Assembly: GCA_949751835.1 (NCBI GenBank)
Contig: CATKHK010000072.1
Location: forward strand, 62,001 to 126,000
Direction: 5' to 3'
From: Blepharisma japonicum
Taxonomy: Eukaryota; Ciliophora; Heterotrichea; Heterotrichida; Blepharismidae
Length of the DNA stretch: 64,000 bases
The position numbers were made by a program, and so were the translations under genes. The notes beneath the pieces were generated by a model. The model made no database searches. It was given only the letters and a program-made list of their open reading frames with translations, and was not told the DNA's origin. Below, piece after piece: positions 1 to 64,000 of this stretch (within the stretch, counting starts at the first letter, position 1; every line of letters starts with the position of its first letter).

Positions 1-399
1 ATAACAGTCGATTGCGTCTTCATACTTGCCTAAACCATAGAGAACGTTACCTTTATTGCAGTATGCAACATAACTAGGATTAAATTTTATTGATTCGTTA
101 TAGCATGCTATTGCTTCATGTTTTTGACCTAAGTCTCTAAGAGCGTTACCTTTAGTGGAGAAAGCATCAGAATAATCGGGTTTGATTCTTATTGCTTCAT
201 TGCAAGATTGAATGGCCTCTGCATATCTACCTAAGCTATTAAGAGCACTACTTTTATTATTATAAGCCAAGGCAGAATCAGGTTTTAGTTTTATTGCTTC
301 GTTATAGTAATCAATGGCTTCTTGTAGTCTTTCTTGCTCAAATAATGTGTTACCTTCGTTTATCCAATACACATGATCTTTAACTAGTTCTTGAGACAT
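1..399 (-). CDS. TPR-repeat protein, N-terminal part (cut by left edge)
   Basis: This is the first 133 residues of a protein made of tetratricopeptide repeats, which are helix-turn-helix units that scaffold protein-protein contacts. The ATG is the complement of 397-399 and the frame is open to base 1, so the C-terminus lies outside the window. After a leader beginning MSQELVKDHVYWINEGN, 34-residue repeats follow at about residues 12-45, 46-79, 80-113 and 114 onward. They show the usual spacing of Gly/Ala and aromatic residues and the recurrent EAI-x-CYNEAIK-x-P signature. A decayed, closely similar copy on the same strand lies at 914-1616, so the locus has been tandemly duplicated. The TPR assignment is clear; the partner and function cannot be told from the sequence. 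Confidence 0.85.
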   Translation of the reverse strand, partial: MSQELVKDHVYWINEGNTLFEQERLQEAIDYYNEAIKLKPDSALAYNNKSSALNSLGRYAEAIQSCNEAIRIKPDYSDAFSTKGNALRDLGQKHEAIACYNESIKFNPSYVAYCNKGNVLYGLGKYEDAIDCY

Positions 400-639
400 A
401 GTGTTTTTTATTATTTGTTCTATAATTTTTAGTATTAAATTAATTAATTTTGAAGTATAAATTAATATTAAAAAATATCAATTATTCGATTCTAGACTCT
501 TGAATCTTTATTATTTTTTTCAAAGCATCGCATTTTTAAGAAGAAATTCATTTCGACTTGTTTTGGTGTTTTTTCATATTTATCTGTAATTTTATGAAAA
601 TTATAGAAAAAAATTATTAGAAAGATTTGGTATTTCTCC

Positions 640-890
640 AGAAATTAATTAAATTAGGCTTTGCGCATATGCGCTTGCATAAAGTTTGAATACTTAGGCA
701 GGATTAATACCTTGAGTCATGGCAGCTCTGTAAGTATTTCCTCAATAGTCCTAATGAGCGTGGACTATAAGAGAGGTAAAACCCTGACTAGCCAATTTTT
801 ACATAAAAATTGAAGAAATCTTCTCACTCCAAAGAGCGATTTAGTCTCTTCAGTTTACCTGTCCGCCACTTTTATAGGACTATGCTTCGA
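640..890. other. Non-coding segment with structured-RNA character, unassigned
   Basis: This segment is visibly richer in G and C than its surroundings and has no open frame under the UGA=Trp code. It holds several self-complementary stretches: GCGCATATGCGC at 664-675, ATACTTA (690-696) opposite TAAGTAT (730-737), and a 7-bp stem ATAGTCC/GGACTAT around a 10-nt loop near 746-770. It looks like the locus of a structured RNA. The plus strand from 690 loosely resembles the 5' end of U1 snRNA (ATACTTA-GGCAGG-ATACC), but the essential C at position 8 is missing. The minus strand carries ATACTTAC. Neither is convincing, and strand and identity are left open. Confidence 0.3.
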
Positions 891-913
891 AATAATACTG
901 CTGATATCATTAT

Positions 914-1616
914 TTAATTCTTTTTTAGAGGGTTATTGATATAAACTAGTATAAATTTTATTGCTTCATTATAGCTGTCTATTGCTTCATTATAACAGTC
1001 TATTGCTTCTTCATACTTGCCTGAATCATAGAGAATGCTACCTTTGTTGCAGTATGTAACATAATCAGAATTAAATTTTAATGATTTATTATAACATTCG
1101 AGTGCTTCAAGTTTTCGGCCTAAGTCTCTAAAAGCGTTACCTTTAGTGAAGAGAGCATCAGAATAATCGGACTTTATTTTTATGGCCTCGTTGCAAGATT
1201 CAATGGCCTCTTCATACCTGCCTAACATATTAAGAGCACTACTTTTATTATTATTATTATTATAAGCCAATGCAACATTGAGTTTATTTTTATTGCCTCA
1301 TTATAGTATGCAATAGCTTCTTGTATTCTAAGTATGAATTTAGCTAATCTTCAGAGAATATCTAGCGGACAAAAATGAAGTTGATTTGTCCAAATTTTGT
1401 TAATTAAGCTTCTGAAATGACTCAGCCCATTGATACAGGATTTCTATAATTTGGAGAGTTAATTTCTTAAGAAAAATTAGAATAGCAGCTATTTTTCCTA
1501 CCAGAATATTTTGGATTTCTAGCTGAAATCATGCTTTGGTGAAACATTTCTTCTTCAAATAGTTTGTTGCATTCATTTATCCAATATATATGATCTTTAA
1601 TTAGTTCTTGAGACAT
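914..1616 (-). pseudogene. Decayed tandem copy of the TPR gene
   Basis: The start (MSQELIKDHIYWINECNKLF, ATG at 1614-1616) and the later repeats (KSSALNMLGRYEEAIESCNE at about 1170-1240) are close matches to the intact gene at 1-399. In between, roughly 1325-1550, the TPR sequence is replaced by about 200 bp of unrelated AT-rich DNA with stop codons. Next to it the frame is shifted by one base in a run of TAA/TTA triplets near 1245-1290. The last repeat is also altered (a duplicated YNEAI unit) and ends in TAA at 914. I read it as a tandem duplicate inactivated by an insertion and a frameshift. An unusually long intron is less likely, because all other introns here are 15-17 nt. Confidence 0.65.
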
Positions 1617-1619
1617 AAT

Positions 1620-2173
1620 GTCTATTCTTATCTGTTTTATAATTTTAGTCAAATTAACTTTTTTAACATAAATATATTTAAAGAAGCTCAATGCATTCAT
1701 TTAAATCTCGAAATTAGATGGCAGAATCTTTATTATTTTATCATTTTTTAAAGAAGAATTCTTAATCTTTATATTTTAATTTATTAATTTTTCGTATAGT
1801 ATCATTATTTATCCAAAATTTCATAAAAATTATAGAAAATCATTAAAGGTAATTTTCTAACAAATACTTAATATGCAAAGAGAATAATTTATTTATTTAA
1901 ATGTACATCTTGAACAACAAAAGATGATGTAAAATCAAGAGATCACAGCATTTTTGATTATAAAGAGCTCAAGGCTTAAAATTTTTAAAAGCATTTTGTA
2001 TAGTTTCATTTATTAGTACTTAAGAATTATGATTAAAGCTTAATATTAATTATTGCATAATAATTATTAATAACTTAAAATATTAGTTTTTATGGCAGAA
2101 TATTTAGAGAATATTATTTTAAAAATCCTGATACTTCACTCACATTAAATTCTGAGCTCAAAATAATTATAAA
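1620..2173. other. Intergenic, AT-rich
   Basis: The stretch lies between the start of the decayed TPR copy and the CK1 start codon. It is very AT-rich with stops in all frames. I see no gene, clear hairpin or repeat in it. It presumably holds the CK1 promoter and 5' leader. Confidence 0.6.
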
Positions 2174-3157
2174 ATGGCAGAACTAAGGGTTGGTGGAAAA
2201 TATATTTTAGGCCGAAAAATTGGCAAAGGGTCATTTGGCGATATTTATTTAGGCTGCAATACCCAAACGCATGAAGAAGTCGCAATTAAATTAGAAAACA
2301 TTCGATCAAGGCATCCTCAGCTTTTATTTGAATCAAAAATATACAGAATATTACAAGGAGGAGTTGGCATTCCAACAATCCATTGGTTTGGGATTGAAGG
2401 CGAATACAATGTTTTGGTGATGGATCTTTTGGGACCTTCACTAGAAGATCTTTTTTCATTCTGCAATCGTAAATTTTCGCTCAAAACAGTCCTAATTTTA
2501 GCTGAACAAATGATATCTCGAATTGAGTTTGTCCATGCCAAAAATTTTTTGCATAGAGATATAAAACCAGATAATTTTTTGATTGGGCTTGGAAGAAAAG
2601 CAAATCAAGCATATTTGATTGATTTCGGATTATCTAAGAGATATCGAGATCCTCGGACACAGCAGCATATTCCATATAAAGAAGGAAAAAATCTTACAGG
2701 CACTGCGAGGTATGCATCTTTGAATACACATCTTGGTATTGAACAATCAAGAAGAGATGATTTAGAAGGATTAGGATACGTTTTTATTTATTTTTTACAA
2801 GGAACTCTGCCTTGGCAAGGCCTTCAAGCTTTAACAAAAAAAGAAAAATACGAAAAAATAATGACAAGTAAAATGTCGACAAGCATAGAAACTATGTGCA
2901 AAGGGCTACCTAACGAGTTTATTATTTTTATGGACTACTGCCGTGGGCTAAGATTTGAAGATCGACCCGATTACTCATATTTAAAGCACTTGTTTAAAGA
3001 TTTATTTTTCAAAGAAAGCTATCAGAATGATTTTATTTTTGATTGGACTATATTAAATTTATCAAAAAATATAGGGAAAGAAGAAGATAAGAAAAAAAAT
3101 AATGAGATAGAAAAGAGATCAAAAGGTATAAGTTGGCAGATAACTCAACCTTCTTAA
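2174..3157 (+). CDS. Casein kinase 1 (CK1) family Ser/Thr protein kinase
   Basis: A 327-residue protein kinase of the CK1 delta/epsilon type, which phosphorylates acidic or pre-primed Ser/Thr sites. Visible motifs are the glycine loop GKGSFG at residues 17-22, the ATP-binding lysine in VAIKLE (residue 39), the catalytic loop [11 protein letters not shown] near residue 127, and DFG in LIDFGLS. The CK1-specific segment LTGTARYAS replaces the usual APE motif, and PWQG lies further on. Length is normal for the kinase core (about 290 residues); the tail is short and lysine-rich. The ATG follows a run of A/T and no in-frame upstream ATG exists. The stop is TAA. Ciliates carry many CK1 paralogues, so which isoform this is remains open. 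Confidence 0.96.
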
Positions 3158-3330
3158 TAAATAAGAAGATAAATTTATTGCAATTTCTTAAATATTGTAA
3201 TAAAAAATTAAGAAGAAATCATTAAGCTGATACATTATAAATGATATATAATTAAAGCTAATTGATTCGACTAAAGAATTTTAAAAATAAGTTTATTTAC
3301 TAAATTTGTGAATAGTTATTAGATATCGAT

Positions 3331-3759
3331 TTAACTCATGTTATCTTGTCTCACATCACTGATTCCTTTGAACCCAGTTTGGTTTTTATTACTGCTTTTT
3401 CTAGAACTGTCCCTGCTACTTTCAGAGCTGCTTTGCTGGGGTGGAGGTGTATTTTGATTACTCAAACCCGCATCCTGCGAATTTTTATTATAAAGCCACA
3501 ACAGTCCAGCTAAAATTAGGCTCCACATAATCCCAAACATAATCCCAACTCCCACAATGACCAAAGGCCATATCATTTCCATTTCATATCCTCCCAATTG
3601 AATATTCTGTGACAAGCTCCCTAGTCTTCCATTCGTGCTTGGAAATAATTGAGAGTTTCCTCTTCCAAATGCGCTAGCACTTTGCTGTCTAGAGCTAGTA
3701 TTAGTTCTATTGCTCGGAGCATCATCAGGTACTATTTGTCCATTAACTATTTTTACCAT
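3331..3759 (-). CDS. FAM241-like (DUF4605) small single-pass membrane protein
   Basis: A 142-residue protein that begins MVKIVNGQIVPDDAPSNRT. The first dozen residues match the opening of the animal FAM241 (DUF4605) family as I recall it (M-V-[RK]-I-x-NG-x-IV-x-DD). A Ser/Gly/Asn-rich segment follows, then one hydrophobic helix at about residues 63-88, then a Ser/Pro-rich tail. The family consists of small membrane proteins of poorly known function. The start codon is only 2 bp past the stop codon of the U2AF35 gene on the same strand, so the two are either co-transcribed or the promoter of this gene lies inside U2AF35 coding sequence. The stop is TAA. Confidence 0.65.
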   Translation of the reverse strand: MVKIVNGQIVPDDAPSNRTNTSSRQQSASAFGRGNSQLFPSTNGRLGSLSQNIQLGGYEMEMIWPLVIVGVGIMFGIMWSLILAGLLWLYNKNSQDAGLSNQNTPPPQQSSSESSRDSSRKSSNKNQTGFKGISDVRQDNMS

Positions 3760-3761
3760 TA

Positions 3762-4520
3762 TTATCTATTAGCTTCTCTATTCCATGCTTCAATCATCGC
3801 TCTGCGCTCTTCACTTGTCCTGACTGGCGGCAGCTTTTCAGGTGTCCTGCTTCTATGTCGTCTGCCATCAGGGCTTTCCTTATCATGCTTTCTCTTTTTT
3901 TCTTCTTTGAGTCTTTGTATTCTTCTTTCTTTATACTCTGGGTGTTCGTAATACATCTGATGTTGTAGACTTTTTTTAAACGACCTTGATATATGCTTTA
4001 AATGCATAAAATTGCAGTATCCACCTCTATCACAGTTTCCTTCATCATATTGCCGACATCTGGATTCTTTAAAATCAGTAACAGGTGAGAATTCTGTTGA
4101 AATTACCCTGCCAGCATAATATCTTCCATTCAGATTTCTTGCAGCAATTTCTGCTTCTTCTTCTGAGGCAAATTTTGCATAGACATTGCCAATAAGATGA
4201 TCTCCCATATTGTCACACACGCTGAGTTCTAATAATTCACCGTAATTTGACAGTTCAAATCAAACTTCTTCATAAAAATCTTCGAAATGCCTTATAGACT
4301 CTCGAATAGCTTTTTCTGGTACTTTTGTGCCTTCAAACATAGCCAAAGCGACTGCTGGATTTTCATACATATGAGGCATAAGGATAGTTTGAGAACAAAG
4401 AGGCTTGTTATGAAGACGAGTGCAGCGGTCTCCATGTCTGCAGGCTCCAATTTTGAAATAGAAAGGGCAGTTGACTTTATCTTCTTCAGTTCCGTAGATT
4501 CGGCTTAGACGGCTTGCCAT
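3762..4520 (-). CDS. U2AF1: U2AF35, small subunit of the U2 auxiliary splicing factor
   Basis: This gene encodes the protein that recognises the AG at the 3' splice site and helps recruit U2 snRNP. The 252-residue product has the full family layout. A CCCH zinc finger lies near residues 18-37 (C-x8-C-x5-C-x3-H, with PFYFKIGACRHGDRC inside). A U2AF-homology RRM follows (YGELLELSVCDNMGDHL, GNVYAKF). A second CCCH finger (CRQYDEGNCDRGGYCNFMH) is followed by a basic tail that is short in RS content. A UGA at 4257-4259 encodes Trp in the RRM (FYEEVWFEL); under the standard code the gene would split there. It is intronless. All introns seen in this window are 15-17 nt, leaving almost no room for a polypyrimidine tract, so a conserved 3'-AG reader is notable. 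Confidence 0.97.
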
Positions 4521-4589
4521 ATATTTTTATTGAAATCTTAAAATTCATACAACAACCCTTGGTTGTATAAAATATTATAAACTCTAATT

Positions 4590-5663
4590 ATGAATTTTGT
4601 AAGACTTGGAAAATTAGAAAGAAAAGTGCAAAAGCTATGCTTAAAGCTGCACCAAGGACTGTTTGATATGGTAATTGATAATTAGCAAGATGACAGCGAC
4701 GAAAGCATGATGAGTGTTGGAGAGGTAAAAGAAATCCATCCCTTAGAAGCTATGGCTCATGTAACAGAAGCAATCAAAGAATTGTTAGTCCTCAAGAGGA
4801 GTTTAAAAACTTTCAAAGAGAATGAAAATTTTGAAACAACTAAAAATTATCAAAAGGCACTCCAAAAATTAGAAGCTGAAGTGAGAGAGCACTTCAAAAT
4901 TGAGAGCCAACTGAAATTATATATTGATAGCACAAAACAAAAAATAGAAGATAATAAAAAACTGTTAGACAAAGGTGCAGATGAATTAGATGTAGAAAAA
5001 GAAAAACTTATGAAAGAATTAGCCATCCTAGATGAGGAAGTTTCTTTAGCAAAAAAAGCAATTGTATTGCAAGATACATTGGACCAAGGCGAAATTTTAA
5101 AAGAGCCTGAGTCTGAAGATGTGAGCAGTCCGGAATCAGAAAAAGCTTTAAAAATTGTCGCAAAAAATAAAAGCTTGGAAATCGAGATTAAAAAACTGCG
5201 TGAACAAATTAAAGAGCAAGAATGAGAAAGCAAAGAAATTCTTCGACAAAAAAACGAAGCGAAAAAAGCTTTAGAGAAGTATAGGTCTGGACAGTATAAC
5301 CCAGAGCTGTCCATAGCTGAGTTTTATAAGCTGAAATTTGAAGAAAAATGTTTGGAGTCAATAGAGCTTCAAAGAAAAATAAAGGATATCCAATCTGAAA
5401 ATAAAAAGCTCCTTTCTTATGAAGTTCGTGTAAATCCCCATAAGAATTCTTCAAGATCCCATTCTCCAATGGACGCAGAAGTTTCCGCAACTGATCGTCA
5501 GCGTAGTATTTCTCCTCTAATTGCGACTAAAAACAACCTTTCTCAATCCCACAAAAGGATTCCACGTAACACTTCAGTTGAAAAAAGGAGAAGAACTCCA
5601 TCAGCAGAAAGAAGAACTCAGCAGTCCTACATCACCAATTATAAAACTAATAGAGCTTTATAA
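4590..5663 (+). CDS. Coiled-coil protein, unknown function (1 intron)
   Basis: Exons are 4590-4670 and 4686-5663, giving 352 residues. A 15-nt intron in phase 0 joins the N-terminal exon (MNFVRLGKLERKVQKL...) to the body. A UGA at 5223-5225 is Trp (KEQEWESKEIL). Residues about 45-260 form a long, charged, heptad-rich coiled coil. The C-terminus is basic and Ser/Arg-rich, with RTPSAERRTQQSY near the end, a style common in ciliate cytoskeletal proteins. No catalytic motif is visible. The next gene starts 16 bp after the TAA on the same strand. Probably a structural component of basal bodies or axonemes, by analogy only. Confidence 0.8.
4671..4685 (+). other. Spliceosomal intron, 15 nt
   Basis: GTAATTGATAATTAG, phase 0. 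It carries an in-frame TAG; removing it joins an ATG-initiated exon in frame to the long coiled-coil frame. Confidence 0.9.
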
Positions 5664-5679
5664 TTTTCCCAATAATTAA

Positions 5680-6252
5680 ATGAAAGCTAATTCTTTTATA
5701 ATTTATGACAAGAACTCAAACAAGCTAAGATTCAGCGAAACACTAAAAACAAGAACATTGAGGAGCGTGACAAGTAAAAATAAAAGAGAAGTCAATAAAA
5801 GCTATGACATGAATTTTTTTGAGCTTAATGAAAAGTTATCCAAAGCCGTGAAAAATTCTTATTCTGCAAGGTGTTCGCCTGAAAATGTTTTGCAGAGAAA
5901 AAAAAGTACCTCTACAGAGATGCCGAATATTATATTAAAAATCGTACCGAAAAAGCAAATTATGCCATTTGAATATGACCCGATTCCTTCTCCTCTTAGA
6001 TGAAAGCAAAGATATCCCCAAAAGTCTAGAACTATAGCAATTAGTATTCCTAATCGACACAAATCAAAAACTCCTTCAGCAGAGCCTATGAAATTTCAGA
6101 ATCAACCAAAAATAAATTATATTCCCTACTTGCCTTTAATTAACCAAATAATTGATCCTCCCTCAAAGTCAATGATTAGGCAATTATCAAGAGAAGATCC
6201 GCTAATTTCTTCATGGGAGCAATTTACACCGAAAGACTCTGGGATATTATAA
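5680..6252 (+). CDS. Basic, Ser/Pro-rich protein, unknown
   Basis: A 190-residue protein, ATG to TAA, with UGA-Trp at 6001-6003. It is rich in Lys, Arg, Ser and Pro (for example NRHKSKTPSAEPM) and lacks hydrophobic segments or recognisable domains, so it is likely soluble or cytoskeleton-associated and largely disordered. The start lies only 16 bp after the stop of the preceding coiled-coil gene on the same strand, and no intron signals join the two. The continuation after the UGA keeps the same amino-acid character up to a Trp-containing C-terminus (ISSWEQFTPKDSGIL), which supports the joined frame. No homologue recognised. Confidence 0.7.
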
Positions 6253-6453
6253 TTATTCGCAGTTTAATATTTTTATAAAACAAAAATGGACATCATCTTT
6301 ATTAAGTTGAATATTTCGAAACTTCAAGTTTCGAAAATTAAGATATTTATGTATAAGAGTTATAGCTTTTAAATTGCAGTATTTAATTTAAATTCAAAGC
6401 CATTAATCAGGCGTATTCAGTTAGGCTATTATATCTAAAATATATCAGCTGCT

Positions 6454-7368
6454 CTATGAATAAAAAGTTGGAATTACATTTGAACTAGTCCTAAAGTGAA
6501 CTTTATTTTTAAATCCATTTGCAAGTCTTCTGTTTTCTATTTCTTTTTTATATTTATTAAGGAGCTCTTTTATAGGAAAATCTGAACTATTGTAATCTAC
6601 TAATAAAGATTTTGATTGTTTTCTTTGCAGCTCATCTTTAAGTTTGAATAGCACAAGTTTAGCCTTTTTAAATTTAAATGATCACCTAATCCTCTCCTTC
6701 TCTTTTTCTTTAAGGGTTTGTATTTTTTTTGAAATTTGCCCATTAAAATCATCAACTCGATTCTCTGTATTATTTTCTATTTTTCATTCTAATTCTTTTA
6801 TCAAATCACTCTCAATAATTCTTTCACTTTTGAGCATATTGATTGTCTCTTTTAATTCATCTAAATATTTTGTGCTTTTCTTAAAAATCTTCATATTTTC
6901 AAGCTTATCTTTTAAAGTTTCAGTTTCTTGTTGTTTCTTTTTCAAATCATTTTCTAAGTCTTTTATTTCTTCTTTAATATTTATTGAAGAAATCGCTTCA
7001 TAGTGCTGCCTAAGCTGATCCCTGTTTTCTTCCGATTCTCTTAATAAAAGTCATAATTTTTGGTTTTTTTCTTTTAGCTCATTAATTTTTCTGCTAATAA
7101 ATCTTGGAGTTTCAGAAGATGAGTAATAAGTTTTCGGAGTCATGCTTGGACTTATCGAGGCTTGAGAATTCGGTCTTGATTTTGGTCTTGGAGTCAATTT
7201 CTCTTTAGATTCTTGCTCGATTTTTAATTTCCGATTTCTATCTTTCACTTGAATTAGATCTGAAGTCAATTTTTTTATTTCTTGATTCATTTGAGAAAGC
7301 TGCGGATCACTTTTTTCAAAATTAATGACTGAAGCGCACATTGATGATGAAGATCTTCGATGTTTCAT
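6454..7368 (-). CDS. Coiled-coil protein, unknown
   Basis: 304 residues after reading three UGA codons as Trp (near 7051-7053, and in ELEWKIENN and RIRWSFKFKK). The N-terminus is basic and Ser-rich (MKHRRSSSSMC). Residues about 20-55 and 100-260 are heptad-rich and strongly charged, predicted coiled coil. Between them lies a Pro/Ser linker (TPRPKSRPNSQASISPS). The end, NVIPTFYS, precedes TAG. No enzymatic motif or membrane segment. By composition it belongs with the other long coiled-coil genes of this window, which are typical of ciliate cortical or ciliary structures. Confidence 0.8.
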
Positions 7369-7571
7369 AATTTTGAATTAATTATTAATATTTTTTAAAA
7401 AAGCTGGTAGGATTATAGCCATTATCTAATTTTTTTACACAATTCCTTTATTTTTAAGATTTTTCACTAATTTAATTTTTGAAATATCATCATTATCTCT
7501 CTTTTCACGCAAATTTATTAAAAATTATATATTATAACTATAAATATATAGTGAACTAATTAACTGAACCG

Positions 7572-8696
7572 TTAATAATCTTCTTCCTCTTCTTTAATAT
7601 TTTCTAGTAATTTCAATTTTTTAAATTCTGAAAGTAAAAGTTTTCCTTGCCCGCTTTCATCTCGGCTTTTTACAATCGTGCCAAGCAATTGCCAGACATT
7701 CCCCAGCTCTTCTCTTAACTTTGCATTCTCTTCTTTTAATGCGTTAATTTGAGTTTCTAGTTCTGCATTCTTTTCTTTATTATCTCTATGATGCAATTCT
7801 GAAATTGCCATTCTGGGGAGATCTGAATTTTCTTCCGTTAACTTAATATGGCTTCCTCTTCTTATGCTTATCGGAACTTTTTGAGTAGCTTGCTGACGAT
7901 CTTCATTATTGACATGAACCGAGTCTAATTTTTCTAGCCAGAGATGATAGAGCAATTTATCCTTGGAGTCTTTTGTCTTAACCATGCAAGGATTCATAAA
8001 AATTGAGAGATGAGTCAATTTTGGGAACCCCTTTAAAATTTCTAAAGTATTTTCGAAACTGAAAATTTGGTTATTACTCACTTTTAGACACACAATTCTT
8101 TTGCATATTCTAAGTGGCGAGATATCCTTTATTTTATTATGAGCCGCTTTAAATGTACTGAGTCTAATTAACGCTTGCAATGGAGATAAATCTTCGATAC
8201 TGTTATTGTTGACATTCAAGTATCTTAGGTTGGTGCACTGACCCACTCCACGCAAGCTTGTAATATAATTATCAGAAAGATCAAGAATCTTCAAGTTAAA
8301 AAGCCTTGATAAGTTGATGTGATCATTCGTTTCAAATTGGCTTAGTCCTTTTCCATTAAGTTTAAGCTCCTTTAATGCCCCGAGATTTGGAGATTTCGAG
8401 ATCTGTAAAATTCTTTTTTCTGTCAATGAGCCAATGTCGCTTAAAGGATTTTCTGGTATTTTTACATCAGTCAAAATTGATGAAAGGTTCCTTTTAGACT
8501 GAGCTGAAGGAAGTGGAGCTCCTTCATCGCCGAAGCTCAAAAAACTAGAACTCGAGGAAGTTCGGTCATTACGCCCATTATCTGCTTCAGGATCATCAGC
8601 TTGGTAGCACACATGCCGACGCTCAATGTGGGCTTCAAGCTCGCTGCGAGATTCGAATTCCTGATAATCGAAAGGACATGAATAACTCCCTTGCAT
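7572..8696 (-). CDS. C2H2 zinc-finger plus SDS22-type leucine-rich-repeat protein
   Basis: 374 residues. The N-terminus has a single C2H2-like finger (CPFDYQEFESRSELEAHIERRH, C7 to H28). A Ser-rich acidic linker follows, then about five SDS22-like leucine-rich repeats at residues 110-250 (LKILDLSDNYITSLRGV, LRYLNVNNNSIEDLSPL, RIVCLKVSNNQI). A cap-like segment (FPKLTHLSIFMNPC) closes the LRR block. The C-terminal 80 residues are a coiled coil. LRR proteins of this class are common in cilia (dynein regulators, tubulin cofactors). The combination with one N-terminal zinc finger is not one I can name. The gene is intronless with a TAA stop. Confidence 0.88.
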   Translation of the reverse strand: MQGSYSCPFDYQEFESRSELEAHIERRHVCYQADDPEADNGRNDRTSSSSSFLSFGDEGAPLPSAQSKRNLSSILTDVKIPENPLSDIGSLTEKRILQISKSPNLGALKELKLNGKGLSQFETNDHINLSRLFNLKILDLSDNYITSLRGVGQCTNLRYLNVNNNSIEDLSPLQALIRLSTFKAAHNKIKDISPLRICKRIVCLKVSNNQIFSFENTLEILKGFPKLTHLSIFMNPCMVKTKDSKDKLLYHLWLEKLDSVHVNNEDRQQATQKVPISIRRGSHIKLTEENSDLPRMAISELHHRDNKEKNAELETQINALKEENAKLREELGNVWQLLGTIVKSRDESGQGKLLLSEFKKLKLLENIKEEEEDY

Positions 8697-9057
8697 TTTT
8701 ATTTTTTGTTAGGTGGCTAGAATTAGTTAAGAAAAGCACATATATTTGTGAAATAAAACAATGATTTTTTATAATCGTGAAAAGGAAGAATTTAGAGGAA
8801 AAATAAAGCAGAACTGCTCGAGAAATAAGTTCGCCATCTTTCAGATTTTTAAATAAACTAAATTCTTTATTAGGTGATTACAATTTAGATCAGATTATGC
8901 AAGTAAATGGAGGATGCAACTTTTTAATTAAATTGTTTATTGAAATTATTAGAAATTTTGCTTGGGAATATTAGCTTTATAAGCTTAAAAAATAGTGGGT
9001 TTTATATATTTGAGAGTAATAAGATGATTAAGAATATTTTTAGATATAAGATTAATT
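8697..9057. other. Divergent intergenic region
   Basis: 360 bp between two divergently transcribed genes, the LRR protein on the minus strand and the ankyrin protein on the plus strand. It is AT-rich with stops in all frames and must contain both promoters. No repeat or RNA-like structure seen. Confidence 0.6.
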
Positions 9058-9744
9058 ATGGACAAGAAGGATAAAATCATTAAACAACTGCAAGAGCGCA
9101 TAAATGAGCTAGAAGATATCAATCAGTCTTTGAATGAAACTATTGAAGTCCTTCTTCGCCGCAACAAAGAGCTAGAATCCAAACTTTCAGCAGAATCTCC
9201 AAAACAAATCCCTTCAAGTCCTTCAACTCGTCCTTCCACAACCGCATCTGAATATAGCCAAGATGCCCTTCAGCATATCCAAATGGACAATTTATCCTTT
9301 TTCCAATCACTTATCTCTAATGGTTTATCAATTGATCACCATTTCGAGGAATCGGGCACTTTTTTAATCCATGAAGCCGTAAAATCAGGCGCTATTAAAA
9401 TCCTGCATTTTCTATCATCAAGATGCAATGTTAACGCTGTTTCTGATGACGGGGAAACTCCTTTGACACTAGGGGCGGAACTGGAAAAGCATGATTCGAT
9501 TTGTATGCTTTTACAAGCTGGGAGAGATAAAGTTGATTTAGAACACAAAAATAAGCAAGCATTGACAGCTTTGCAGATAGCTGTAAAAAAAGGAAATAAA
9601 GAAATTGTTAGCTTGCTGCTGGAGCATGGAGCGGATATCACAGTTACTACTGTGCTTGGGGATTCTTTGTTGAGGATGGCTCAACGTGCTGGGCATCAAG
9701 AGATAGTTTTGCTGCTGGCGAATTCAGGAGCTTCTTTAAGATAA
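9058..9744 (+). CDS. Coiled-coil/ankyrin-repeat protein
   Basis: 228 residues. Residues 1-45 are a coiled coil (MDKKDKIIKQLQERINELED), followed by a Ser/Thr/Pro linker. Four ankyrin-type repeats run from about residue 75 to the end: SGTFLIHEAVKSGAIKILHF, DDGETPLTLGAELEKHDSIC, ALTALQIAVKKGNKEIVSLL and LGDSLLRMAQRAGHQEIVLL. Ankyrin repeats are protein-binding scaffolds, and the coiled coil probably mediates dimerisation. The protein is intronless, with TAA directly after the last repeat, so there is no C-terminal effector domain. Partner unknown. Confidence 0.9.
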   Translation: MDKKDKIIKQLQERINELEDINQSLNETIEVLLRRNKELESKLSAESPKQIPSSPSTRPSTTASEYSQDALQHIQMDNLSFFQSLISNGLSIDHHFEESGTFLIHEAVKSGAIKILHFLSSRCNVNAVSDDGETPLTLGAELEKHDSICMLLQAGRDKVDLEHKNKQALTALQIAVKKGNKEIVSLLLEHGADITVTTVLGDSLLRMAQRAGHQEIVLLLANSGASLR

Positions 9745-9846
9745 ATTAATATTTCATGCTTAGAACCTTTCAATCAAAGGCAAAAATCAATTAATTTTCA
9801 AAAAAAGCTGATTAATTTAGCTAATTCTCAAGATTATTTCATATAA

Positions 9847-10941
9847 TTAAACGAAACTTGCTGTATAAAACGGTAGTTCTTTAGCAATATGCTCACCAGT
9901 AACATCTAAAAAGAGCATTCCATGATGTTTGAGTCTGCTATACATTGTTTTCACAGTAAGTTTACTTGTGGTATTTTGGGATACTTTATTAACGAAAAAT
10001 TCAGCAGTTTGTCCTCTTCTAATATTGACAGAGTCTAAGTGGTTGATAAGCACTGACATTGTATCATCTTCACTTTCCATGGGTGCTACCAAAGGTGCGA
10101 CTTGGTCTAATAAGCACTGCTCATTAGTTTTAATTTCCAGAAAGGCTGTTTCTGCATGTGATCCTTCCAATATATCCAAATAAAGCAGTTCATAGAGCGG
10201 ACTCTCTGTGTCCCACAGTGTCTGATAAAAAGACCTAATAAAATACTTCACTGCATCATTTTGTATCGAATATAGATGAGGCGATTCCACCAGCATCCTT
10301 AAATGTGTGTCACCTATATTATTCGGATCCACCAGTGCATCTAGCAGCTTATCTTGAATTTCTGGGTCAGGATTATATATATCAAGTTCATCAATCGCAA
10401 GCTCTTTCATTACATGATCAATGGCAGCCTGATCTGTACACATATAAAACTGGTCCGGATCCATGCACTTTAGCCATTTTTCAAAATACTCATCAATATC
10501 TTCTTGACTGTAGCTTACCCCTGCTAAATCTTGATAAACAAGTAGCCCTAAAACAAATTCTCCTGCATCACCTCCAGGAGTTCCTAAAATGTCATCAACA
10601 ATTCTTCCATCTAGACATCGAAAAGCGCTATGAGTGATGCGAGCATACGAAAAATTGCCGTAGCCTGATAACTTTTCGTTGATTTCTTCATACGTGGAGC
10701 CAGTACCTTCTCTATCTTGAGTTAGTTTAATTTTGCTGGGATGGCATTTGGCTTCTTCTATTTCGACCATTCCCAGCTCAGAGCAGTCGCATTCAACATC
10801 ATAAGTGTCTTCGCTAACTGTCATAGTCCCATCGAATTGGTCAAAGCTTGATTCTGAAGTTTGAATAAATTGGCTTGAATCCAGCTTTAATGTGCAAAAG
10901 GCTACACTAAATAAAACGAATAGTAACTTCATATTTATCAA
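9847..10941 (-). CDS. Secreted or lumenal protein, unknown family
   Basis: 364 residues beginning with a clear signal peptide (MINMKLLFVLFSVAFCTLKL; hydrophobic core about residues 5-17). The mature part has eight or more cysteines, including the CDC motif near residue 51 and single cysteines in EEAKCHP, FRCLDG, LKCMDPDQFYMC and NEQCLLD. A glycine-rich stretch, ILGTPGGDAGEF, lies near residue 120. It has no transmembrane helix after the signal and no catalytic motif that I recognise. The spaced cysteines suggest an oxidising compartment, either secreted or in a lysosome-like vacuole. Intronless, ends in TAA. Function not assigned. Confidence 0.8.
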   Translation of the reverse strand: MINMKLLFVLFSVAFCTLKLDSSQFIQTSESSFDQFDGTMTVSEDTYDVECDCSELGMVEIEEAKCHPSKIKLTQDREGTGSTYEEINEKLSGYGNFSYARITHSAFRCLDGRIVDDILGTPGGDAGEFVLGLLVYQDLAGVSYSQEDIDEYFEKWLKCMDPDQFYMCTDQAAIDHVMKELAIDELDIYNPDPEIQDKLLDALVDPNNIGDTHLRMLVESPHLYSIQNDAVKYFIRSFYQTLWDTESPLYELLYLDILEGSHAETAFLEIKTNEQCLLDQVAPLVAPMESEDDTMSVLINHLDSVNIRRGQTAEFFVNKVSQNTTSKLTVKTMYSRLKHHGMLFLDVTGEHIAKELPFYTASFV

Positions 10942-11471
10942 GTTTTAGCGAGATTTAGATAAGACAGCTGGGAAGAATTCAGGATAACGAGATAGATAAA
11001 GGAAATGTATTTGACCTTGAATATTAGTGTTTTATTTTTCTAAGACGGTTAATATGATTAAAAATAAACTAAAGCTGTTATGGTAATTTTGGGGATTTTG
11101 TAATAATTTGGATGTATATGGGTAATTATGAAATAATCATAAATATTATTATCAAAATATGATAAAGTTAATCTTAAAATTGAAGAGTAAAATTTTTTTC
11201 TAATTAAGACCAGTAAAAATTTTCTCCACCCAAAATTGGTATAATTAAATTTTATAGCTATTACGGTTAGTATATCTAATTAAATTTATCGAACTTTTAG
11301 AGATAATTAAAATGCGATGATCCAAATCTAGCTTTAATAATCCATTCCAAAGAATGGTTGAAATAATTAAATTTAATAAAATTCCTTAAATAATTTGATG
11401 ATAGCTTATCTTCAAACTTTTTCTTAGCTAACGAGGTAACTTCCATCTAATTGATGGCTATAAATATATAA
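10942..11471. other. Divergent intergenic region
   Basis: 530 bp between the secreted-protein gene (minus) and the MYB gene (plus). It is AT-rich with no open frame. Two short perfect hairpins occur on the MYB side: CCATTC-CAAA-GAATGG at 11342-11357 and CCATC-TAATT-GATGG at 11444-11458. These might mark a small RNA or a regulatory site; I cannot tell which. Confidence 0.5.
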
Positions 11472-12299
11472 ATGTCATCGAATGATAGGCGAACGTGAAC
11501 AAAAGAAGTAACTTTTATTTAGGAAGATGAGGCAATCAAGGAGCTAGTCCTTGGTATGGGCATCCACAAATGGTGTCAGGTCTCTGCTCTTCTCAAAAAA
11601 CACTACGGCATCAAAAATAGAACTGGAAAGCAATGCAGAGAACGATGGCATAATCACCTCGACCCTTCAATCAAAAAGGAGCCCTGGACTCCAAAAGAAG
11701 ACAAACTGATATTAGATCTCCAAAAAAGATTTGGAAATAGCTGGTCTGAGATTGCCAAATACTTACCAGGTCGCACAGATAATTCAATTAAAAATCGATT
11801 TTATAGCACTATCAGAAGAAACTTGAGGAAATTCAACAGGAAAAGGCCTAAAAGCCTAAAACTTACAGGACCACTCAAAAGTATCCTGAAAGACACTGAA
11901 ACAGTAGAATTAATTTTCAGTGAAAAGGCTCCACCAAGAAATAAAGGTTATAAGGAAGATGAAGAGATTTCAGAAAACGAAAGCCTTTACGAGTCAAGAT
12001 CTGAGTCATCACATGAAGAGGAGTTGCAAGATGAAAACGATATTACAGACGTTGCCAAGTCAGTAACTGATGAAACAGCAGCGACAGTTACAAACATCAT
12101 TGCAGCCCCAGTACCATATGCCCAAAATATTGATGTACATAATACAACATACAGTCCTAATGTCATATTTAGCTATCCAATTGTAAATTACGAAAATGCC
12201 CTACAATGCTGGCATCCTTATACAGCAGCTTGGGTCAATTATATGAATCTCAATATGGTTCAAGATTGAGCTCAAAACGGTATAAAGTTCAGTAGATAA
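11472..12299 (+). CDS. Two-repeat MYB transcription factor (1 intron)
   Basis: Exons are 11472-11507 and 11523-12299, giving 270 residues. Two MYB DNA-binding repeats lie at residues about 6-60 ([17 protein letters not shown], then [11 protein letters not shown]) and 62-110 ([28 protein letters not shown]), matching R2 and R3 of c-MYB-type proteins. The first Trp of the first repeat is the UGA at 11496-11498, and the first 15-nt intron falls inside that helix, so the genetic code and intron size confirm each other. The rest is acidic and probably an activation region. The C-terminus reads through UGA at 12267-12269 to TAA at 12297. A further 16-nt GT...AG candidate at the stop cannot be excluded. 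Confidence 0.93.
11508..11522 (+). other. Spliceosomal intron, 15 nt
   Basis: GTAACTTTTATTTAG, phase 0, in-frame TAG. Its removal restores an uninterrupted MYB repeat. Confidence 0.95.
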
Positions 12300-13052
12300 T
12301 AAAATAGATTATAAGCTGTCTTTATTATTTAAATAATTCTGCTTTGGTGAGGATATTTAAATATAAAAACTATTGGAAAATTTAGGAATAAAAAAAGAAA
12401 ATAAATTAAAATTTCACTGAATGAATTGCAAGATATTAGCAAGACTAAGGATTTAGATAGAATTCATAAGTAATGAGTCCTTTTTGAAGCTAAAACAAAT
12501 ATAAACTTGTTTGTCTTATAAAACTTTCGAGCTTTGTGAAATTTAGAGAACAAAATTTTTTTAAAATGCACAAATCACAATTTTTCGCCTTCACTTTGAA
12601 ACTCATTTCTAACAAATTTTGACTAAAATAAAGCTGTATTTTCATCGAAAGTAAATTATTTTAAAATGTACAAATCATTAAAAATCTAAATAAAAATAAT
12701 TTCTTTATTTTTCACAAAGCTTTCAATATTAAAGTATAGCAAAAATTCTTCTCATTTTCTCTCAAGCTTAATTTAAATTAATAAAAATTTTATTTTTTTG
12801 GACAATTATAAGATTTCATCTCACTGAATTTATCTCCTCTCAACTTTAAAGACTATTTAAGCCAAAATCTAAAAATCCTCATTATTTATCTCCAAAAAAT
12901 TATTGATGCATTTATGATTCATACTAACTATGAAAAGTAAATCTAGCGAGTTCTATCCTGCATTATAAAATAAAGAATACAATTGCTCCACAATCAATTA
13001 GCCTAAAAGATTACAAAATAAGAAATTTATGATAATTTTAAAAATTATTCGA
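12300..13052. other. Convergent intergenic region
   Basis: 750 bp between the 3' ends of the MYB gene and a minus-strand membrane-protein gene. It is about 75% A+T with stops in all frames. An 18-bp element (TTTAAAATGYACAAATCA) occurs twice exactly 100 bp apart (12560 and 12660). No gene seen. It is unusually long for a convergent gap here, where others are 10-20 bp. Confidence 0.55.
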
Positions 13053-13514
13053 TTACGATTCAACTTTGGATTTTCTTCCTTCATATAATTGAAAACCAAT
13101 TTCTTTCGTCAGTAGTGTGCTTCCTATCACCATCATTGAAAGCCCAATTAAATACATTATTCCTTCCCATCCTTTGACTGGATTGTTTAGGCACAATGAA
13201 AGACCATTAAGGTCTTCTGCGCAAGCATCTGTATATTTTTCACAAACAGCAGTCGTGCTTGCTGTAAGATTGAATAGGAATAAATAATACAAGCTTGCCC
13301 ATGTCACAGCTGATAATGAAATGCAAGGAATTTGAAAAACTTTCTTGTATTTGATTCCAAATCTGAACCCACATGCGAGAATTAAGAAAAAGTGGGGGAA
13401 AAGCTTGATATATGAATACCATTTATCGCTTTCTCCAATATCGTTGTATTCTTGGATAAAGGCAGGAAAAGTCAGTGCAGTTCCAAGGAGAGAAACGCTT
13501 AATTCGACAATCAT
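13053..13514 (-). CDS. Four-TM membrane protein, unknown
   Basis: 153 residues with four hydrophobic helices at about 3-20 (VELSVSLLGTALTFPAF), 36-54 (YIKLFPHFFLILACGF), 64-85 (SLSAVTWASLYYLFLFN) and 117-136 (GIMYLIGLSMMVIGSTLL). Four cysteines lie in or near the loop between TM3 and TM4 (VCEKYTDACAEDLNGLSLCL), which would suit disulfides in a lumenal or extracellular loop. The C-terminal tail is basic. No family recognised. Single exon, ATG to TAA. Confidence 0.75.
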   Translation of the reverse strand: MIVELSVSLLGTALTFPAFIQEYNDIGESDKWYSYIKLFPHFFLILACGFRFGIKYKKVFQIPCISLSAVTWASLYYLFLFNLTASTTAVCEKYTDACAEDLNGLSLCLNNPVKGWEGIMYLIGLSMMVIGSTLLTKEIGFQLYEGRKSKVES

Positions 13515-13916
13515 TTTATTACCATTTTTGGTTCAAACATTAAATAGATGAAATGAAAGAATTACAATGTAATAAAATATTAAAAGGATATTTGTCAAAT
13601 CATAAATCTGTAGATAAAGATTTGCTAATAATAGTAAATAAGCCTTATCAAATAGAATCGTTCTGAAGCAATTAAAAATAACGCTATAATTGCAATTTTA
13701 ATTAAAATTATTCGTTCCTTTATAAAATTTTTAGAATCATTCAGGGTTTCTTTCAATATTTGAATTGATAAAAAGTTTTAGTCTTAATTTTTATATTTAA
13801 AAATTATCAAAAATAATGACCGAAATGCGAATATGTATATTTTTCATATATGCAGCATTATTAAATGTGCAAAAAACTATAATTTCCAATCTAGTATAAG
13901 AATATAATTATTTAAA
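13515..13916. other. Divergent intergenic region
   Basis: 400 bp of AT-rich DNA between the four-TM gene and the MGCC/ARM-like gene, with no open frame, repeat or clear structure. It holds the two promoters. Confidence 0.6.
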
Positions 13917-14834
13917 ATGGGCTGCTGTCAAGACCGTGAGGTAAACTATAACTAGGAAAGAGAGTCAGGACATTTTCAAAGAAAAAACCAGAGAAGATTC
14001 ATCCTAAAGCGAGATTATGATTTGGATAATATGAAGGACCAAGAAACTATGATAATAAAAGAGCATTCAGATCTCTCAATGTCAACAGAGAATATCACCG
14101 AACCTGATGATGAAAAATATTTAAGAACCCAGCTTGAAGCTTATAAAAGCGATAAAAAATGAAGCGAAATTGTGAAAATGATTTCAAATAGAACAGAAAT
14201 CACAGAAGCTAAAATTTATATCAGCTGAGCAGAAAAACCAAAAACTGTTGGGAGCTTGGCAATTGCTTATCTATGCAAAGAATGCAAAAGCGATCCGAAG
14301 CTTATTGCACCTTATATTGAAGAAGTCTTACCGATATTGCTCACAAGTATTAAGATGGGCACTGATGATTTGAGAGAAAATTCACTTTTGCTACTATTCT
14401 ATTTTGTAGACGTTGCGAGTGAAGAGGCTATTTCAAAACTATTGAAATTAAACATATTTAAAGCGCTGGTAAGGTGGTTTCTATGCTCAAAACCTGAGCT
14501 AAGACATATTTCTGCAGATATTTGTGATAAAATTTACCGAGGAAGAAAAGACGCCCAAGAAGCATTTTTAAATGAGCAAGGAGCCGTTAAACTTGTACAA
14601 TTAATTGCTTGGAGCTCTGATCAAGATGAAGTGCTATTTGATTTATTAGGATATTTGATTGATTTAATGCAAGATGCAAATGAAGATCCATTAATGGAAA
14701 ATATTAGAAGGGTTCATGAAAGCATGGTATGGGATATAATAAGAAATATTGACACAACTGAAAAATCTCAAGAGTTAATGGAGCAGCTTGATGCTGTTAT
14801 TAGACTGTTGTCATATGACGAAGGATATTCCTAA
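13917..14834 (+). CDS. ARM/HEAT-like helical-repeat protein with N-terminal lipidation motif (1 intron)
   Basis: Exons are 13917-13940 and 13956-14834, giving 300 residues. The first exon encodes only MGCCQDRE. Gly2 followed by two cysteines is the standard signal for N-myristoylation plus palmitoylation, so the protein is probably membrane-anchored. The body, from about residue 85, consists of amphipathic helices in an armadillo/HEAT pattern (SLAIAYLCKECK, NSLLLLFYFVDVASEEAISK, AVKLVQLIAWSSDQDE). Two UGA codons encode Trp (KKWSEIV, ISWAEKP). The lipidation exon is visible only because the 15-nt intron is removed. Function unknown; a membrane-tethered adaptor is a reasonable guess, and the DHHC palmitoyltransferase at 17731 shows the needed chemistry exists. 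Confidence 0.85.
13941..13955 (+). other. Spliceosomal intron, 15 nt
   Basis: GTAAACTATAACTAG, phase 0, in-frame TAG. It separates the MGCC lipidation exon from the rest of the gene. Confidence 0.92.
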
Positions 14835-14934
14835 ATTTAAAACGTAATAAATAAGAATAAGGAAAGTTGAGAGTTGCATGATCATTATTTTTAAACATTA
14901 ATATAATTCTTTTGCTGAAATTAATGCTTATTTA

Positions 14935-16794
14935 TTAAATCCATTTACCGGAAACATAGCCATAAATTTCGAATCCAGACAATGCTAAATTGTAAGATCC
15001 AGAAGAATTTCTATCAATCTGCACAATCCTAAAGCATCTATATCCTTTTGTCTTCAAATCATTTGCATTTAGCTCGATTCCCCATGTTGATGTAGCACCG
15101 CGCTGCTTTAAAGCTTGTCTCTCTCCTTCTAAATTTGAATCATACTGAATATCTCCTGAATAATGAATTCTTCTATCCAACACAGTCCAGTCTGTCTTAT
15201 TAACTGATCCTTCCAATTGCCAATTCAAGCAAACATGGCTCGATGAGTTTCTGTTTCTTATTGTATATGATGTCGGCATAAGTAGCCTCCCTGGCCCAAA
15301 ATCAATCCCAAAAAATGAGCCAATTTCGTTCAAAGTTCTTAAATTTGTAACTGATCTTCCTACAAAGTCTTCTAATCTGCCATATCCAATGCTAGAAGCA
15401 AAAACTTGGACCTGGCCAGAAATATGAGGATTTGCCCATGCAGTTGATTTTCCATTTGTTGCTAAAAAGTAAATAGCTCCATTTTCATCAAAATCATAGG
15501 AGTAAACAAATTCTGTAGGATTTTCGAGTTTATTTTTTTCATTAGGAAGACGGACACTTTGGGCAAATTTTTGTGGAGGCTTTGGGGGAGAAAATTTAGG
15601 ATTAAAAGTAGGAAGACTTTGCCGCAGAAACTGAGTTGGCCAGTTTCAAGGCTCTTCTTTTTGCGTTTGAGCGTGAGGCGGGTCTTGCTTTTCATCTTCA
15701 TCCTGAGGATTCCTCAAATCTACATCATTTAATTCTTCAACGAATTTTTCTTTTGTATCTGACTTTTCAAGGTCTTTATAGGATTTTCTTGGATTTCTGC
15801 TTACTCTGTATGAGTAAGGCTTTGCAGTTCCTTTCTCATGGGCTGATAGTTGCACCGATAACCCTTCAAGTACTAAGTCTTTTCCAACCGTAATTAATTG
15901 ATTTGTTGCAGCTTGCAGAAGTTCTGCGTGAGTGAGAAATGGCCATCTAATTTTTTCCAATAATTCTAGCTTGTCTTGATCAGTCAATTTTTTGATTTCA
16001 AGCTTATTTTTTGCTATTTCTTTTACATCTTCTATTTTAGCTTGTGGCTGCTTTTCTTCCTCAGCCTCTTTCTTTTTGCCTTCTTCCTTTTTTACTTCTT
16101 CCTTTGCTTTACTCTTTTCTTCTTCCTTTTTGACTTCTTCTTTTACCTCTAAATTTTCCCTTTTCATGAGGTAACTGCAAATAAATGCATACACGATTCC
16201 TTCAGATTTTACATTAAGCTCATTGCTTTGACATATAAGTTTTACATATTCACAGGGCAAATTTGTAAGAGATTCAATTCCGCTTGGTTTTCTTGAAATT
16301 AGCTCAAAGTTTTGGATAATTTTTTCTAATGAAGCTGATATTAAATTTTTACTATCGTATTTAATTCCTTCATACAGAATATCAGCCCCGTTCTCTGCAT
16401 TTAGTAGCGAATCAGCTATAAAATGTCCTGTATATTCAACAAGTGACTGGATTTCCAAAATATGAGCCATTGAGAATATTGTAAATCCAGTCGTTGCATT
16501 TAAATTGTCAGGTCCAAAGCATTGAGTAGATTGATTAGAGTAGATGTATTTCAGTATTGTTGGGAAAACATCTTTTGGTCTCATAATTGCTGTTTTCGGC
16601 TCTATTGGCTCTGGAACTTGGATGGCGTTTTTAGATGGGTCTTGGAAAGTCCTGTAAAAATATTCACTTGCGGCGGCTAAAACAATTTTGTGTGCTTTAT
16701 AGTTCGCATCACCGACAGATAGTGTTACATCTGCAAGAAACTCTTTTCCTGCGAAGCTTTGTAGTCCTAATTTTTGCTCTGGAATTTTTTCCAT
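14935..16794 (-). CDS. BTB-BACK-discoidin (F5/8C-like) protein, probable CUL3 adaptor
   Basis: 619 residues after reading UGA near 15646 as Trp. Residues about 18-125 form a BTB domain (FLADVTLSVGDANYKAHKIV, LAAASEYFYRTF), which in this family binds CUL3 ubiquitin ligase. A BACK domain follows at 130-300. It is interrupted at 211-268 by a Lys/Glu-only stretch before the expected ELLEKIRWPFL. The last 140 residues (GRSVTNLRTLNEIGSFFGID, CFRIVQIDRNSSGSYNLALS) resemble the galactose-binding, discoidin-like fold that ends BTBD9-type proteins. It probably selects substrates for CUL3; the target is unknown. Start at the first ATG; stop TAA. Confidence 0.87.
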
Positions 16795-16898
16795 TAACTT
16801 AATAAAATGTCATAAGCATTCTGCCTCATTTTTACATAAAATTATTCATTATAAAGCACCAATCGAAGTATTGGATATTATGAAATTTATTAAATTAA

Positions 16899-17720
16899 TT
16901 ACTTCAAGGTCTCAGTCCCTGGTCCATTGAGAATTTTATTCAGCACATACTCTACACTGATTCTATCCAAAGTAAAATTATTCAAATTTGATTTAAATTC
17001 AAATTTAGAGTAATTTTCAGTCCTCTCATAACCTTCGTTTTTCAAAACTGGATATATCTTCGCTAACATCTGCTGGGTATTTTGAAAAATTTGATATACT
17101 TGGTCATCATTTAAATAGCCTCTTACATCATCCCAGCCTTTGATAAGAAGTATCACAAATCCTGATAAATAAGAATGCATATGATATAATAATGGTCTTT
17201 GCTTCCAAAACTCTTTATTATTTTTTACATTTATTTCTTCTTTTATCGTTTCCCAAAATGGGATTTCCATATTCTCAATTTTTTTGGAAAATTCATTTAC
17301 ATTGAGTTTCTCTGAATCTTCAATATTTTCAAACATTTTATAAGCAATAGCAGCGTCAGCGGCAAAGCCAAGCCTGATTTTAAAAGATTTTCAAAGCCAT
17401 TGTGCAATATCTTGGCAATTAAAAACGATTTTCATTATTGTTGGGCACTCTAATAAAGCTCTTAGCCCCCTAGACCCATTTATCATAGCAGCACCCCCAG
17501 ATAATAAGTCAAAAATATATACAGGCCCGTTCCATGCATGAATTGTGATGCAAGAGATTTGCAAATTCTGGTCATTTTGTATGATTTCTACTGATAAAGA
17601 TATAACTGTGCTCATTTGCATAATTCTTGTAATAGCCCCTATTGCTTGATTTGCAGTTTCTGCTAAAAAAACAGGCGAATACATAATGGATTCTCCTATA
17701 TAAAAAGGTTTATCTCCCAT
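16899..17720 (-). CDS. RNase D/EXD1-like 3'-5' exonuclease-domain protein
   Basis: 273 residues, one UGA-Trp at 17391-17393. The fold signals are those of DEDD exonucleases of the EXD1 type: VYIFDLLSGGAAMINGSRGL, KIVFNCQDIAQWLWKSFKI and ADAAIAYKMF. The first catalytic motif, normally D-x-E, reads S-x-E here (ISLSVEII), so nuclease activity is doubtful. Animal EXD1 is a catalytically inactive, RNA-binding homodimer in piRNA biogenesis. That is a tempting parallel in a ciliate with small-RNA-guided DNA elimination, but it is inference. The start codon lies 10 bp from that of the divergent DHHC gene. Stop TAA. Confidence 0.7.
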
Positions 17721-17730
17721 AATTAATATA

Positions 17731-18621
17731 ATGAAAAAGAAAAATGGGTTTCACACTCCGTTTCATGCTTTTCAAGTTGCAAGCTGAGTTATTATGATAT
17801 TCCATGCTCTTATAGGAATTTTATGTATTTCTTTTTTGCTATCCACACATGAATTAATTATTTTTTTGATTCTTTATTATACAAGTTTTGTAATAGTCAT
17901 CACACAAGGAATTTTCCTTACAAAGTCTGACCCAAGTATAAATATTCCAATAGAGAATGTGGATAAATCGCCTACAGCAGTAAATTTCATGTGCACAATT
18001 TGCAAATGCTATGTTACAGAAACATCAAAACATTGCGGAAGCTGTGATAGATGTGTAGATAACTTTGACCATCACTGCAAATGGCTTAATAATTGTATAG
18101 GAAAAAGCAATTATAAACAATTCATTAGCTTGCTTCTACTTTTAGAAGTCAATCTAGTAATTTTGATCGTTTTTGAAATTTTAATTATTGATAAATGAAA
18201 AAATAAAGGACTTGAAATTGATGGGAATATTGAAAATGCTGATGTGTTTTTTATTATTTTGGATATAATTTTAAATTCGTTTTTTTTATTACTTGTTGGA
18301 TATTTGATAATTTTCCACATATTTCTAAAATTTAAAAAAATGACAACTTATGATTGAATTCGGCAACGAAAAAAAGCCAAGAAATATGCTAAGAAAAAAG
18401 CTATTCAGCCGCAGATAATTTTTTTTGAAGAAGAGGAAAATGGCACTTGCAACAAGAATAGCACATTTAAAAATCCACAAAATACTCATGATGAATTAAT
18501 TCCAATGATGAATTCAAGTGATACAAAAAATTCGACTCCAAAAAATTTGCAAATTTCCCAGCCATGTCATAAATCAACTCCAACGATAGACTCAGATATA
18601 ATAACGACTGATCGTACTTAA
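17731..18621 (+). CDS. DHHC palmitoyltransferase
   Basis: 296 residues. S-acyltransferase that attaches palmitate to cysteines of membrane-associated proteins. The zinc-binding DHHC cysteine-rich domain is at about residues 88-138 (FMCTICKCYVTETSKHCGSC, then NFDHHCKWLNNCIG), flanked by two TM helices before (about 20-60) and two after it (IVFEILIID region and ILNSFFLLLVGYL). The TTxE-like motif after the last TM reads TTYDWIRQRKK. UGA-Trp codons fall in VASWVIM, IDKWKNK and YDWIRQ. The ATG at 17731 is chosen because the frame is open from there through UGA to the first TM. The C-terminal tail is Ser/Thr/Asn-rich. It converges on the PKA-R gene with 10 bp between stops. Confidence 0.95.
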
Positions 18622-18631
18622 CCTGTTACTA

Positions 18632-19801
18632 CTATTTCTTACTTAAACTGTTTATAACGCTTTCATATACTCCGAAGTTTCTTCTCAAAATTTCTTCCAA
18701 TGGTCCTAATAGTCTCTTAAATGCATGCCTATCAAGAGTAACGCATTTAATATCTGAAGTAGCTATAACATTAGCTGCCCTTGCGTCATCTTTTAATAGA
18801 GCAAGCTCTCCGAAATAGTCGCCAGCTTGATATCTCATAACTTCTTCGGGTGGGGTTCCAGGATGCAGAGTTTTAGTAGCTACGGCTGTACCTTCTTCTA
18901 TCATATAGAATAGGTCACCCCATTCCCCTTCTCTTATTATATATTCCCCTGAAGCAAAGGTAGCACTAGTCAATGCATCAGCAATTTGGACTTTTTCATA
19001 AGCATCCATTGATTCCAGTATTTTTACTCTTGATAACAGAATTTCAAAACGCTCTCTTCTTTTAACTGCAGCTTCTTTTACAATGTTTACAAAAGTGCTT
19101 CTATCTAAAGCCCAAAGCTCACTGTCGACTACGGCCTTAATGGTTGCAGCTCTTGGCGCATTATAAAGCAAAGCTAATTCTCCAAACACGCCGCCGGGCT
19201 CGTAAAATTTCAAAAATGTCTCATTACCATTAATAACTTTGGTGCATTCAAGTTTACCAGATTCAACTATATATAATAAATCTCCATCTTCTCCTTGCCT
19301 GATTACAAAATCCCCGTTTCGGACACTTTTGCTTTCCATCGCATCAATTACTACTTTTTTATCTTTTTCTTCTAAATGTGAGAAAATAAAGGAGACACTC
19401 AGCTTTGCCATGATTTTTGACTTCTGCTCATCAGTTTTGCTAATGACTCGAGGAACGAAATTTCCTTTTTTATTCCAAGCTCCGTATGCTTCAGCAGAAA
19501 CCGAGGTTCTGTGCTGGAAAGATCGGTTTACAATAACAATTTCAGGAGCTTCATCTTCTGATTCTTCGTTTTCATCAGTGCTAACTTCTTCATCAGATTT
19601 TTTGCCTTCTTGAACCTGAGCTAGGACAAGTTTTAGCCTCTCAAGCTCTGCTCGCTCTGAATCTGAAAGAGAGATGCGTTTTAAGTAATTTAACATATAT
19701 TGATAAAGATCAGGTGGAACATCTTGGAGTGCGTGCTCCACAAAGACTTCCATTATAGGGTTGACTTTTTGAGTTAAATATTCACGGTCTTCAGGCTTCA
19801 T
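18632..19801 (-). CDS. cAMP-dependent protein kinase regulatory subunit
   Basis: 389 residues. It inhibits the PKA catalytic subunit until cyclic nucleotide binds. An N-terminal dimerisation/docking-like segment (PIMEVFVEHALQDVPPDLYQ) is followed by an acidic linker. The inhibitor site QHRTSVSAEAYG follows at about 95-106. Two cyclic-nucleotide-binding domains carry phosphate-binding cassettes GGVFGELALLYNAPRAATIK and GDYFGELALLKDDARAANVI, each with the conserved Glu and Arg. The inhibitor site has Ser/Thr at the phospho-position but only one nearby Arg instead of RRxS, which is unusual. A triple stop (TAG TAG TAA) ends the gene. In ciliates PKA controls ciliary beat. The docking domain would permit anchoring to AKAPs; a candidate is at 44757-46769. 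Confidence 0.96.
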   Translation of the reverse strand: MKPEDREYLTQKVNPIMEVFVEHALQDVPPDLYQYMLNYLKRISLSDSERAELERLKLVLAQVQEGKKSDEEVSTDENEESEDEAPEIVIVNRSFQHRTSVSAEAYGAWNKKGNFVPRVISKTDEQKSKIMAKLSVSFIFSHLEEKDKKVVIDAMESKSVRNGDFVIRQGEDGDLLYIVESGKLECTKVINGNETFLKFYEPGGVFGELALLYNAPRAATIKAVVDSELWALDRSTFVNIVKEAAVKRRERFEILLSRVKILESMDAYEKVQIADALTSATFASGEYIIREGEWGDLFYMIEEGTAVATKTLHPGTPPEEVMRYQAGDYFGELALLKDDARAANVIATSDIKCVTLDRHAFKRLLGPLEEILRRNFGVYESVINSLSKK

Positions 19802-20028
19802 ATTTATTGGTGAATTAGTTACAAATTTTTCTAAATTAAATGGATTTGTTTGAATATTGCAACGAAACTGAACAGTTTATAGAATGATTAGACCAAAAAG
19901 AAACAAATTGATTGGCTATTTAGCTTTAAGGAAGGGACTTATGGCGAAAATTAAGAAAAATGTTTCTAGAATAATAGATATTTTATTTTGAGTTAAAATA
20001 ACTATAGAAAATAATAAAAATACACTGC

Positions 20029-20478
20029 ATGGCAGACTTAATTTTTGTTCCAAAAATTGGTCTTATAAAGAATAACCACACTACAATATCAAGAACTAGG
20101 TTATGAGTTCCACCCATCGTTACAAGGATTTCATCTGTTCCTAAGCTTCGCTTGAAAGAGCCGTTCTCTAAATCAAGAAAGCCATCACTTGCCAAAATCC
20201 CAATTATTTCTCATCATAGATCTTCATCAATTTATGAAAAGCAGCCATCAAGAAGCAATTCTGTACTGAGAAGCAGCGTTATTTCAGAACGAAAAGCATC
20301 TCAATCAAGGACTGTTCATAATAGCATATCCTTTGTAAATTTAGAAGGGTTCAAAAAATTTGTCAGAGCAAATTCTCAGTCTAGTTTAGTTCATGGCATC
20401 ACCACTTCAAGGAAAAGTCCTAAAATTATGAATAAAATATTCCATAAGCTAGAAAATGTGCAGATGTATTTGAAATAA
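20029..20478 (+). CDS. Small basic protein, unknown
   Basis: 149 residues, rich in Ser, Arg and Lys, with a UGA-Trp in TRLWVPPIV. No hydrophobic segment or known domain. The chosen ATG (20029) is the first in this frame, and an upstream exon cannot be ruled out. The same DNA read on the other strand is open for 70 codons, but that reading has no support. The composition (SRSNSVLRSSVISERKASQS) resembles other disordered basic proteins in the window, probably cytoskeleton- or nucleic-acid-associated. Stop TAA. Confidence 0.55.
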
Positions 20479-20580
20479 TTGGAAATATCAGACTAATTGA
20501 TAAATTATCAAGCGATTTCCATTAAATGAAGAAGTTTTGGATGATATTTAAAACGGTCTTTAAGTAATATAGTTAGTTTA

Positions 20581-21330
20581 TTATTTATGGAAACTAGCTA
20601 ATTCAGCTTCTTTTTGCCTACGAATATTGGTCCAGTTAGAAAAATCCAGTGATTCCACTTTCCGCTGATCAGATTTTGAGCTTGGAACAAATGTTTTTTG
20701 CTGGATTTCTTTAGTTATATTTGGTGAATAGTCATACATTGGCTGAGGTGTAGAAATTTGTTGGTTTCTCATACCAAAATCCATCGGAGGGTTGCTATAT
20801 GGGTTATAGCTTTCATAAAATTGAGAATTTCTATCTTGGTAATATAACTGATTTTTGTCATTCATAGATGCCTGATAACCGTACATAGATGGGGATTGTT
20901 GTCTTAGAGGGAGGCCTTGTGAATGAAGTGCAAAAGGATCTGAATAAGACTGTCTTATAGGAACATTTTGCGTTTGAGATAGATATGGATCTATATAAGA
21001 TTGCCTCATAGGTGGATTTGGAACTTGATTAATATATGGATCTGGGTAAGGCTGAGAAAATTGAGAACGCATTGGAGACATTGACCTTGGAATATTATAT
21101 TGAGCCGGAGGAGGTGGTGGCGGAGCCTTATTATAATTATCCATAGCAGGTGCAGGTCCCGCACTCCCAAATGGAAACCTTCCTGAAGGATAAGGATATT
21201 TTGCTTTATATCTCGATATGAAAATTTCATTAAACTTGTTCAAAATAGAGTTGAACTCTTCTCTTTCTCTTGCTTCAGTAAGCTCATCAATTAAAAAATC
21301 TACTTGATCACTTGGAATTACAGAGTTCAT
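20581..21330 (-). CDS. Pro/Tyr/Gln-rich protein with 17-residue tandem repeats
   Basis: 249 residues. The start is placed at MNSVIPSDQVDFLIDEL, because an in-frame ATG further upstream (21438) would overlap the stop of the next gene. Residues 5-45 look like a short coiled coil. The remainder is low-complexity: a poly-Pro run at 70-75, then three 17-residue repeats at residues 93-143 with consensus Q-x-Y-x-D-P-Y/F-x9-R (QSYIDPYLSQTQNVPIR, QSYSDPFALHSQGLPLR). The C-terminus ends with SNWTNIRRQKEAELASFHK. It is likely intrinsically disordered. Such Tyr/Gln/Pro-rich tracts occur in scaffold or RNP proteins; function unknown. Confidence 0.7.
   Translation of the reverse strand: MNSVIPSDQVDFLIDELTEAREREEFNSILNKFNEIFISRYKAKYPYPSGRFPFGSAGPAPAMDNYNKAPPPPPPAQYNIPRSMSPMRSQFSQPYPDPYINQVPNPPMRQSYIDPYLSQTQNVPIRQSYSDPFALHSQGLPLRQQSPSMYGYQASMNDKNQLYYQDRNSQFYESYNPYSNPPMDFGMRNQQISTPQPMYDYSPNITKEIQQKTFVPSSKSDQRKVESLDFSNWTNIRRQKEAELASFHK
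20902..21054 (-). repeat. Three tandem 51-bp coding repeats
   Basis: Three in-frame copies, 17 residues each, inside the Pro/Tyr-rich gene. The copies have diverged at the DNA level, so the expansion is old. Confidence 0.7.
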
Positions 21331-21412
21331 AGACAAATTTGAAATAATTATTATGAAAATAAAAGTGAGCAAAAACTTTAAAAGTATTAGAACATTGACA
21401 TTTAAATTTGAT

Positions 21413-21802
21413 TTAACTGTCTTCAGCTTGATGCTCATGAACTTCTTGTATTTGAATCAAAATTGGTCCTCCATTCGATAGCGACGCACCTTTATTTAGA
21501 CTGTTGCGCTTTTTTCTTTCTAGAAGATAATTGCCTAAAGGTGATGTCATTTCATCGTTGATACTTTTAGCTGGGATTACAACTTTTTGAGGCTTATGCT
21601 TGTGCTTGATAAGCTGCAAAATTTCAATTTCAATTGTCCCAAGCTCTGCGTCAGAGCTGTATCTGTTCAGAATTTGAACAAAGCTAGGATCGCTTCCGTT
21701 AATCATCTCCTGGAAAATTTGTTGCTCTGCTGAGTTTATAGTTTTAGCAGCTTGAAAGCTGGCTAAGATTGAGTTTGCTAGAAGACTTGTTGATGAATCC
21801 AT
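21413..21802 (-). CDS. Small soluble protein, unknown
   Basis: 129 residues, no UGA codons. The N-terminal half is helical (SLLANSILASFQAAKTINSA), the middle is acidic then basic (QLIKHKHKPQKVVIPAK), and the end is acidic (VHEHQAEDS). There is no signal peptide, TM helix or recognisable domain. It lies in a run of four minus-strand genes (20581 to 22445) with gaps of 80-90 bp. Stop TAA. I cannot assign a function. Confidence 0.65.
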   Translation of the reverse strand: MDSSTSLLANSILASFQAAKTINSAEQQIFQEMINGSDPSFVQILNRYSSDAELGTIEIEILQLIKHKHKPQKVVIPAKSINDEMTSPLGNYLLERKKRNSLNKGASLSNGGPILIQIQEVHEHQAEDS

Positions 21803-21893
21803 TTCTATTATAAATTAGAGAGAAATTAGATTATAATAATAGGAGATATACTAATTAAGCAATCAAATACGAATTTTTATTTTAAATTCAAAA

Positions 21894-22445
21894 TTAAAGC
21901 AATCTTAGCTTTCCTGTGACTGCATCAATTTTAGATACAGTCTCTGGTCCTATTGCACAGACAGTAGTTGTGCCGGGCTCAACTTGAGTTCTGCCAGCAT
22001 CTTTGATGATGGCTGTGTTAATCCCAGCTGCCTTAGCTTTTTCTGAGTATTCTAATAATTCTTCTAAGCTATCTACCTTTAAGACAATTTTAGCATCGCC
22101 TGAATAGTCCCAGCGTTCTACTAATCGTGGATCTGAAGTTCTATATGCATGAACACATGCATGGGCTACTTGTGCTGCAATTTTTCCTATTCCCATACCT
22201 AGATCTGTTCTTACTAAAGCGACCATCTTGTATCTTTCTTCATTAAAAATATTACTGAAAAGGCCGTTGTCTTTTGGTTGAATTTTATTTTCTGCCAATT
22301 GGGGAGGTTCTTCTATGCATCCCGAACTTAAAAGCTCTAAAGCTGTTTCCGCGTTGTTTTCACTGACTTGAAGAGCTTGTAAAACTTGTGCTTGAGAGTA
22401 TCCTAAACTTATAAGTGTTGCAACTACTTCAGGATTGGGTTCCAT
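21894..22445 (-). CDS. PTRH2: Peptidyl-tRNA hydrolase 2 with N-terminal UBA domain
   Basis: 183 residues. PTH2 releases tRNA from peptidyl-tRNA that drops off ribosomes. Residues 1-45 are a UBA ubiquitin-binding domain (VATLISLGYSQAQVLQALQV). The catalytic PTH2 fold begins at about 73 with YKMVALVRTDLGMGIGKIAA and continues QVAHACVHAY, SLEELLEYSEKAKAAGI, IKDAGRTQVEPGTTT and the terminal AIGPETVSKIDAVTGKLRLL. The GMGIGK and DAGRTQ segments are the family signatures. The UBA-PTH2 order is known in other eukaryotes. Unlike animal PTRH2 there is no N-terminal mitochondrial TM anchor, so a cytosolic location is likely. Confidence 0.96.
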   Translation of the reverse strand: MEPNPEVVATLISLGYSQAQVLQALQVSENNAETALELLSSGCIEEPPQLAENKIQPKDNGLFSNIFNEERYKMVALVRTDLGMGIGKIAAQVAHACVHAYRTSDPRLVERWDYSGDAKIVLKVDSLEELLEYSEKAKAAGINTAIIKDAGRTQVEPGTTTVCAIGPETVSKIDAVTGKLRLL

Positions 22446-22727
22446 ACTTTTGATTAATGTGCAAATTATGCTTCAGCAAATTTGGATTATATTAACAAAA
22501 AAAAGTCTGTAGTAGCAATGAGAATTTTCGATTAACTATTATTAAGGTGTTCTTACATGAAAGCAAGAATTTATTAAAAATAATAATATTTTATCAATCA
22601 GATCCCAAAAATGAAATTAATTAGGATTGTTTTTCAGATATTTATATGAATTTTCGCAAGAGATTCCTTGTAAATAAAAAAAGATGCAAAGATTTAGAAA
22701 ATATCATTATTTGAATTTATTGATAAA

Positions 22728-23585
22728 ATGGCTGATCTAATTCATGCAATTGCAGGCTCTCTTGCGTCTGTAATTACTTCATTTATGGTACAACCATTAG
22801 ATGTAATTAAGACCGGGATTCTTACTCAAACTAAGCAAATTTCTATTCGGGAAGCTATATTATTTGTTTACACTACTTATGGGCCAAAAGGATTTTGGAG
22901 AGGTGTGCGACCTGCAGTTTATAGAGCATCCATTTCTGGAGGAATTAACTTTACGCTGCTGGAAATGTTCAATAAAATTCTTAGACATAACCACTCTATC
23001 ACAGGTCGATTTTTACATGATAGTGAATCAGCAGTATTAGCAAGATTTGTGGTTATCGTAACTTTATCACCATTGAGTATAATAAAACTACGTATGGAAG
23101 CTCCTCAGTTTAATCGCTATGCATCTGTTAGTGATGCTTTTGCCAAAATATATAAGGAAGAAGGAACTCGAGGTTTCTATAAAGGTTTTTCTTCAAGTTT
23201 ACTAAGAGATTTGCCGTATTCCGCGCTGGCTTATGCTTTTTATGAGCAATACTCAAGAATGATTTTTTATCTAACTGGAATGGGTAAAAAATACTCATTT
23301 AATACTTTTACGTCTGGAGTTTTGGCCGGGTTTACTGCTTGCCTATTGACACAACCATTTGATATAATGAAGACAAGATTACAATTTGCTTATGTTGGAG
23401 GTCACAAAGTAAATGGGCTTTATGATGGACTTCTCGAAATATGAAATCAAGAAGGCCTAAGAGGATTTACTCGAGGGCTAGCAGTAAGAGTGATAGAAAG
23501 ATCTTGCTCTTTTGGGATTATTTGGCTGATCTATGAAAAGTTAAAGCTTGGATTGAAAAAACAGAAAAATAAATCTATAAAATAA
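22728..23585 (+). CDS. Mitochondrial carrier, SLC25A38/Hem25-like
   Basis: 285 residues, a six-helix inner-membrane carrier with three repeats. The signature P-x-D/S-x-x-K/R motifs are QPLDVIKTG (about residue 23), SPLSIIKLR (about 119) and QPFDIMKTR (about 213). The segments GTRGFYKGFSSSLLRDLPYS and the third repeat read like SLC25A38, which imports glycine for haem synthesis; the specific substrate is inferred. UGA at 23442-23444 encodes Trp in LEIWNQEGLRGF, and reading through it completes the third repeat, so the joined gene is the right length. Start ATG follows GATAAA. Stop TAA. Confidence 0.88.
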
Positions 23586-23731
23586 TGAGTATTGATTAAA
23601 TCAGCAAGTATTCACACTTGAGTATGAGCAGAAATCAAAGATATTAATTTGATATCTATATCATAGAAAATTATCTAATTTTAAAAATCTCAATATTTTT
23701 AATTAAGCATTTTTTTTGTAATTAATACACA

Positions 23732-24133
23732 ATGGAATGAAGTTCCAACATAGTCGTACTTATTTTACTTAGCTTTTTGATATTTTATTTAAAGCGATTC
23801 CCTAAAATCTTATCATCAAAACTGTCAGGAAATTCTTTCACTCTTTTTCAACTAAGCAAATTTGATGGAAGAGAAAATCTTATTTATATTGGATGCAATG
23901 ATAAGGTATTTAACGTGACGAATCTCCCAAAATTTATGCCTGGAGGCAAATATGAATTTTTAGCTGGAAGAGATGCAACAATGCTATTTGCAAAAGAAAA
24001 AATAGATGGAAAATATATTAATGCAAAACACGAAAAACTGGATGAAGAAGAGGAATTAAGATTAAAAAATTGGGAAAAATATTTTACTATACTAAAGAGA
24101 TGCGAAGTAGTTGGAAAACTTGCTTTGGATTAA
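23732..24133 (+). CDS. MAPR-family cytochrome b5-like haem protein, membrane-anchored
   Basis: 133 residues. The ATG at 23732 precedes a UGA-Trp (MEWSSNIVVLILLSFLIFYL), giving an N-terminal TM anchor. The rest is a cytochrome-b5-like domain of the membrane-associated progesterone receptor component type: FTLFQLSKFDGRENLIYIGC, DKVFNVTNLPKFMPGGKYEF and LAGRDATMLFAKEK. These are the family motifs F-T-x-x-x-L-x-x-[FY]-[DN]-G and AGRDA. Such proteins bind haem and support P450s and sterol metabolism in the ER. Without the UGA reading, the anchor would be lost. Stop TAA. Confidence 0.9.
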
Positions 24134-24323
24134 TTAAATAAGAAAATAAAGTTATTATATATGCTAAAATAAATAAGAGTAATAGAAAAATAATATTTAA
24201 AATTTGTTAATAGTATATCTAACAAATTCAACAATAATTAAAGATCTGATGAGATGTATATCAATATTATATATGAAATATAAATCCGAGAAACATGATC
24301 TTATGATATTTCCCGCATCATAT

Positions 24324-26458
24324 CTATTCTAAATGAACATGGTTACCCTCGGCGCCATTTGTCTCCTGCTTTTTACACCCATTTGTCTCTGCTGTCCCAT
24401 TCTCATTATTCGCCGTTTCTCCCCTTATACACGTTTCTATCTCCCCATTTTCCATCTTTTGCTTATTCATTAGCTTCAGCTCTAATATTTCAGGGCTTCT
24501 TTTGATTGGCGTTCTTACTTCTTCATCTGAGCTCTTATCAAAATATTCTTCATCTTCTTTTGCGGAAACTTCTCTTGAATTTCAATTTTTATATGAACTA
24601 TGCTTAGATCTTACTATTCAGTTTCAGCTTCCTTCTGTTGTGTGTGTATGCTCACAATTTGTTCTAAATAGCGATAAAGGTCAGTGTTTTTTAGCAGCGG
24701 CACGTATCTTTGCACGATATGCTCTATAATAACTTTATTTTTTGCAGCTTTAATTTCCTCAAATATTGCTAAAATCGAGGAAAAAATCATGTTTTCTTTT
24801 GGGCCGTTGTGGATAAATTCTTCGAAAATTAGTTGGAAATATGAATGGGATACAACATAACGAGTCAAATATGGGTCGTTTCTCTTGATAACTTCTCTGA
24901 AAAGTTTTAAAACAGCGAGAGAAATTGGTTTATCATGAAGCTGCAAGAGATCTAAAGCTTTTTGTAGAATTTCATTCATTGTGAGGTAAGTTCTGATTCT
25001 TTCTTGATGCTTCTCAACACAATGAGTAAAAATTCCTAAAATTTCACATATGCACATACGGATTTCTTCACGGTCTAGATTAGGGTTGCACATTTTTCCA
25101 GCAAATCTATTGAGCAACTCATTGTAAAATATTTCACATATATCTAGGAATACTTTATCTTCTATTGTTGGCTCCAGTAGTGCCTTAATAAATTTCGATA
25201 CCTCTTGCTGAACCCCTATATTTTTCGAATTCAAAAATCCTGAGCAAATTGCTTTTAAAATTTCAAATTCACTTTCTTTTTGTTCACCAGAAATCAAGTA
25301 ATTTTTCACAATATTTGGTGCAACTTCCAGCATATTTGTATACATTTCGCCGATTAGTTCTAATAATTTTTCTTTTAACTCATCGTTGTTTTTTGTTTCT
25401 TTTTGAGCATTATAAAGCAGCAGCATAATCCCATCCTTATGAATTTCTTCATAAAAGTCCATTTTCATTTTCATCTGCTGGGTGCATGTTTTAGCTATGT
25501 TGCTTAGTTCGCAAAAGAAATTAATAGCTCCTTCGTTGAGAGCTTGAATTTTATCGAATAGTGATTTTCTAATATCTTGGGAATCAAGGTATCCAGCTAC
25601 TAATTCTCGCCAAGAATATAGCTGATAGCATAATAGAGATTGAAATGAAGATTCATCTAGACATCTTGATAAAGCTGTATCTTTCAAAAATTGAAGCCTA
25701 TATGCATGATGAATTTTTGCTAAAAATTCTTTATCTTCAATTTCTAGCACATTTTGATATTTTACTTGAGTTTCTAAAATTTCTCTTAACTTAAAACTTT
25801 TTCCTAATATTGAAGGGTCATGCTCTAAAGCCCCAAAAAAATCCAAATAATATTCATCACTTAGCATGATATCTAAAATTTCACGAGAGTTTAATTGTAC
25901 TAAATAGATCTTACCTAGAGCTTTATAACAGAAAAATACCTCATAGAGCTTCTCTTCATTATTTTCTTGTTCTAAAAACTTATAAACCTTTTGAAGTTTC
26001 TCCAAAAAATCCGAAAACAAAACCGCTTTTGAAATTTTATCTTTATTTACCGAATTTTCCAATATTTCTCTTATACTGTCCAGGTTATCAACTTTAGGTA
26101 CTGGCAAGGTGACAATATCTTCATCATTATCATCTTCAAATTTTATATCTTTGGGATCTCTACTTTGAATTTTGCAGATGGCTTCTATAACCTTCTGAGC
26201 TCCTGCAGGATCTTGGAAACTCAAAGCAAAATTATGGTTTTCATTGTCCATTCAGGTGATGATGGTATTTCCCTGCCTTTTATAAACTTCGTCACCGATC
26301 TCAAAACTTATGAGATTGATATCAGGATCTTCTTCACTTTCAATAGATAAAAGTCTTCCTAATATATTGATCCTGCCTGTTCCACTGTCATTTCAATCTC
26401 CATTGCCTCCAAGAGTATATAGCTTTACTCGCCAGAACTTATCATTATCACTTGTCAT
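24324..26458 (-). CDS. PP4R3/SMEK, protein phosphatase 4 regulatory subunit 3 (one 17-nt intron)
   Basis: Exons are 26458-24615 and 24597-24324 (705 residues). It targets protein phosphatase 4 in DNA repair, gluconeogenesis and centrosome function. The N-terminal EVH1/RanBP-like domain (FWRVKLYTLGGNGDWNDSGT, TIITWMDNENHNFALSFQ) contains two UGA-Trp codons. The SMEK core follows at about 150-350 (EYYLDFFGALEHDPSILGKS, KDTALSRCLDESSFQSLLCY), then HEAT-like helices to about 610. A 17-nt intron in phase 2 near the 3' end restores a Glu-rich tail (NWNSREVSAKEDEEYFDKSS onward). Without splicing the protein would stop at 24614-24616. Exon lengths sum to a multiple of three. Confidence 0.95.
24598..24614 (-). 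other. Intron, 17 nt (longer than all others here)
   Basis: GTAAGATCTAAGCATAG on the minus strand, phase 2, creating TAG at the junction if retained. It is the only intron found here that is not 15 nt. The downstream frame stays open for about 90 codons of acidic sequence typical of SMEK tails. Confidence 0.7.
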
Positions 26459-26542
26459 TTTATCAATTTTCTATTCACTTAAGATCAAAGCAAAATAATA
26501 AGGATTTTTGTGAGATTTTTAAAATTACTGAGATTAAATATT

Positions 26543-27964
26543 TTATTTAGTCCTGGCACCCAGTCTGAAAAATACTGCAAAGCAGGCAATCTTAAAAATG
26601 AAGCAGATAAACGTTAGAGCTTCACCCCAAAACCTTATTTCCCCTTCTTTTTCTATGAAATTTTCACTTTGAGACCAAGCCTAAATATGAATTACTTTTG
26701 AGAAAAACAAAAACCATAGCAAATCATAAACTGCTGCAAAAAGTATTGCAAACGATAATTTCATATAACTCAAATCAGTATCATTTTTTGCGACATGATA
26801 TACAAAACATCCAAGAGCTACAGTGACCTAAATAAATCTCACATTAATGAAGTCCGGTCTGTATCCCATTAGCATTACTGAAAGCAAAAGATATATTAAG
26901 GTCACTATATAACTACTCCAATGCCAATCAATATCTTTCCCTAAAATCCCATGCACTACATTTTCAATCTTTTTTGATACTGCTTTTTCAACTCCAGCTG
27001 TTTTAGATCCCACTAATTCTGCATCTATAAGAAGCCCGCCAAAAGGCTGATGAAGTTTTTCCAGCTGATCTTCTAAATGTGCAAGTTCAGCTTTATCAAG
27101 TTGTACATTTTCGTTCCATTGGGTCAAAATTGCTTCATAATATTTCACTTTGCTATAAACCCATAGTAAGCCTAAATGCACTTTTCCAATAAAAGCACCT
27201 TTAGGGTCTTTAATATCGACATAAACATCATGCTTCATCTGGTCTTTTAATAAATTCAGCGAGTATGTGGATTCTCCTATTAATTTGTGGTTTCCAAAAT
27301 TTGAATGATTTTTGACTGATATGTAAAGATCGTCGTTACCTTCTAAAATTTGAAAAGTAAAGACTTCATTAAAGGTAGGAGTCACAGTTTTTGACGCAAA
27401 TTTTGTTTCAATTATTTGCTGCTCACAGCTAAGTTCTATAAAAGGGTCGAGAACTTGTGGGGACTTAATAGTGGCTTCAATTACGTAGACTGTAAGAACG
27501 CTTCCTTCCATGACTCCATTTTTGCCAAGTTTTTCAGTTGCTTTTGCTGTGATTAATTTTCTATTGTAATCGTCTACTTGCTTGATGTTGTCAGCAATTT
27601 GCCGCTTTAGCTCAGTTGTGCGGCGTTTGATGTTATTTTCAGACTCAACGTATGACCATATGAATTCTTCGATAGTGACGACTGCATCTTGGTCTTTATC
27701 CATCTTAGAAAAGAGTCCCATGCAGATTTCTCTGTCATATTCTCCTCCACTTTTTTTCTTCAGAAAATTATAAACTTCATCAAAAGTTAATTCTTGATCT
27801 TTATTGGTATCGACTTCTGAAAACTCTGCTAAAAGTTGGTCATGCCTATCTTGGAGTACTGCATTTATGGGGGATACCCCTACTGAAGGACGAATGGAGG
27901 CTGCACTTTGTGATAATTTTGGACTAATGCCAGAAAGGCTTGGAGACATTGGAACGCCCAGCAT
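26543..27964 (-). CDS. EF-hand/C2-domain multi-pass membrane protein (2 introns)
   Basis: Exons are 27964-26843, 26827-26696 and 26680-26543 (463 residues). Two EF-hands bind Ca2+ (DTNKDQELTFDEV near residue 52; DKDQDAVVTIEEF near 89). A C2 domain follows at about 150-270 (VLTVYVIEATI, PTFNEVFTFQILEGNDDLYI). The C-terminal third has four hydrophobic helices: IVTLIYLLLSVMLMGY, VTVALGCFVYHVA, LSFAILFAAVYDLLWFLFF and ALTFICFIFKIACFAVFF. The last two exist only after removal of the two introns. The design suggests a Ca2+-dependent membrane-trafficking or lipid-binding role; no named orthologue. The ATG is preceded by an in-frame stop. Confidence 0.88.
26681..26695 (-). other. Spliceosomal intron, 15 nt
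   Basis: GTAATTCATATTTAG on the minus strand, phase 0, in-frame TAG. It falls between the third and fourth TM helices of the EF/C2 protein. Confidence 0.93.
26828..26842 (-). other. Spliceosomal intron, 15 nt (GTGAG donor)
   Basis: GTGAGATTTATTTAG on the minus strand, phase 0, in-frame TAG. It is the only donor here that begins GTG instead of GTA. Confidence 0.92.
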
Positions 27965-28335
27965 GTCAATTCCAATAGATTATGGATAATAAAATAAAGA
28001 AAATATGTTTAATTTTTGAGATTTTTTAAAATTTGGTAATAGCTATTTATTGAGATGCTTTCAAATTGCCTTACCTTTAACTTAAATTCTAGTGTTTAAT
28101 ATTATTTTATTTATAGCTCCTTTTGAACTTCCCCGCTATTATCATTTGCATCAAAATATAGTATTTAATTATTTGCTAAAAGAAATAATGCAATAAAATG
28201 ATATAGATCATAATAAATCTTAATGATTTATATATATACCAATTTTATTAATCCATCAATAATTCTAATTTAATATAAAATTATACTTTTTGCAAGAAAT
28301 TCAAAATTAAATCATATTTGCCATCATTTTTCTAG
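27965..28335. other. Intergenic, AT-rich
   Basis: 370 bp between the EF/C2 gene start and the uridine-kinase stop, both on the minus strand. It is very AT-rich with no open frame, and presumably contains the promoter of the EF/C2 gene. Confidence 0.6.
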
Positions 28336-28956
28336 TTATTTATTTTTCTTACTCATTAAATTTTGTATTATGATATCAAAAGCAGTCTTATTTTCAGCCC
28401 CTCTCGGAATAATGATATCAGCATATTTCATCATAGGAAAAATAAAATCATCAAACGCTGGCTTCACAAACTTTCTATACTGATTAATAATAGACTTAAT
28501 ATCTCTCCCTCTCATCTCAGTGTCTCTCAAAATCCTTCTTGCCAAACATTCATCAGAATCTGTGTGAACAAAAATTTTTAGATCCATCATTTCCCTTATC
28601 TTTGTATCATATAATGCCATAATCCCTTCTAAAATAATAAACTGGGCTGGCTTTGCAAGTATGAATGAATTAGATCTACAATAATGAGCATAGTCATATA
28701 GTGGCACATTTACTTCTTCTCCATGCATAAGATTCCATATAGTATGATGCATTTCTGCAAAATCAAAAGCATCAGGGTGGTCAAAATTATACTCAGATAC
28801 TTTCTGCAGCTGCAAATGAGTTAAGTCTTTATAAAAGTAGTCTGAGTTTATTAGTGTACAATCAAGAGCCAAGGCTTCTTGAATTCTATTGCTTAGTGAT
28901 GTTTTCCCGCTTGCAGAACCTCCAGTAATTCCGATCAAGTATGGGCGAAACATCAT
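28336..28956 (-). CDS. Uridine-cytidine kinase
   Basis: 206 residues. It phosphorylates uridine and cytidine in pyrimidine salvage. The P-loop GITGGSASGKTS is at residues 9-20. Family segments follow: LINSDYFYKDL, YNFDHPDAFDF, VPLYDYAHYCRS, FIILEGIMALYD (Walker B-like) and DSDECLARRILRDTEMRGRD with the arginine-rich lid. Length matches bacterial and protist Udk; the C-terminal UPRT domain of animal UCKL is absent. No introns, stop TAA. Its start codon is 34 bp from that of the divergent PDE6D gene. Confidence 0.96.
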   Translation of the reverse strand: MMFRPYLIGITGGSASGKTSLSNRIQEALALDCTLINSDYFYKDLTHLQLQKVSEYNFDHPDAFDFAEMHHTIWNLMHGEEVNVPLYDYAHYCRSNSFILAKPAQFIILEGIMALYDTKIREMMDLKIFVHTDSDECLARRILRDTEMRGRDIKSIINQYRKFVKPAFDDFIFPMMKYADIIIPRGAENKTAFDIIIQNLMSKKNK

Positions 28957-28990
28957 TTATATTACCGCAAAAGATTTCCATTTATATATA

Positions 28991-29419
28991 ATGTCTTCAG
29001 TTGCAGAAGGATTTTCTATCAACTGGATCAAAATGAAGGACTATGAATCAGGAACTGTCCTGTGGGAACAGCAATCATCCTGGGATCTGAATTCACTAGT
29101 TGAGGCCCACGTTCCGAAATCAATTTTGCAATGCCGAGCTGTGTCAAGAGAAATCAACTTTTCATCAAAACAAGCGATTCAGAAGTTCAGGCTGGTTCAA
29201 AAGGTAAAGCTTGCAGGTGAATTATTGGAAGAGTGGAGCTTTGAGTTTGGGTTTGTAATTCCTGGAAGTGAAAATAATTGGGAGCAAGTTATTGATGCGG
29301 CTCCTCCAGAAGAGATGCTGCCAGCTGAAGTTCTATCTGGGAACGTGATTATTGAAACTTGCTTTTATGATGAGAACGAGCTGATACATAGATCATATGT
29401 TAAGGTTTTTTATGATTAA
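28991..29419 (+). CDS. PDE6D: PDE6D, prenyl-binding chaperone
   Basis: 142 residues. It extracts farnesylated and geranylgeranylated proteins from membranes and delivers them, with ARL2/ARL3, into cilia. The start is placed at MSSVAEGFSINWIKMKDYES because homology begins there; the frame is open further 5' but lies over the promoter and start of the uridine kinase. Nearly every family block is present: HVPKSILQCRAVSREINFSS, KFRLVQKVKLAGELLEEWSF, EFGFVIPGSENNW and LSGNVIIETCFYDENEL. Three genes in this window encode proteins ending in CaaX motifs, the class of cargo this protein handles. Confidence 0.97.
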   Translation: MSSVAEGFSINWIKMKDYESGTVLWEQQSSWDLNSLVEAHVPKSILQCRAVSREINFSSKQAIQKFRLVQKVKLAGELLEEWSFEFGFVIPGSENNWEQVIDAAPPEEMLPAEVLSGNVIIETCFYDENELIHRSYVKVFYD

Positions 29420-29811
29420 ACTAAAATTAGGCTATATAATCTGGAAATGTAAGATCATGATTATAGCAAGAATTAATATGCTTTGGCAATAGAGAATAAA
29501 GAAATTATAGTGACTTAACTAAAATTAATAGCGAATCCTGAATTCTATGTGCCTTGTTTGATGAGCGAAATTGAAACCACTTTTTAATATCCAATCGGAA
29601 TTTGCTTGTGTTAAATTTACTCCAAACATTAATTTTTACTTATTGAACTACTCTTGTTCTATATCTTATAAATCGTAATAAAACAATAATTTTAAAATTC
29701 AGCTTTATATTTAATGATTCAAATTAATGGAAGAAGTTGCAAAATCTTTTCTAATAATTATTTCTTATTTACGATTTTAGCCACAATTTGAGTGAAAAAC
29801 AGTAATTAAAT
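29420..29811. other. Convergent intergenic region
   Basis: 390 bp between the 3' ends of PDE6D and the phosphatase gene. AT-rich, stops in all frames, no repeat or RNA-like structure noticed. Confidence 0.6.
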
Positions 29812-30300
29812 CTATATTATATTGCATTTACATTCGCATCCCGTTTCTTCAATATCAATTGTCTTCTCAAACTGTTTAAGTTGCAACAAAAATCCTATAT
29901 TTGGGTTAATAACGAAGCGTTTTTTCTTGACTTTTTGAATTGCTTTATGCAGCTTCATATTGCGGTATTTCATCAAATATGCAATGATGATCGTTGGACT
30001 TCTTGAGATCCCCATGACACAGTGCACGAAAACCCTTCCTTTATTTTTAAGCGCGGTATCAATAAAAGTGCTTGTCTCAGGGAAATGCGTCGCAATGTCT
30101 GCGTCGATTACATCCTCTATGTTTATTTGGCAATAGCTGAAATTTGCTGGAAAATATTTTTCAAGGCCATTTCCACAAACCACGACATGGGTGATATTGT
30201 GTTTGGCAAGCAGACTTAAATTCGAAGCTGCTTTTAAATTTCCTAGAAAGAGTCCTCTATCAATTTCATCGATTTCTTCAACTGCACATTCTGAAATCAT
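29812..30300 (-). CDS. Dual-specificity protein phosphatase with CaaX tail
   Basis: 162 residues, the size of a minimal DUSP. The domain starts LFLGNLKAASNLSLLAKHNI, and the active-site loop is VHCVMGISRSPTIIIAYLMK (HC-x5-R-S). The general acid Asp is probably in IEDVIDADIATHF. The C-terminus, ECKCNII, has the form of a CaaX prenylation box preceded by further cysteines that could be palmitoylated, so it is likely membrane-bound. It removes phosphate from Ser/Thr and Tyr, typically of MAP kinases. Stop TAG. The start lies 25 bp from the divergent EDC4 start. Confidence 0.94.
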   Translation of the reverse strand: MISECAVEEIDEIDRGLFLGNLKAASNLSLLAKHNITHVVVCGNGLEKYFPANFSYCQINIEDVIDADIATHFPETSTFIDTALKNKGRVFVHCVMGISRSPTIIIAYLMKYRNMKLHKAIQKVKKKRFVINPNIGFLLQLKQFEKTIDIEETGCECKCNII

Positions 30301-30325
30301 TGAGTTGGCAATTGCTTATAATAAT

Positions 30326-32389
30326 ATGGAGCAGTCAGGCGATGCTGGAAAAGCTCTTGAAATCGCAAACTTAGAAGAAATTATTGATCCTGATCTATCA
30401 GAAGCAATTTCTTCAACTTATCTCATGAAACTGCTACCTTCTGAGTGTCTTGCAGTTAATTCCCAATATATTTGCTACTCAGATAATAATGATTTGATCA
30501 TCATCTACAAGAGTGACTCAGATGAAAAACAAACAAGAGTAGTTAGTCTGCCGAATAAAATCAAAAACTTATTGATTGCGAAAGCTGGCAATTTTTTGGT
30601 CGCACTTACAGAAAATGATGGATTCCATATCATAGATATAGAATCTTCTAAGGAGGTATTAGATATAGGAAAATCCCAAAGCACAAAAAACATCAAATGG
30701 CACCCAAGAGTTCCTGGCATTTTGGCAATTAACATTGAAGGGGTATGCTTAGAAATATGAACTAGAGTTGATCAAACCTTTAAATCAACTTCTTTTGACA
30801 AAAAAGATATAATCGCCTTTGATTTAAGCCCAGGCCCTAGCATAGAAATTAGTTATATAGGAAATGATGGAATTTTAAAAATTTGTGATCTAGAGAGTAA
30901 CACAGAGCAAGCAATTTCATCTCAGTCCATAGATGATGCAATAGATATTATTTTCATTGATAGAGATACACTTGCAGTCTATTCCTCAAGTGGAATTACA
31001 TTTTATTCTCGCTCACCTTCATTTGAGCCTGCCACATATTCAAAAACTGTCTTCTTATATGACCCTATCAGTGAAATCGCTCTTTTAAGTGATTTTCAAT
31101 CCACCCAAGTTTCTTTGTTCACCAAAGAATCAATTTTATCTCAAAAATATGATGAAACCATTGAAATCAGCCTAAAATCGCCTCATCAACAATTAGAAAT
31201 TCAATGCAAAGATATTTCAAGACGCTCAATAGACATTATAATACGGCATGAAGATGAAATTTATAAATATCCAGTTGTCTTGTCGCCTGAATCTGATTTA
31301 GAAGAAAAAGAATTGGAGCCTTTAGAAAATAAAGAAGAAGCCAAAACAATTAGCGAAAATAAAGCAGATGATGCTCAGAAATCAGCTTCACAGAAGAGAA
31401 AAGAAAAAAAAAGCAACAGAACTCCTGCTAAGAAAAACACAAAAACAAAGCCATTAACAGAAGTCGCTGAATTTAAACCTCCTGAGCCGCCTAAACAAAT
31501 TCCTGCCAAAGATATGGTCACTCCTATTATCAGCTGCTTAAATAAAAGATTTGATGATCTCATGAGGAGACTTGAGAAAACCTTATCTGAGCAAACGCTT
31601 TCACAGGTGATTTCAAAGCACCTACAAGCAAATTATGAAAATAAAGGACAAGATCAACTAAACGCCATAAAAACTGCTTTGCAGTCGTATATTTTCCAAG
31701 CATTTAGCAATGAATTTCGAACTGTTTTAATTCCAATTTTTGAAAGAGATATAGGCGAAAACTTCAAAAACATGTTTTTCCTGCTTCAAGAAACCTTAAG
31801 ACAAAGCTCTGAAAGAAATGCCCGGGAAGAGGCAAAATCTCAATCATTAAACGCTCATATGAAAAACACCATAGAAGGACTAAACACTTTATCAAAAAAA
31901 TTAGGAAAAGTCGCTTTTAAGCAGCTAAAAAGAGTTGAAGAGCTTGAAGTTGTGATGGTTGAAAAAGCTTCAGCAGCTGTTACCAACTCTATAGAAATTC
32001 CTAAGGTAGATACTTATGTGAATAAGCTTAAGCAAGAAATAGAAAAATATTTGAATGAAAAAGATTTTGATAAAGCAATCACTAGGCTTATACAAGAAAA
32101 TAATACCAATTATTTATTTAAGGTGCTGGTTTTGATGGATCCTAGGCCTTTAATGGCCAGAGATTACTTATCAAATGATACAGTTTTAAGTTTGTTTTAT
32201 CTTCTTGTTAGCTGTGTTGAGCAAGAAAAAGAATTTCCAGATATCATGCTTTGGCTTGAAGAATTGTGCAAAAAATTGCCAACAGGGTCATCTGATCTGA
32301 GCAAAATTTTAGCTAGATTGTGCGAGGTATGCGATAGAAATTCAAAACTTAGAAGCATTATGAAGTTATATACAATGAGATTAAGATAG
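30326..32389 (+). CDS. EDC4/Ge-1-like mRNA decapping scaffold
   Basis: 687 residues, UGA-Trp at 30758-30760. Residues about 1-290 read as a WD40-like beta-propeller (VVSLPNKIKNLLIAKAGNFL, DIESSKEVLD, IKWHPRVPGILAI). A low-complexity Lys/Glu/Pro linker follows, then a helical segment from about 400 (PIISCLNKRFDDLMRRLEKT; NEFRTVLIPIFERDIGENFK). The C-terminal alpha domain (YLNEKDFDKAITRLIQENNT, FKVLVLMDPRPLM) is the Ge-1 signature. EDC4 links DCP2 and DCP1 in processing bodies. The assignment rests on architecture and the C-terminal motif. The ATG at 30326 follows the last upstream in-frame stop-free stretch shared with the divergent phosphatase. Confidence 0.82.
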
Positions 32390-32534
32390 ATTAAATAACA
32401 CTCTAATTAACTTTTATGAATCAATATACAAATTTTGCTAGCTATAATAAAAAATTCACTCATATTAAAAGTCAATAATCAAAATTTTGTTTTAATAAAT
32501 TTAAATTCATATGAATTCTTGATAGCTAATATAT

Positions 32535-33896
32535 ATGTCAAGATTAAAAAAATCATTAGAAAACTTAACAATTGATCCTCAGAATCAAAGCCTTTTCAGC
32601 GGTATCCACCATAGACATTCCTTATCTAATCCAAATTCTCGAACCTCTTCATCAAACAACCCCCATCAGCAAAAAATTAAATTTTGCAACATCCTTACAA
32701 ATAAGCATCAATCTCTCAATAGAGAGTCCCCTTATGCCCAGAATCAATCTATTCCAAAAGTCTATTCCATATCAAATCTTCCCAAACCAAAAGAAAAGTC
32801 CAGGCTGAAATCAGCTTCAACCTTGAGCTCACATAATTTATCATCTTTAATAAAAACTAACACTAAGCTGCCTCGAAATGAAAATTCCCAAGAAGCATCG
32901 TTTACGAACTTGAGCTTTTATGATGACTGGAAGAAAAAAAGTAAAGAAAAATATTCATCAAAAGATATGAATCTTTCTTCAGCAAACTGTATCAATTTAA
33001 TTGAAGAAAAAGCAGACACGAAAGACCCGCTTCTAGAATATGCAAGACAGAATAGAGAAGTTCAAAACTTAGAATTTAAACTTACCAAACAATTAAGAGA
33101 ACAGTCAGGTAAGTCTAATTCTCCAAAAATGCAAAAAGAGGTTTTTGATATATATAGCAAAATGTTTGCAGAAATCATTAACAAAGATACATTATTTGGG
33201 CCATTGCTGCTAAAAATCCAGCATGCTTATGAAGACTGAATTATTTCAGCCACGAATGATTATAAAGAAGCCTCAAAAAACCTAAAAATCGAGCTCTCTG
33301 AATTAAGCAAAAAATGTCAATTGCAAAATGAAGATAAAAAAACAATGGACAGAAAAATCGAAAAATTATCGAAAGAAAACTACGAGTTAAGTAAAAATTT
33401 GGAAGAACAGGAAGAAAGGTATGCAGAATTGCAAGAAAAAATATTTAAAATTGCAGATATAAAAATTGATCAAGTACCGAAAGATGATGAAACGTGAAAA
33501 TTTTTAGTAGCAGAAAATCAGAACTATGCGAGTGTTTGTGAAAACATGAGAAGTGAGCTGAAGAATTATGCGTATAAAGAAAAAAAACTGCTGAAATTGA
33601 TTTTGGCAATGAAAAAAAGAGGGTACCCAGTAGAAGAAATTTATGATCAAGAAGTTACACATCATAAAAAAAAGAAAAAGAAGAAGGAGCCGAGTCAGAT
33701 TCAGATTGAAACTGAAGAGTGTCCTGATGATACAGAAAATGAGCAGCTTGTCTCAGGAAGGCCAAAAGATAAGGCCAAGCCTGAATCGATTCCAAGCTTA
33801 AATCTTAAGGATATACAGGCTGAAACTCTGTATTCCTCAACATCATCTTCTGGTTCTTATAATGATAGCGATTCTTGCTTCATCAAAACTCAGTAA
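32535..33896 (+). CDS. TSNAXIP1-like coiled-coil protein
   Basis: 453 residues with UGA-Trp at 33237-33239 and near 33495. The N-terminal 180 residues are Ser/Asn-rich and disordered. A conserved block then begins EVFDIYSKMFAEIINKDTLF, GPLLLKIQHAYEDW, which resembles the N-terminal domain of translin-associated factor X-interacting protein 1 and related sperm and ciliary proteins. A coiled coil follows to about 330, and then the second family-like block, YAYKEKKLLKLILAMKKRGY, PVEEIYDQEV. The tail is a Lys run and an acidic Ser-rich segment. Probably axonemal or basal-body-associated. Stop TAA; a 16-nt GT...AG at the stop was considered and not used. Confidence 0.72.
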
Positions 33897-34297
33897 TTTA
33901 TCAGCAAGCTGATATAACTTTGCATTTGTATTGCAATGAAGCTTAAGTCAGCAGCATGATTATGATAAAATGCTAATTTGCCACATAAGTTTCATAACTG
34001 GTAATTATATTATCTTAAAATATTAATTTTAGCTTATATAAACCCACTGCTATAATAAATTTAATTCTCAATGGCAACTGTTAGATTGAAATTCTTTTCA
34101 TTTCTTGCGAATCATCTAAATTAATTAGCTTAGCTAATAGAGATCGTTTAGTTTCCAAAAATACTTTACAAAATTTATTTTACACACTTTCATATCCGTC
34201 TTTAAATTCTATCCTAGATTCAAAAATTAATTATCTTTTTAAATTTATAAAATAAAAGACGCAAAATGTATTTTAATCTAAATTAAATAGAAAGATT
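33897..34297. other. Intergenic, AT-rich
   Basis: 400 bp between two plus-strand genes, with no open frame or repeat. It contains the 3' end of the TSNAXIP1-like gene and the promoter of the next. Confidence 0.6.
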
Positions 34298-37200
34298 ATG
34301 TCCTACCCTCAGATGTAACCTTCATTCAGGAAATTTGATCCCAAGTCTCCTCCTTCAATCCGCAATGATGATGACTCTATGAAAGATTACGAAGACCGAT
34401 TATTCGAAAGACGTCAAATTAAGCAGCAACAAAATCGCCCTCAAAGCGCAAAAATAAATGATTTTCAATCTATCAGTTCTAAGCGCAAATCAAGCTATCC
34501 TACAACAACCAAGCCTGTTCCTCCTCAAAAGCCATCAATAAAGACAAAAAATGATCAAGATCTTACATTCTTGGCGAAACTCCGTCCAAGAGTTGTTCAA
34601 ATAGATAAGGAAAGATTGTATGAGGACAATATGGCCCTAAAACTCAAAATGAATAGCCTTACTGATGAAATGGTGAAGTTGAAAACTAAATTAAACCAAC
34701 TTGAGCGTGAACTTGCAAGAAAAGAAGATATTATTGAAGATCTGCGAAACTCAGGCGAAAAAATGCCTATACAAAATAAACAAGGCCACCTAATATCAAG
34801 CTTAAAACAAACAATAAAAGAATTAAAAGCAGATCTACAAACAAAATATGAAGAAAACGCCACTTTAAAGCAAAATATCAAATCAACAAAAGGAGCTGAA
34901 ATGGAAATTGAAATCCAAGCTTATATTGATGAGTGCACGAGATTAAGGCATCATTTAGAAGAATTAATGAGACAAAAAGATTCGCCACAAAGTTTGCAGG
35001 AGGCTTCAATTTTGGAAGAAAAATTTAAACAGCAGTCAATTTTATTAAATAATGTAAAAAAGGAAAACCAAGAGTTACTTATAGCATTTGATGAAAATAA
35101 GCAGGAACTGTCCAGGTGAAGAGAAAGAGTAATGGAATTAGAAAAGTCTCAGAAAAAAAATAGTAAAAATAGAAAAACAGAAACTGGGGTGAAGCTAAAA
35201 GATGAAGTGCATAAACTTAAAGTTAAATTGGAGAATTCTAGTAAAAAAGAAGCCGAACTTAAAAATGAAGTGGAAAAATTTAAAAAGCTGTATGAAGACA
35301 CACAAAAAAAGTTAATGACTTCAGAAAACCGAGGAAATAACCATAGGGTTGAAGACAAAACACCACAAAGGGCTGAAATTATAAAAGCGACATCTCCAAA
35401 GCCTGTATTTAACGAAGAAGAGAAGGTTTTTGCTCAGCCAAAATTGAAAAATCCGAGTAAATTTTTGAGAATTTTACATGAAATTATTGTAAAAGAAAGG
35501 AGTACAATAGAAAGACTTCTAGATTCATTCAATAGCTCAGCTAATGGGAATATTGAAGTAAATAGCATTATTTCTGAGCTAAAAAAGCGTAAAATACCAA
35601 TAAAGAAAAAAATAATTTATGAAGCAGTCGGCCAGGCAATAGGAAAAACACAAGAATCAGTTGTATTAAGAAGCCTTATTGAGCTTTACAATAAGTATGA
35701 GTACACAAACGAGCCTGTTAGTCCAATCAGTGAAGATGAAAGCGAAAATCAAAATAATCCTATTAAAAGATCTGAACCTCCTAAAGTAAATAATATCTCA
35801 AGCTCGCAGCCCGAAAATAAAAGTCAAACTCCTGCCACTAAAGAAATAGCTAAGCCTCCGTCTCCAGTAAAAACAAATCCTCCTAATCCTGTCCAAAAAG
35901 AAGTCCAAATTCCATGCATAAAGCTAGAGCAGGTAAAAATGTTTTTAAATCACATTGCTTTAAGAATGCAACTCCACAGACTTCCCAAAAATAATCTTGG
36001 GAATGCATTATTTGAAAATACAAATAAAGATCAAGCAATATCAAAGCAAGACCTCTTGCTGTTGCTCACTAAGCAGCCCTTCAATTTTACAAACAAAAAT
36101 GAAGCAGAGCCACTTGCAAGATTTTTAATTGAGCCTGAAAATCTCCAATCTATCCCGGAAAGTGTTGCTAAAAGTGCAAAGAATTCTCAGAAAGATATTT
36201 TATCAAGGCTTTTAAAGCATATCGGTGACTGAGAAATATTTACCTCAGAAGATGAAGAAAGTTTCGATAAGCAGCTTTCTCAAATTATTAGTAAAAATAA
36301 AATAACACTAAAAGAAGCCTGCAAAATTCATGATGATAACAACGAAGGAATGATTACAATAGACCAATTCAAAGAAGCTCTAAGCGATCTTGATATTAAC
36401 TTTCCTCCTAGAACCTTTAATTATATGACTCTTTTATTTTATTCACACAACTATGAATTGAATTCTGTACCCTATCGGCATTTTATTAAAGCTTATGGTT
36501 CAGTAACTGAAGAAAATGAAGAAGACTCAGAAGGTGATGAAGATATGTCCGATGAAGATAGGGCAAAAATTGTAAGGCATTATCTTGGAGAGATTTCAAA
36601 AGCTCTGAATAAAGTTAAAAAGACTGTAAAAGAAATCTTTGAGTGTGATAAAAAAGGCTTGATTTCTCCTGATCAACTATTGCGAGGACTTATTTCTTTG
36701 AAAATCTCAGATATAGATCATGAGCACGTTTTGCTAATTGTTGAAGCACTTCAATATGAAAAAGAAAACGATCGTGATTGCATAAGTATTGATGAGCTGG
36801 AAGAAATTTTGGTGCATTATGGAGTTCCAGCACAAAGAGATTCACGAGTATCTCCAAATAGTAAAAAATCAAGCCGATCCTCATCATCATCAAATTCTGA
36901 AGAAGGCGGCCATGTCAAAAAAATCTCCATGCTTGAATCTTCAGGGAATTATGAATATAGTGATGAACTTCCGGAAAAGCAAGAATATCACAAATCTTCT
37001 CCAGGTCTCAGCGAAAACTCTCCTTTTGCAAGTATGTCAGCAGCTGAAATGAATAAAAACCCTTCTTTGCATAGCTTTAAAAAGGAAAGCGATGCTGATT
37101 TAAAGAAGCTTGAAGAGTTTTCGCCTGAAGAAAAACCTGCTAATAAGCTTGGAGTAGTCAGCAAATTAGCAAGAGAAATAGAAAACGAAGAAGAGGAAGA

Positions 37201-37411
37201 ATATCAAAGTGACTATCAAGAAGAGTATGAAGAGGAAGAAGAGCAAAAATCTGAACGCTCAAGTGTTGTATATAAAAGCTCAGAAGGTAGTGAATACGAG
37301 AGGGAAGAGGAAGAAGAAGAAAATTATGAGGAAAATCCAAATGATAGCTCAAATTATGAAAGTGGTTATGAGTCTGAAGATAGAGGGAAAAGACTGAACA
37401 GATCAAGATAA
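34298..37411 (+). CDS. Large coiled-coil/EF-hand-like protein (1 intron)
   Basis: Exons are 34298-34314 and 34330-37411 (1,032 residues). The first exon holds only MSYPQ plus two bases of the next codon; a 15-nt intron (phase 2) joins it to the body. UGA-Trp codons are at 35117-35119 and 36230-36232. Residues about 75-360 are coiled coil. Between 375 and 850 are several EF-hand-like helical pairs, most with incomplete calcium loops (KIHDDNNEGMITIDQFKEAL, ECDKKGLISPDQLLRGL). The C-terminal 180 residues are Ser- and Glu-rich, with a polyacidic block. The design recalls centrin-like or ciliary scaffold proteins, but no orthologue can be named. Confidence 0.85.
34315..34329 (+). other. Spliceosomal intron, 15 nt
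   Basis: GTAACCTTCATTCAG, phase 2, TAA created at once if retained. The only acceptor here ending CAG. Confidence 0.92.
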
Positions 37412-37532
37412 TGAATTTTGTTTAACTTAAAGGTCAATTGTTAGATAATCTTTCTTATGGTCTTTAAATTTTTCATGATTACTATGAAGAAATTTCTAAA
37501 TTATCCTTTTAATTATTTTACAAGAAGACAGC

Positions 37533-37970
37533 ATGGAAAAACCTAGAAAACGACCATTTCAACTGGATGGACCTTTACATATGACAAAACTTCCAGAATA
37601 TAATGGTCTAAAAGATCCAAATCTAGGACACTTTTTTGCATCCCCTCTACGGTTTAAAACACTGGTTAAGCAAAACCTTGTAAAATTAACATAGATCAAT
37701 AATCAAGGAGTAATAAATGATAGTGTTTGTAAATCAAGGATTATTTGTACTCCAATAAGAAGGAGAAGTAAAGATCAGAACTCAACACTTAGCAAGCCTT
37801 ATACTTTGCAGCCAACCAAAAAATGATTTAAGAAAATTGATATGAAATTTCCAAAAATTACTTCAAAAGAGCTAAGAGAAGTAATTAATCGGCATCGAAA
37901 AGAAGTTAAATTTCAAGAAAAATCAATAAGTGGCAATGAGGGATTAAGAACAAGCAGTAGCTTTACATAA
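37533..37970 (+). CDS. Short basic protein, unknown (1 intron)
   Basis: Exons are 37533-37679 and 37695-37970 (140 residues), easily missed because each piece is short. The first exon encodes MEKPRKRPFQLDGPLHMTKL and ends DPNLGHFFASPLRFKTLVKQ. A 15-nt intron in phase 0 and a UGA-Trp (TKKWFKKID) follow. The protein is strongly basic, without TM segments. The first-exon pattern (DPNL-x-HFF-x-SP-x-R) looks conserved-protein-like and recalls small ciliary microtubule-associated proteins, but I cannot name the family. Exon lengths sum to 141 codons including TAA. Confidence 0.75.
37680..37694 (+). other. Spliceosomal intron, 15 nt
   Basis: GTAAAATTAACATAG, phase 0, in-frame TAG. The sequence is identical to the intron at 63531-63545 in an unrelated gene. 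Confidence 0.9.
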
Positions 37971-38418
37971 ATTTGTTTTATTTAGAATATGAGGATATTT
38001 AATTGCAAGCCCTTTAAATGAGCAAAACCTTTGAAATTAATAAATTTATATATTATTACATTATTTATAGTTTTGAATGAAAATTAGTATATATTTAAAA
38101 ATAGTTTATCATTTATTAACAATTAAAAAATTTATTAAAAACAATAATTAAATAATTTTCTTTTATCCTGACTCATAGCATAATTTTAAAATTAATTGTA
38201 TTCTTTTCTATCTAAAAAATATACGAACTATAAATTAAATAATTTTCTTTTTATTCAACTCATATCATAACTTTAAAATTAATTTGATTCTTTTTATCTA
38301 AGCTTCAATATAAATATAATTTATTTGGAGATGAAATTATTTTAAATTAAAATAATTTTTTTCTTTTCAAATTGCAAGTCTGGGCTTCCTATATATTTTC
38401 CTGATTATAATAATCAGT
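37971..38418. other. Convergent intergenic region with a duplicated segment
   Basis: 450 bp, about 80% A+T. It contains a 70-bp element repeated with an 87-bp period (listed separately) and a run of A/T-only sequence. No gene seen. Confidence 0.6.
38146..38301. repeat. Imperfect tandem repeat, about 70 bp x 2
   Basis: Copies at 38146-38215 and 38233-38301 both run from AATTAAATAATTTTCTTTT through an ACTCATA-C/T-CATAA core to TATCTAA, with scattered differences. Non-coding, between two 3' ends. Confidence 0.75.
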
Positions 38419-39141
38419 TTACATAGGGATCCATCCCATAGCCATATAAAACCTCATCATTTCTTCCATAATTTCTCCTTGGCTTTTTTCTCCATTTACG
38501 ATTTCATTCGCCTTCTGAGATACAACTTTTTCTTTATGAGGTGTATAATTATAAAGTTCCTGAGCTGCGTAATCATAATAAACAAACCATAAATCAGAAT
38601 CTGGCTTACATTTTTTGACTAGCTCACACTGGCCATAATTATTAAACCAGCTTTGAAATTGCTCAACAAAAAACTGGCGAGAAAAAAGATAATCTTTATA
38701 TTTTTTCCCATATGATAGAAACTTATTCCCTTTATCAGGCTTTCCATTTCCTCCTAAGTGGTCAAGCCAAAAAGTTTTTTCTTCATCAGTTAAAGATGAC
38801 TCAATGTTTGGATAGTTAAATTTCATATAACTTCTAAAAGCACGAAGCCAATATTTATCTTTTTCCTCAGTTTTTTTCTTAATTGGGTCATAAGGGCGAA
38901 GCGGTCTTCTTCCTCGCTTTTTTTTTGTTTTTTGAGCATAAGGGGAAGACTGAGATTCAGCTTCTGGATTGGAAACAAAGTTATGGTTGAGGTCAAATAA
39001 ATTTGAGTTTGGATCAACGGAAGAGTAGCTAGGCCAGTTTAGTCAAGCATTATCAGGAAGCATTATGCTTTTATAATCAATGCTTTGGTCTTGATTCATA
39101 GAGACTGGAGTCTCTATGTGGTCAGTATTTTCATGTTTCAT
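38419..39141 (-). CDS. Basic-motif (AT-hook-like) protein, unknown
   Basis: 240 residues, one UGA-Trp in DNAWLNWPSYSS. The ATG at 39139-39141 is the first in frame. Residues about 75-90 (KTKKKRGRRPLRPYDP) resemble an AT-hook, a minor-groove DNA-binding motif with an RGRRP core. A Trp/Tyr/Phe-rich helical region follows (DKYWLRAFRSYMKFNYPNIE, KFLSYGKKYKDYLFSRQFFV). The end is acidic with MEEMMRFYMAMGWIPM. This would suit a nuclear protein with a DNA-binding hook and a folded C-terminal domain, but no family is recognised. Stop TAA. A 22-bp palindrome lies in its 5' coding part. Confidence 0.72.
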
Positions 39142-39399
39142 ATTGAATTGATGCTGTATTAATTGTAAATAGCACTACAAATTATAAGTCTGCAAGAATC
39201 TATATTTAGCTATTTTTTATTAGTTCTGCTGTGTATATTTTATAGTATCATTCTTTATTGAATAAAGACTTAAAACTGAATTAATATTGCAAAAGTATTA
39301 ATTGAGCATATTTTGGCTTGCCTAAACTCTATACAATTATACATAATAATATAACTGTTAAATTAATCATCAAACGTATTCTTTGCAGCTTATCCCCAC

Positions 39400-40152
39400 T
39401 TATTCTTCAATATCTACAATTTTATCAATATCTTGTTTAGTCCTTTTCATTTTATTTTTGAAATTCTCTTGCTTTTTCTTCCTCATATAATAACTTTTCT
39501 GTTCTTCTGTCAATACTACCTTAAAAGACTGTATATCCCCAATTGGTCTTCCATTCTCATCATAAACACACATTACGCCCTCAGACAAATTTTTCGAAAG
39601 TTTGTCGAAATTCAGTCCGATGCACACAATATCTTTTTGCTGCTGATGAAACTTAAGTGCATAGTTTCTGCCTTCAATTTGATAGAGAGCTTCATATGCA
39701 GATTTACCAAGCTTTATTTCTATTAGACAAACAAAACGATCCGTTTTGACTGTTATGTCAATTCGACCGCCACTTGTGGACTCTTCAGCTTCGCAGTTTT
39801 GGAATAAGTCGCACAGTTTTGCGTATAGTAGAGAGTGAAAGTACTTTTCTTGGAGATCAATGAGGCTGTAGGGAAAACTAGCAAAATAAATTTGAATATT
39901 TCAGCAGAAGGCTTTTAAATCATAAGTTTTTAGAGCTTCTTTCATATCAGGATTGTCAAGCCTAGATGGCTCTGGCAGAGCACGCTCTTGTTGTTGAAGT
40001 TGAGGTTTTGGCTTAGGGAGAGAGTTAGCTGCTTCATAGTTTGATAACAATTTATCAAGAGCTCGTTTGAAATCATTATGGTAACTTAAAGCTTCTATTG
40101 CTTTTTCTTTTGCAAAACCCATGCAAATTAGTCTTGCGAGATTAGATTTCAT
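39400..40152 (-). CDS. UBA domain fused to PD-(D/E)XK nuclease-like domain (PDDEXK_9/DUF1703 type)
   Basis: 250 residues; UGA-Trp at 39901-39903. Residues 1-38 are a UBA ubiquitin-binding domain (LARLICMGFAKEKAIEALSY, FKRALDKLLS). After a Pro/Gln linker, from about residue 92, comes EKYFHSLLYAKLCDLFQNCE, then EESTSGGRIDITVKTDRFVC, LIEIKLGKSAYEALYQIEGR and YALKFHQQQKDIVCIGLNFD. This is the core of the PD-(D/E)XK domain that ends bacterial DUF1703/AAA-ATPase-like proteins: GRID-x(n)-E-I-K with the expected catalytic Asp, Glu and Lys, and the Q-I-x-x-x-x-Y helix. UBA with this nuclease fold is a combination I do not know from any characterised protein. The catalytic residues appear intact; the substrate is unknown. 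Confidence 0.8.
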
Positions 40153-41265
40153 TATTTTATTAGTTTTATTGGAAAAATTTAAAGTTTATGCAAAAATAAT
40201 TATCATGGAGTTAAGCCCCTAATAAAAAATATAAACTTAAAATGTGATCTGTAAAAATAAACTAGAGCTAGATTTTTTAATATTTATGAATCAGGCAGGA
40301 AGGCTGTCTATAAAAACTCTTGAAAAGTGCTGAATAAATTTTATATAACAAATCAAAAAGATAAGACGATATTATGACGTTTGCCCTATTTAAACTAAGT
40401 CGATGCAATAGCTCTAGTTATTAGAATATCATAAATTGATAGGTTTCTTATCTCGTGTTTTAAAAGGTGAGATGCTTTCAGCAATCAACTCGAGTGTATT
40501 TTTAAAGACAGAATTGCACAAAATATATGCTTAATAGTTGAATTTTGATTTTAGATATCAAGAATGAAGAGAATCGAATTGAAAATTAAATAATTAGACT
40601 GAATAAGATAAAATCCTTTGGCAATAATTATTCTGGTTGATATACTGCTTTACCACAGCGAATATTATTGTAGATAAGCTATATCTTTTGCTCTCAATTG
40701 TGATTAAGCTATATCTCTTGCTATCAATTGTGACTAAGCTAAATAAATGATTTAAAATTTAAATATTGGCTGTAAAAGAAAGGGTTACTTTTATAGAGCA
40801 TTACTATAAAAAATCGAGAATAATTTCTATCTTATTTAAAAGGCATTCTGCATGCAGATAAAGATTATGTAATCTAATGACATATTATATTAATATGTAA
40901 ATTAACTTGCTAAGTTTCAAATAAGAAAAGATTAAAAATTGTCGATATTTTTGAGTAATCTCATATAATTGAGCAGTTTTATTAAATGAAGATAAAGACA
41001 AGATACTAAGCCAATTTATATATATTTCTTAAGGGATAGGGAAATTTTATTAGTGCAAATCCATTCTCTATTAAATATAATTAACTTTACTCGAACCTTT
41101 AATTCCAAGCATAAACTCCAAAAATACAGATCTATAATAGTAAAATAAATATAATTCCAAATCCATCATTAATTCTATATGCACTTCTCAAAACTATTTT
41201 TACTAGTTAAACCTCTTAACATACTTTATCCTTTTAAACTGTAATCTTTAAAATTATAGTAATAA
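40153..41265. other. Longest intergenic region of the window
   Basis: 1.1 kb between the divergent UBA-nuclease gene (minus) and a coiled-coil gene (plus). No open frame of note on either strand. It contains a 30-bp direct repeat at 40676-40741. It also has a slightly GC-richer patch at about 40290-40500 with a short hairpin (ATCTC...GAGAT near 40450-40474) that could be a small RNA, without further support. Confidence 0.5.
40676..40741. repeat. 30-bp direct tandem repeat
   Basis: Two copies of AAGCTATATCTYTTGCTMTC-AATTGTGAYT and the first six bases of a third. Each copy differs from the next at three or four positions. Non-coding. Confidence 0.8.
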
Positions 41266-42306
41266 ATGAAAAGATCAGATACCTCAAACTCGATCATGAT
41301 GCTGAAGCACAAATTCGACGAAATTAAACAAAATATCTGCAACATCGAAGAACGCCAGCGAGAATTTTTTACTAAATCCCCACACCATATTGTTGAAGAT
41401 TTATCAAGCTCACAGTTAGACCCACAGTTGGGATCATTAAGGTCACGAACGCTGGAAGCCACTATAAAACAATATGAAAGACCTGCAAGTGCAGCACGTT
41501 ATGGAGAAACAAGTAATGATCGTCTAAAAGAATTGGAAAATAGCAACAAACATCTCATGAGAATGATAAAAACTCTTGAGCAAAATAAAGAAGAGCTTTT
41601 GGATAAAGTTGACTCTCTCCAAAAGGAAAACGACAAATTAAAGGATGAATTGGTCTTGAAAAACTCAAAAATTACTGTGCTAACAAATGAAAATCAACTG
41701 TTAAAAAGTAGAGTTGAGACTAATGAAAAAAGAAATCAATCTCCGATGAGAGCATGAGAAGCTGATAACAGTGAAACAAGAAAATGCAACTCAGAAGTCA
41801 AAGCAAGACCACCTTTGGGAGTTAGACAATGCAACTCAGAAGTCAAAGAAAGGCCATCATCCTGCATGAGAAGTGGGCCATCACCTAAAAAACAAAGGGT
41901 TGCTTTTTCTAAAGATCTTGTAAAAATCGTACACATTGATGGAGATGAATGCCCAAGAAGCATTGAAAAATTAAAAAATAATGAAATAGTTGCTTCTCAT
42001 GTAAGCTACCAAAATCCATATTCTAGGTATTCTAGTCCTGGAAGACTTGATGAGCAATTTAATTCAACGACTCCAGTCGAAAAAACAAACATTGATTATA
42101 CTTTCAATGGATCTGCCAAGAAATATGCATCTGATTCTTATGATAAATCTTATGGACGAGAATCATACAAGCCAGTTTATACCAGCTTGCAGGATAAAAG
42201 AGCATTGTTCAATAAACTGAACTCTGAAGAATACGATCAGCACTTCTCTGAGTATTACCGAGAAAGGTCAAGAATAATTGCACAGAAAATGATTGAAATG
42301 GATTAA
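41266..42306 (+). CDS. Coiled-coil protein, unknown
   Basis: 346 residues, UGA-Trp at 41755-41757. Residues about 85-160 are coiled coil (LKELENSNKHLMRMIKTLEQ and onward). Just after it a 45-nt unit encoding KCNSEVKxRP is repeated (21 identical nt at 41783-41803 and 41828-41848). The C-terminal half is Ser/Tyr-rich (NPYSRYSSPGRLDEQFNSTT; SYDKSYGRESYKPVYTSLQD) and ends in a charged helix EYYRERSRIIAQKMIEMD. No membrane or catalytic signature. Probably a cytoskeletal or ciliary component; stop TAA. Confidence 0.8.
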
Positions 42307-42398
42307 ATGATGATATATGTAAAAATTATACGATATATATTAATATTAATTACATTTATATCCTTTATTTTTGATAATATTGTTATTAATCAAGACCT

Positions 42399-43508
42399 TT
42401 AATTCATCGGGTGTTTTGGCATGCACGAATTCTGCTGAGCAGACCCAATTGGCAGTCCATTGCAGGCTTCCAAAATCAAATTTGATATAGACGACTCCTT
42501 TGGCTCCCAGCTTGTTGGCAACTCTATTTTCCTTTCTTCAATGACCTTTGGGTTGACATGAACTGTTAGCGACGCTTCAGATCTTTTGGTTCTACACCCA
42601 ACATCGTATAGCACAAACACCTGTGCCTTGTACGTTGCTTGTATCAATCCTGTCTCATTAGTTGACACATTATTTCCAAACTCCAAGTTCGCAAGATTAG
42701 CTTCGTATTCCATTTCTTTAGGTGTGGAATCAATGTGTGACAGTGTATGCAAGTTTGGTGCATTTCTGCAGACAAGAGTTGTATAATTATATGTTCTGTC
42801 CCCAGGAATTTGGACGGTTAATTCAAATAATAATTGCCCTACAATGCTGATTATAGGTGCTTGTGTTGATTTATGGTCAATTCCCAATCGAAATTTTGAA
42901 GTTTTTCCAATTTGAGAATGGTCGGTGCCTTGATAGCACAAATTAATAGCAGAGGCTCCTCTTTTGATGCAGAAGCAAGATACTAGAGGTTTAGTGGAAT
43001 TGACAGAATACTGTCTTGATACACGCGTATTCCTATTAAAAATTGTCATAATTCTTTGGTCTGTTAACGATTTTTCCCCTTCCATTTCAAAAGAAGCTTC
43101 TATTTTGTATTCAATTTTTGCTTGAATTCTGTGTCCATCACTATTGGTATCGTCAAAGTCAAAGCTTGAAGGTGCATAATGTGGCAACTTAAAAGAAAAG
43201 GGAAATACAAATTGGCCTGAAGGGGAATAATTATCTCATTGAACTAGGGTTGTTATCATATGGAAAACGTCATTTTTAGATTCAGAAACCTGGCCATTTG
43301 ACTTGGTTATTTTTGCGAATTCGAGACCAGTTGCATTTAATTGGATTTTTGAAGGAGAACCTTTTTCTGGCAAATTCAATAAGATTTCCCCAGTTAATTT
43401 TTCACCTGCTATGTAGTATGTAGCATCGAGCTTAATGTAAATGAAAAAGGATGATTGGAGTCCGGAATTATGAGAAACTTCATTGTTTATGATTGCTGGG
43501 ACACTCAT
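42399..43508 (-). CDS. Arrestin-like protein
   Basis: 369 residues with UGA-Trp in LVQWDNYSPSG. The N-terminal domain has the beta-sandwich pattern of alpha-arrestins: FIYIKLDATYYIAGEKLTGE (typical Y-x-x-G-E-x-x-x-G), ILLNLPEKG, then SGQFVFPFSFKLPHYAPSSF, matching the P-F-x-F-x-[LI]-P signature. The C-terminal domain follows from about 170 (CFCIKRGASAINLCYQGTDH; GQLLFELTVQIPGDRTYNY). Arrestin-like proteins act as adaptors for ubiquitin ligases and endocytosis. There are no PPxY motifs at the C-terminus, so recruitment of a NEDD4-type ligase is not obvious. Stop TAA. Confidence 0.82.
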
Positions 43509-43988
43509 ATTTATTAGTTATATGAAAATCTATAAGAAATTGAGAGCATTTCTATTAGAAATTATAAGTATTTTGCTGTAACAATCTAAACTTAGTATTA
43601 AAAAAATTAGAATTTTTACACTTATTGTATACTTATTTATTAATCTAGCACTATATATTTTTGCTTTAAGCTAATAAATCATCATATGGAGAGGAAATAA
43701 TATAATCCATTATGGAACTGCAACTTTTATTTAAGTTACAAGTGGTAGGACTTATCTTTCATTAAATGCATGAAAAATATTTTCTACGTACAAATATGAT
43801 CAGCTTTCCTTACTAAAAGAGATTTTGCTCAGAAAGACCTGGAAAAAATATCAAGCGCCCTACATTTATTTTTCATATAGCCGCCAATTAAGCTTCTAGA
43901 ATGTTAATGTTGGATTTAATTTTCATATTGCTTAAATAATCCCTTTGGGCTTATGGCAATCAACATAATCCATTTCTTTATAATAATT
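43509..43988. other. Divergent intergenic region upstream of 14-3-3
   Basis: 480 bp between the arrestin-like gene (minus) and the 14-3-3 gene (plus). AT-rich with no convincing gene. An in-frame ATG at 43953 would add a hydrophobic 12-residue extension to 14-3-3 and is not used. Confidence 0.6.
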
Positions 43989-44735
43989 ATGGGCAAAATT
44001 GATGATCTCTCAAGCCTCTCAAAGGGTGAACTTCTTCAGCTTGCAAAACTTGCTGAACACGCAGAACGCTACGAAGAAATGGTAGAATTCATCAGAGCTT
44101 ACGTTCAAAAAGACAGAGCCGCGCTGTCCACTGAAGATAGAAACCTTCTCTCAGCTGCCTACAAAAATCTTGTAGGAAACAGAAGAACTTCATGGAGAAT
44201 TCTAAATTCCATTGAGCAAAAGGAAACCAAACGTGGAAATGATGAAAACAAGCAAAGAGCTGGCGACTATAAATTGAGAGTTGAAAATGAACTAAGAAGC
44301 TTTTGCAGAGAAATTCTTAGACTAATTGACACTGACTTGCTTCCTCAATCAGCTGATGACGAAAGCAGAGTCTTTTACCTTAAAATGAAAGGAGATTACT
44401 ATAGGTACATCTGCGAGTTCACTCTTGGACAAGCTAGAGATGAAAGCTCTAAGAATGCACTTGAGTGCTATCAACAAGCAATGACACTTGCAGAAACTGG
44501 ATTAGATCCAACCCACCCAACCAAGCTCGGACTTGCCTTGAACTTCTCAGTATTCAAGTACGAAATCTTACAAAACCCATCCGAAGCTTGCGCAATGGCC
44601 AAACAAGCCTTTGATGACGCAATCCCTAGCTTAGATACCTTAACTGATGAAGCAGCTTACAAAGACGCAACCATGATCCTTCAACTTTTAAGAGACAACT
44701 TGACCCTCTGGCAGTCAGAAGAAGCAGAAAGCTAA
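43989..44735 (+). CDS. 14-3-3 protein
   Basis: 248 residues. A dimeric adaptor that binds phospho-Ser/Thr motifs and regulates kinases and trafficking. Strongly conserved: LAKLAEHAERYEEMVEFIRA, LLSAAYKNLVGNRRTSWRIL, the phosphopeptide-binding Lys/Arg/Tyr triad (KMKGDYYRYICEF), LGLALNFSVFKYEILQNP, and EAAYKDATMILQLLRDNLTL. The last two residues before the short tail are the usual W-x-S. The start MGKIDDLSS fits family length; an ATG 36 bp upstream is in frame but would add a non-homologous extension. Codon use is less AT-biased than neighbouring genes, which fits high expression. Confidence 0.98.
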   Translation: MGKIDDLSSLSKGELLQLAKLAEHAERYEEMVEFIRAYVQKDRAALSTEDRNLLSAAYKNLVGNRRTSWRILNSIEQKETKRGNDENKQRAGDYKLRVENELRSFCREILRLIDTDLLPQSADDESRVFYLKMKGDYYRYICEFTLGQARDESSKNALECYQQAMTLAETGLDPTHPTKLGLALNFSVFKYEILQNPSEACAMAKQAFDDAIPSLDTLTDEAAYKDATMILQLLRDNLTLWQSEEAES

Positions 44736-44756
44736 ACATTAACCTTTAAATTCAGC

Positions 44757-46769
44757 TTAATCTTCTACATTTAAACCAGGGAATAAACTCCTGATATTTG
44801 AATTGTCTTCATATACTTTTGTAGAGTAGTCCTCACCCAGATAGATAAATGTTGAAAACGGAAGCCCTAACTGTTTCCAAAAATTGAGGGCTTGAATTAA
44901 TTCTTCACTTATAGTGGATAGGCTTTTGTAGTTGGAGTTCACGTCTGGATTTGATTCTTCGAGAGCCATTAGATTTAATAAATAATCTTCACGTTTGTGA
45001 AGGAGAGAAAGTACTTTTAAGGTTAGAGCGCGAGCCCTAATGAGTTTAATGCATTTTCGAAGCATTTCTGAGAGATTTTCAGCGTTCGAGGTAGCGCTGT
45101 AATACTCAGGGAGAAGAAGCTCTGTTCGGAGCTTTTCTAAAGTGCAGAGGCCACGATATTGGAGGCTTGATTTTTCTTCTGGGGTTAAATGATTAATATT
45201 CTTTAAAATCTTGTCAATTTCAGTTCCTGTGAGAAAGGTTAAATCTTTTTCTATATTAAATTCTAAAATTTCTTTACAAGCTAAATTGTCAAGCACTGAC
45301 TTGCTTCAGTCCACTTCTATATTTGCAGGCTTATAACTTCTATGAGCATAGCTGTAAACTTCTTTTCTTTGTTTAGGCGGAATTAGTAAATCTCTCGAAG
45401 AATCCGGTTGCTGCTGTGCTCATAAAGCAGATTTTACTTTTATTGGCTTATGATTTCTTGAAGAAATTTTTGATTTGGTTGACCGATCACTTCTAAGTGG
45501 TTTATAAGGGGAATTTTCAATTGAATTTATTTTTTCCTTTGGAGGCTTATCATATTTCAAAACCTTGCTAAAAAGGTCAGGATCTTCCTTAAATCTTGTC
45601 AAAATTTGATCCCATGACTCTTTATCTTGGTTATGGTTAAATAAAATTTCATCAATTAAATTGACTCTTTTAACTCTTGGTCTTCTTTTTTTTTCTTTTG
45701 ATTCTAGTGCAATTGAAAAAGATCTTTGCTCTTTATATACTGAGTACGTAGTTGGTCTTGAACCTTGAAGCGATTTTTGCTCATAAATTGAATCTGAAGG
45801 GGACTCTTTTTGAAGAGAATGCTCATGGGTTTTTGGTCTTTGTGATATGGGCGGAGGCTGGCTCGGTCTTATTCGAGGAGTAATATCACGTGTAGGAGGA
45901 CGATAGCTCCTTTCAACAGTTTTTGGCCTCCTATGTAAATTTTTCAAAGAGTGATCTAGTGATGAACTTGTTTTTTCAGTGTTTGCCCAAGGTAAGCTCG
46001 ATTTTCTATGCACAGTGTTTGAAGAAGTATCTTCAAAAACCTTTGGTAATTTAAAATCTTCTTGATTATTTTGATGATCAGAAACTCCAGTAGCCGCATT
46101 TAAAGTCTCAAATTCTTTTTTGCTTTTATCCAAAAATTCAGTTATTTCAGCCAGTTTTTCTTCAAGAATTTTATCATTTTTTCCATCATCAATAAGCTCT
46201 GAATATCCACTTAAATTCATTTTAAAGCCATCTGCAAATATCGAGCATTTGTTGAAGTCAGGCGAAATTTGAGTATCAGTTTTCATTAACAGGTTTTTTA
46301 CCTCAAATGCTTCAGGAGTTTTAATTATATTGTCTGGGCTAAAACTAGTTTGAAAGTCGTAGAGATTCCCAAGCCTTTCTTTTACATTTGGCAAGTTGGG
46401 AGCAGAATCATGGGAAGGGATTTTGTTTTCTTGGGTAGATGATAATGATTTCAATTCATTCAGCTCTTTTTTAGTTGCTTCGAGCTCACGCTGCAATTCA
46501 AAAATTATTAGATCTTTCTTTTGTATCTCGTCTTCTAAAGAAACTGCAGCAGTTTCTGTTTGAATTTCAACAGATGACTTATTAATGTCTTGGATGCTGA
46601 GTTGAGTATTTATTTTGTTAGAATTTTTTCTTTTTTTGTGATTCCTCGAATGAGGTCGCTTTACTATTCTATCATTTGGATTTTCAATGGTATGATCTCC
46701 AATAATTGCTTTTTTTATAAGAGAAGCGGCTAAGTTGAACGCAAATTCTTCAATTTGGTCTTTCTCCAT
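44757..46769 (-). CDS. Disordered/coiled-coil protein with AKAP-like N-terminal helix
   Basis: 670 residues after reading UGA as Trp at two places near 45420 and 45300. The N-terminus, IEEFAFNLAASLIKKAI, is an amphipathic helix that fits the PKA-docking pattern of A-kinase anchor proteins (hydrophobic pairs spaced by two residues). A short coiled coil follows (DLIIFELQRELEATKKELNE). Then come 400 residues of Ser/Pro/Arg-rich disorder (KTVERSYRPPTRDITPRIRP) and a helical C-terminal third (EIDKILKNINHLTPEEKSSL, RKCIKLIRARALTLKVLSLL). The PKA regulatory subunit at 18632 has a docking domain. Anchoring is inference. Converges on 14-3-3 with 21 bp between stops. Confidence 0.78.
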
Positions 46770-46915
46770 TTAATTTCTTTATTCAAATTAAAATATCAAC
46801 TCTCAAACTCAATTTCAATCACAAAACTCCAATCTTCCTTTTGCTGCATTTATCCTTTTCAAAAAATCAATAATCCTAATTTCATATGGCGTAATGTTAA
46901 TTCAGAAACTTATCA

Positions 46916-48625
46916 ATGGAGATAGAAACGCAAACTCCATCAACCCGAGAGATCTCTGCCTCAAACATTTTCAATTTCACTGAAGTTTTAGTGCCAGATG
47001 TTGACAGAGATCCAACTCCAAACTTGCCCTTGCTTCACAAAAAGAGAAATTTAAGTTTTTCCATAAATCAGAAAAATTCAAGTTTTTATTCCTACACAAA
47101 AGAACCGAAAGATATACCTCCTCGGACTAGGTCAAGCTCTTGAAAAAGCTTTTTGTCTCGTAAAAATAATATAGGGAATTATACATCTCCTCAAATTCAG
47201 CCAATGACTCATCTTCAGGATGCTATCGATAACATAAAAGAAAAAGTTGAAAAGTAATTTGTAAGTAGCGAATTTCAGCAAAGTAGAGATATTTCAACTT
47301 TCATAAATAACATAAAAGATCTTGAACGATCAAAACACATAAGACTTTATATGAGCGAGCTAGGAAAACAAGTTGTTTTGAAAAAGCAACAATACAATGA
47401 AATACACAGTGAAGTTACGGCAAGGCAAGAAAAACTGAAAAGACTTGAAGAAAAACTGCAGCTGCTAGAAGATGAGGAAAATGAGACAAATAATTTACTG
47501 GATGTATACAATTTCAGAAGAGAAGAATACCATGATTTTGTACAAGGACTGAATAATGAAGTCTATTATCAAGATACATTAAAATTTATGCTGGCCTGTC
47601 GGCAAGAAAATGCTATAGTAATGGCCCATCCAGTCAATGTAAGCAATATCAAACTTAAACAACTGAATCGAGATTGCAAAAACATGGAAAAAGAATTAGC
47701 AAGATATATCTCTAAATTTGGCGAAATAAATAAGCAAATCGAAGCTATAACCCAAGAAACTGAGAAAGAAAAAATAGAAATGAAGAAAAAAATGCAATCA
47801 GAACTAAAAGTTTTTGAGGATTACCAAAAAATAAAAAAATGCATTTCTTTCGAACATAATAGAAATGTTACTATAGAAAGACAACAAAATAACGCTGTAC
47901 AACTGCTGAGATTTGAAAGGAGAATAGGAGAACTTAAAGAAGAACATATAATACAAGATGAGGCTATGAAAGTTGAAAAGATCCAAGAAAATTGCGAATT
48001 TAAATTTAAAGCAATTCAAAGAGTAACAAATATTGCCACAATTCAAGATATGCTTCCTTATTACAAATATTTGCTAGAAAAAAAAGAAAACTTGAAAGGC
48101 ACAGTCGGGCAGCTGCAAAATCAGATAGAAGCTCTTCAAGAAGAAAGAGAAGAGCTTATAAAAGAAGTTGAGTTTTGAAAATTCAGAGATGATGCTTATA
48201 TTAATATTAGTATAGAAGAAGCCAATAAAGCCAATGAAGAATTAGAAAAAAAAATTGAGGAAATTGTTAGAAGTGAAAATAATTTGCATAAACTCCAAGA
48301 ATTGGTGAATTCTTCTATTAACGTCCTGAGTAGGGTTGTTTTTCAGCTATCAGAAGGAGAAAGGTCTGCTATGGAAGTTAACGAAAAATACTTGAGTCGA
48401 GTTTTAGCGTTCATTTGTACAAGACTTGATAAAATGATGGAAGTACTGCAAAATCATCAGAATGTGTTTTACGTTGAAAGTATCAATACTGGCATGGAGT
48501 TTGTGTCGGCACCATCATTTTTGAGGTTAAATAACTATCGTCAAACAAAAATTTCTTACGATGACCGCTTTGCTTTTTCATATGAAGAAGAGGAAGCGGA
48601 TAAAAAAAATGCTCAGAAAAGTTAA
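46916..48625 (+). CDS. Coiled-coil protein, possibly axonemal (1 intron)
   Basis: Exons are 46916-47253 and 47269-48625 (564 residues). UGA-Trp occurs at 47141-47143 and 48176-48178. After a disordered N-terminus, residues from about 130 to 480 are almost continuous coiled coil. A conserved-looking linker, YYQDTLKFMLACRQENAIVM, AHPVNVSNIKLKQL, breaks the coil, in the style of axonemal docking or ruler proteins. The C-terminus is a short globular part (YRQTKISYDDRFAFSYEEEE). The 15-nt intron (phase 2) is needed to pass TAA at 47255. No named family. Confidence 0.82.
47254..47268 (+). other. Spliceosomal intron, 15 nt
   Basis: GTAATTTGTAAGTAG, phase 2, TAA created at the junction if retained. 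Confidence 0.92.
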
Positions 48626-49091
48626 TTTTGAATTAATTGTAATCTTTTATAAATAAAAAGGATTATTTATTCTAAAGTAGTGATAATTCATATTAATATA
48701 AATTATTGACCTCATAATAAAAATTTAGCGGGAGGAAGTAATTGATGAAAGTCAATTATGACCTTTCGCGATAGAAATGAGCCCACAGACAACTGTCAAT
48801 TTTATAGTTGATAGATCATTATGGTCTCCACATCTTGTTCATCTATAACTCTAAGGCTTATATGAATTAAAGTCTAATTTATGCGCTAAATAGAATGAGA
48901 TGATATTATTTAAACTAGAAGATCTCATCTCCTTAAATTGTGTATTAAATTTCTTTATATTGAATCATAAGAAAATTAATGTTATTCCAGTAATTCTCTT
49001 TCTAAATTTATTTTGTTTATGAAGTGGCGATGACCTTGAAGATAAAAAATTGCACCAACTTCTCTTAAATATTTAGAGTTAGTATTTAAAG
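48626..49091. other. Convergent intergenic region
   Basis: 465 bp between two 3' ends. The middle (about 48725-48870) is less AT-rich than its flanks and contains short self-complementary stretches (for example GAGATGA...TCATCTC near 48896-48930). It also has TTGATGA, which resembles a C box, but no matching D box. A small nucleolar RNA is possible but unsupported. No coding frame. Confidence 0.45.
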
Positions 49092-51698
49092 TTACAGCAA
49101 AATACAATTTTTATTGCATGAAGTGGTTTCACTAATCTTCCTGTAACTTTCTAAAGGAGGGTGTATAATTTGCATACTCTTGCTGAAATCTTTCAGTATA
49201 TTTTTTATTTTCTCCAGATTTTGTTCAGCATTAAATTTTTCCTTCAATGTCAAACTGTAAAATCTTGCCCAAGTCTCTATGTTTTGTCTTAAAGAGCATT
49301 GCGTCTGATCTGAAATCACTTGATAGGTTTGAGAACTAAATAGAAAATTATCAAATTTCACTTGAACACGAATACCTTTTCCTTTTATGATTACAAGTGG
49401 CCTTACTACCCTAATAGGTTTGCATTCAATGTAGGTATGCAAATTATATCCATTATAAGTAAAATAAATTATATATCCGGAGGTAATCCCAATACCTATT
49501 GTATCTTTTGATCCAAGTCGTGGTCCTTTATCAATTATTTCATCCCCAAGCATAATATTTCCATTATTTCCTTTATATATGATATCAGTTTCATCAATAC
49601 CAATTGAAATATTTTCGCTTTTTCCTGCGCATTTAATTTCTACTTCAAAATACAAAACAGACATAGGCTGGTCGTCATCATTAAATACAATTATTTCGTT
49701 TGAGCTCGTTATTGTCATTTTATCGCTATTTTCCTCTGTATAAAATGTATCATTTTTGAATTTTCCTCCAGTCATGAACAGTTCAATATGCTTTTGGTTG
49801 AATTCGGTAGGAATTAATGGCAAGTCAACTTTGTTGTGAGGCTGATGGCATTGACAAGTTATATTTTGAGACATAGAATAAAGCACAAACTTGAAAGAAT
49901 GGCCTTCATCTTTGTGAGACATTCCACATGATAAACATAAATATTCTGTGCAGGTCGAACATTTTACTAATAATGGAAAAACGTTATAGTTGTGGTGAAG
50001 GTTTACTAATTTGCAGCATTTTCCGTTGTTGTTTTTCTTATGAAAATGAGATCCACCATAAAGAATCGCAAAAATTGCTTCTAGGGCATATTGGAAACAT
50101 AAGTTGAACTCAGCATCTTCTTTGTCCTTGGAATCCTGCATTATAGAAATTATCAGCCTTAATAAAACTTCTGGTTTTTGCCTCTTAAAAAAGATAGGAA
50201 TGTTAGAAATTGCTAATAACAGCTCAGATCTTTTAGGGTAAACCTTATAGTCTTTATGCATTTGCATATTTTTCACACCTGATTTCCCACATAGTGGCAA
50301 AAAACTCAGAAGCTCTGATGATTCTTCTGAATATTGCGTATAAATCAATTCCTTCAGTACTTTATTATGCTTTATGGTTATTAGACCTGTAAGAGTATTA
50401 TTTTTGCATAGCTTTTGTATGAAATTAATAATCTTTTTCCTCACATCAGGATAGGCAAGATTTTCTTTATTGTCTAGCAAATGATATAATTTCAGCTTAC
50501 CTGCTTCGTGCTTTATCCAAGGGTATTTTTTCATTAAAATACACATAGAGCTATATGCATTTGTTAGAAGTTCTGGCTTCCCTTTATATTGCTTATAATT
50601 CGCTAAAGTTTCTATGAACTTTCTTATTACAGTCTCTTTGCTCGGGCTTAAATTTAAAAGTCTTTCAATGCGCACCTCTTTAAGAAGTAAAATTTCTAAG
50701 GTGGTTTCTATAATATTTCCATCTTTACAATATAAACCTGACAAAACTGCTTTTGGCTCTAAATCTTCAAAAGAAATCAAAGAATTTGTATTTTTAAACA
50801 TATGAAGCCAGCTTCTCATAAGCGGAGAAAATAGTCTATCCTCTGCAGAAATACTATTGCAGCTCTCTGATATAAATTCTACGATAAGTTCTGATAGCCC
50901 AGGCACATAATTTTCACTTAAAACTGTGTCAGATCTAACTTCTTCCTCCATTGCTACAAATTCTGGCATTTGAGAAGACATTTTTTGAGTCAAAGCCGCA
51001 TACAAGCATACCCCTAACCCTCAGAAATCTACAATTTCAGCTTGTGCAAATGGATAAATTGCTGGGTCTAAAGGAAATTGATATTTTAAAGATCTCTCAT
51101 TGATAACATCGATCTTGACATCAATGCCAACCCCTTCATCCAAAATTAAAGCTGGCCTTATAGGAGACTCATTAAGATCCATATAAATATTTTCCGGAGA
51201 AATATTTCTAATTGTGATCCCTAGCCGTTGTGCAGTCGCTATCTGGCTAATTAAATCTTGAACAGCCCTAATGATTACTTCAGGATAAATAATAGCTTTA
51301 TTTCTTAAATCTCTTGGAATATTGCTATCTATTTTGTGCAAATTTCAGTCTTCTAAAGACAGAAATTGTCGAACTTCTCAAATAAGAACAAAATTTTCTT
51401 CATCAATTGCATATTTTTTATTAATTCCAGGCAAATGCTCAACTAATGGTCATAGTTCTTGAAACCTTGACTCATATAGATTGAGACTTGAAGCAGAACA
51501 CTTGATAATTTGAATATTGTAATCCTTACCTTCTTGATTTTGAGCTAAATAGCACGATTTGTCCTCAGAATTTTGTCGATCTATTGTAAATGATTCGTTG
51601 TTGTATGTCTTTGTAATTTTCTCATCTAGGGCAAGAAACTTTGATTTTTTGATATTTTGGACACATTCAAAATATCGGAATACGGTGCTATTAAGCAT
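49092..51698 (-). CDS. Pseudokinase / UBR-like zinc / SPRY-like protein with CaaX tail
   Basis: 868 residues in one exon, with UGA-Trp codons near 51450, 51390, 51355 and 51019. Residues about 60-235 have the outline of a protein kinase C-lobe (RLGITIRNISPENIYMDLN, AEIVDFWGLGVCLYAAL), but HRD is IRN and DFG is DEG, so it is probably inactive. A helical region follows. A Cys/His cluster at about 550-625 (CSTCTEYLCLSCGMSHKDEG, HSF, then CQCH) resembles a UBR-box or B-box-like zinc domain. A SPRY-like beta domain comes next (LYFEVEIKCAGKSENISIGI; DTIGIGITSGYIIYFTYNG). The C-terminus NKNCILL ends in CILL, a CaaX box predicted to be geranylgeranylated. Possibly a membrane-bound ubiquitin-pathway adaptor. 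Confidence 0.75.
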
Positions 51699-51872
51699 GT
51701 ATAGGAATTAATTAATTTATGGAAAATTATTAGATAAGTTATTGTCAAAGAATAGAATGCTGGAAATTGATAAATATCAATGATGCAGTAATTTTTTAGA
51801 GCAAGGCGATTTGTTGAAGAAAATATAATAAATTTTGGTATAATAAGCAAATCTCTATGGAAATTCATTTAT

Positions 51873-52910
51873 ATGGAAAACACAGGAGTGTTTTTTAGCA
51901 TAAATTTTGAAGGAATCCAATTTTCGCTAGAAGCTCCAAGCAGCCTTTCCAAACTTCTATGACAAATCGCAAAACATCTAAAATACTCAAAGCCAGTATC
52001 AAATCTATGCCTTTTGCATAATGATAGATTGGTAAAAACTATTCTCTCATATAAAAATCTACTAGAATCTGGAAATGAGCTAAATGTATCAATTAAAGAG
52101 AAAGAAACTCTTTGAAGCTCTTCATCTCCCAGCATTATGTGCATATCAAAAAATTATATAATGTGGTACACACATTCATTAATCCCAGGCAGACTTGAAA
52201 ATCTTTTAATACCATCTCATTCAGTTTGTTTTACTAGTGATAAATCATATCCAAGAATAATTTGTGCCAATCAACATTGAGAATTGAATACTAGCTCTTA
52301 CACAATCACCCGAAAAGCACCAATGCAATCATTCCGATATTATTTTGCATCAATTTTAATTGAAGACTTTATCTATACATTTGGAGGAGTTAATAAAGAA
52401 GGATATAAAACTGACTCAGAAAGATATTCCTATGAAACTGATACCTGAACATATATAGAAAATTATCCGTCGCCAGGAAGATCTGGGATGTCTGCAGCTA
52501 ACTGAGCGAATCTTTATATTTTCTTGTTTGGAGGCTTTGATGGGTTTGAATACTCATCAAAAATAGACAAATATTGCATTGACTCTGGAGACTGAATTGG
52601 CATCAGCCTTTTTTTGCCGATACTTACACAATATTTAGGTGTTTTTGAAACTGGTAAAGGGATTCTTATTTTTGGAGGTAAAAATAATAATGATTATTAT
52701 CTATTTTCTCCAGAAGAAGAGATAATAGTTAAATTAGGAGCTTTCACAAATGCAACACCCTTAAGGTTTTCACAAAATTCATTTCTGATCAGCTCTGAAT
52801 ATTTTATTGTAAACCAATCCATGAATGTTCTTCAATATGATCTAGACTCAGCGAGCTGAAAAAATGGCTTCAATTTTTATAATCTTAATGACATAAACTC
52901 TAACCCATAA
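51873..52910 (+). CDS. Kelch-repeat protein
   Basis: 345 residues. Almost invisible under the standard code because seven UGA codons encode Trp. The repeats are Kelch-type: YYFASILIEDFIYTFGGVNK, GYKTDSERYSYETDTWTYIE, LYIFLFGGFDGFEYSSKIDK, YCIDSGDW and GKGILIFGGKNN. Paired Gly-Gly and the Trp six or so residues after the Tyr are diagnostic, and in several repeats that Trp is UGA. The N-terminal 100 residues, before the repeats, have a beta-rich start (VFFSINFEGIQFSLEAPSSL) resembling a ubiquitin-like module, uncertain. No BTB domain. Stop TAA; the next gene starts 57 bp later. Confidence 0.86.
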
Positions 52911-52967
52911 TTTCCTTATTAATTTTGAGTTAATTTACCACTTTTCTTTTGGCCCAAATCATTTAAT

Positions 52968-54464
52968 ATGGTGACTACTCTTAATGCTATAGACACGATG
53001 AAGCGAATTAATCATAAATCTTCTGAATACCAGAAAAAACTGATCAAATTAATTAGTTTTGCAGAATCAAATTCTCCTGATGTAAACACTAATTAGAATT
53101 TTCCTGATAAAGTTCTTATTGATGCCTCAAAATTCCAAGAAATGTCTAAGATTACCAAAAACATTTTAGAGTATAATTTATTGATGTCAGACTCTCTTCA
53201 AAAGATTGAAATACAATTCGACGAATTTGAAAAAGTTCAGAAAATAATAGCAAGCTTAAAGAAACAGCTGGCAAGTATGAAGGAAAGAATTAAAAGGGAT
53301 GGGAAACTTATCAACTCTAATATCAAAAGGATAGGTCAAGTAATAAAAGAATTCAGAGAAAGGTGTAGAGACAGTTATGTAGAATATCTTAAATCAATTG
53401 ACCTTGACTTAAGAAGGGTCATGAAACCCTTTATTTCTATGGAACTCATAGATGAATTTGTTGAATACCCAAGGATAAACCCCAATGAAAGCCTCTATGC
53501 GAAATTTGAAAAACAAGTAATCCCCAAAAGAAATTTAGCATGCGATACAAATGACGAATTAAATGCAAATATACAAATGCTTGTTAATACTATGAATTCA
53601 GTTGTTAAAGATATGCTTATGATTTTAACTGAGGCGAATAAGAAATATTATGAAATTGTGAACCCAGAGTTGCTCGGATCTCATGTCGCTACTCCACTGG
53701 CTCAAGAACTGCCAGAATATTTTACGTTTTCATGTGAAGATTCGCCTGGAGATTCTCAAAATAGTGCTTTTGATAAATTCACAGTTTTCCAGTTAAAGAA
53801 TAAAATTCAATATCTTAAAGAAAAAGGAGACATAACTGCTAGAACTGCTGAAATGCTGCTTGTTAAACTTGATAAAATGGTAAAAGAAGGTAGAACTGAT
53901 ATTAATGAAATATTTGCAGATACTGATATTCCTATTACAAAAAGAGAAGAAATTGTTTTCAAACTTATTCAATACGATAAGGCAGATTCAAATGATGTAG
54001 ACATAAGTGATGTTTTAGAAATTTCTCCAGAAAATAAATTGGACACAGTTAGATTTATTGAAAAGGGGGCAAGTAAAGGCCATATCCAAAGCTCATTTGA
54101 TTGAAGGACCACAGAACGGCCGGAAGATAACTACTTGGATAAAACAATTGATGAAAAACTAGAAAAAATTAACAATACTCCAGCTGATTCAGGAAGGGTT
54201 GAGCTACTTTATTTTACACCAACTGCTCAAGCTTCAAAAGGAAGGCTTTTTAAGCAAAGGAATTCTGTTCAGTTTTCAATTGTGAGAGATACCAAAGATG
54301 AAGGCTACTCAAGACCAGTCACACTAAATAGATTAAGATCAAAAAGAAATAACAGTGAAATCAGAGTTCGAAATACAACCCCGAAGGTCTCAAAAAAGCA
54401 TTCTCCTAAGAGAACAGCATCCCACGCAAAGCGACTTTCACTTGTCAATAAATCCGTGCTATAA
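52968..54464 (+). CDS. Helical protein, unknown (1 intron)
   Basis: Exons are 52968-53081 and 53097-54464 (493 residues). The 15-nt intron is in phase 0, with UGA-Trp in SSFDWRTTERPE. Residues about 45-160 are coiled coil with many Lys and Arg (MKERIKRDGKLINSNIKRIG). The middle (VVKDMLMILTEANKKYYEIV) is helical, and the C-terminal 120 residues are basic and Ser/Thr-rich (HSPKRTASHAKRLSLVNKSV). No known domain, no membrane segment. Function unassigned. Confidence 0.8.
53082..53096 (+). other. Spliceosomal intron, 15 nt
   Basis: GTAAACACTAATTAG, phase 0, in-frame TAG. Confidence 0.92.
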
Positions 54465-54576
54465 AGCTAATTAAATAATTGCGCGATTTTTCTACTGAAA
54501 AATCTTTTACAGCTGAAGTGTTTTAAGCTTAGTTTTTAAAAAAATAGAAAAAAGCCTCGTTGATTAAATGTTATTA

Positions 54577-54891
54577 CTAATCCTTTTCTTCATCTTCTTC
54601 AGGGACATCTTCTGGCAAGACTCCTTGGACATCTAATGCATAACAGCCTGGGATTTTATTGGAAAGCCTATTTCATCTTCCTACCCAAGATTGTGCAGGA
54701 TTTATCATGGATATAATTCCTTCAAACCTTGAAGTTGTGCAGTCGATCATCCTTTCAGAGTCATTTTTGATCTCCAGCTGTTCACAGTTTTCACATCCGT
54801 CCTTGAGCCATTGATCTTCTGATTTAATAAGCTTGCATCTAAGACATGCTCTAAGCTTTGTGTAAGTAGCTGGCGCGATTCCTTCAGTCAT
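54577..54891 (-). CDS. SUPT4H1: Transcription elongation factor SPT4
   Basis: 104 residues. SPT4 pairs with SPT5 (DSIF) to control RNA polymerase II elongation. The N-terminal zinc finger is LRACLRCKLIKSEDQWLKDG-CENC (C-x2-C, then C-x2-C). The DCTTSRFEGIISMINPAQSW core and SWVGRWNRLSNKIPGCYALD follow, all as in eukaryotic SPT4. UGA at 54673-54675 encodes the conserved Trp after VGR; reading through gives the full family length with an acidic end. Stop TAG. Its start faces the next gene's start across 87 bp. Confidence 0.97.
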
Positions 54892-54978
54892 TTTATAATT
54901 ATAAAGCTCATTTCCTTAATGAATAATCTATTAAAATAGAATGGAAGTATCTTCTCAAATATATTAAAATAATTGAAG

Positions 54979-56325
54979 ATGGAAGAATTCACTATCCCAA
55001 AAGAAGAAAAAGCAGAGATTTTGCCAATATTTAAAATGTTTTGAAAAAGTAAGGATGCAACTTCCAATAAAAAAAATTCAAATTCAAGGACCTCACATTT
55101 GACAAATAATTCTGATGAACTTCCAGGGACTATGAATACCGAAGAAGAGCAAAGGAATAACTTTTTGAAGCTTAATAGCAATGGACTAATTGATGAAAAA
55201 GGCAATCTGCTAAATGAAGTTTCTCCCGAAGAATCAGAAAATAATCCCCAGCACATCTCAATGCATTTTGTAAACACCCCTTCAAAATCCACAAAATATT
55301 CAATACGAATTGTCAAAGAGCCTACAAAAGAAGACTCATATCATGACATCCTCCTTAAATCAGCAAATGAAAATATACTAATTGAAAAATTCCAATCAGA
55401 AAAAAGAGAACTGCGAACGAGCAAAGCAAAAGATATAGAATTTGCCTTACCAAATTCTATGGAAAGGCTAAAAATAGGCGCCAAGGTGTGAAAATATCAT
55501 TATAATAAGCCAACCAAGAAAGAGGTTCAAATCAGGCTGAGAAATGAATATTTTGAATACTTAAGCAGACAAACATGGGTCAGAATTTCTGGAAAATTCA
55601 TTTATGGAATTCTTATTGGCAACGGCGGGTCAACATTTAAAATCTATAATGAATTTGCCAAAAAAAATAAATTGGAAATAGACGAACCAACAAATTGTTT
55701 TTCAGTTATGACAGAAATTCGGACTTATGATTTTTCAACTCCTAATGATATTGTTAGATATGATTTATGCATCACTTTAAGCTGGCTTGCCAGCTTACAA
55801 TGCAAGATTCCCACTTCTTTGCCTTTGACAAAAAGTAATTTCTATTTAGAATTAATCACCTTCAAAATCATCAAAATAAAAATTGAAATTTCAGCCAAAG
55901 AAAAATCTTTATCCATTGTTGAGTTATTTTTATTGGCAATTTATATAACATTGAATGAACAAAATAATAATTCAAATGAAATTTCTGTTATTTCAAAGAT
56001 GCTGAGAAGAAGGTTTACCAATGAATGCAAATTGTTTAGGTTCATCTTTCGATCAACAGGAAGAAACTTTGACAGAACTGCTAGCTATGAACAAATTCGT
56101 GTTAACTATCTCAAAATGAATAGGTTCGAGAAATTGAAGAAAAACCTGCCTGTTTCTGATGCAAGGCAAGAATTAAAAAGAAAAAAGACGTCTCTTATGT
56201 CTTTTCTAACCCCAAGTATTAAATCACTATTTAGAAAGAAAAAAGCTAATGAAATTGATAATGGAAGCAAATCTACTTCGCCGCAACAAAATTCTACTCC
56301 ACTTGGTGACTCATATAACATTTAA
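54979..56325 (+). CDS. Unknown protein, folded C-terminal domain
   Basis: 448 residues; UGA-Trp in FKMFWKSKDA and at 55489-55491 (AKVWKYHYNKP). The N-terminal 150 residues are Ser/Asn/Glu-rich and disordered. From about 175, a compact alpha/beta-like region begins (EYLSRQTWVRISGKFIYGIL, FKIYNEFAKKNKLEIDEPTN), with hydrophobic stretches SLSIVELFLLAIYITLNEQN but no clear TM helix. The C-terminus is strongly basic (RKKTSLMSFLTPSIKSLFRK). The following gene starts 50 bp later on the same strand. No family recognised. Confidence 0.75.
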
Positions 56326-56375
56326 TTTCTGACTTATGTACTTAAAATTAAGAATGCCAAATTAATTAACATAAA

Positions 56376-57287
56376 ATGTTTTCCTTATCAAATAATACTT
56401 TAGCTCCAATTTCAAAGCAAAATAAAGAGCTCAGTGATTCAGAATCAGAAAGTTTTAAAAGCAGTGACTTTGGTGGAATGTTTGACCAGCAACTTATAGA
56501 TAAATATGAAGAGGAGCATTATGAGTTTATGCAGTATGGAATTTCTCAAAAAAGTCAACTGATAATACGTAGGCTTTCTATGTCAAAAAATATTCCATAT
56601 GAATTCAGAATCCAACCACTCTTTCGTCTACTCATTGGAGCTTACCAAGAAATGAATTTAAATGAAATTGAAGTTGCAATGTGATCAATTTATGTTGAAC
56701 GTTTCGTTTGACCACAAGTTAATTCACCACTACACTATTTACTAGTTATCACTGCTTTTACAGCTAAATTACACATGAATGATGATGTGAGCCATTTGAG
56801 GGAGTACTTGAAAACAAAAATATTGAGATTTGAAGAAAATTTCATAGAGTGGTATGCAAAAAACGAAAAAAATATGAATGTGTCGCTGAATGAGCTTAAT
56901 TTAGTCTATGCAAACTTAGGAGAAAGTATGGCGATTTCTAAAGATTATAAGACTCTAGAACTAAACTTCTATGTTGATGACATTCTTAAGTCTTCTTTAC
57001 CTTATCAGTCAGAAGCGAGGGAACTTAATTATGATTATAAATCTGAAATCAAAACTATCAGCAATGATCATATTCCTGTCATGCCACTTGTATTCCCTCC
57101 TATTGAAGTCCGCCATCTCAACTTTTACGATAATTTGTTGCCTCCTCTTTCCAATCCTAACAGCAGCTCTCATACTCCCCTTGTTCCAACTCCTGGATAT
57201 GAAATAGGGGCAGAATTTTTAAATCTCACTCCAAACATTCCTCAAAAAGGAAAACCTAAGGCAAGCTTTTGAGAAATCAATATATAA
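56376..57287 (+). CDS. Unknown protein
   Basis: 303 residues with UGA-Trp codons at 56682-56684, 56709-56711 and 57270-57272. The first part is acidic and Ser-rich (SDSESESFKSSDFGGMFDQQ). A helical central domain follows (PLFRLLIGAYQEMNLNEIEV, PLHYLLVITAFTAKLHMNDD), then a Pro/Asn-rich C-terminus (LPPLSNPNSSSHTPLVPTPG). There is no catalytic motif or convincing TM helix. The end reads through UGA to WEINI and TAA at 57285. It forms a plus-strand series with the preceding gene, whose stop is 50 bp away. Confidence 0.75.
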
Positions 57288-57372
57288 TTTAATGTTCATC
57301 ATTTTGGCTTATTGTGATATTTCTTTTCAAAAAAAAGATAGGATAATTATTTATATAATTTAGAGGCTAATA

Positions 57373-57525
57373 ATGGATGAGTCCTTATTCAATCTTTCGT
57401 ATGTCGCTGCTATTTCAATTATTTTGGGAATCATTGTAACATTCACGTGCCTAAGAAAGCAAAATCCTAAAATTGAGAAGAAAACAGGATCAGAGTTGTG
57501 GAAGTCACAGAAAAAGCGAGAATAG
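57373..57525 (+). CDS. Tiny single-pass membrane protein
   Basis: 50 residues: a short acidic start (MDESLFNLSYV), one hydrophobic helix (AAISIILGIIVTFTCLRK) and a basic tail with ELWKSQKKRE before TAG. The layout, with charge switching from acidic to basic across the helix, is that of a small tail- or signal-anchored protein with the C-terminus in the cytosol. It is flanked by 85 bp and 210 bp of non-coding DNA and there is no competing ORF. Whether it is expressed is unknown; the Trp here is TGG. Confidence 0.6.
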   Translation: MDESLFNLSYVAAISIILGIIVTFTCLRKQNPKIEKKTGSELWKSQKKRE

Positions 57526-57737
57526 AGTGTTTGATTTTAATTAATTAGCTTATTTTCTGCAAAGAAATTTAATTTATATTCAGAAAATTCTGTTGAAAAG
57601 TATTTTTAGTTTTTAAATTAATTTAAGCTCTATTGAATGATTTGACACATAAAAAAGTTTTTAGCCTTTAGGCATGAGTTGAGTATCTTTATATTTTGAG
57701 CCATCAATTATAAATATCAATGCCTTAATTTATACAG

Positions 57738-58790
57738 TTAAATTATAATACACTTTGAGCAATATCCAAGTCTGGCTTTTCCTCTTAATTCTGCTTGGAT
57801 TTCTTTTATTTCAATCTCGTCTTCTTTTGTATTTGTGTTTGGCTTTGTTTCAGACATTGTACGCTTCGGCATTTTGGTATTAGTCAACACATTTGTAATA
57901 TCAATCGGCTCTTCATCTGAGCTTGAGCTTTCTGAGTCAGCTTGGTATTTATACTTTATATCATCATCTGAGTATCCTCTCAGCCTTCTCTCAAGCTTTG
58001 CTTGAATTGGTGAGTAATTTTGGCTTCTATTTAACCCTATTTCCACTTTTTTTGATTTTCATGCAAGATTTCTGCTCCCAAGTATTTTTTTCGGAGAAAG
58101 TAATGGTGAGTCTCCAACAAGAATAAAATTACTTTCTTTAGGCTTTGCTGCATCAATTTTTTCTAAATTCTTTTCAAATTCTGGAAGATTTTCTTTTTCA
58201 TTTATCTCTAGTTCATGAGCTGGCTCTTCTATTTTCTTATCAGCAGAAATTTCAATTTTTTCAGTGAAATATTCTTTCTTTAACAAATAATCATCTTCTA
58301 TAACGATATCTGATAATGATAAATTCATTTCGCCTCTTTGCTTTGAATAATCTTCAGATGAAAAGCTCGAGCTGTGCTTATGTGAAAGCATCTGCACACA
58401 AGTTGTGATGCTTAACTTTGCTGATTTATCACTGCATTCCTCAATCGGGATTTCTAATCTCCGAAATGTTTCTTGGTTGGTGACTTTTTCTGGTAACTTC
58501 AATTTGCATTTTCCTAATTTTACAGAGAGTTTTGCTTGTTTTTCAATAATAAAAAAATTGATTCAGTCGTTTTCAGGTTCTTGTTTATTGATAATAAAAG
58601 TTAATGGTTGCTCGATGACTGCTCTCCCTTGGAAAATATCATAATGCATAGGGAGTGTTTCAAATTTTGCATCTTTATATTCAGCAACTATTTGTATTGA
58701 GCTGACATCTAATTGTAAAATTTTCAAGTAATGGACTTGGATTTTATAGCAATACTTTGAGGTGTCTGTGTTTCTTAAATCTTGTGTCAT
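57738..58790 (-). CDS. NT-C2-domain protein with CaaX tail
   Basis: 350 residues; UGA-Trp at about 58563 and 58059. The N-terminal 120 residues (KYCYKIQVHYLKILQLDVSS, IVAEYKDAKFETLPMHYDIF, QGRAVIEQPLTFI) have the pattern of an N-terminal C2 domain (EEIG1/PMI type), a membrane- or cytoskeleton-associated module. A long acidic, Ser-rich disordered region follows (SESSSSDEEPIDITNV). The C-terminus YCSKCIII is a CaaX box with an extra upstream Cys, so prenylation and perhaps palmitoylation are likely. Stop TAA. It is the third CaaX-ending protein of the window. Confidence 0.75.
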
Positions 58791-58847
58791 TATGTCAGAA
58801 ATTTATATGTTAAATTTTGGCGAAGTCATTAAAATGGTTTAAAATTA

Positions 58848-60656
58848 CTAAAATAGCTCCACAAAAATTAGCTGGTCTACTAAGAAGCAATAATTTGTAG
58901 CAGTTCTTCCCCATCGTTTTTTTACTTCTTCTAAAATGATATCATCTGGAGTTTCAAGTTGTCTTTGTCTCCTCAAAAACTGATAAATTTCATTAAATAA
59001 CTTCTCTCCCATGCAGTCTACACATTGCTTTCTCATCGATGCTCTTTTATCGACGACAATTTTAGTAGGAGACAACCCTGAGGTTGACTCTCTTGAAGCT
59101 TCTTCTATTGAATCTAATCTTCCGCCATTATTCATTTGGTTTCTATACATGCTGATGACTTGTGTGAGCTCTTCTGGGTTGTTTTCTGCAATTTCAGGGT
59201 TTCCATCTTCAACGAAGTTCAAGTTATATTGTCCTGATGCCCGAATCGGCCTGTCATCGTGAGGATTATTTTTGGCACCAAACACATTTGTATAAGCTGA
59301 GGCTTCAAAAGTGTCAGAATAGGTCATGGTATCTTCTGTGGGCTGGGAATATTTTAAATAGTTTCTATAATTTTCTTCGGTGTTTAAGTCTTGAGACCTA
59401 GTTAAATTAAACTCTTCAGTCAGCTCTGATAAATCTTCAGCTCTTTCATATGATTTTTGGTTAGTAAATACTAATGATGCAATTGTTGACCCGCTTCCGC
59501 TCAAATCCCTCGGTGGGGCCATCGCTTTGTTAATTACAGCTTGATTTTGTTGTCGTTGGCTTGGAGAAGAGTACAGCATATCCTGCTTTCTTTGTTTCGT
59601 TCTACGTTACTTTTACATTTGATTTGTCATATAAGCTTCTCTTGCAGCTTGCTTTAGCTTTTCTGCTTCTTGTTCGGCCTTTTCCCTTTTTATCCTTGCT
59701 AACCTTTCCTTTGGAGTTTCATCGGGCCTGGCAGGACTCGGAGGTTCTTGCACCTGTACTGCGGTCTTTCTTATGCTCAAAGATCTGACGGTCGTTAAGC
59801 TTTGTCCATTTGTGTCTACAAAGTTTTGCATGAATGATAAAACATATGGGGTTCTTAATAGCTCACTTATAGAAATTCTTTGAGAAGAGTCTTTGACAAG
59901 TAGATTTCTATTTGAGGATTACTGTACTATCGATCGTAATTGCTGGGAATAATGGGAGGGAATCGGCTCAGCCCTCTCTGTTACTATTTTAAATACTAAT
60001 CCAAGCAGATTATCAGCAGAAAATGCATGCTTTAGAGTACAAAGCTCATATAAAACACATCCAAGTGACCATGTATCACTTTTATAGCTATAAGGCTTAT
60101 TTTCACAGACTTCTGGACTCATATAGTAAGGCGTCCCTACCACTGTTTGGGCAGCCTCAGACCCTTGCAAGACTCTAGAAATTCCAAAATCTCCTAACTT
60201 TACAGTATTATTTCCAGTAAGATATATATTTGAAGATTTAATATCTCGGTGCAAAATTCCTTGAGAATGTATATATTGTAGAGCCATACACATTTGAACA
60301 AACCAGTTCATAATTTCGGTTTCCGTAAACGTTTCTCTCTGCTTCACTTTTTGTTTGATATGATACCCAAGATCTCCGATTTTGCAGTATTCCATAACAA
60401 TTATAAGCTGTCCTTCTTCACAGAAGCTTTCTTTATATTTCACTATGTTTGGATGGTTTAATCTTCTGAGAAGCTCTGCTTCTTGGTGAGCTCCTCTTAT
60501 TTCTTTGTCAGTCATTCCGCCCAGAACAATCTTTTTAGCGACATATTGTTGGCTATCTTGAAGGCTTTGGACTAAATGAGCACTTCCTGAATATTTTTTA
60601 CCAAAATTTCCTCTTCCGATGATCCCAAATTCTCTGTATTTTTGCAAGTAAGACAT
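58848..60656 (-). CDS. NEK-family (NIMA-related) protein kinase (2 introns)
   Basis: Exons are 60656-59923, 59907-59617 and 59601-58848 (592 residues). The kinase domain is at residues about 5-265: glycine loop IIGRGNFGKKYSG, Lys in YVAKKIVL, LHRDIKSSNIYL, KLGDFGISRV, GTPYYMSPEVCENKPYSYKS and DTWSLGCVLYELCTLKHAF, the NEK pattern. The first intron lies between SIVQ and NLLVKDSSQRISISELL, so splicing is needed to complete the C-lobe. A coiled coil follows (RLARIKREKAEQEAEKLKQA). The second intron leads into a 250-residue acidic tail ending KRWGRTATNYCFLVDQL. NEKs are expanded in ciliates and control cilia length and basal bodies. Confidence 0.95.
59602..59616 (-). other. Spliceosomal intron, 15 nt
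   Basis: GTAAAAGTAACGTAG on the minus strand, phase 2, TAA at the junction if retained. Confidence 0.92.
59908..59922 (-). other. Spliceosomal intron, 15 nt
   Basis: GTAATCCTCAAATAG on the minus strand, phase 2. Removal restores the kinase C-lobe (SIVQ-NLLVKD). Confidence 0.95.
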
Positions 60657-60720
60657 CTTAAAAACTATAAAAAACTCCTTTTAGATTATTTGTAATTATG
60701 AATAATACTTATAAGCTAAG

Positions 60721-62253
60721 CTATTCAGCCATGGTATCAAGAACTTGAAGCTTGGCTTTGATTGACCCAATTAAGAAATTGTCAACGCTTGCACTTTGTT
60801 GAAGTGCTTTCACACTGGTTGGATTTGATAAATCAGCTTTGATTTTCTTCTCAATAAGCAACTCTTTTTGCTTGATTTTCTTTATTTTTTCTTGAACTGG
60901 AGCATCTTGCAATTCGTTTTCCCAATTGAAGTTTAAGTCTAATTCTTCTTGAGGATGCTCTTTTTCGTACTCTTCTCTTTGCTTTCTTCTCTCTCCCAAG
61001 TAATCAATGACTTTAGCTTCTTTTTCAGGCTCTGCAGGAGGGGTGTTAGCTTTCTTAGCCTTTTTGAAAGGCTTTTTTTTCTTTTCAGGCTCTGGACGAT
61101 TTTCTTCAACTGTATTTTCTAGCGTTTTTACTGTTCTTTTTGGTATTGGATTTTTAATTTTATCAATTCTCTCTTGTAATTCTTGCTGTTTGAATTTATC
61201 AATTGTTGGTGAAAACATTTCTTTGACAATCTCAGCATATCTCGTCTTTTTCTCTATCATCTTAAGCCTTTCTAAATTAGCCAAATTTTGGGCTTCTTTT
61301 TGCTGCTTTTCTTGTTCAATAATTTTGACACTCCAAGTGGTTGATAAGTTTGAGTTGGATCTTACTTTGAAGTCAAGCTTTTTGGCCGTTATTTCTTTCT
61401 CAGTTTTTTGAGCTTGCTCTTGTTTTAAGGATTCATACCATTTAGCATGCTCCGAGAGCTGATCTTGCCTTATCGGCTGGTATAGCATTCTTTTTTTTGC
61501 AAGCTCTGCTTTTCTTTTTTCCAGCTCAGGCATTTCAATATCGCTTTTAAATTTCTCTTCTATTTTCACAAAAAGTGGTTTTTGCTTTTTGATTTCTTCG
61601 AATTCTTGTTTTCTCCTTTGAATTTCTTCTAGCTCTCTTTGCCTTTGCAGCTTTTTTTGCTGCATCCTTTCAAGCTCGCTTTGGTATTGTTCTTCTTTTT
61701 TTCTTTTTATTTCTTCTTGCTGTACTTGTTTTGCTTTTTTATCTTCATCAATCATTTTTTCGAGCTCTTGGATATGCTTTTTTATTTTTTTGGCTCTCTT
61801 CTGCTGCTCTAGAAAGTAATTGTGAACGACTTTAGTGTTTTCTTCACTTTTTTTCTTTTCAACATTAAAGAATTCTTGCCTTACTCTAGAGTTTTGAAGG
61901 TTTAGCTTAGGATTTTGTTCCATATCTTCGAATGGATTAAGTCCTTCGATGGACTCAGCAATTGTGGAAAGTTTGGCCTCTAGTTGCTTTTTAAGTCTTT
62001 TCGCCTCTCTAAGTTTTGCTTTTCTGAGGTTGAGCTCGACGTCAGCGGAATTAAGTTTAAGAAGACTTTTATCGATGAGTTGCTTTATGCTGAATTTCTG
62101 AGACTGGTTTGTCCTTGATGCGAAGGTTTTCTTTATGAAGTCATTTGAAATAATTTTTGAGGTTGCATTATTGATTGTTTGCTGAGAAATCTCTATTGAC
62201 TGAGGAGTTAGTTTTGATGTTGTGAGTACATCTGATAGGAATGAGCTGGCCAT
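60721..62253 (-). CDS. Long coiled-coil protein, unknown
   Basis: 510 residues with no UGA and no intron. Residues about 70-250 are highly charged coiled coil (KKAKQVQQEEIKRKKEEQYQ; LQRQRELEEIQRRKQEFEEI). A Lys/Pro block lies near 400 (KKKKPFKKAKKANTPPAEPE). The C-terminal part includes EELDLNFNWENEL and ends TMAE before TAG. There is no recognised domain. It sits 64 bp upstream of the NEK kinase gene on the same strand, and its composition is typical of basal-body or axonemal structural proteins. Confidence 0.85.
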   Translation of the reverse strand: MASSFLSDVLTTSKLTPQSIEISQQTINNATSKIISNDFIKKTFASRTNQSQKFSIKQLIDKSLLKLNSADVELNLRKAKLREAKRLKKQLEAKLSTIAESIEGLNPFEDMEQNPKLNLQNSRVRQEFFNVEKKKSEENTKVVHNYFLEQQKRAKKIKKHIQELEKMIDEDKKAKQVQQEEIKRKKEEQYQSELERMQQKKLQRQRELEEIQRRKQEFEEIKKQKPLFVKIEEKFKSDIEMPELEKRKAELAKKRMLYQPIRQDQLSEHAKWYESLKQEQAQKTEKEITAKKLDFKVRSNSNLSTTWSVKIIEQEKQQKEAQNLANLERLKMIEKKTRYAEIVKEMFSPTIDKFKQQELQERIDKIKNPIPKRTVKTLENTVEENRPEPEKKKKPFKKAKKANTPPAEPEKEAKVIDYLGERRKQREEYEKEHPQEELDLNFNWENELQDAPVQEKIKKIKQKELLIEKKIKADLSNPTSVKALQQSASVDNFLIGSIKAKLQVLDTMAE

Positions 62254-62729
62254 GATTATGTATAAATTATTATTCTTCTTAATGTAACTGCTTTGATTAA
62301 GGGTTATTTTTTACTAGAATCGAAACTGTTTTTAGATAAATATGAGAGTCAAGTTTAATTTAATGCAATTTAGGTAGATATTAAGACTAATAAACTTTGG
62401 ATATGAATGCAAGAAACCATTTTTCAGCAGTAAAAATATTAATTAAAATAAAATCTAAATTGCTGCAAGGTATATTATAAAGATAATCGTATAAAAAAAT
62501 ATCATGAATAGTTCCTTACTTGTGTAACTTTAGTAAAAGAAAATGAAACATAAAATAAATCTCGTTCTATTGTAGCAAGATTAAATAATTTTATTTAGCA
62601 AAGTTTTCATAAAATGATCTTTAGGCCAAAAAGATCTTTGATTTGTTGTTTTATTAAATTAAAGTTATCTATTTTAAATTTAATCGAAACTTCAAAGAAA
62701 ATTTCACTCATTAAATTTTATTTAATTTC
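62254..62729. other. Divergent intergenic region
   Basis: 475 bp between the long coiled-coil gene (minus) and the transporter gene (plus). AT-rich, no coding frame of note. A short hairpin (GATCTTT...AAAGATC, near 62617-62636) lies about 95 bp before the transporter ATG. Confidence 0.55.
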
Positions 62730-64000
62730 ATGGAAAAGAATCTATTTGCCATATGCAGGAAAGAACCAATTGAAGATGACAGTGGAGAAATCCTTTCAGA
62801 TAAGACAGCATTATATACATTATGCTTAGAAAATCTTGTGCTTACTTCAGTACCAGCAACTATCTTTATAATTATGGCAATTTCTCGATTTTGTCCTCTT
62901 ATGGCTCAATTTCCAACTCCAAAGTACAGTAAACTCACAAAAAAATCGCAATTTATCCTAACCCTATGCTTATTCCTTTCAATTTATCCTATCATTCAAC
63001 TTGCTGCTTTAATCACAAATAAGCATTCTGGAGGTATTACCGTATATTATGCTATTACTGAATCTTTAGCATGATTTTTAAGTGGATCCGTAGTTTTTAT
63101 CGAAGAAATAAAAGGCCTCCCAAGATCATGAATGCTTTACAGCTACTGAGGAATTTCATTTATTTCATCGCTATTAAAATCCCTTACAAGAATTTATGTG
63201 CTATTTAACGATGAGTTTATATGCTGGAGCTGATTTTTCCATTTAATTGAAAGTTTTTGCATAGCTACAATATTTTTATTAGCTCTCCCTGAAGTTCGCA
63301 ATAGAACACATACAGTTACATTTGCACAAAATACACAAATGATCCCCTTTTTTCCAAAACTGCTTATTATTTGGCTTATGGTAAATGGGCAGCTTCTTTA
63401 TGGATTGGCAGTTTTAATTTTACCATCATACGCATCAGAGCTTGATGCGTCTCCTACATGAATTGGCTTAATTTTTGGAGCCTATGCAGCATCTATCTTA
63501 TTTTCATCTCCATTTTTTGCTAAGCTTTCTGTAAAATTAACATAGGAAATATTTGGAAGAGTAAAAATAATTGTATTAGGAAGTTTCACCCTCAGTTTTG
63601 CAACTCTTCTTTTTGCATTTTCTGATTCAATTTGGATGCTTATTTTCTCAAGAATACTTCAGGGTGTTGCAGCAGCTGCGAATTTTACTCCAGCTCTTGC
63701 ATTGATTACTGATATTTCACCTTCACATAAGCTTGGCGAGGTTTTAGGAGAAATTACAGGATGAAGTGGGCTGGGTATGCTTATAGGTCCTCCTTTAGGA
63801 GGAATTTTATATCATATTGGAGGATATTCATTCCCATTCATTATAGGATCTGCATTTACCTTCATTCAGGCTGTGACTGTTTTTGTGTTTTTAAAAGATA
63901 CGGAGAAAAAAAAAGAAAATACTGCAGGAAAATTAAGCTTATTTAGAGGGGAATTTATAGAAATTATTGGAGTAATTATAATTGGATCTGGAAGCTTAAC
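62730..64000 (+). CDS. MFS transporter with N-terminal TMD0-like domain (1 intron; cut by right edge)
   Basis: Exons are 62730-63530 and 63546 to beyond 64000 (418 residues visible). About residues 1-195 contain five predicted TM helices and read like TMD0 of ABCC transporters (AISRFCPLMAQF; then ITESLAWFLSGSVVFIEEIK, GLPRSWMLYSYWGISFISSL). From about 206 a major-facilitator fold begins (LLIIWLMVNGQLLYGLAVLI, motif-A-like AKLSEIFGRVK, IFSRILQGVAAAANFTPALA, GLGMLIGPPLGGILYHIGGY), most similar to the SLC18/vesicular-amine type. Six UGA-Trp codons lie in the visible part, several in the TMD0-like region at family-conserved Trp positions. The intron sits inside MFS motif A. The fusion is unusual; the substrate is unknown. 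Confidence 0.85.
63531..63545 (+). other. Spliceosomal intron, 15 nt
   Basis: GTAAAATTAACATAG, phase 0, in-frame TAG. It interrupts MFS motif A (AKLS/EIFGRVK) and is identical to the intron at 37680-37694. Confidence 0.95.

Follow-up and report, generated by a model that had tools for sequence, protein, structure and literature searches.

How might a nuclease of a bacterial family be directed in a ciliate when its chain carries a UBA-like domain and no ATPase? The question is raised by a 250-residue reading frame of Blepharisma japonicum, found in the window analysed here: the whole 64-kb stretch of DNA at positions 62001–126000 of contig C72, from an assembly of 45.2 Mb in 224 contigs. The initial annotation described an open reading frame joining a UBA domain to a PD-(D/E)XK nuclease, and we confirm this frame at 39400–40152 on the minus strand, running from ATG to TAA. 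Its features, in window coordinates, are:

39400–40152, minus strand: UBA-like plus PDDEXK_9 gene (UBA-nuclease), 250 aa, ATG to TAA in code 4 (TGA = Trp), read without introns
40039–40149, minus strand: UBA-like domain, residues 2–38, with an M-G-F loop at 11–13 and L-L at 35–36
39949–40038, minus strand: Pro/Gln-rich linker, residues 39–68
39532–39948, minus strand: nuclease region, residues 69–207, homologous to the C-terminus of bacterial AAA-ATPase_like/PDDEXK_9 proteins
39901–39903, minus strand: in-frame TGA read as Trp84 (W84), the single TGA of the ORF
39586–39852, minus strand: PF08011 (PDDEXK_9) match, residues 101–189, 57.1 bits
39847–39849, minus strand: E102, motif I, invariant in a 44-row alignment
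39757–39759, minus strand: D132 of GRID, motif II, invariant in the same alignment
39712–39720, minus strand: E145-I-K147, motif III, with E145 and K147 invariant in the same alignment
39679–39681, minus strand: Q158, motif IV, invariant in the same alignment
39406–39507, minus strand: basic C-terminal helix, residues 216–249, without counterpart in the bacterial rows shown

The frame, 250 codons and a stop, is open solely when TGA is read as Trp, and neighbouring genes likewise read through in-frame TGA as Trp. The GC content of the window is 32.3%, and GC3 of the UBA-nuclease gene is 0.29, compared with 0.25–0.37 in six neighbouring ORFs. The Blepharisma telomere repeat CCCTAACA, searched as three copies, has 77 forward and 91 reverse matches in the assembly and none for the reversed control; the listed CCCTAACA sites are clustered in runs, many of them near low coordinates of their contigs. 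By Pfam, the eukaryotic neighbours on the contig include an arrestin-domain gene, a 14-3-3 gene and a UBA-PTH2 gene. The reading of TGA as Trp, the telomere repeat and the eukaryotic neighbours together indicate a real ciliate gene rather than contamination. Sections of the published work on Blepharisma stoltei describe the same TGA = Trp code, an identical telomere repeat and tiny introns (PMC9942806) and give a genome of 41 Mbp with 33.5% GC (PMC9942856); the final assembly of that species is reported as 64 telomere-to-telomere sequences.

Downstream lies a gene at 38419–39135 (minus strand) whose 238-aa product matches nothing in Pfam up to E 1 and contains a stretch, KKRGRRPLRPYDP, that we take to be AT-hook-like. 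Beyond it, at 38127–38294, are two 81-nt direct repeats, 77% alike, with starts 87 nt apart. On the opposite side are an ORF whose sole matches are weak coiled-coil ones, the arrestin-domain gene and the 14-3-3 gene. The upstream interval 40153–41265, about 1.1 kb, holds no likely gene, which is long for a genome whose published description notes densely packed genes and short gaps between them (PMC9942806). Repeats noted in 37500–41266 are short or AT-rich, none of them long and of the terminal type; no Rfam family exceeds its gathering score at 37400–41300, and ARAGORN (bacterial code) finds no tRNA in the window.

The nuclease half is clearly assigned. PF08011 matches the protein at E 2e-15, its 57.1 bits lying above the curated cut-off of 25.5, so the placement in PDDEXK_9/DUF1703 made by the initial annotation stands, and the three stretches on which that placement drew (GRIDITV, LIEIKLG and Q-I-x4-Y) are all present. 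Of 52 homologous stretches extracted, nine were dropped for internal stops or near-identity and the other 43 were aligned with the protein. Among the 11 invariant columns of these 44 rows are E102, D132, E145, K147 and Q158. Positions of motifs I–IV (E, D, ExK and Q) have been described for DUF1703 (PMC1913061), and all four motifs are found here. The predicted model orders this region as helix 102–116, strands 119–126, 129–136 and 140–148, helix 152–161 (then helix 164–171) and strands 174–183 and 188–197, with a further strand at 203–211; the predicted fold is PD-(D/E)XK. The protein would be a metal-dependent PD-(D/E)XK nuclease of the PDDEXK_9 (DUF1703) family with a complete active site, and because that site is kept the nuclease half most likely cuts DNA. 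Other profile matches to the protein are weak: NCBIfam YraN scores 16.5 bits against a cut-off of 111, and Pfam SET_assoc and DUF5496 fall under their cut-offs.

In the PF08011 search of the genome, this gene is the sole match above cut-off. Neither that profile nor the protein query found a clear paralogue in the assembly, and the gene is the only one of its kind found there. A PDDEXK_9 match on contig C16 (18.6 bits, internal stop) is taken as chance because it scores 0.2 bits with a profile of nine family members, the UBA-nuclease itself among them. A match to the protein query (P0001) on contig C25, at E 0.127, is likewise attributed to chance; the 97-aa frame in which it lies runs antisense to an ORF of greater length.

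In contrast to the nuclease half, the N-terminus is marginal by standard profiles. The Pfam UBA profile (PF00627) matches residues 3–33 with 15.4 bits (E 0.017), under its cut-off of 22.4. When all six frames of the genome are searched, the site reaches 18.4 bits (E 0.127); 40 other places lie above the UBA cut-off, two of them only jointly with in-frame neighbours. Seven of 14 control genomes likewise contain sub-threshold UBA matches. With a profile made from 30 UBA stretches of the same genome, the protein scores 21.3 bits and its domain 20.0 (E 9.7e-9, counted for a single protein), compared with a top score of 12.1 bits among 50,000 shuffles of the N-terminus. Using hhalign against 18 of the 30 stretches, the N-terminus gives 96.2% (E 2.1e-9); two control parts of the protein, the nuclease region and the C-tail, give 0.1% and 0.8%. 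The M-G-F loop and L-L positions of UBA domains have a role in ubiquitin binding. UBA domains fold as a three-helix bundle. The full-length predicted model has helices at 2–10 and 15–42, with block-mean pLDDT of 58–71; an AlphaFold model of the N-terminal 44 residues, made with one other UBA row and no known UBA as control, is a single helix with pLDDT 89. A search of plasmids with the UBA stretch alone gave no match up to E 10, the query being short and hence insensitive. Taken by sequence, the N-terminus is probably a UBA, and the UBA claim of the initial annotation is upheld by the genome-specific profile and by hhalign, though not by the Pfam cut-off.

The linker that follows is modelled with block-mean pLDDT of 46–60 over residues 41–70 and values under 50 at residues 51–58. 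At the other end of the chain, the basic tail (216–249) resembles what we take, from the consensus, to be a possible bipartite nuclear localisation signal. The UBA-PTH2 gene in the window (21897–22448, minus strand) fuses a UBA (36 bits) to peptidyl-tRNA hydrolase PTH2 (PF01981, 140 bits), which is a known architecture. Like the UBA-nuclease, it places an N-terminal UBA on a short enzyme; the enzyme, a peptidyl-tRNA hydrolase, differs.

Where did the nuclease come from? Its closest known relatives are the bacterial AAA-ATPase_like plus PDDEXK_9 proteins (DUF1703), with PF09820 N-terminal and PF08011 C-terminal in all four bacterial proteins scanned. The nuclease half aligns with them over 123 profile positions at 26–41% identity, and the E, D, ExK and Q motifs are common to both. 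Compared with these proteins, the UBA-nuclease lacks the ATPase module and the middle region (PF09820 has no Pfam match in it) and adds the UBA-like domain, the linker and the basic tail. Scanning genome contigs yielded 121 relatives, of which the best 80 were kept; this sample is tilted to Bacteroidota because the scan pattern was tilted likewise. By tblastn, 23 plasmid records match at E up to 1, all but one of them at 1e-5 or better, the best being Simkania negevensis pSn (33%, 6e-15), and 9 of 10 phage-collection records match at 1e-3 or better. In viral contigs, the protein query P0001 alone found no relative and query A2 found one. PHROGs gave no match up to E 1, and predicted viral structures yielded three matches at E ≤ 0.001, none of which reaches a TM-score of 0.3. 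Within one other phylum, a match at E 1e-6 is seen in 1 of 301 genomes, the starting genome itself.

Most of the bacterial or viral ORFs that carry the domain are long: 100 of 110 have at least 450 aa. Nine are under 350 aa, some of which may be cut at contig ends or broken. Judging from these sequences, nuclease halves standing alone are probably not without precedent in bacteria or viruses. In one Cardinium, two genes are reported with the nuclease alone and six with the ATPase alone, which may be artefacts arising at scaffold ends (PMC6387759). We built a nuclease tree of 32 rows, the UBA-nuclease and 31 non-redundant proteins drawn from the 100 longer ORFs. The UBA-nuclease sits on a branch of 2.22, joined to another long branch, has an odd letter make-up and takes a position without resolution. 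We infer that the gene is of bacterial origin. The transfer proposed by the initial annotation agrees with the relatives found, which are bacterial or come from phage and viral collections, and with a UBA-like domain preceding the nuclease; the phylogeny adds a long branch with no resolved place. A DUF1703 gene of bacterial origin in a eukaryote is already known from the Tribolium Medea element, according to part of the literature on the family (PMC6387759).

Beyond what had been annotated, the same genome encodes two further relatives at the two places found by PF09820, one with the ATPase alone and a divergent one in which both halves are present. The first, at C34:83739–84299 (plus strand; L125/L127), is a 439-aa protein that PF09820 matches with 119 bits and in which PF08011 finds nothing up to E 0.1. 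Its Walker-B place reads DNFD, where DUF1703 is described as having DEYD (PMC1913061). Its N-terminal extension of about 30 residues gives the impression, and only that, of a possible mitochondrial targeting sequence. The second, at C83:123484–123693 (minus strand; L126/L128), has ATPase-like and nuclease-like halves: a long N-terminal extension is followed by the start of an ATPase module, an interruption, which may be a short intron, and a second part. On a 523-position profile made from 30 bacterial or viral proteins, this second part aligns to positions 128–493, nuclease region included; PF08011 finds nothing in the C83 protein up to E 0.1, while a profile of the nuclease alone gives it 4.8 bits.

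On the same profile, the C34 protein covers positions 7–387 and the UBA-nuclease 396–518, that is, complementary halves. These could result from one gene split, from two losses in two copies, or from separate arrivals. When the ATPase parts of C34 and C83 are placed in a tree with 30 other rows (one row over 620 aa dropped), their branches are 8.1 and 10, so this tree cannot show a common donor. The gap between the C34 branch (8.1) and that of the nuclease (2.2) argues against a split that was simple and recent, and a joint history is without tree support. One could imagine that a bacterial ATPase-nuclease was taken in by the ciliate and then split, the ATPase and middle region becoming the C34 gene and the nuclease, with a gained UBA and a nuclear tail, becoming a second gene in which ubiquitin replaced the ATPase as guide, giving a domesticated nuclease on marked chromatin, for example during development of the new macronucleus; we consider this scenario improbable.

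At the level of sequence, the domains are recognised, the active site is intact and the chain is without an ATPase. We favour, with moderate confidence, a UBA-guided PDDEXK_9 nuclease that has dispensed with the ATPase module and carries a UBA-like domain and a basic tail; published core differences between DUF1703 and CI toxins, and the lone halves known from bacteria, lower that confidence slightly. The DNA acted on may be nuclear, developmental or foreign. The UBA most likely tethers the enzyme to a ubiquitinated protein, the site of action is probably a nucleus, and ubiquitin, instead of the ATPase, would set where the nuclease acts.

The closest parallel is FAN1, which consists of a UBZ, a SAP or HIRAN domain and a VRR nuclease and, like the UBA-nuclease, pairs a nuclease with a ubiquitin-binding domain within a single chain. 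VRR nucleases are members of the PD-(D/E)XK superfamily. FAN1 differs in having a zinc finger rather than a UBA, another nuclease family and an extra DNA-binding domain; the four matches that Pfam lists for the UBA-nuclease up to E 1 include neither VRR_NUC nor the UBZ zinc finger. The likeness is an analogy, not whole-protein homology. The UBZ domain of FAN1 is described as interacting with monoubiquitinated FANCD2, a case of recruitment by a ubiquitinated protein (PMC4402529). By this analogy, our protein is most likely a ubiquitin-recruited PD-(D/E)XK nuclease that would work like FAN1 without being FAN1. In the CifB nucleases of Wolbachia, we know of no UBA. CifB (CidB/CinB) is, unlike the UBA-nuclease, a large bacterial toxin with a partner, CifA; sections of the literature report that CifB nucleases cut DNA (PMC12445526) and that their core differs considerably from that of DUF1703 (PMC6387759).

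A guided nuclease has to be weighed against other readings of the same features. The N-terminal 40 residues could be a helical extension that is UBA-like by chance, leaving a stand-alone PDDEXK_9 nuclease. The sub-threshold Pfam score, the single helix of the AlphaFold N-terminal model and the sub-cut-off matches in 7 of 14 control genomes fit such a chance likeness, but the score of 21.3 bits against 12.1 for the best of 50,000 shuffles, the hhalign value of 96.2% with controls under 1%, and the M-G-F loop and L-L both in place make it unlikely. Another possibility is that the UBA does not aim the nuclease and instead governs stability or proteasome delivery, or is a remnant. UBA domains have that role in many shuttle and turnover proteins, and DNA targeting is not expected of UBA-PTH2 in the same window. 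We regard this reading as somewhat unlikely, since FAN1, with its own ubiquitin-binding domain and nuclease, employs the domain for recruitment (PMC4402529).

The gene could also be a decaying or selfish remnant, its nuclease domain brought in by a mobile bacterial gene for an ATPase-nuclease and serving no function in the cell. Family members do occur on plasmids and in symbionts, one is reported in the Medea element (PMC6387759), and the ATPase-only C34 relative is very diverged (8.1), with DNFD against the Walker-B DEYD (PMC1913061). The nuclease ORF, however, is intact and retains five of five catalytic-motif residues, and the surrounding repeats at 37500–41266 are just short or AT-rich, with none of the long terminal type seen; a remnant appears quite unlikely. 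The overall interpretation of the initial annotation is partly supported: the PF08011 nuclease, its bacterial and viral relatives and the preceding UBA-like domain bear it out, and the role it suggested in DNA elimination or defence is a hypothesis.

Ubiquitin-aimed nucleases are already known, FAN1 being one. Searches of open-access papers for the combination of UBA with PDDEXK_9, and for PDDEXK in ciliates, did not bring up such a fusion. If the guided-nuclease reading is true, the protein would represent a second independent route, beside FAN1, for aiming a nuclease with ubiquitin. DUF1703 proteins are found on bacterial plasmids and in intracellular symbionts, and their role is described as unclear (PMC6387759). 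A stand-alone eukaryotic DUF1703 protein with a UBA-like adaptor would offer a simpler setting for studying nuclease activity and targeting apart from each other. Blepharisma stoltei is reported, in a section of its genome analysis, to have 39,799 IESs, that is, about 40,000 DNA segments removed in development (PMC9942856). A new nuclease in a ciliate that eliminates DNA is a candidate worth checking in the developmental expression series mentioned for Blepharisma in part of the published description (PMC9942806).
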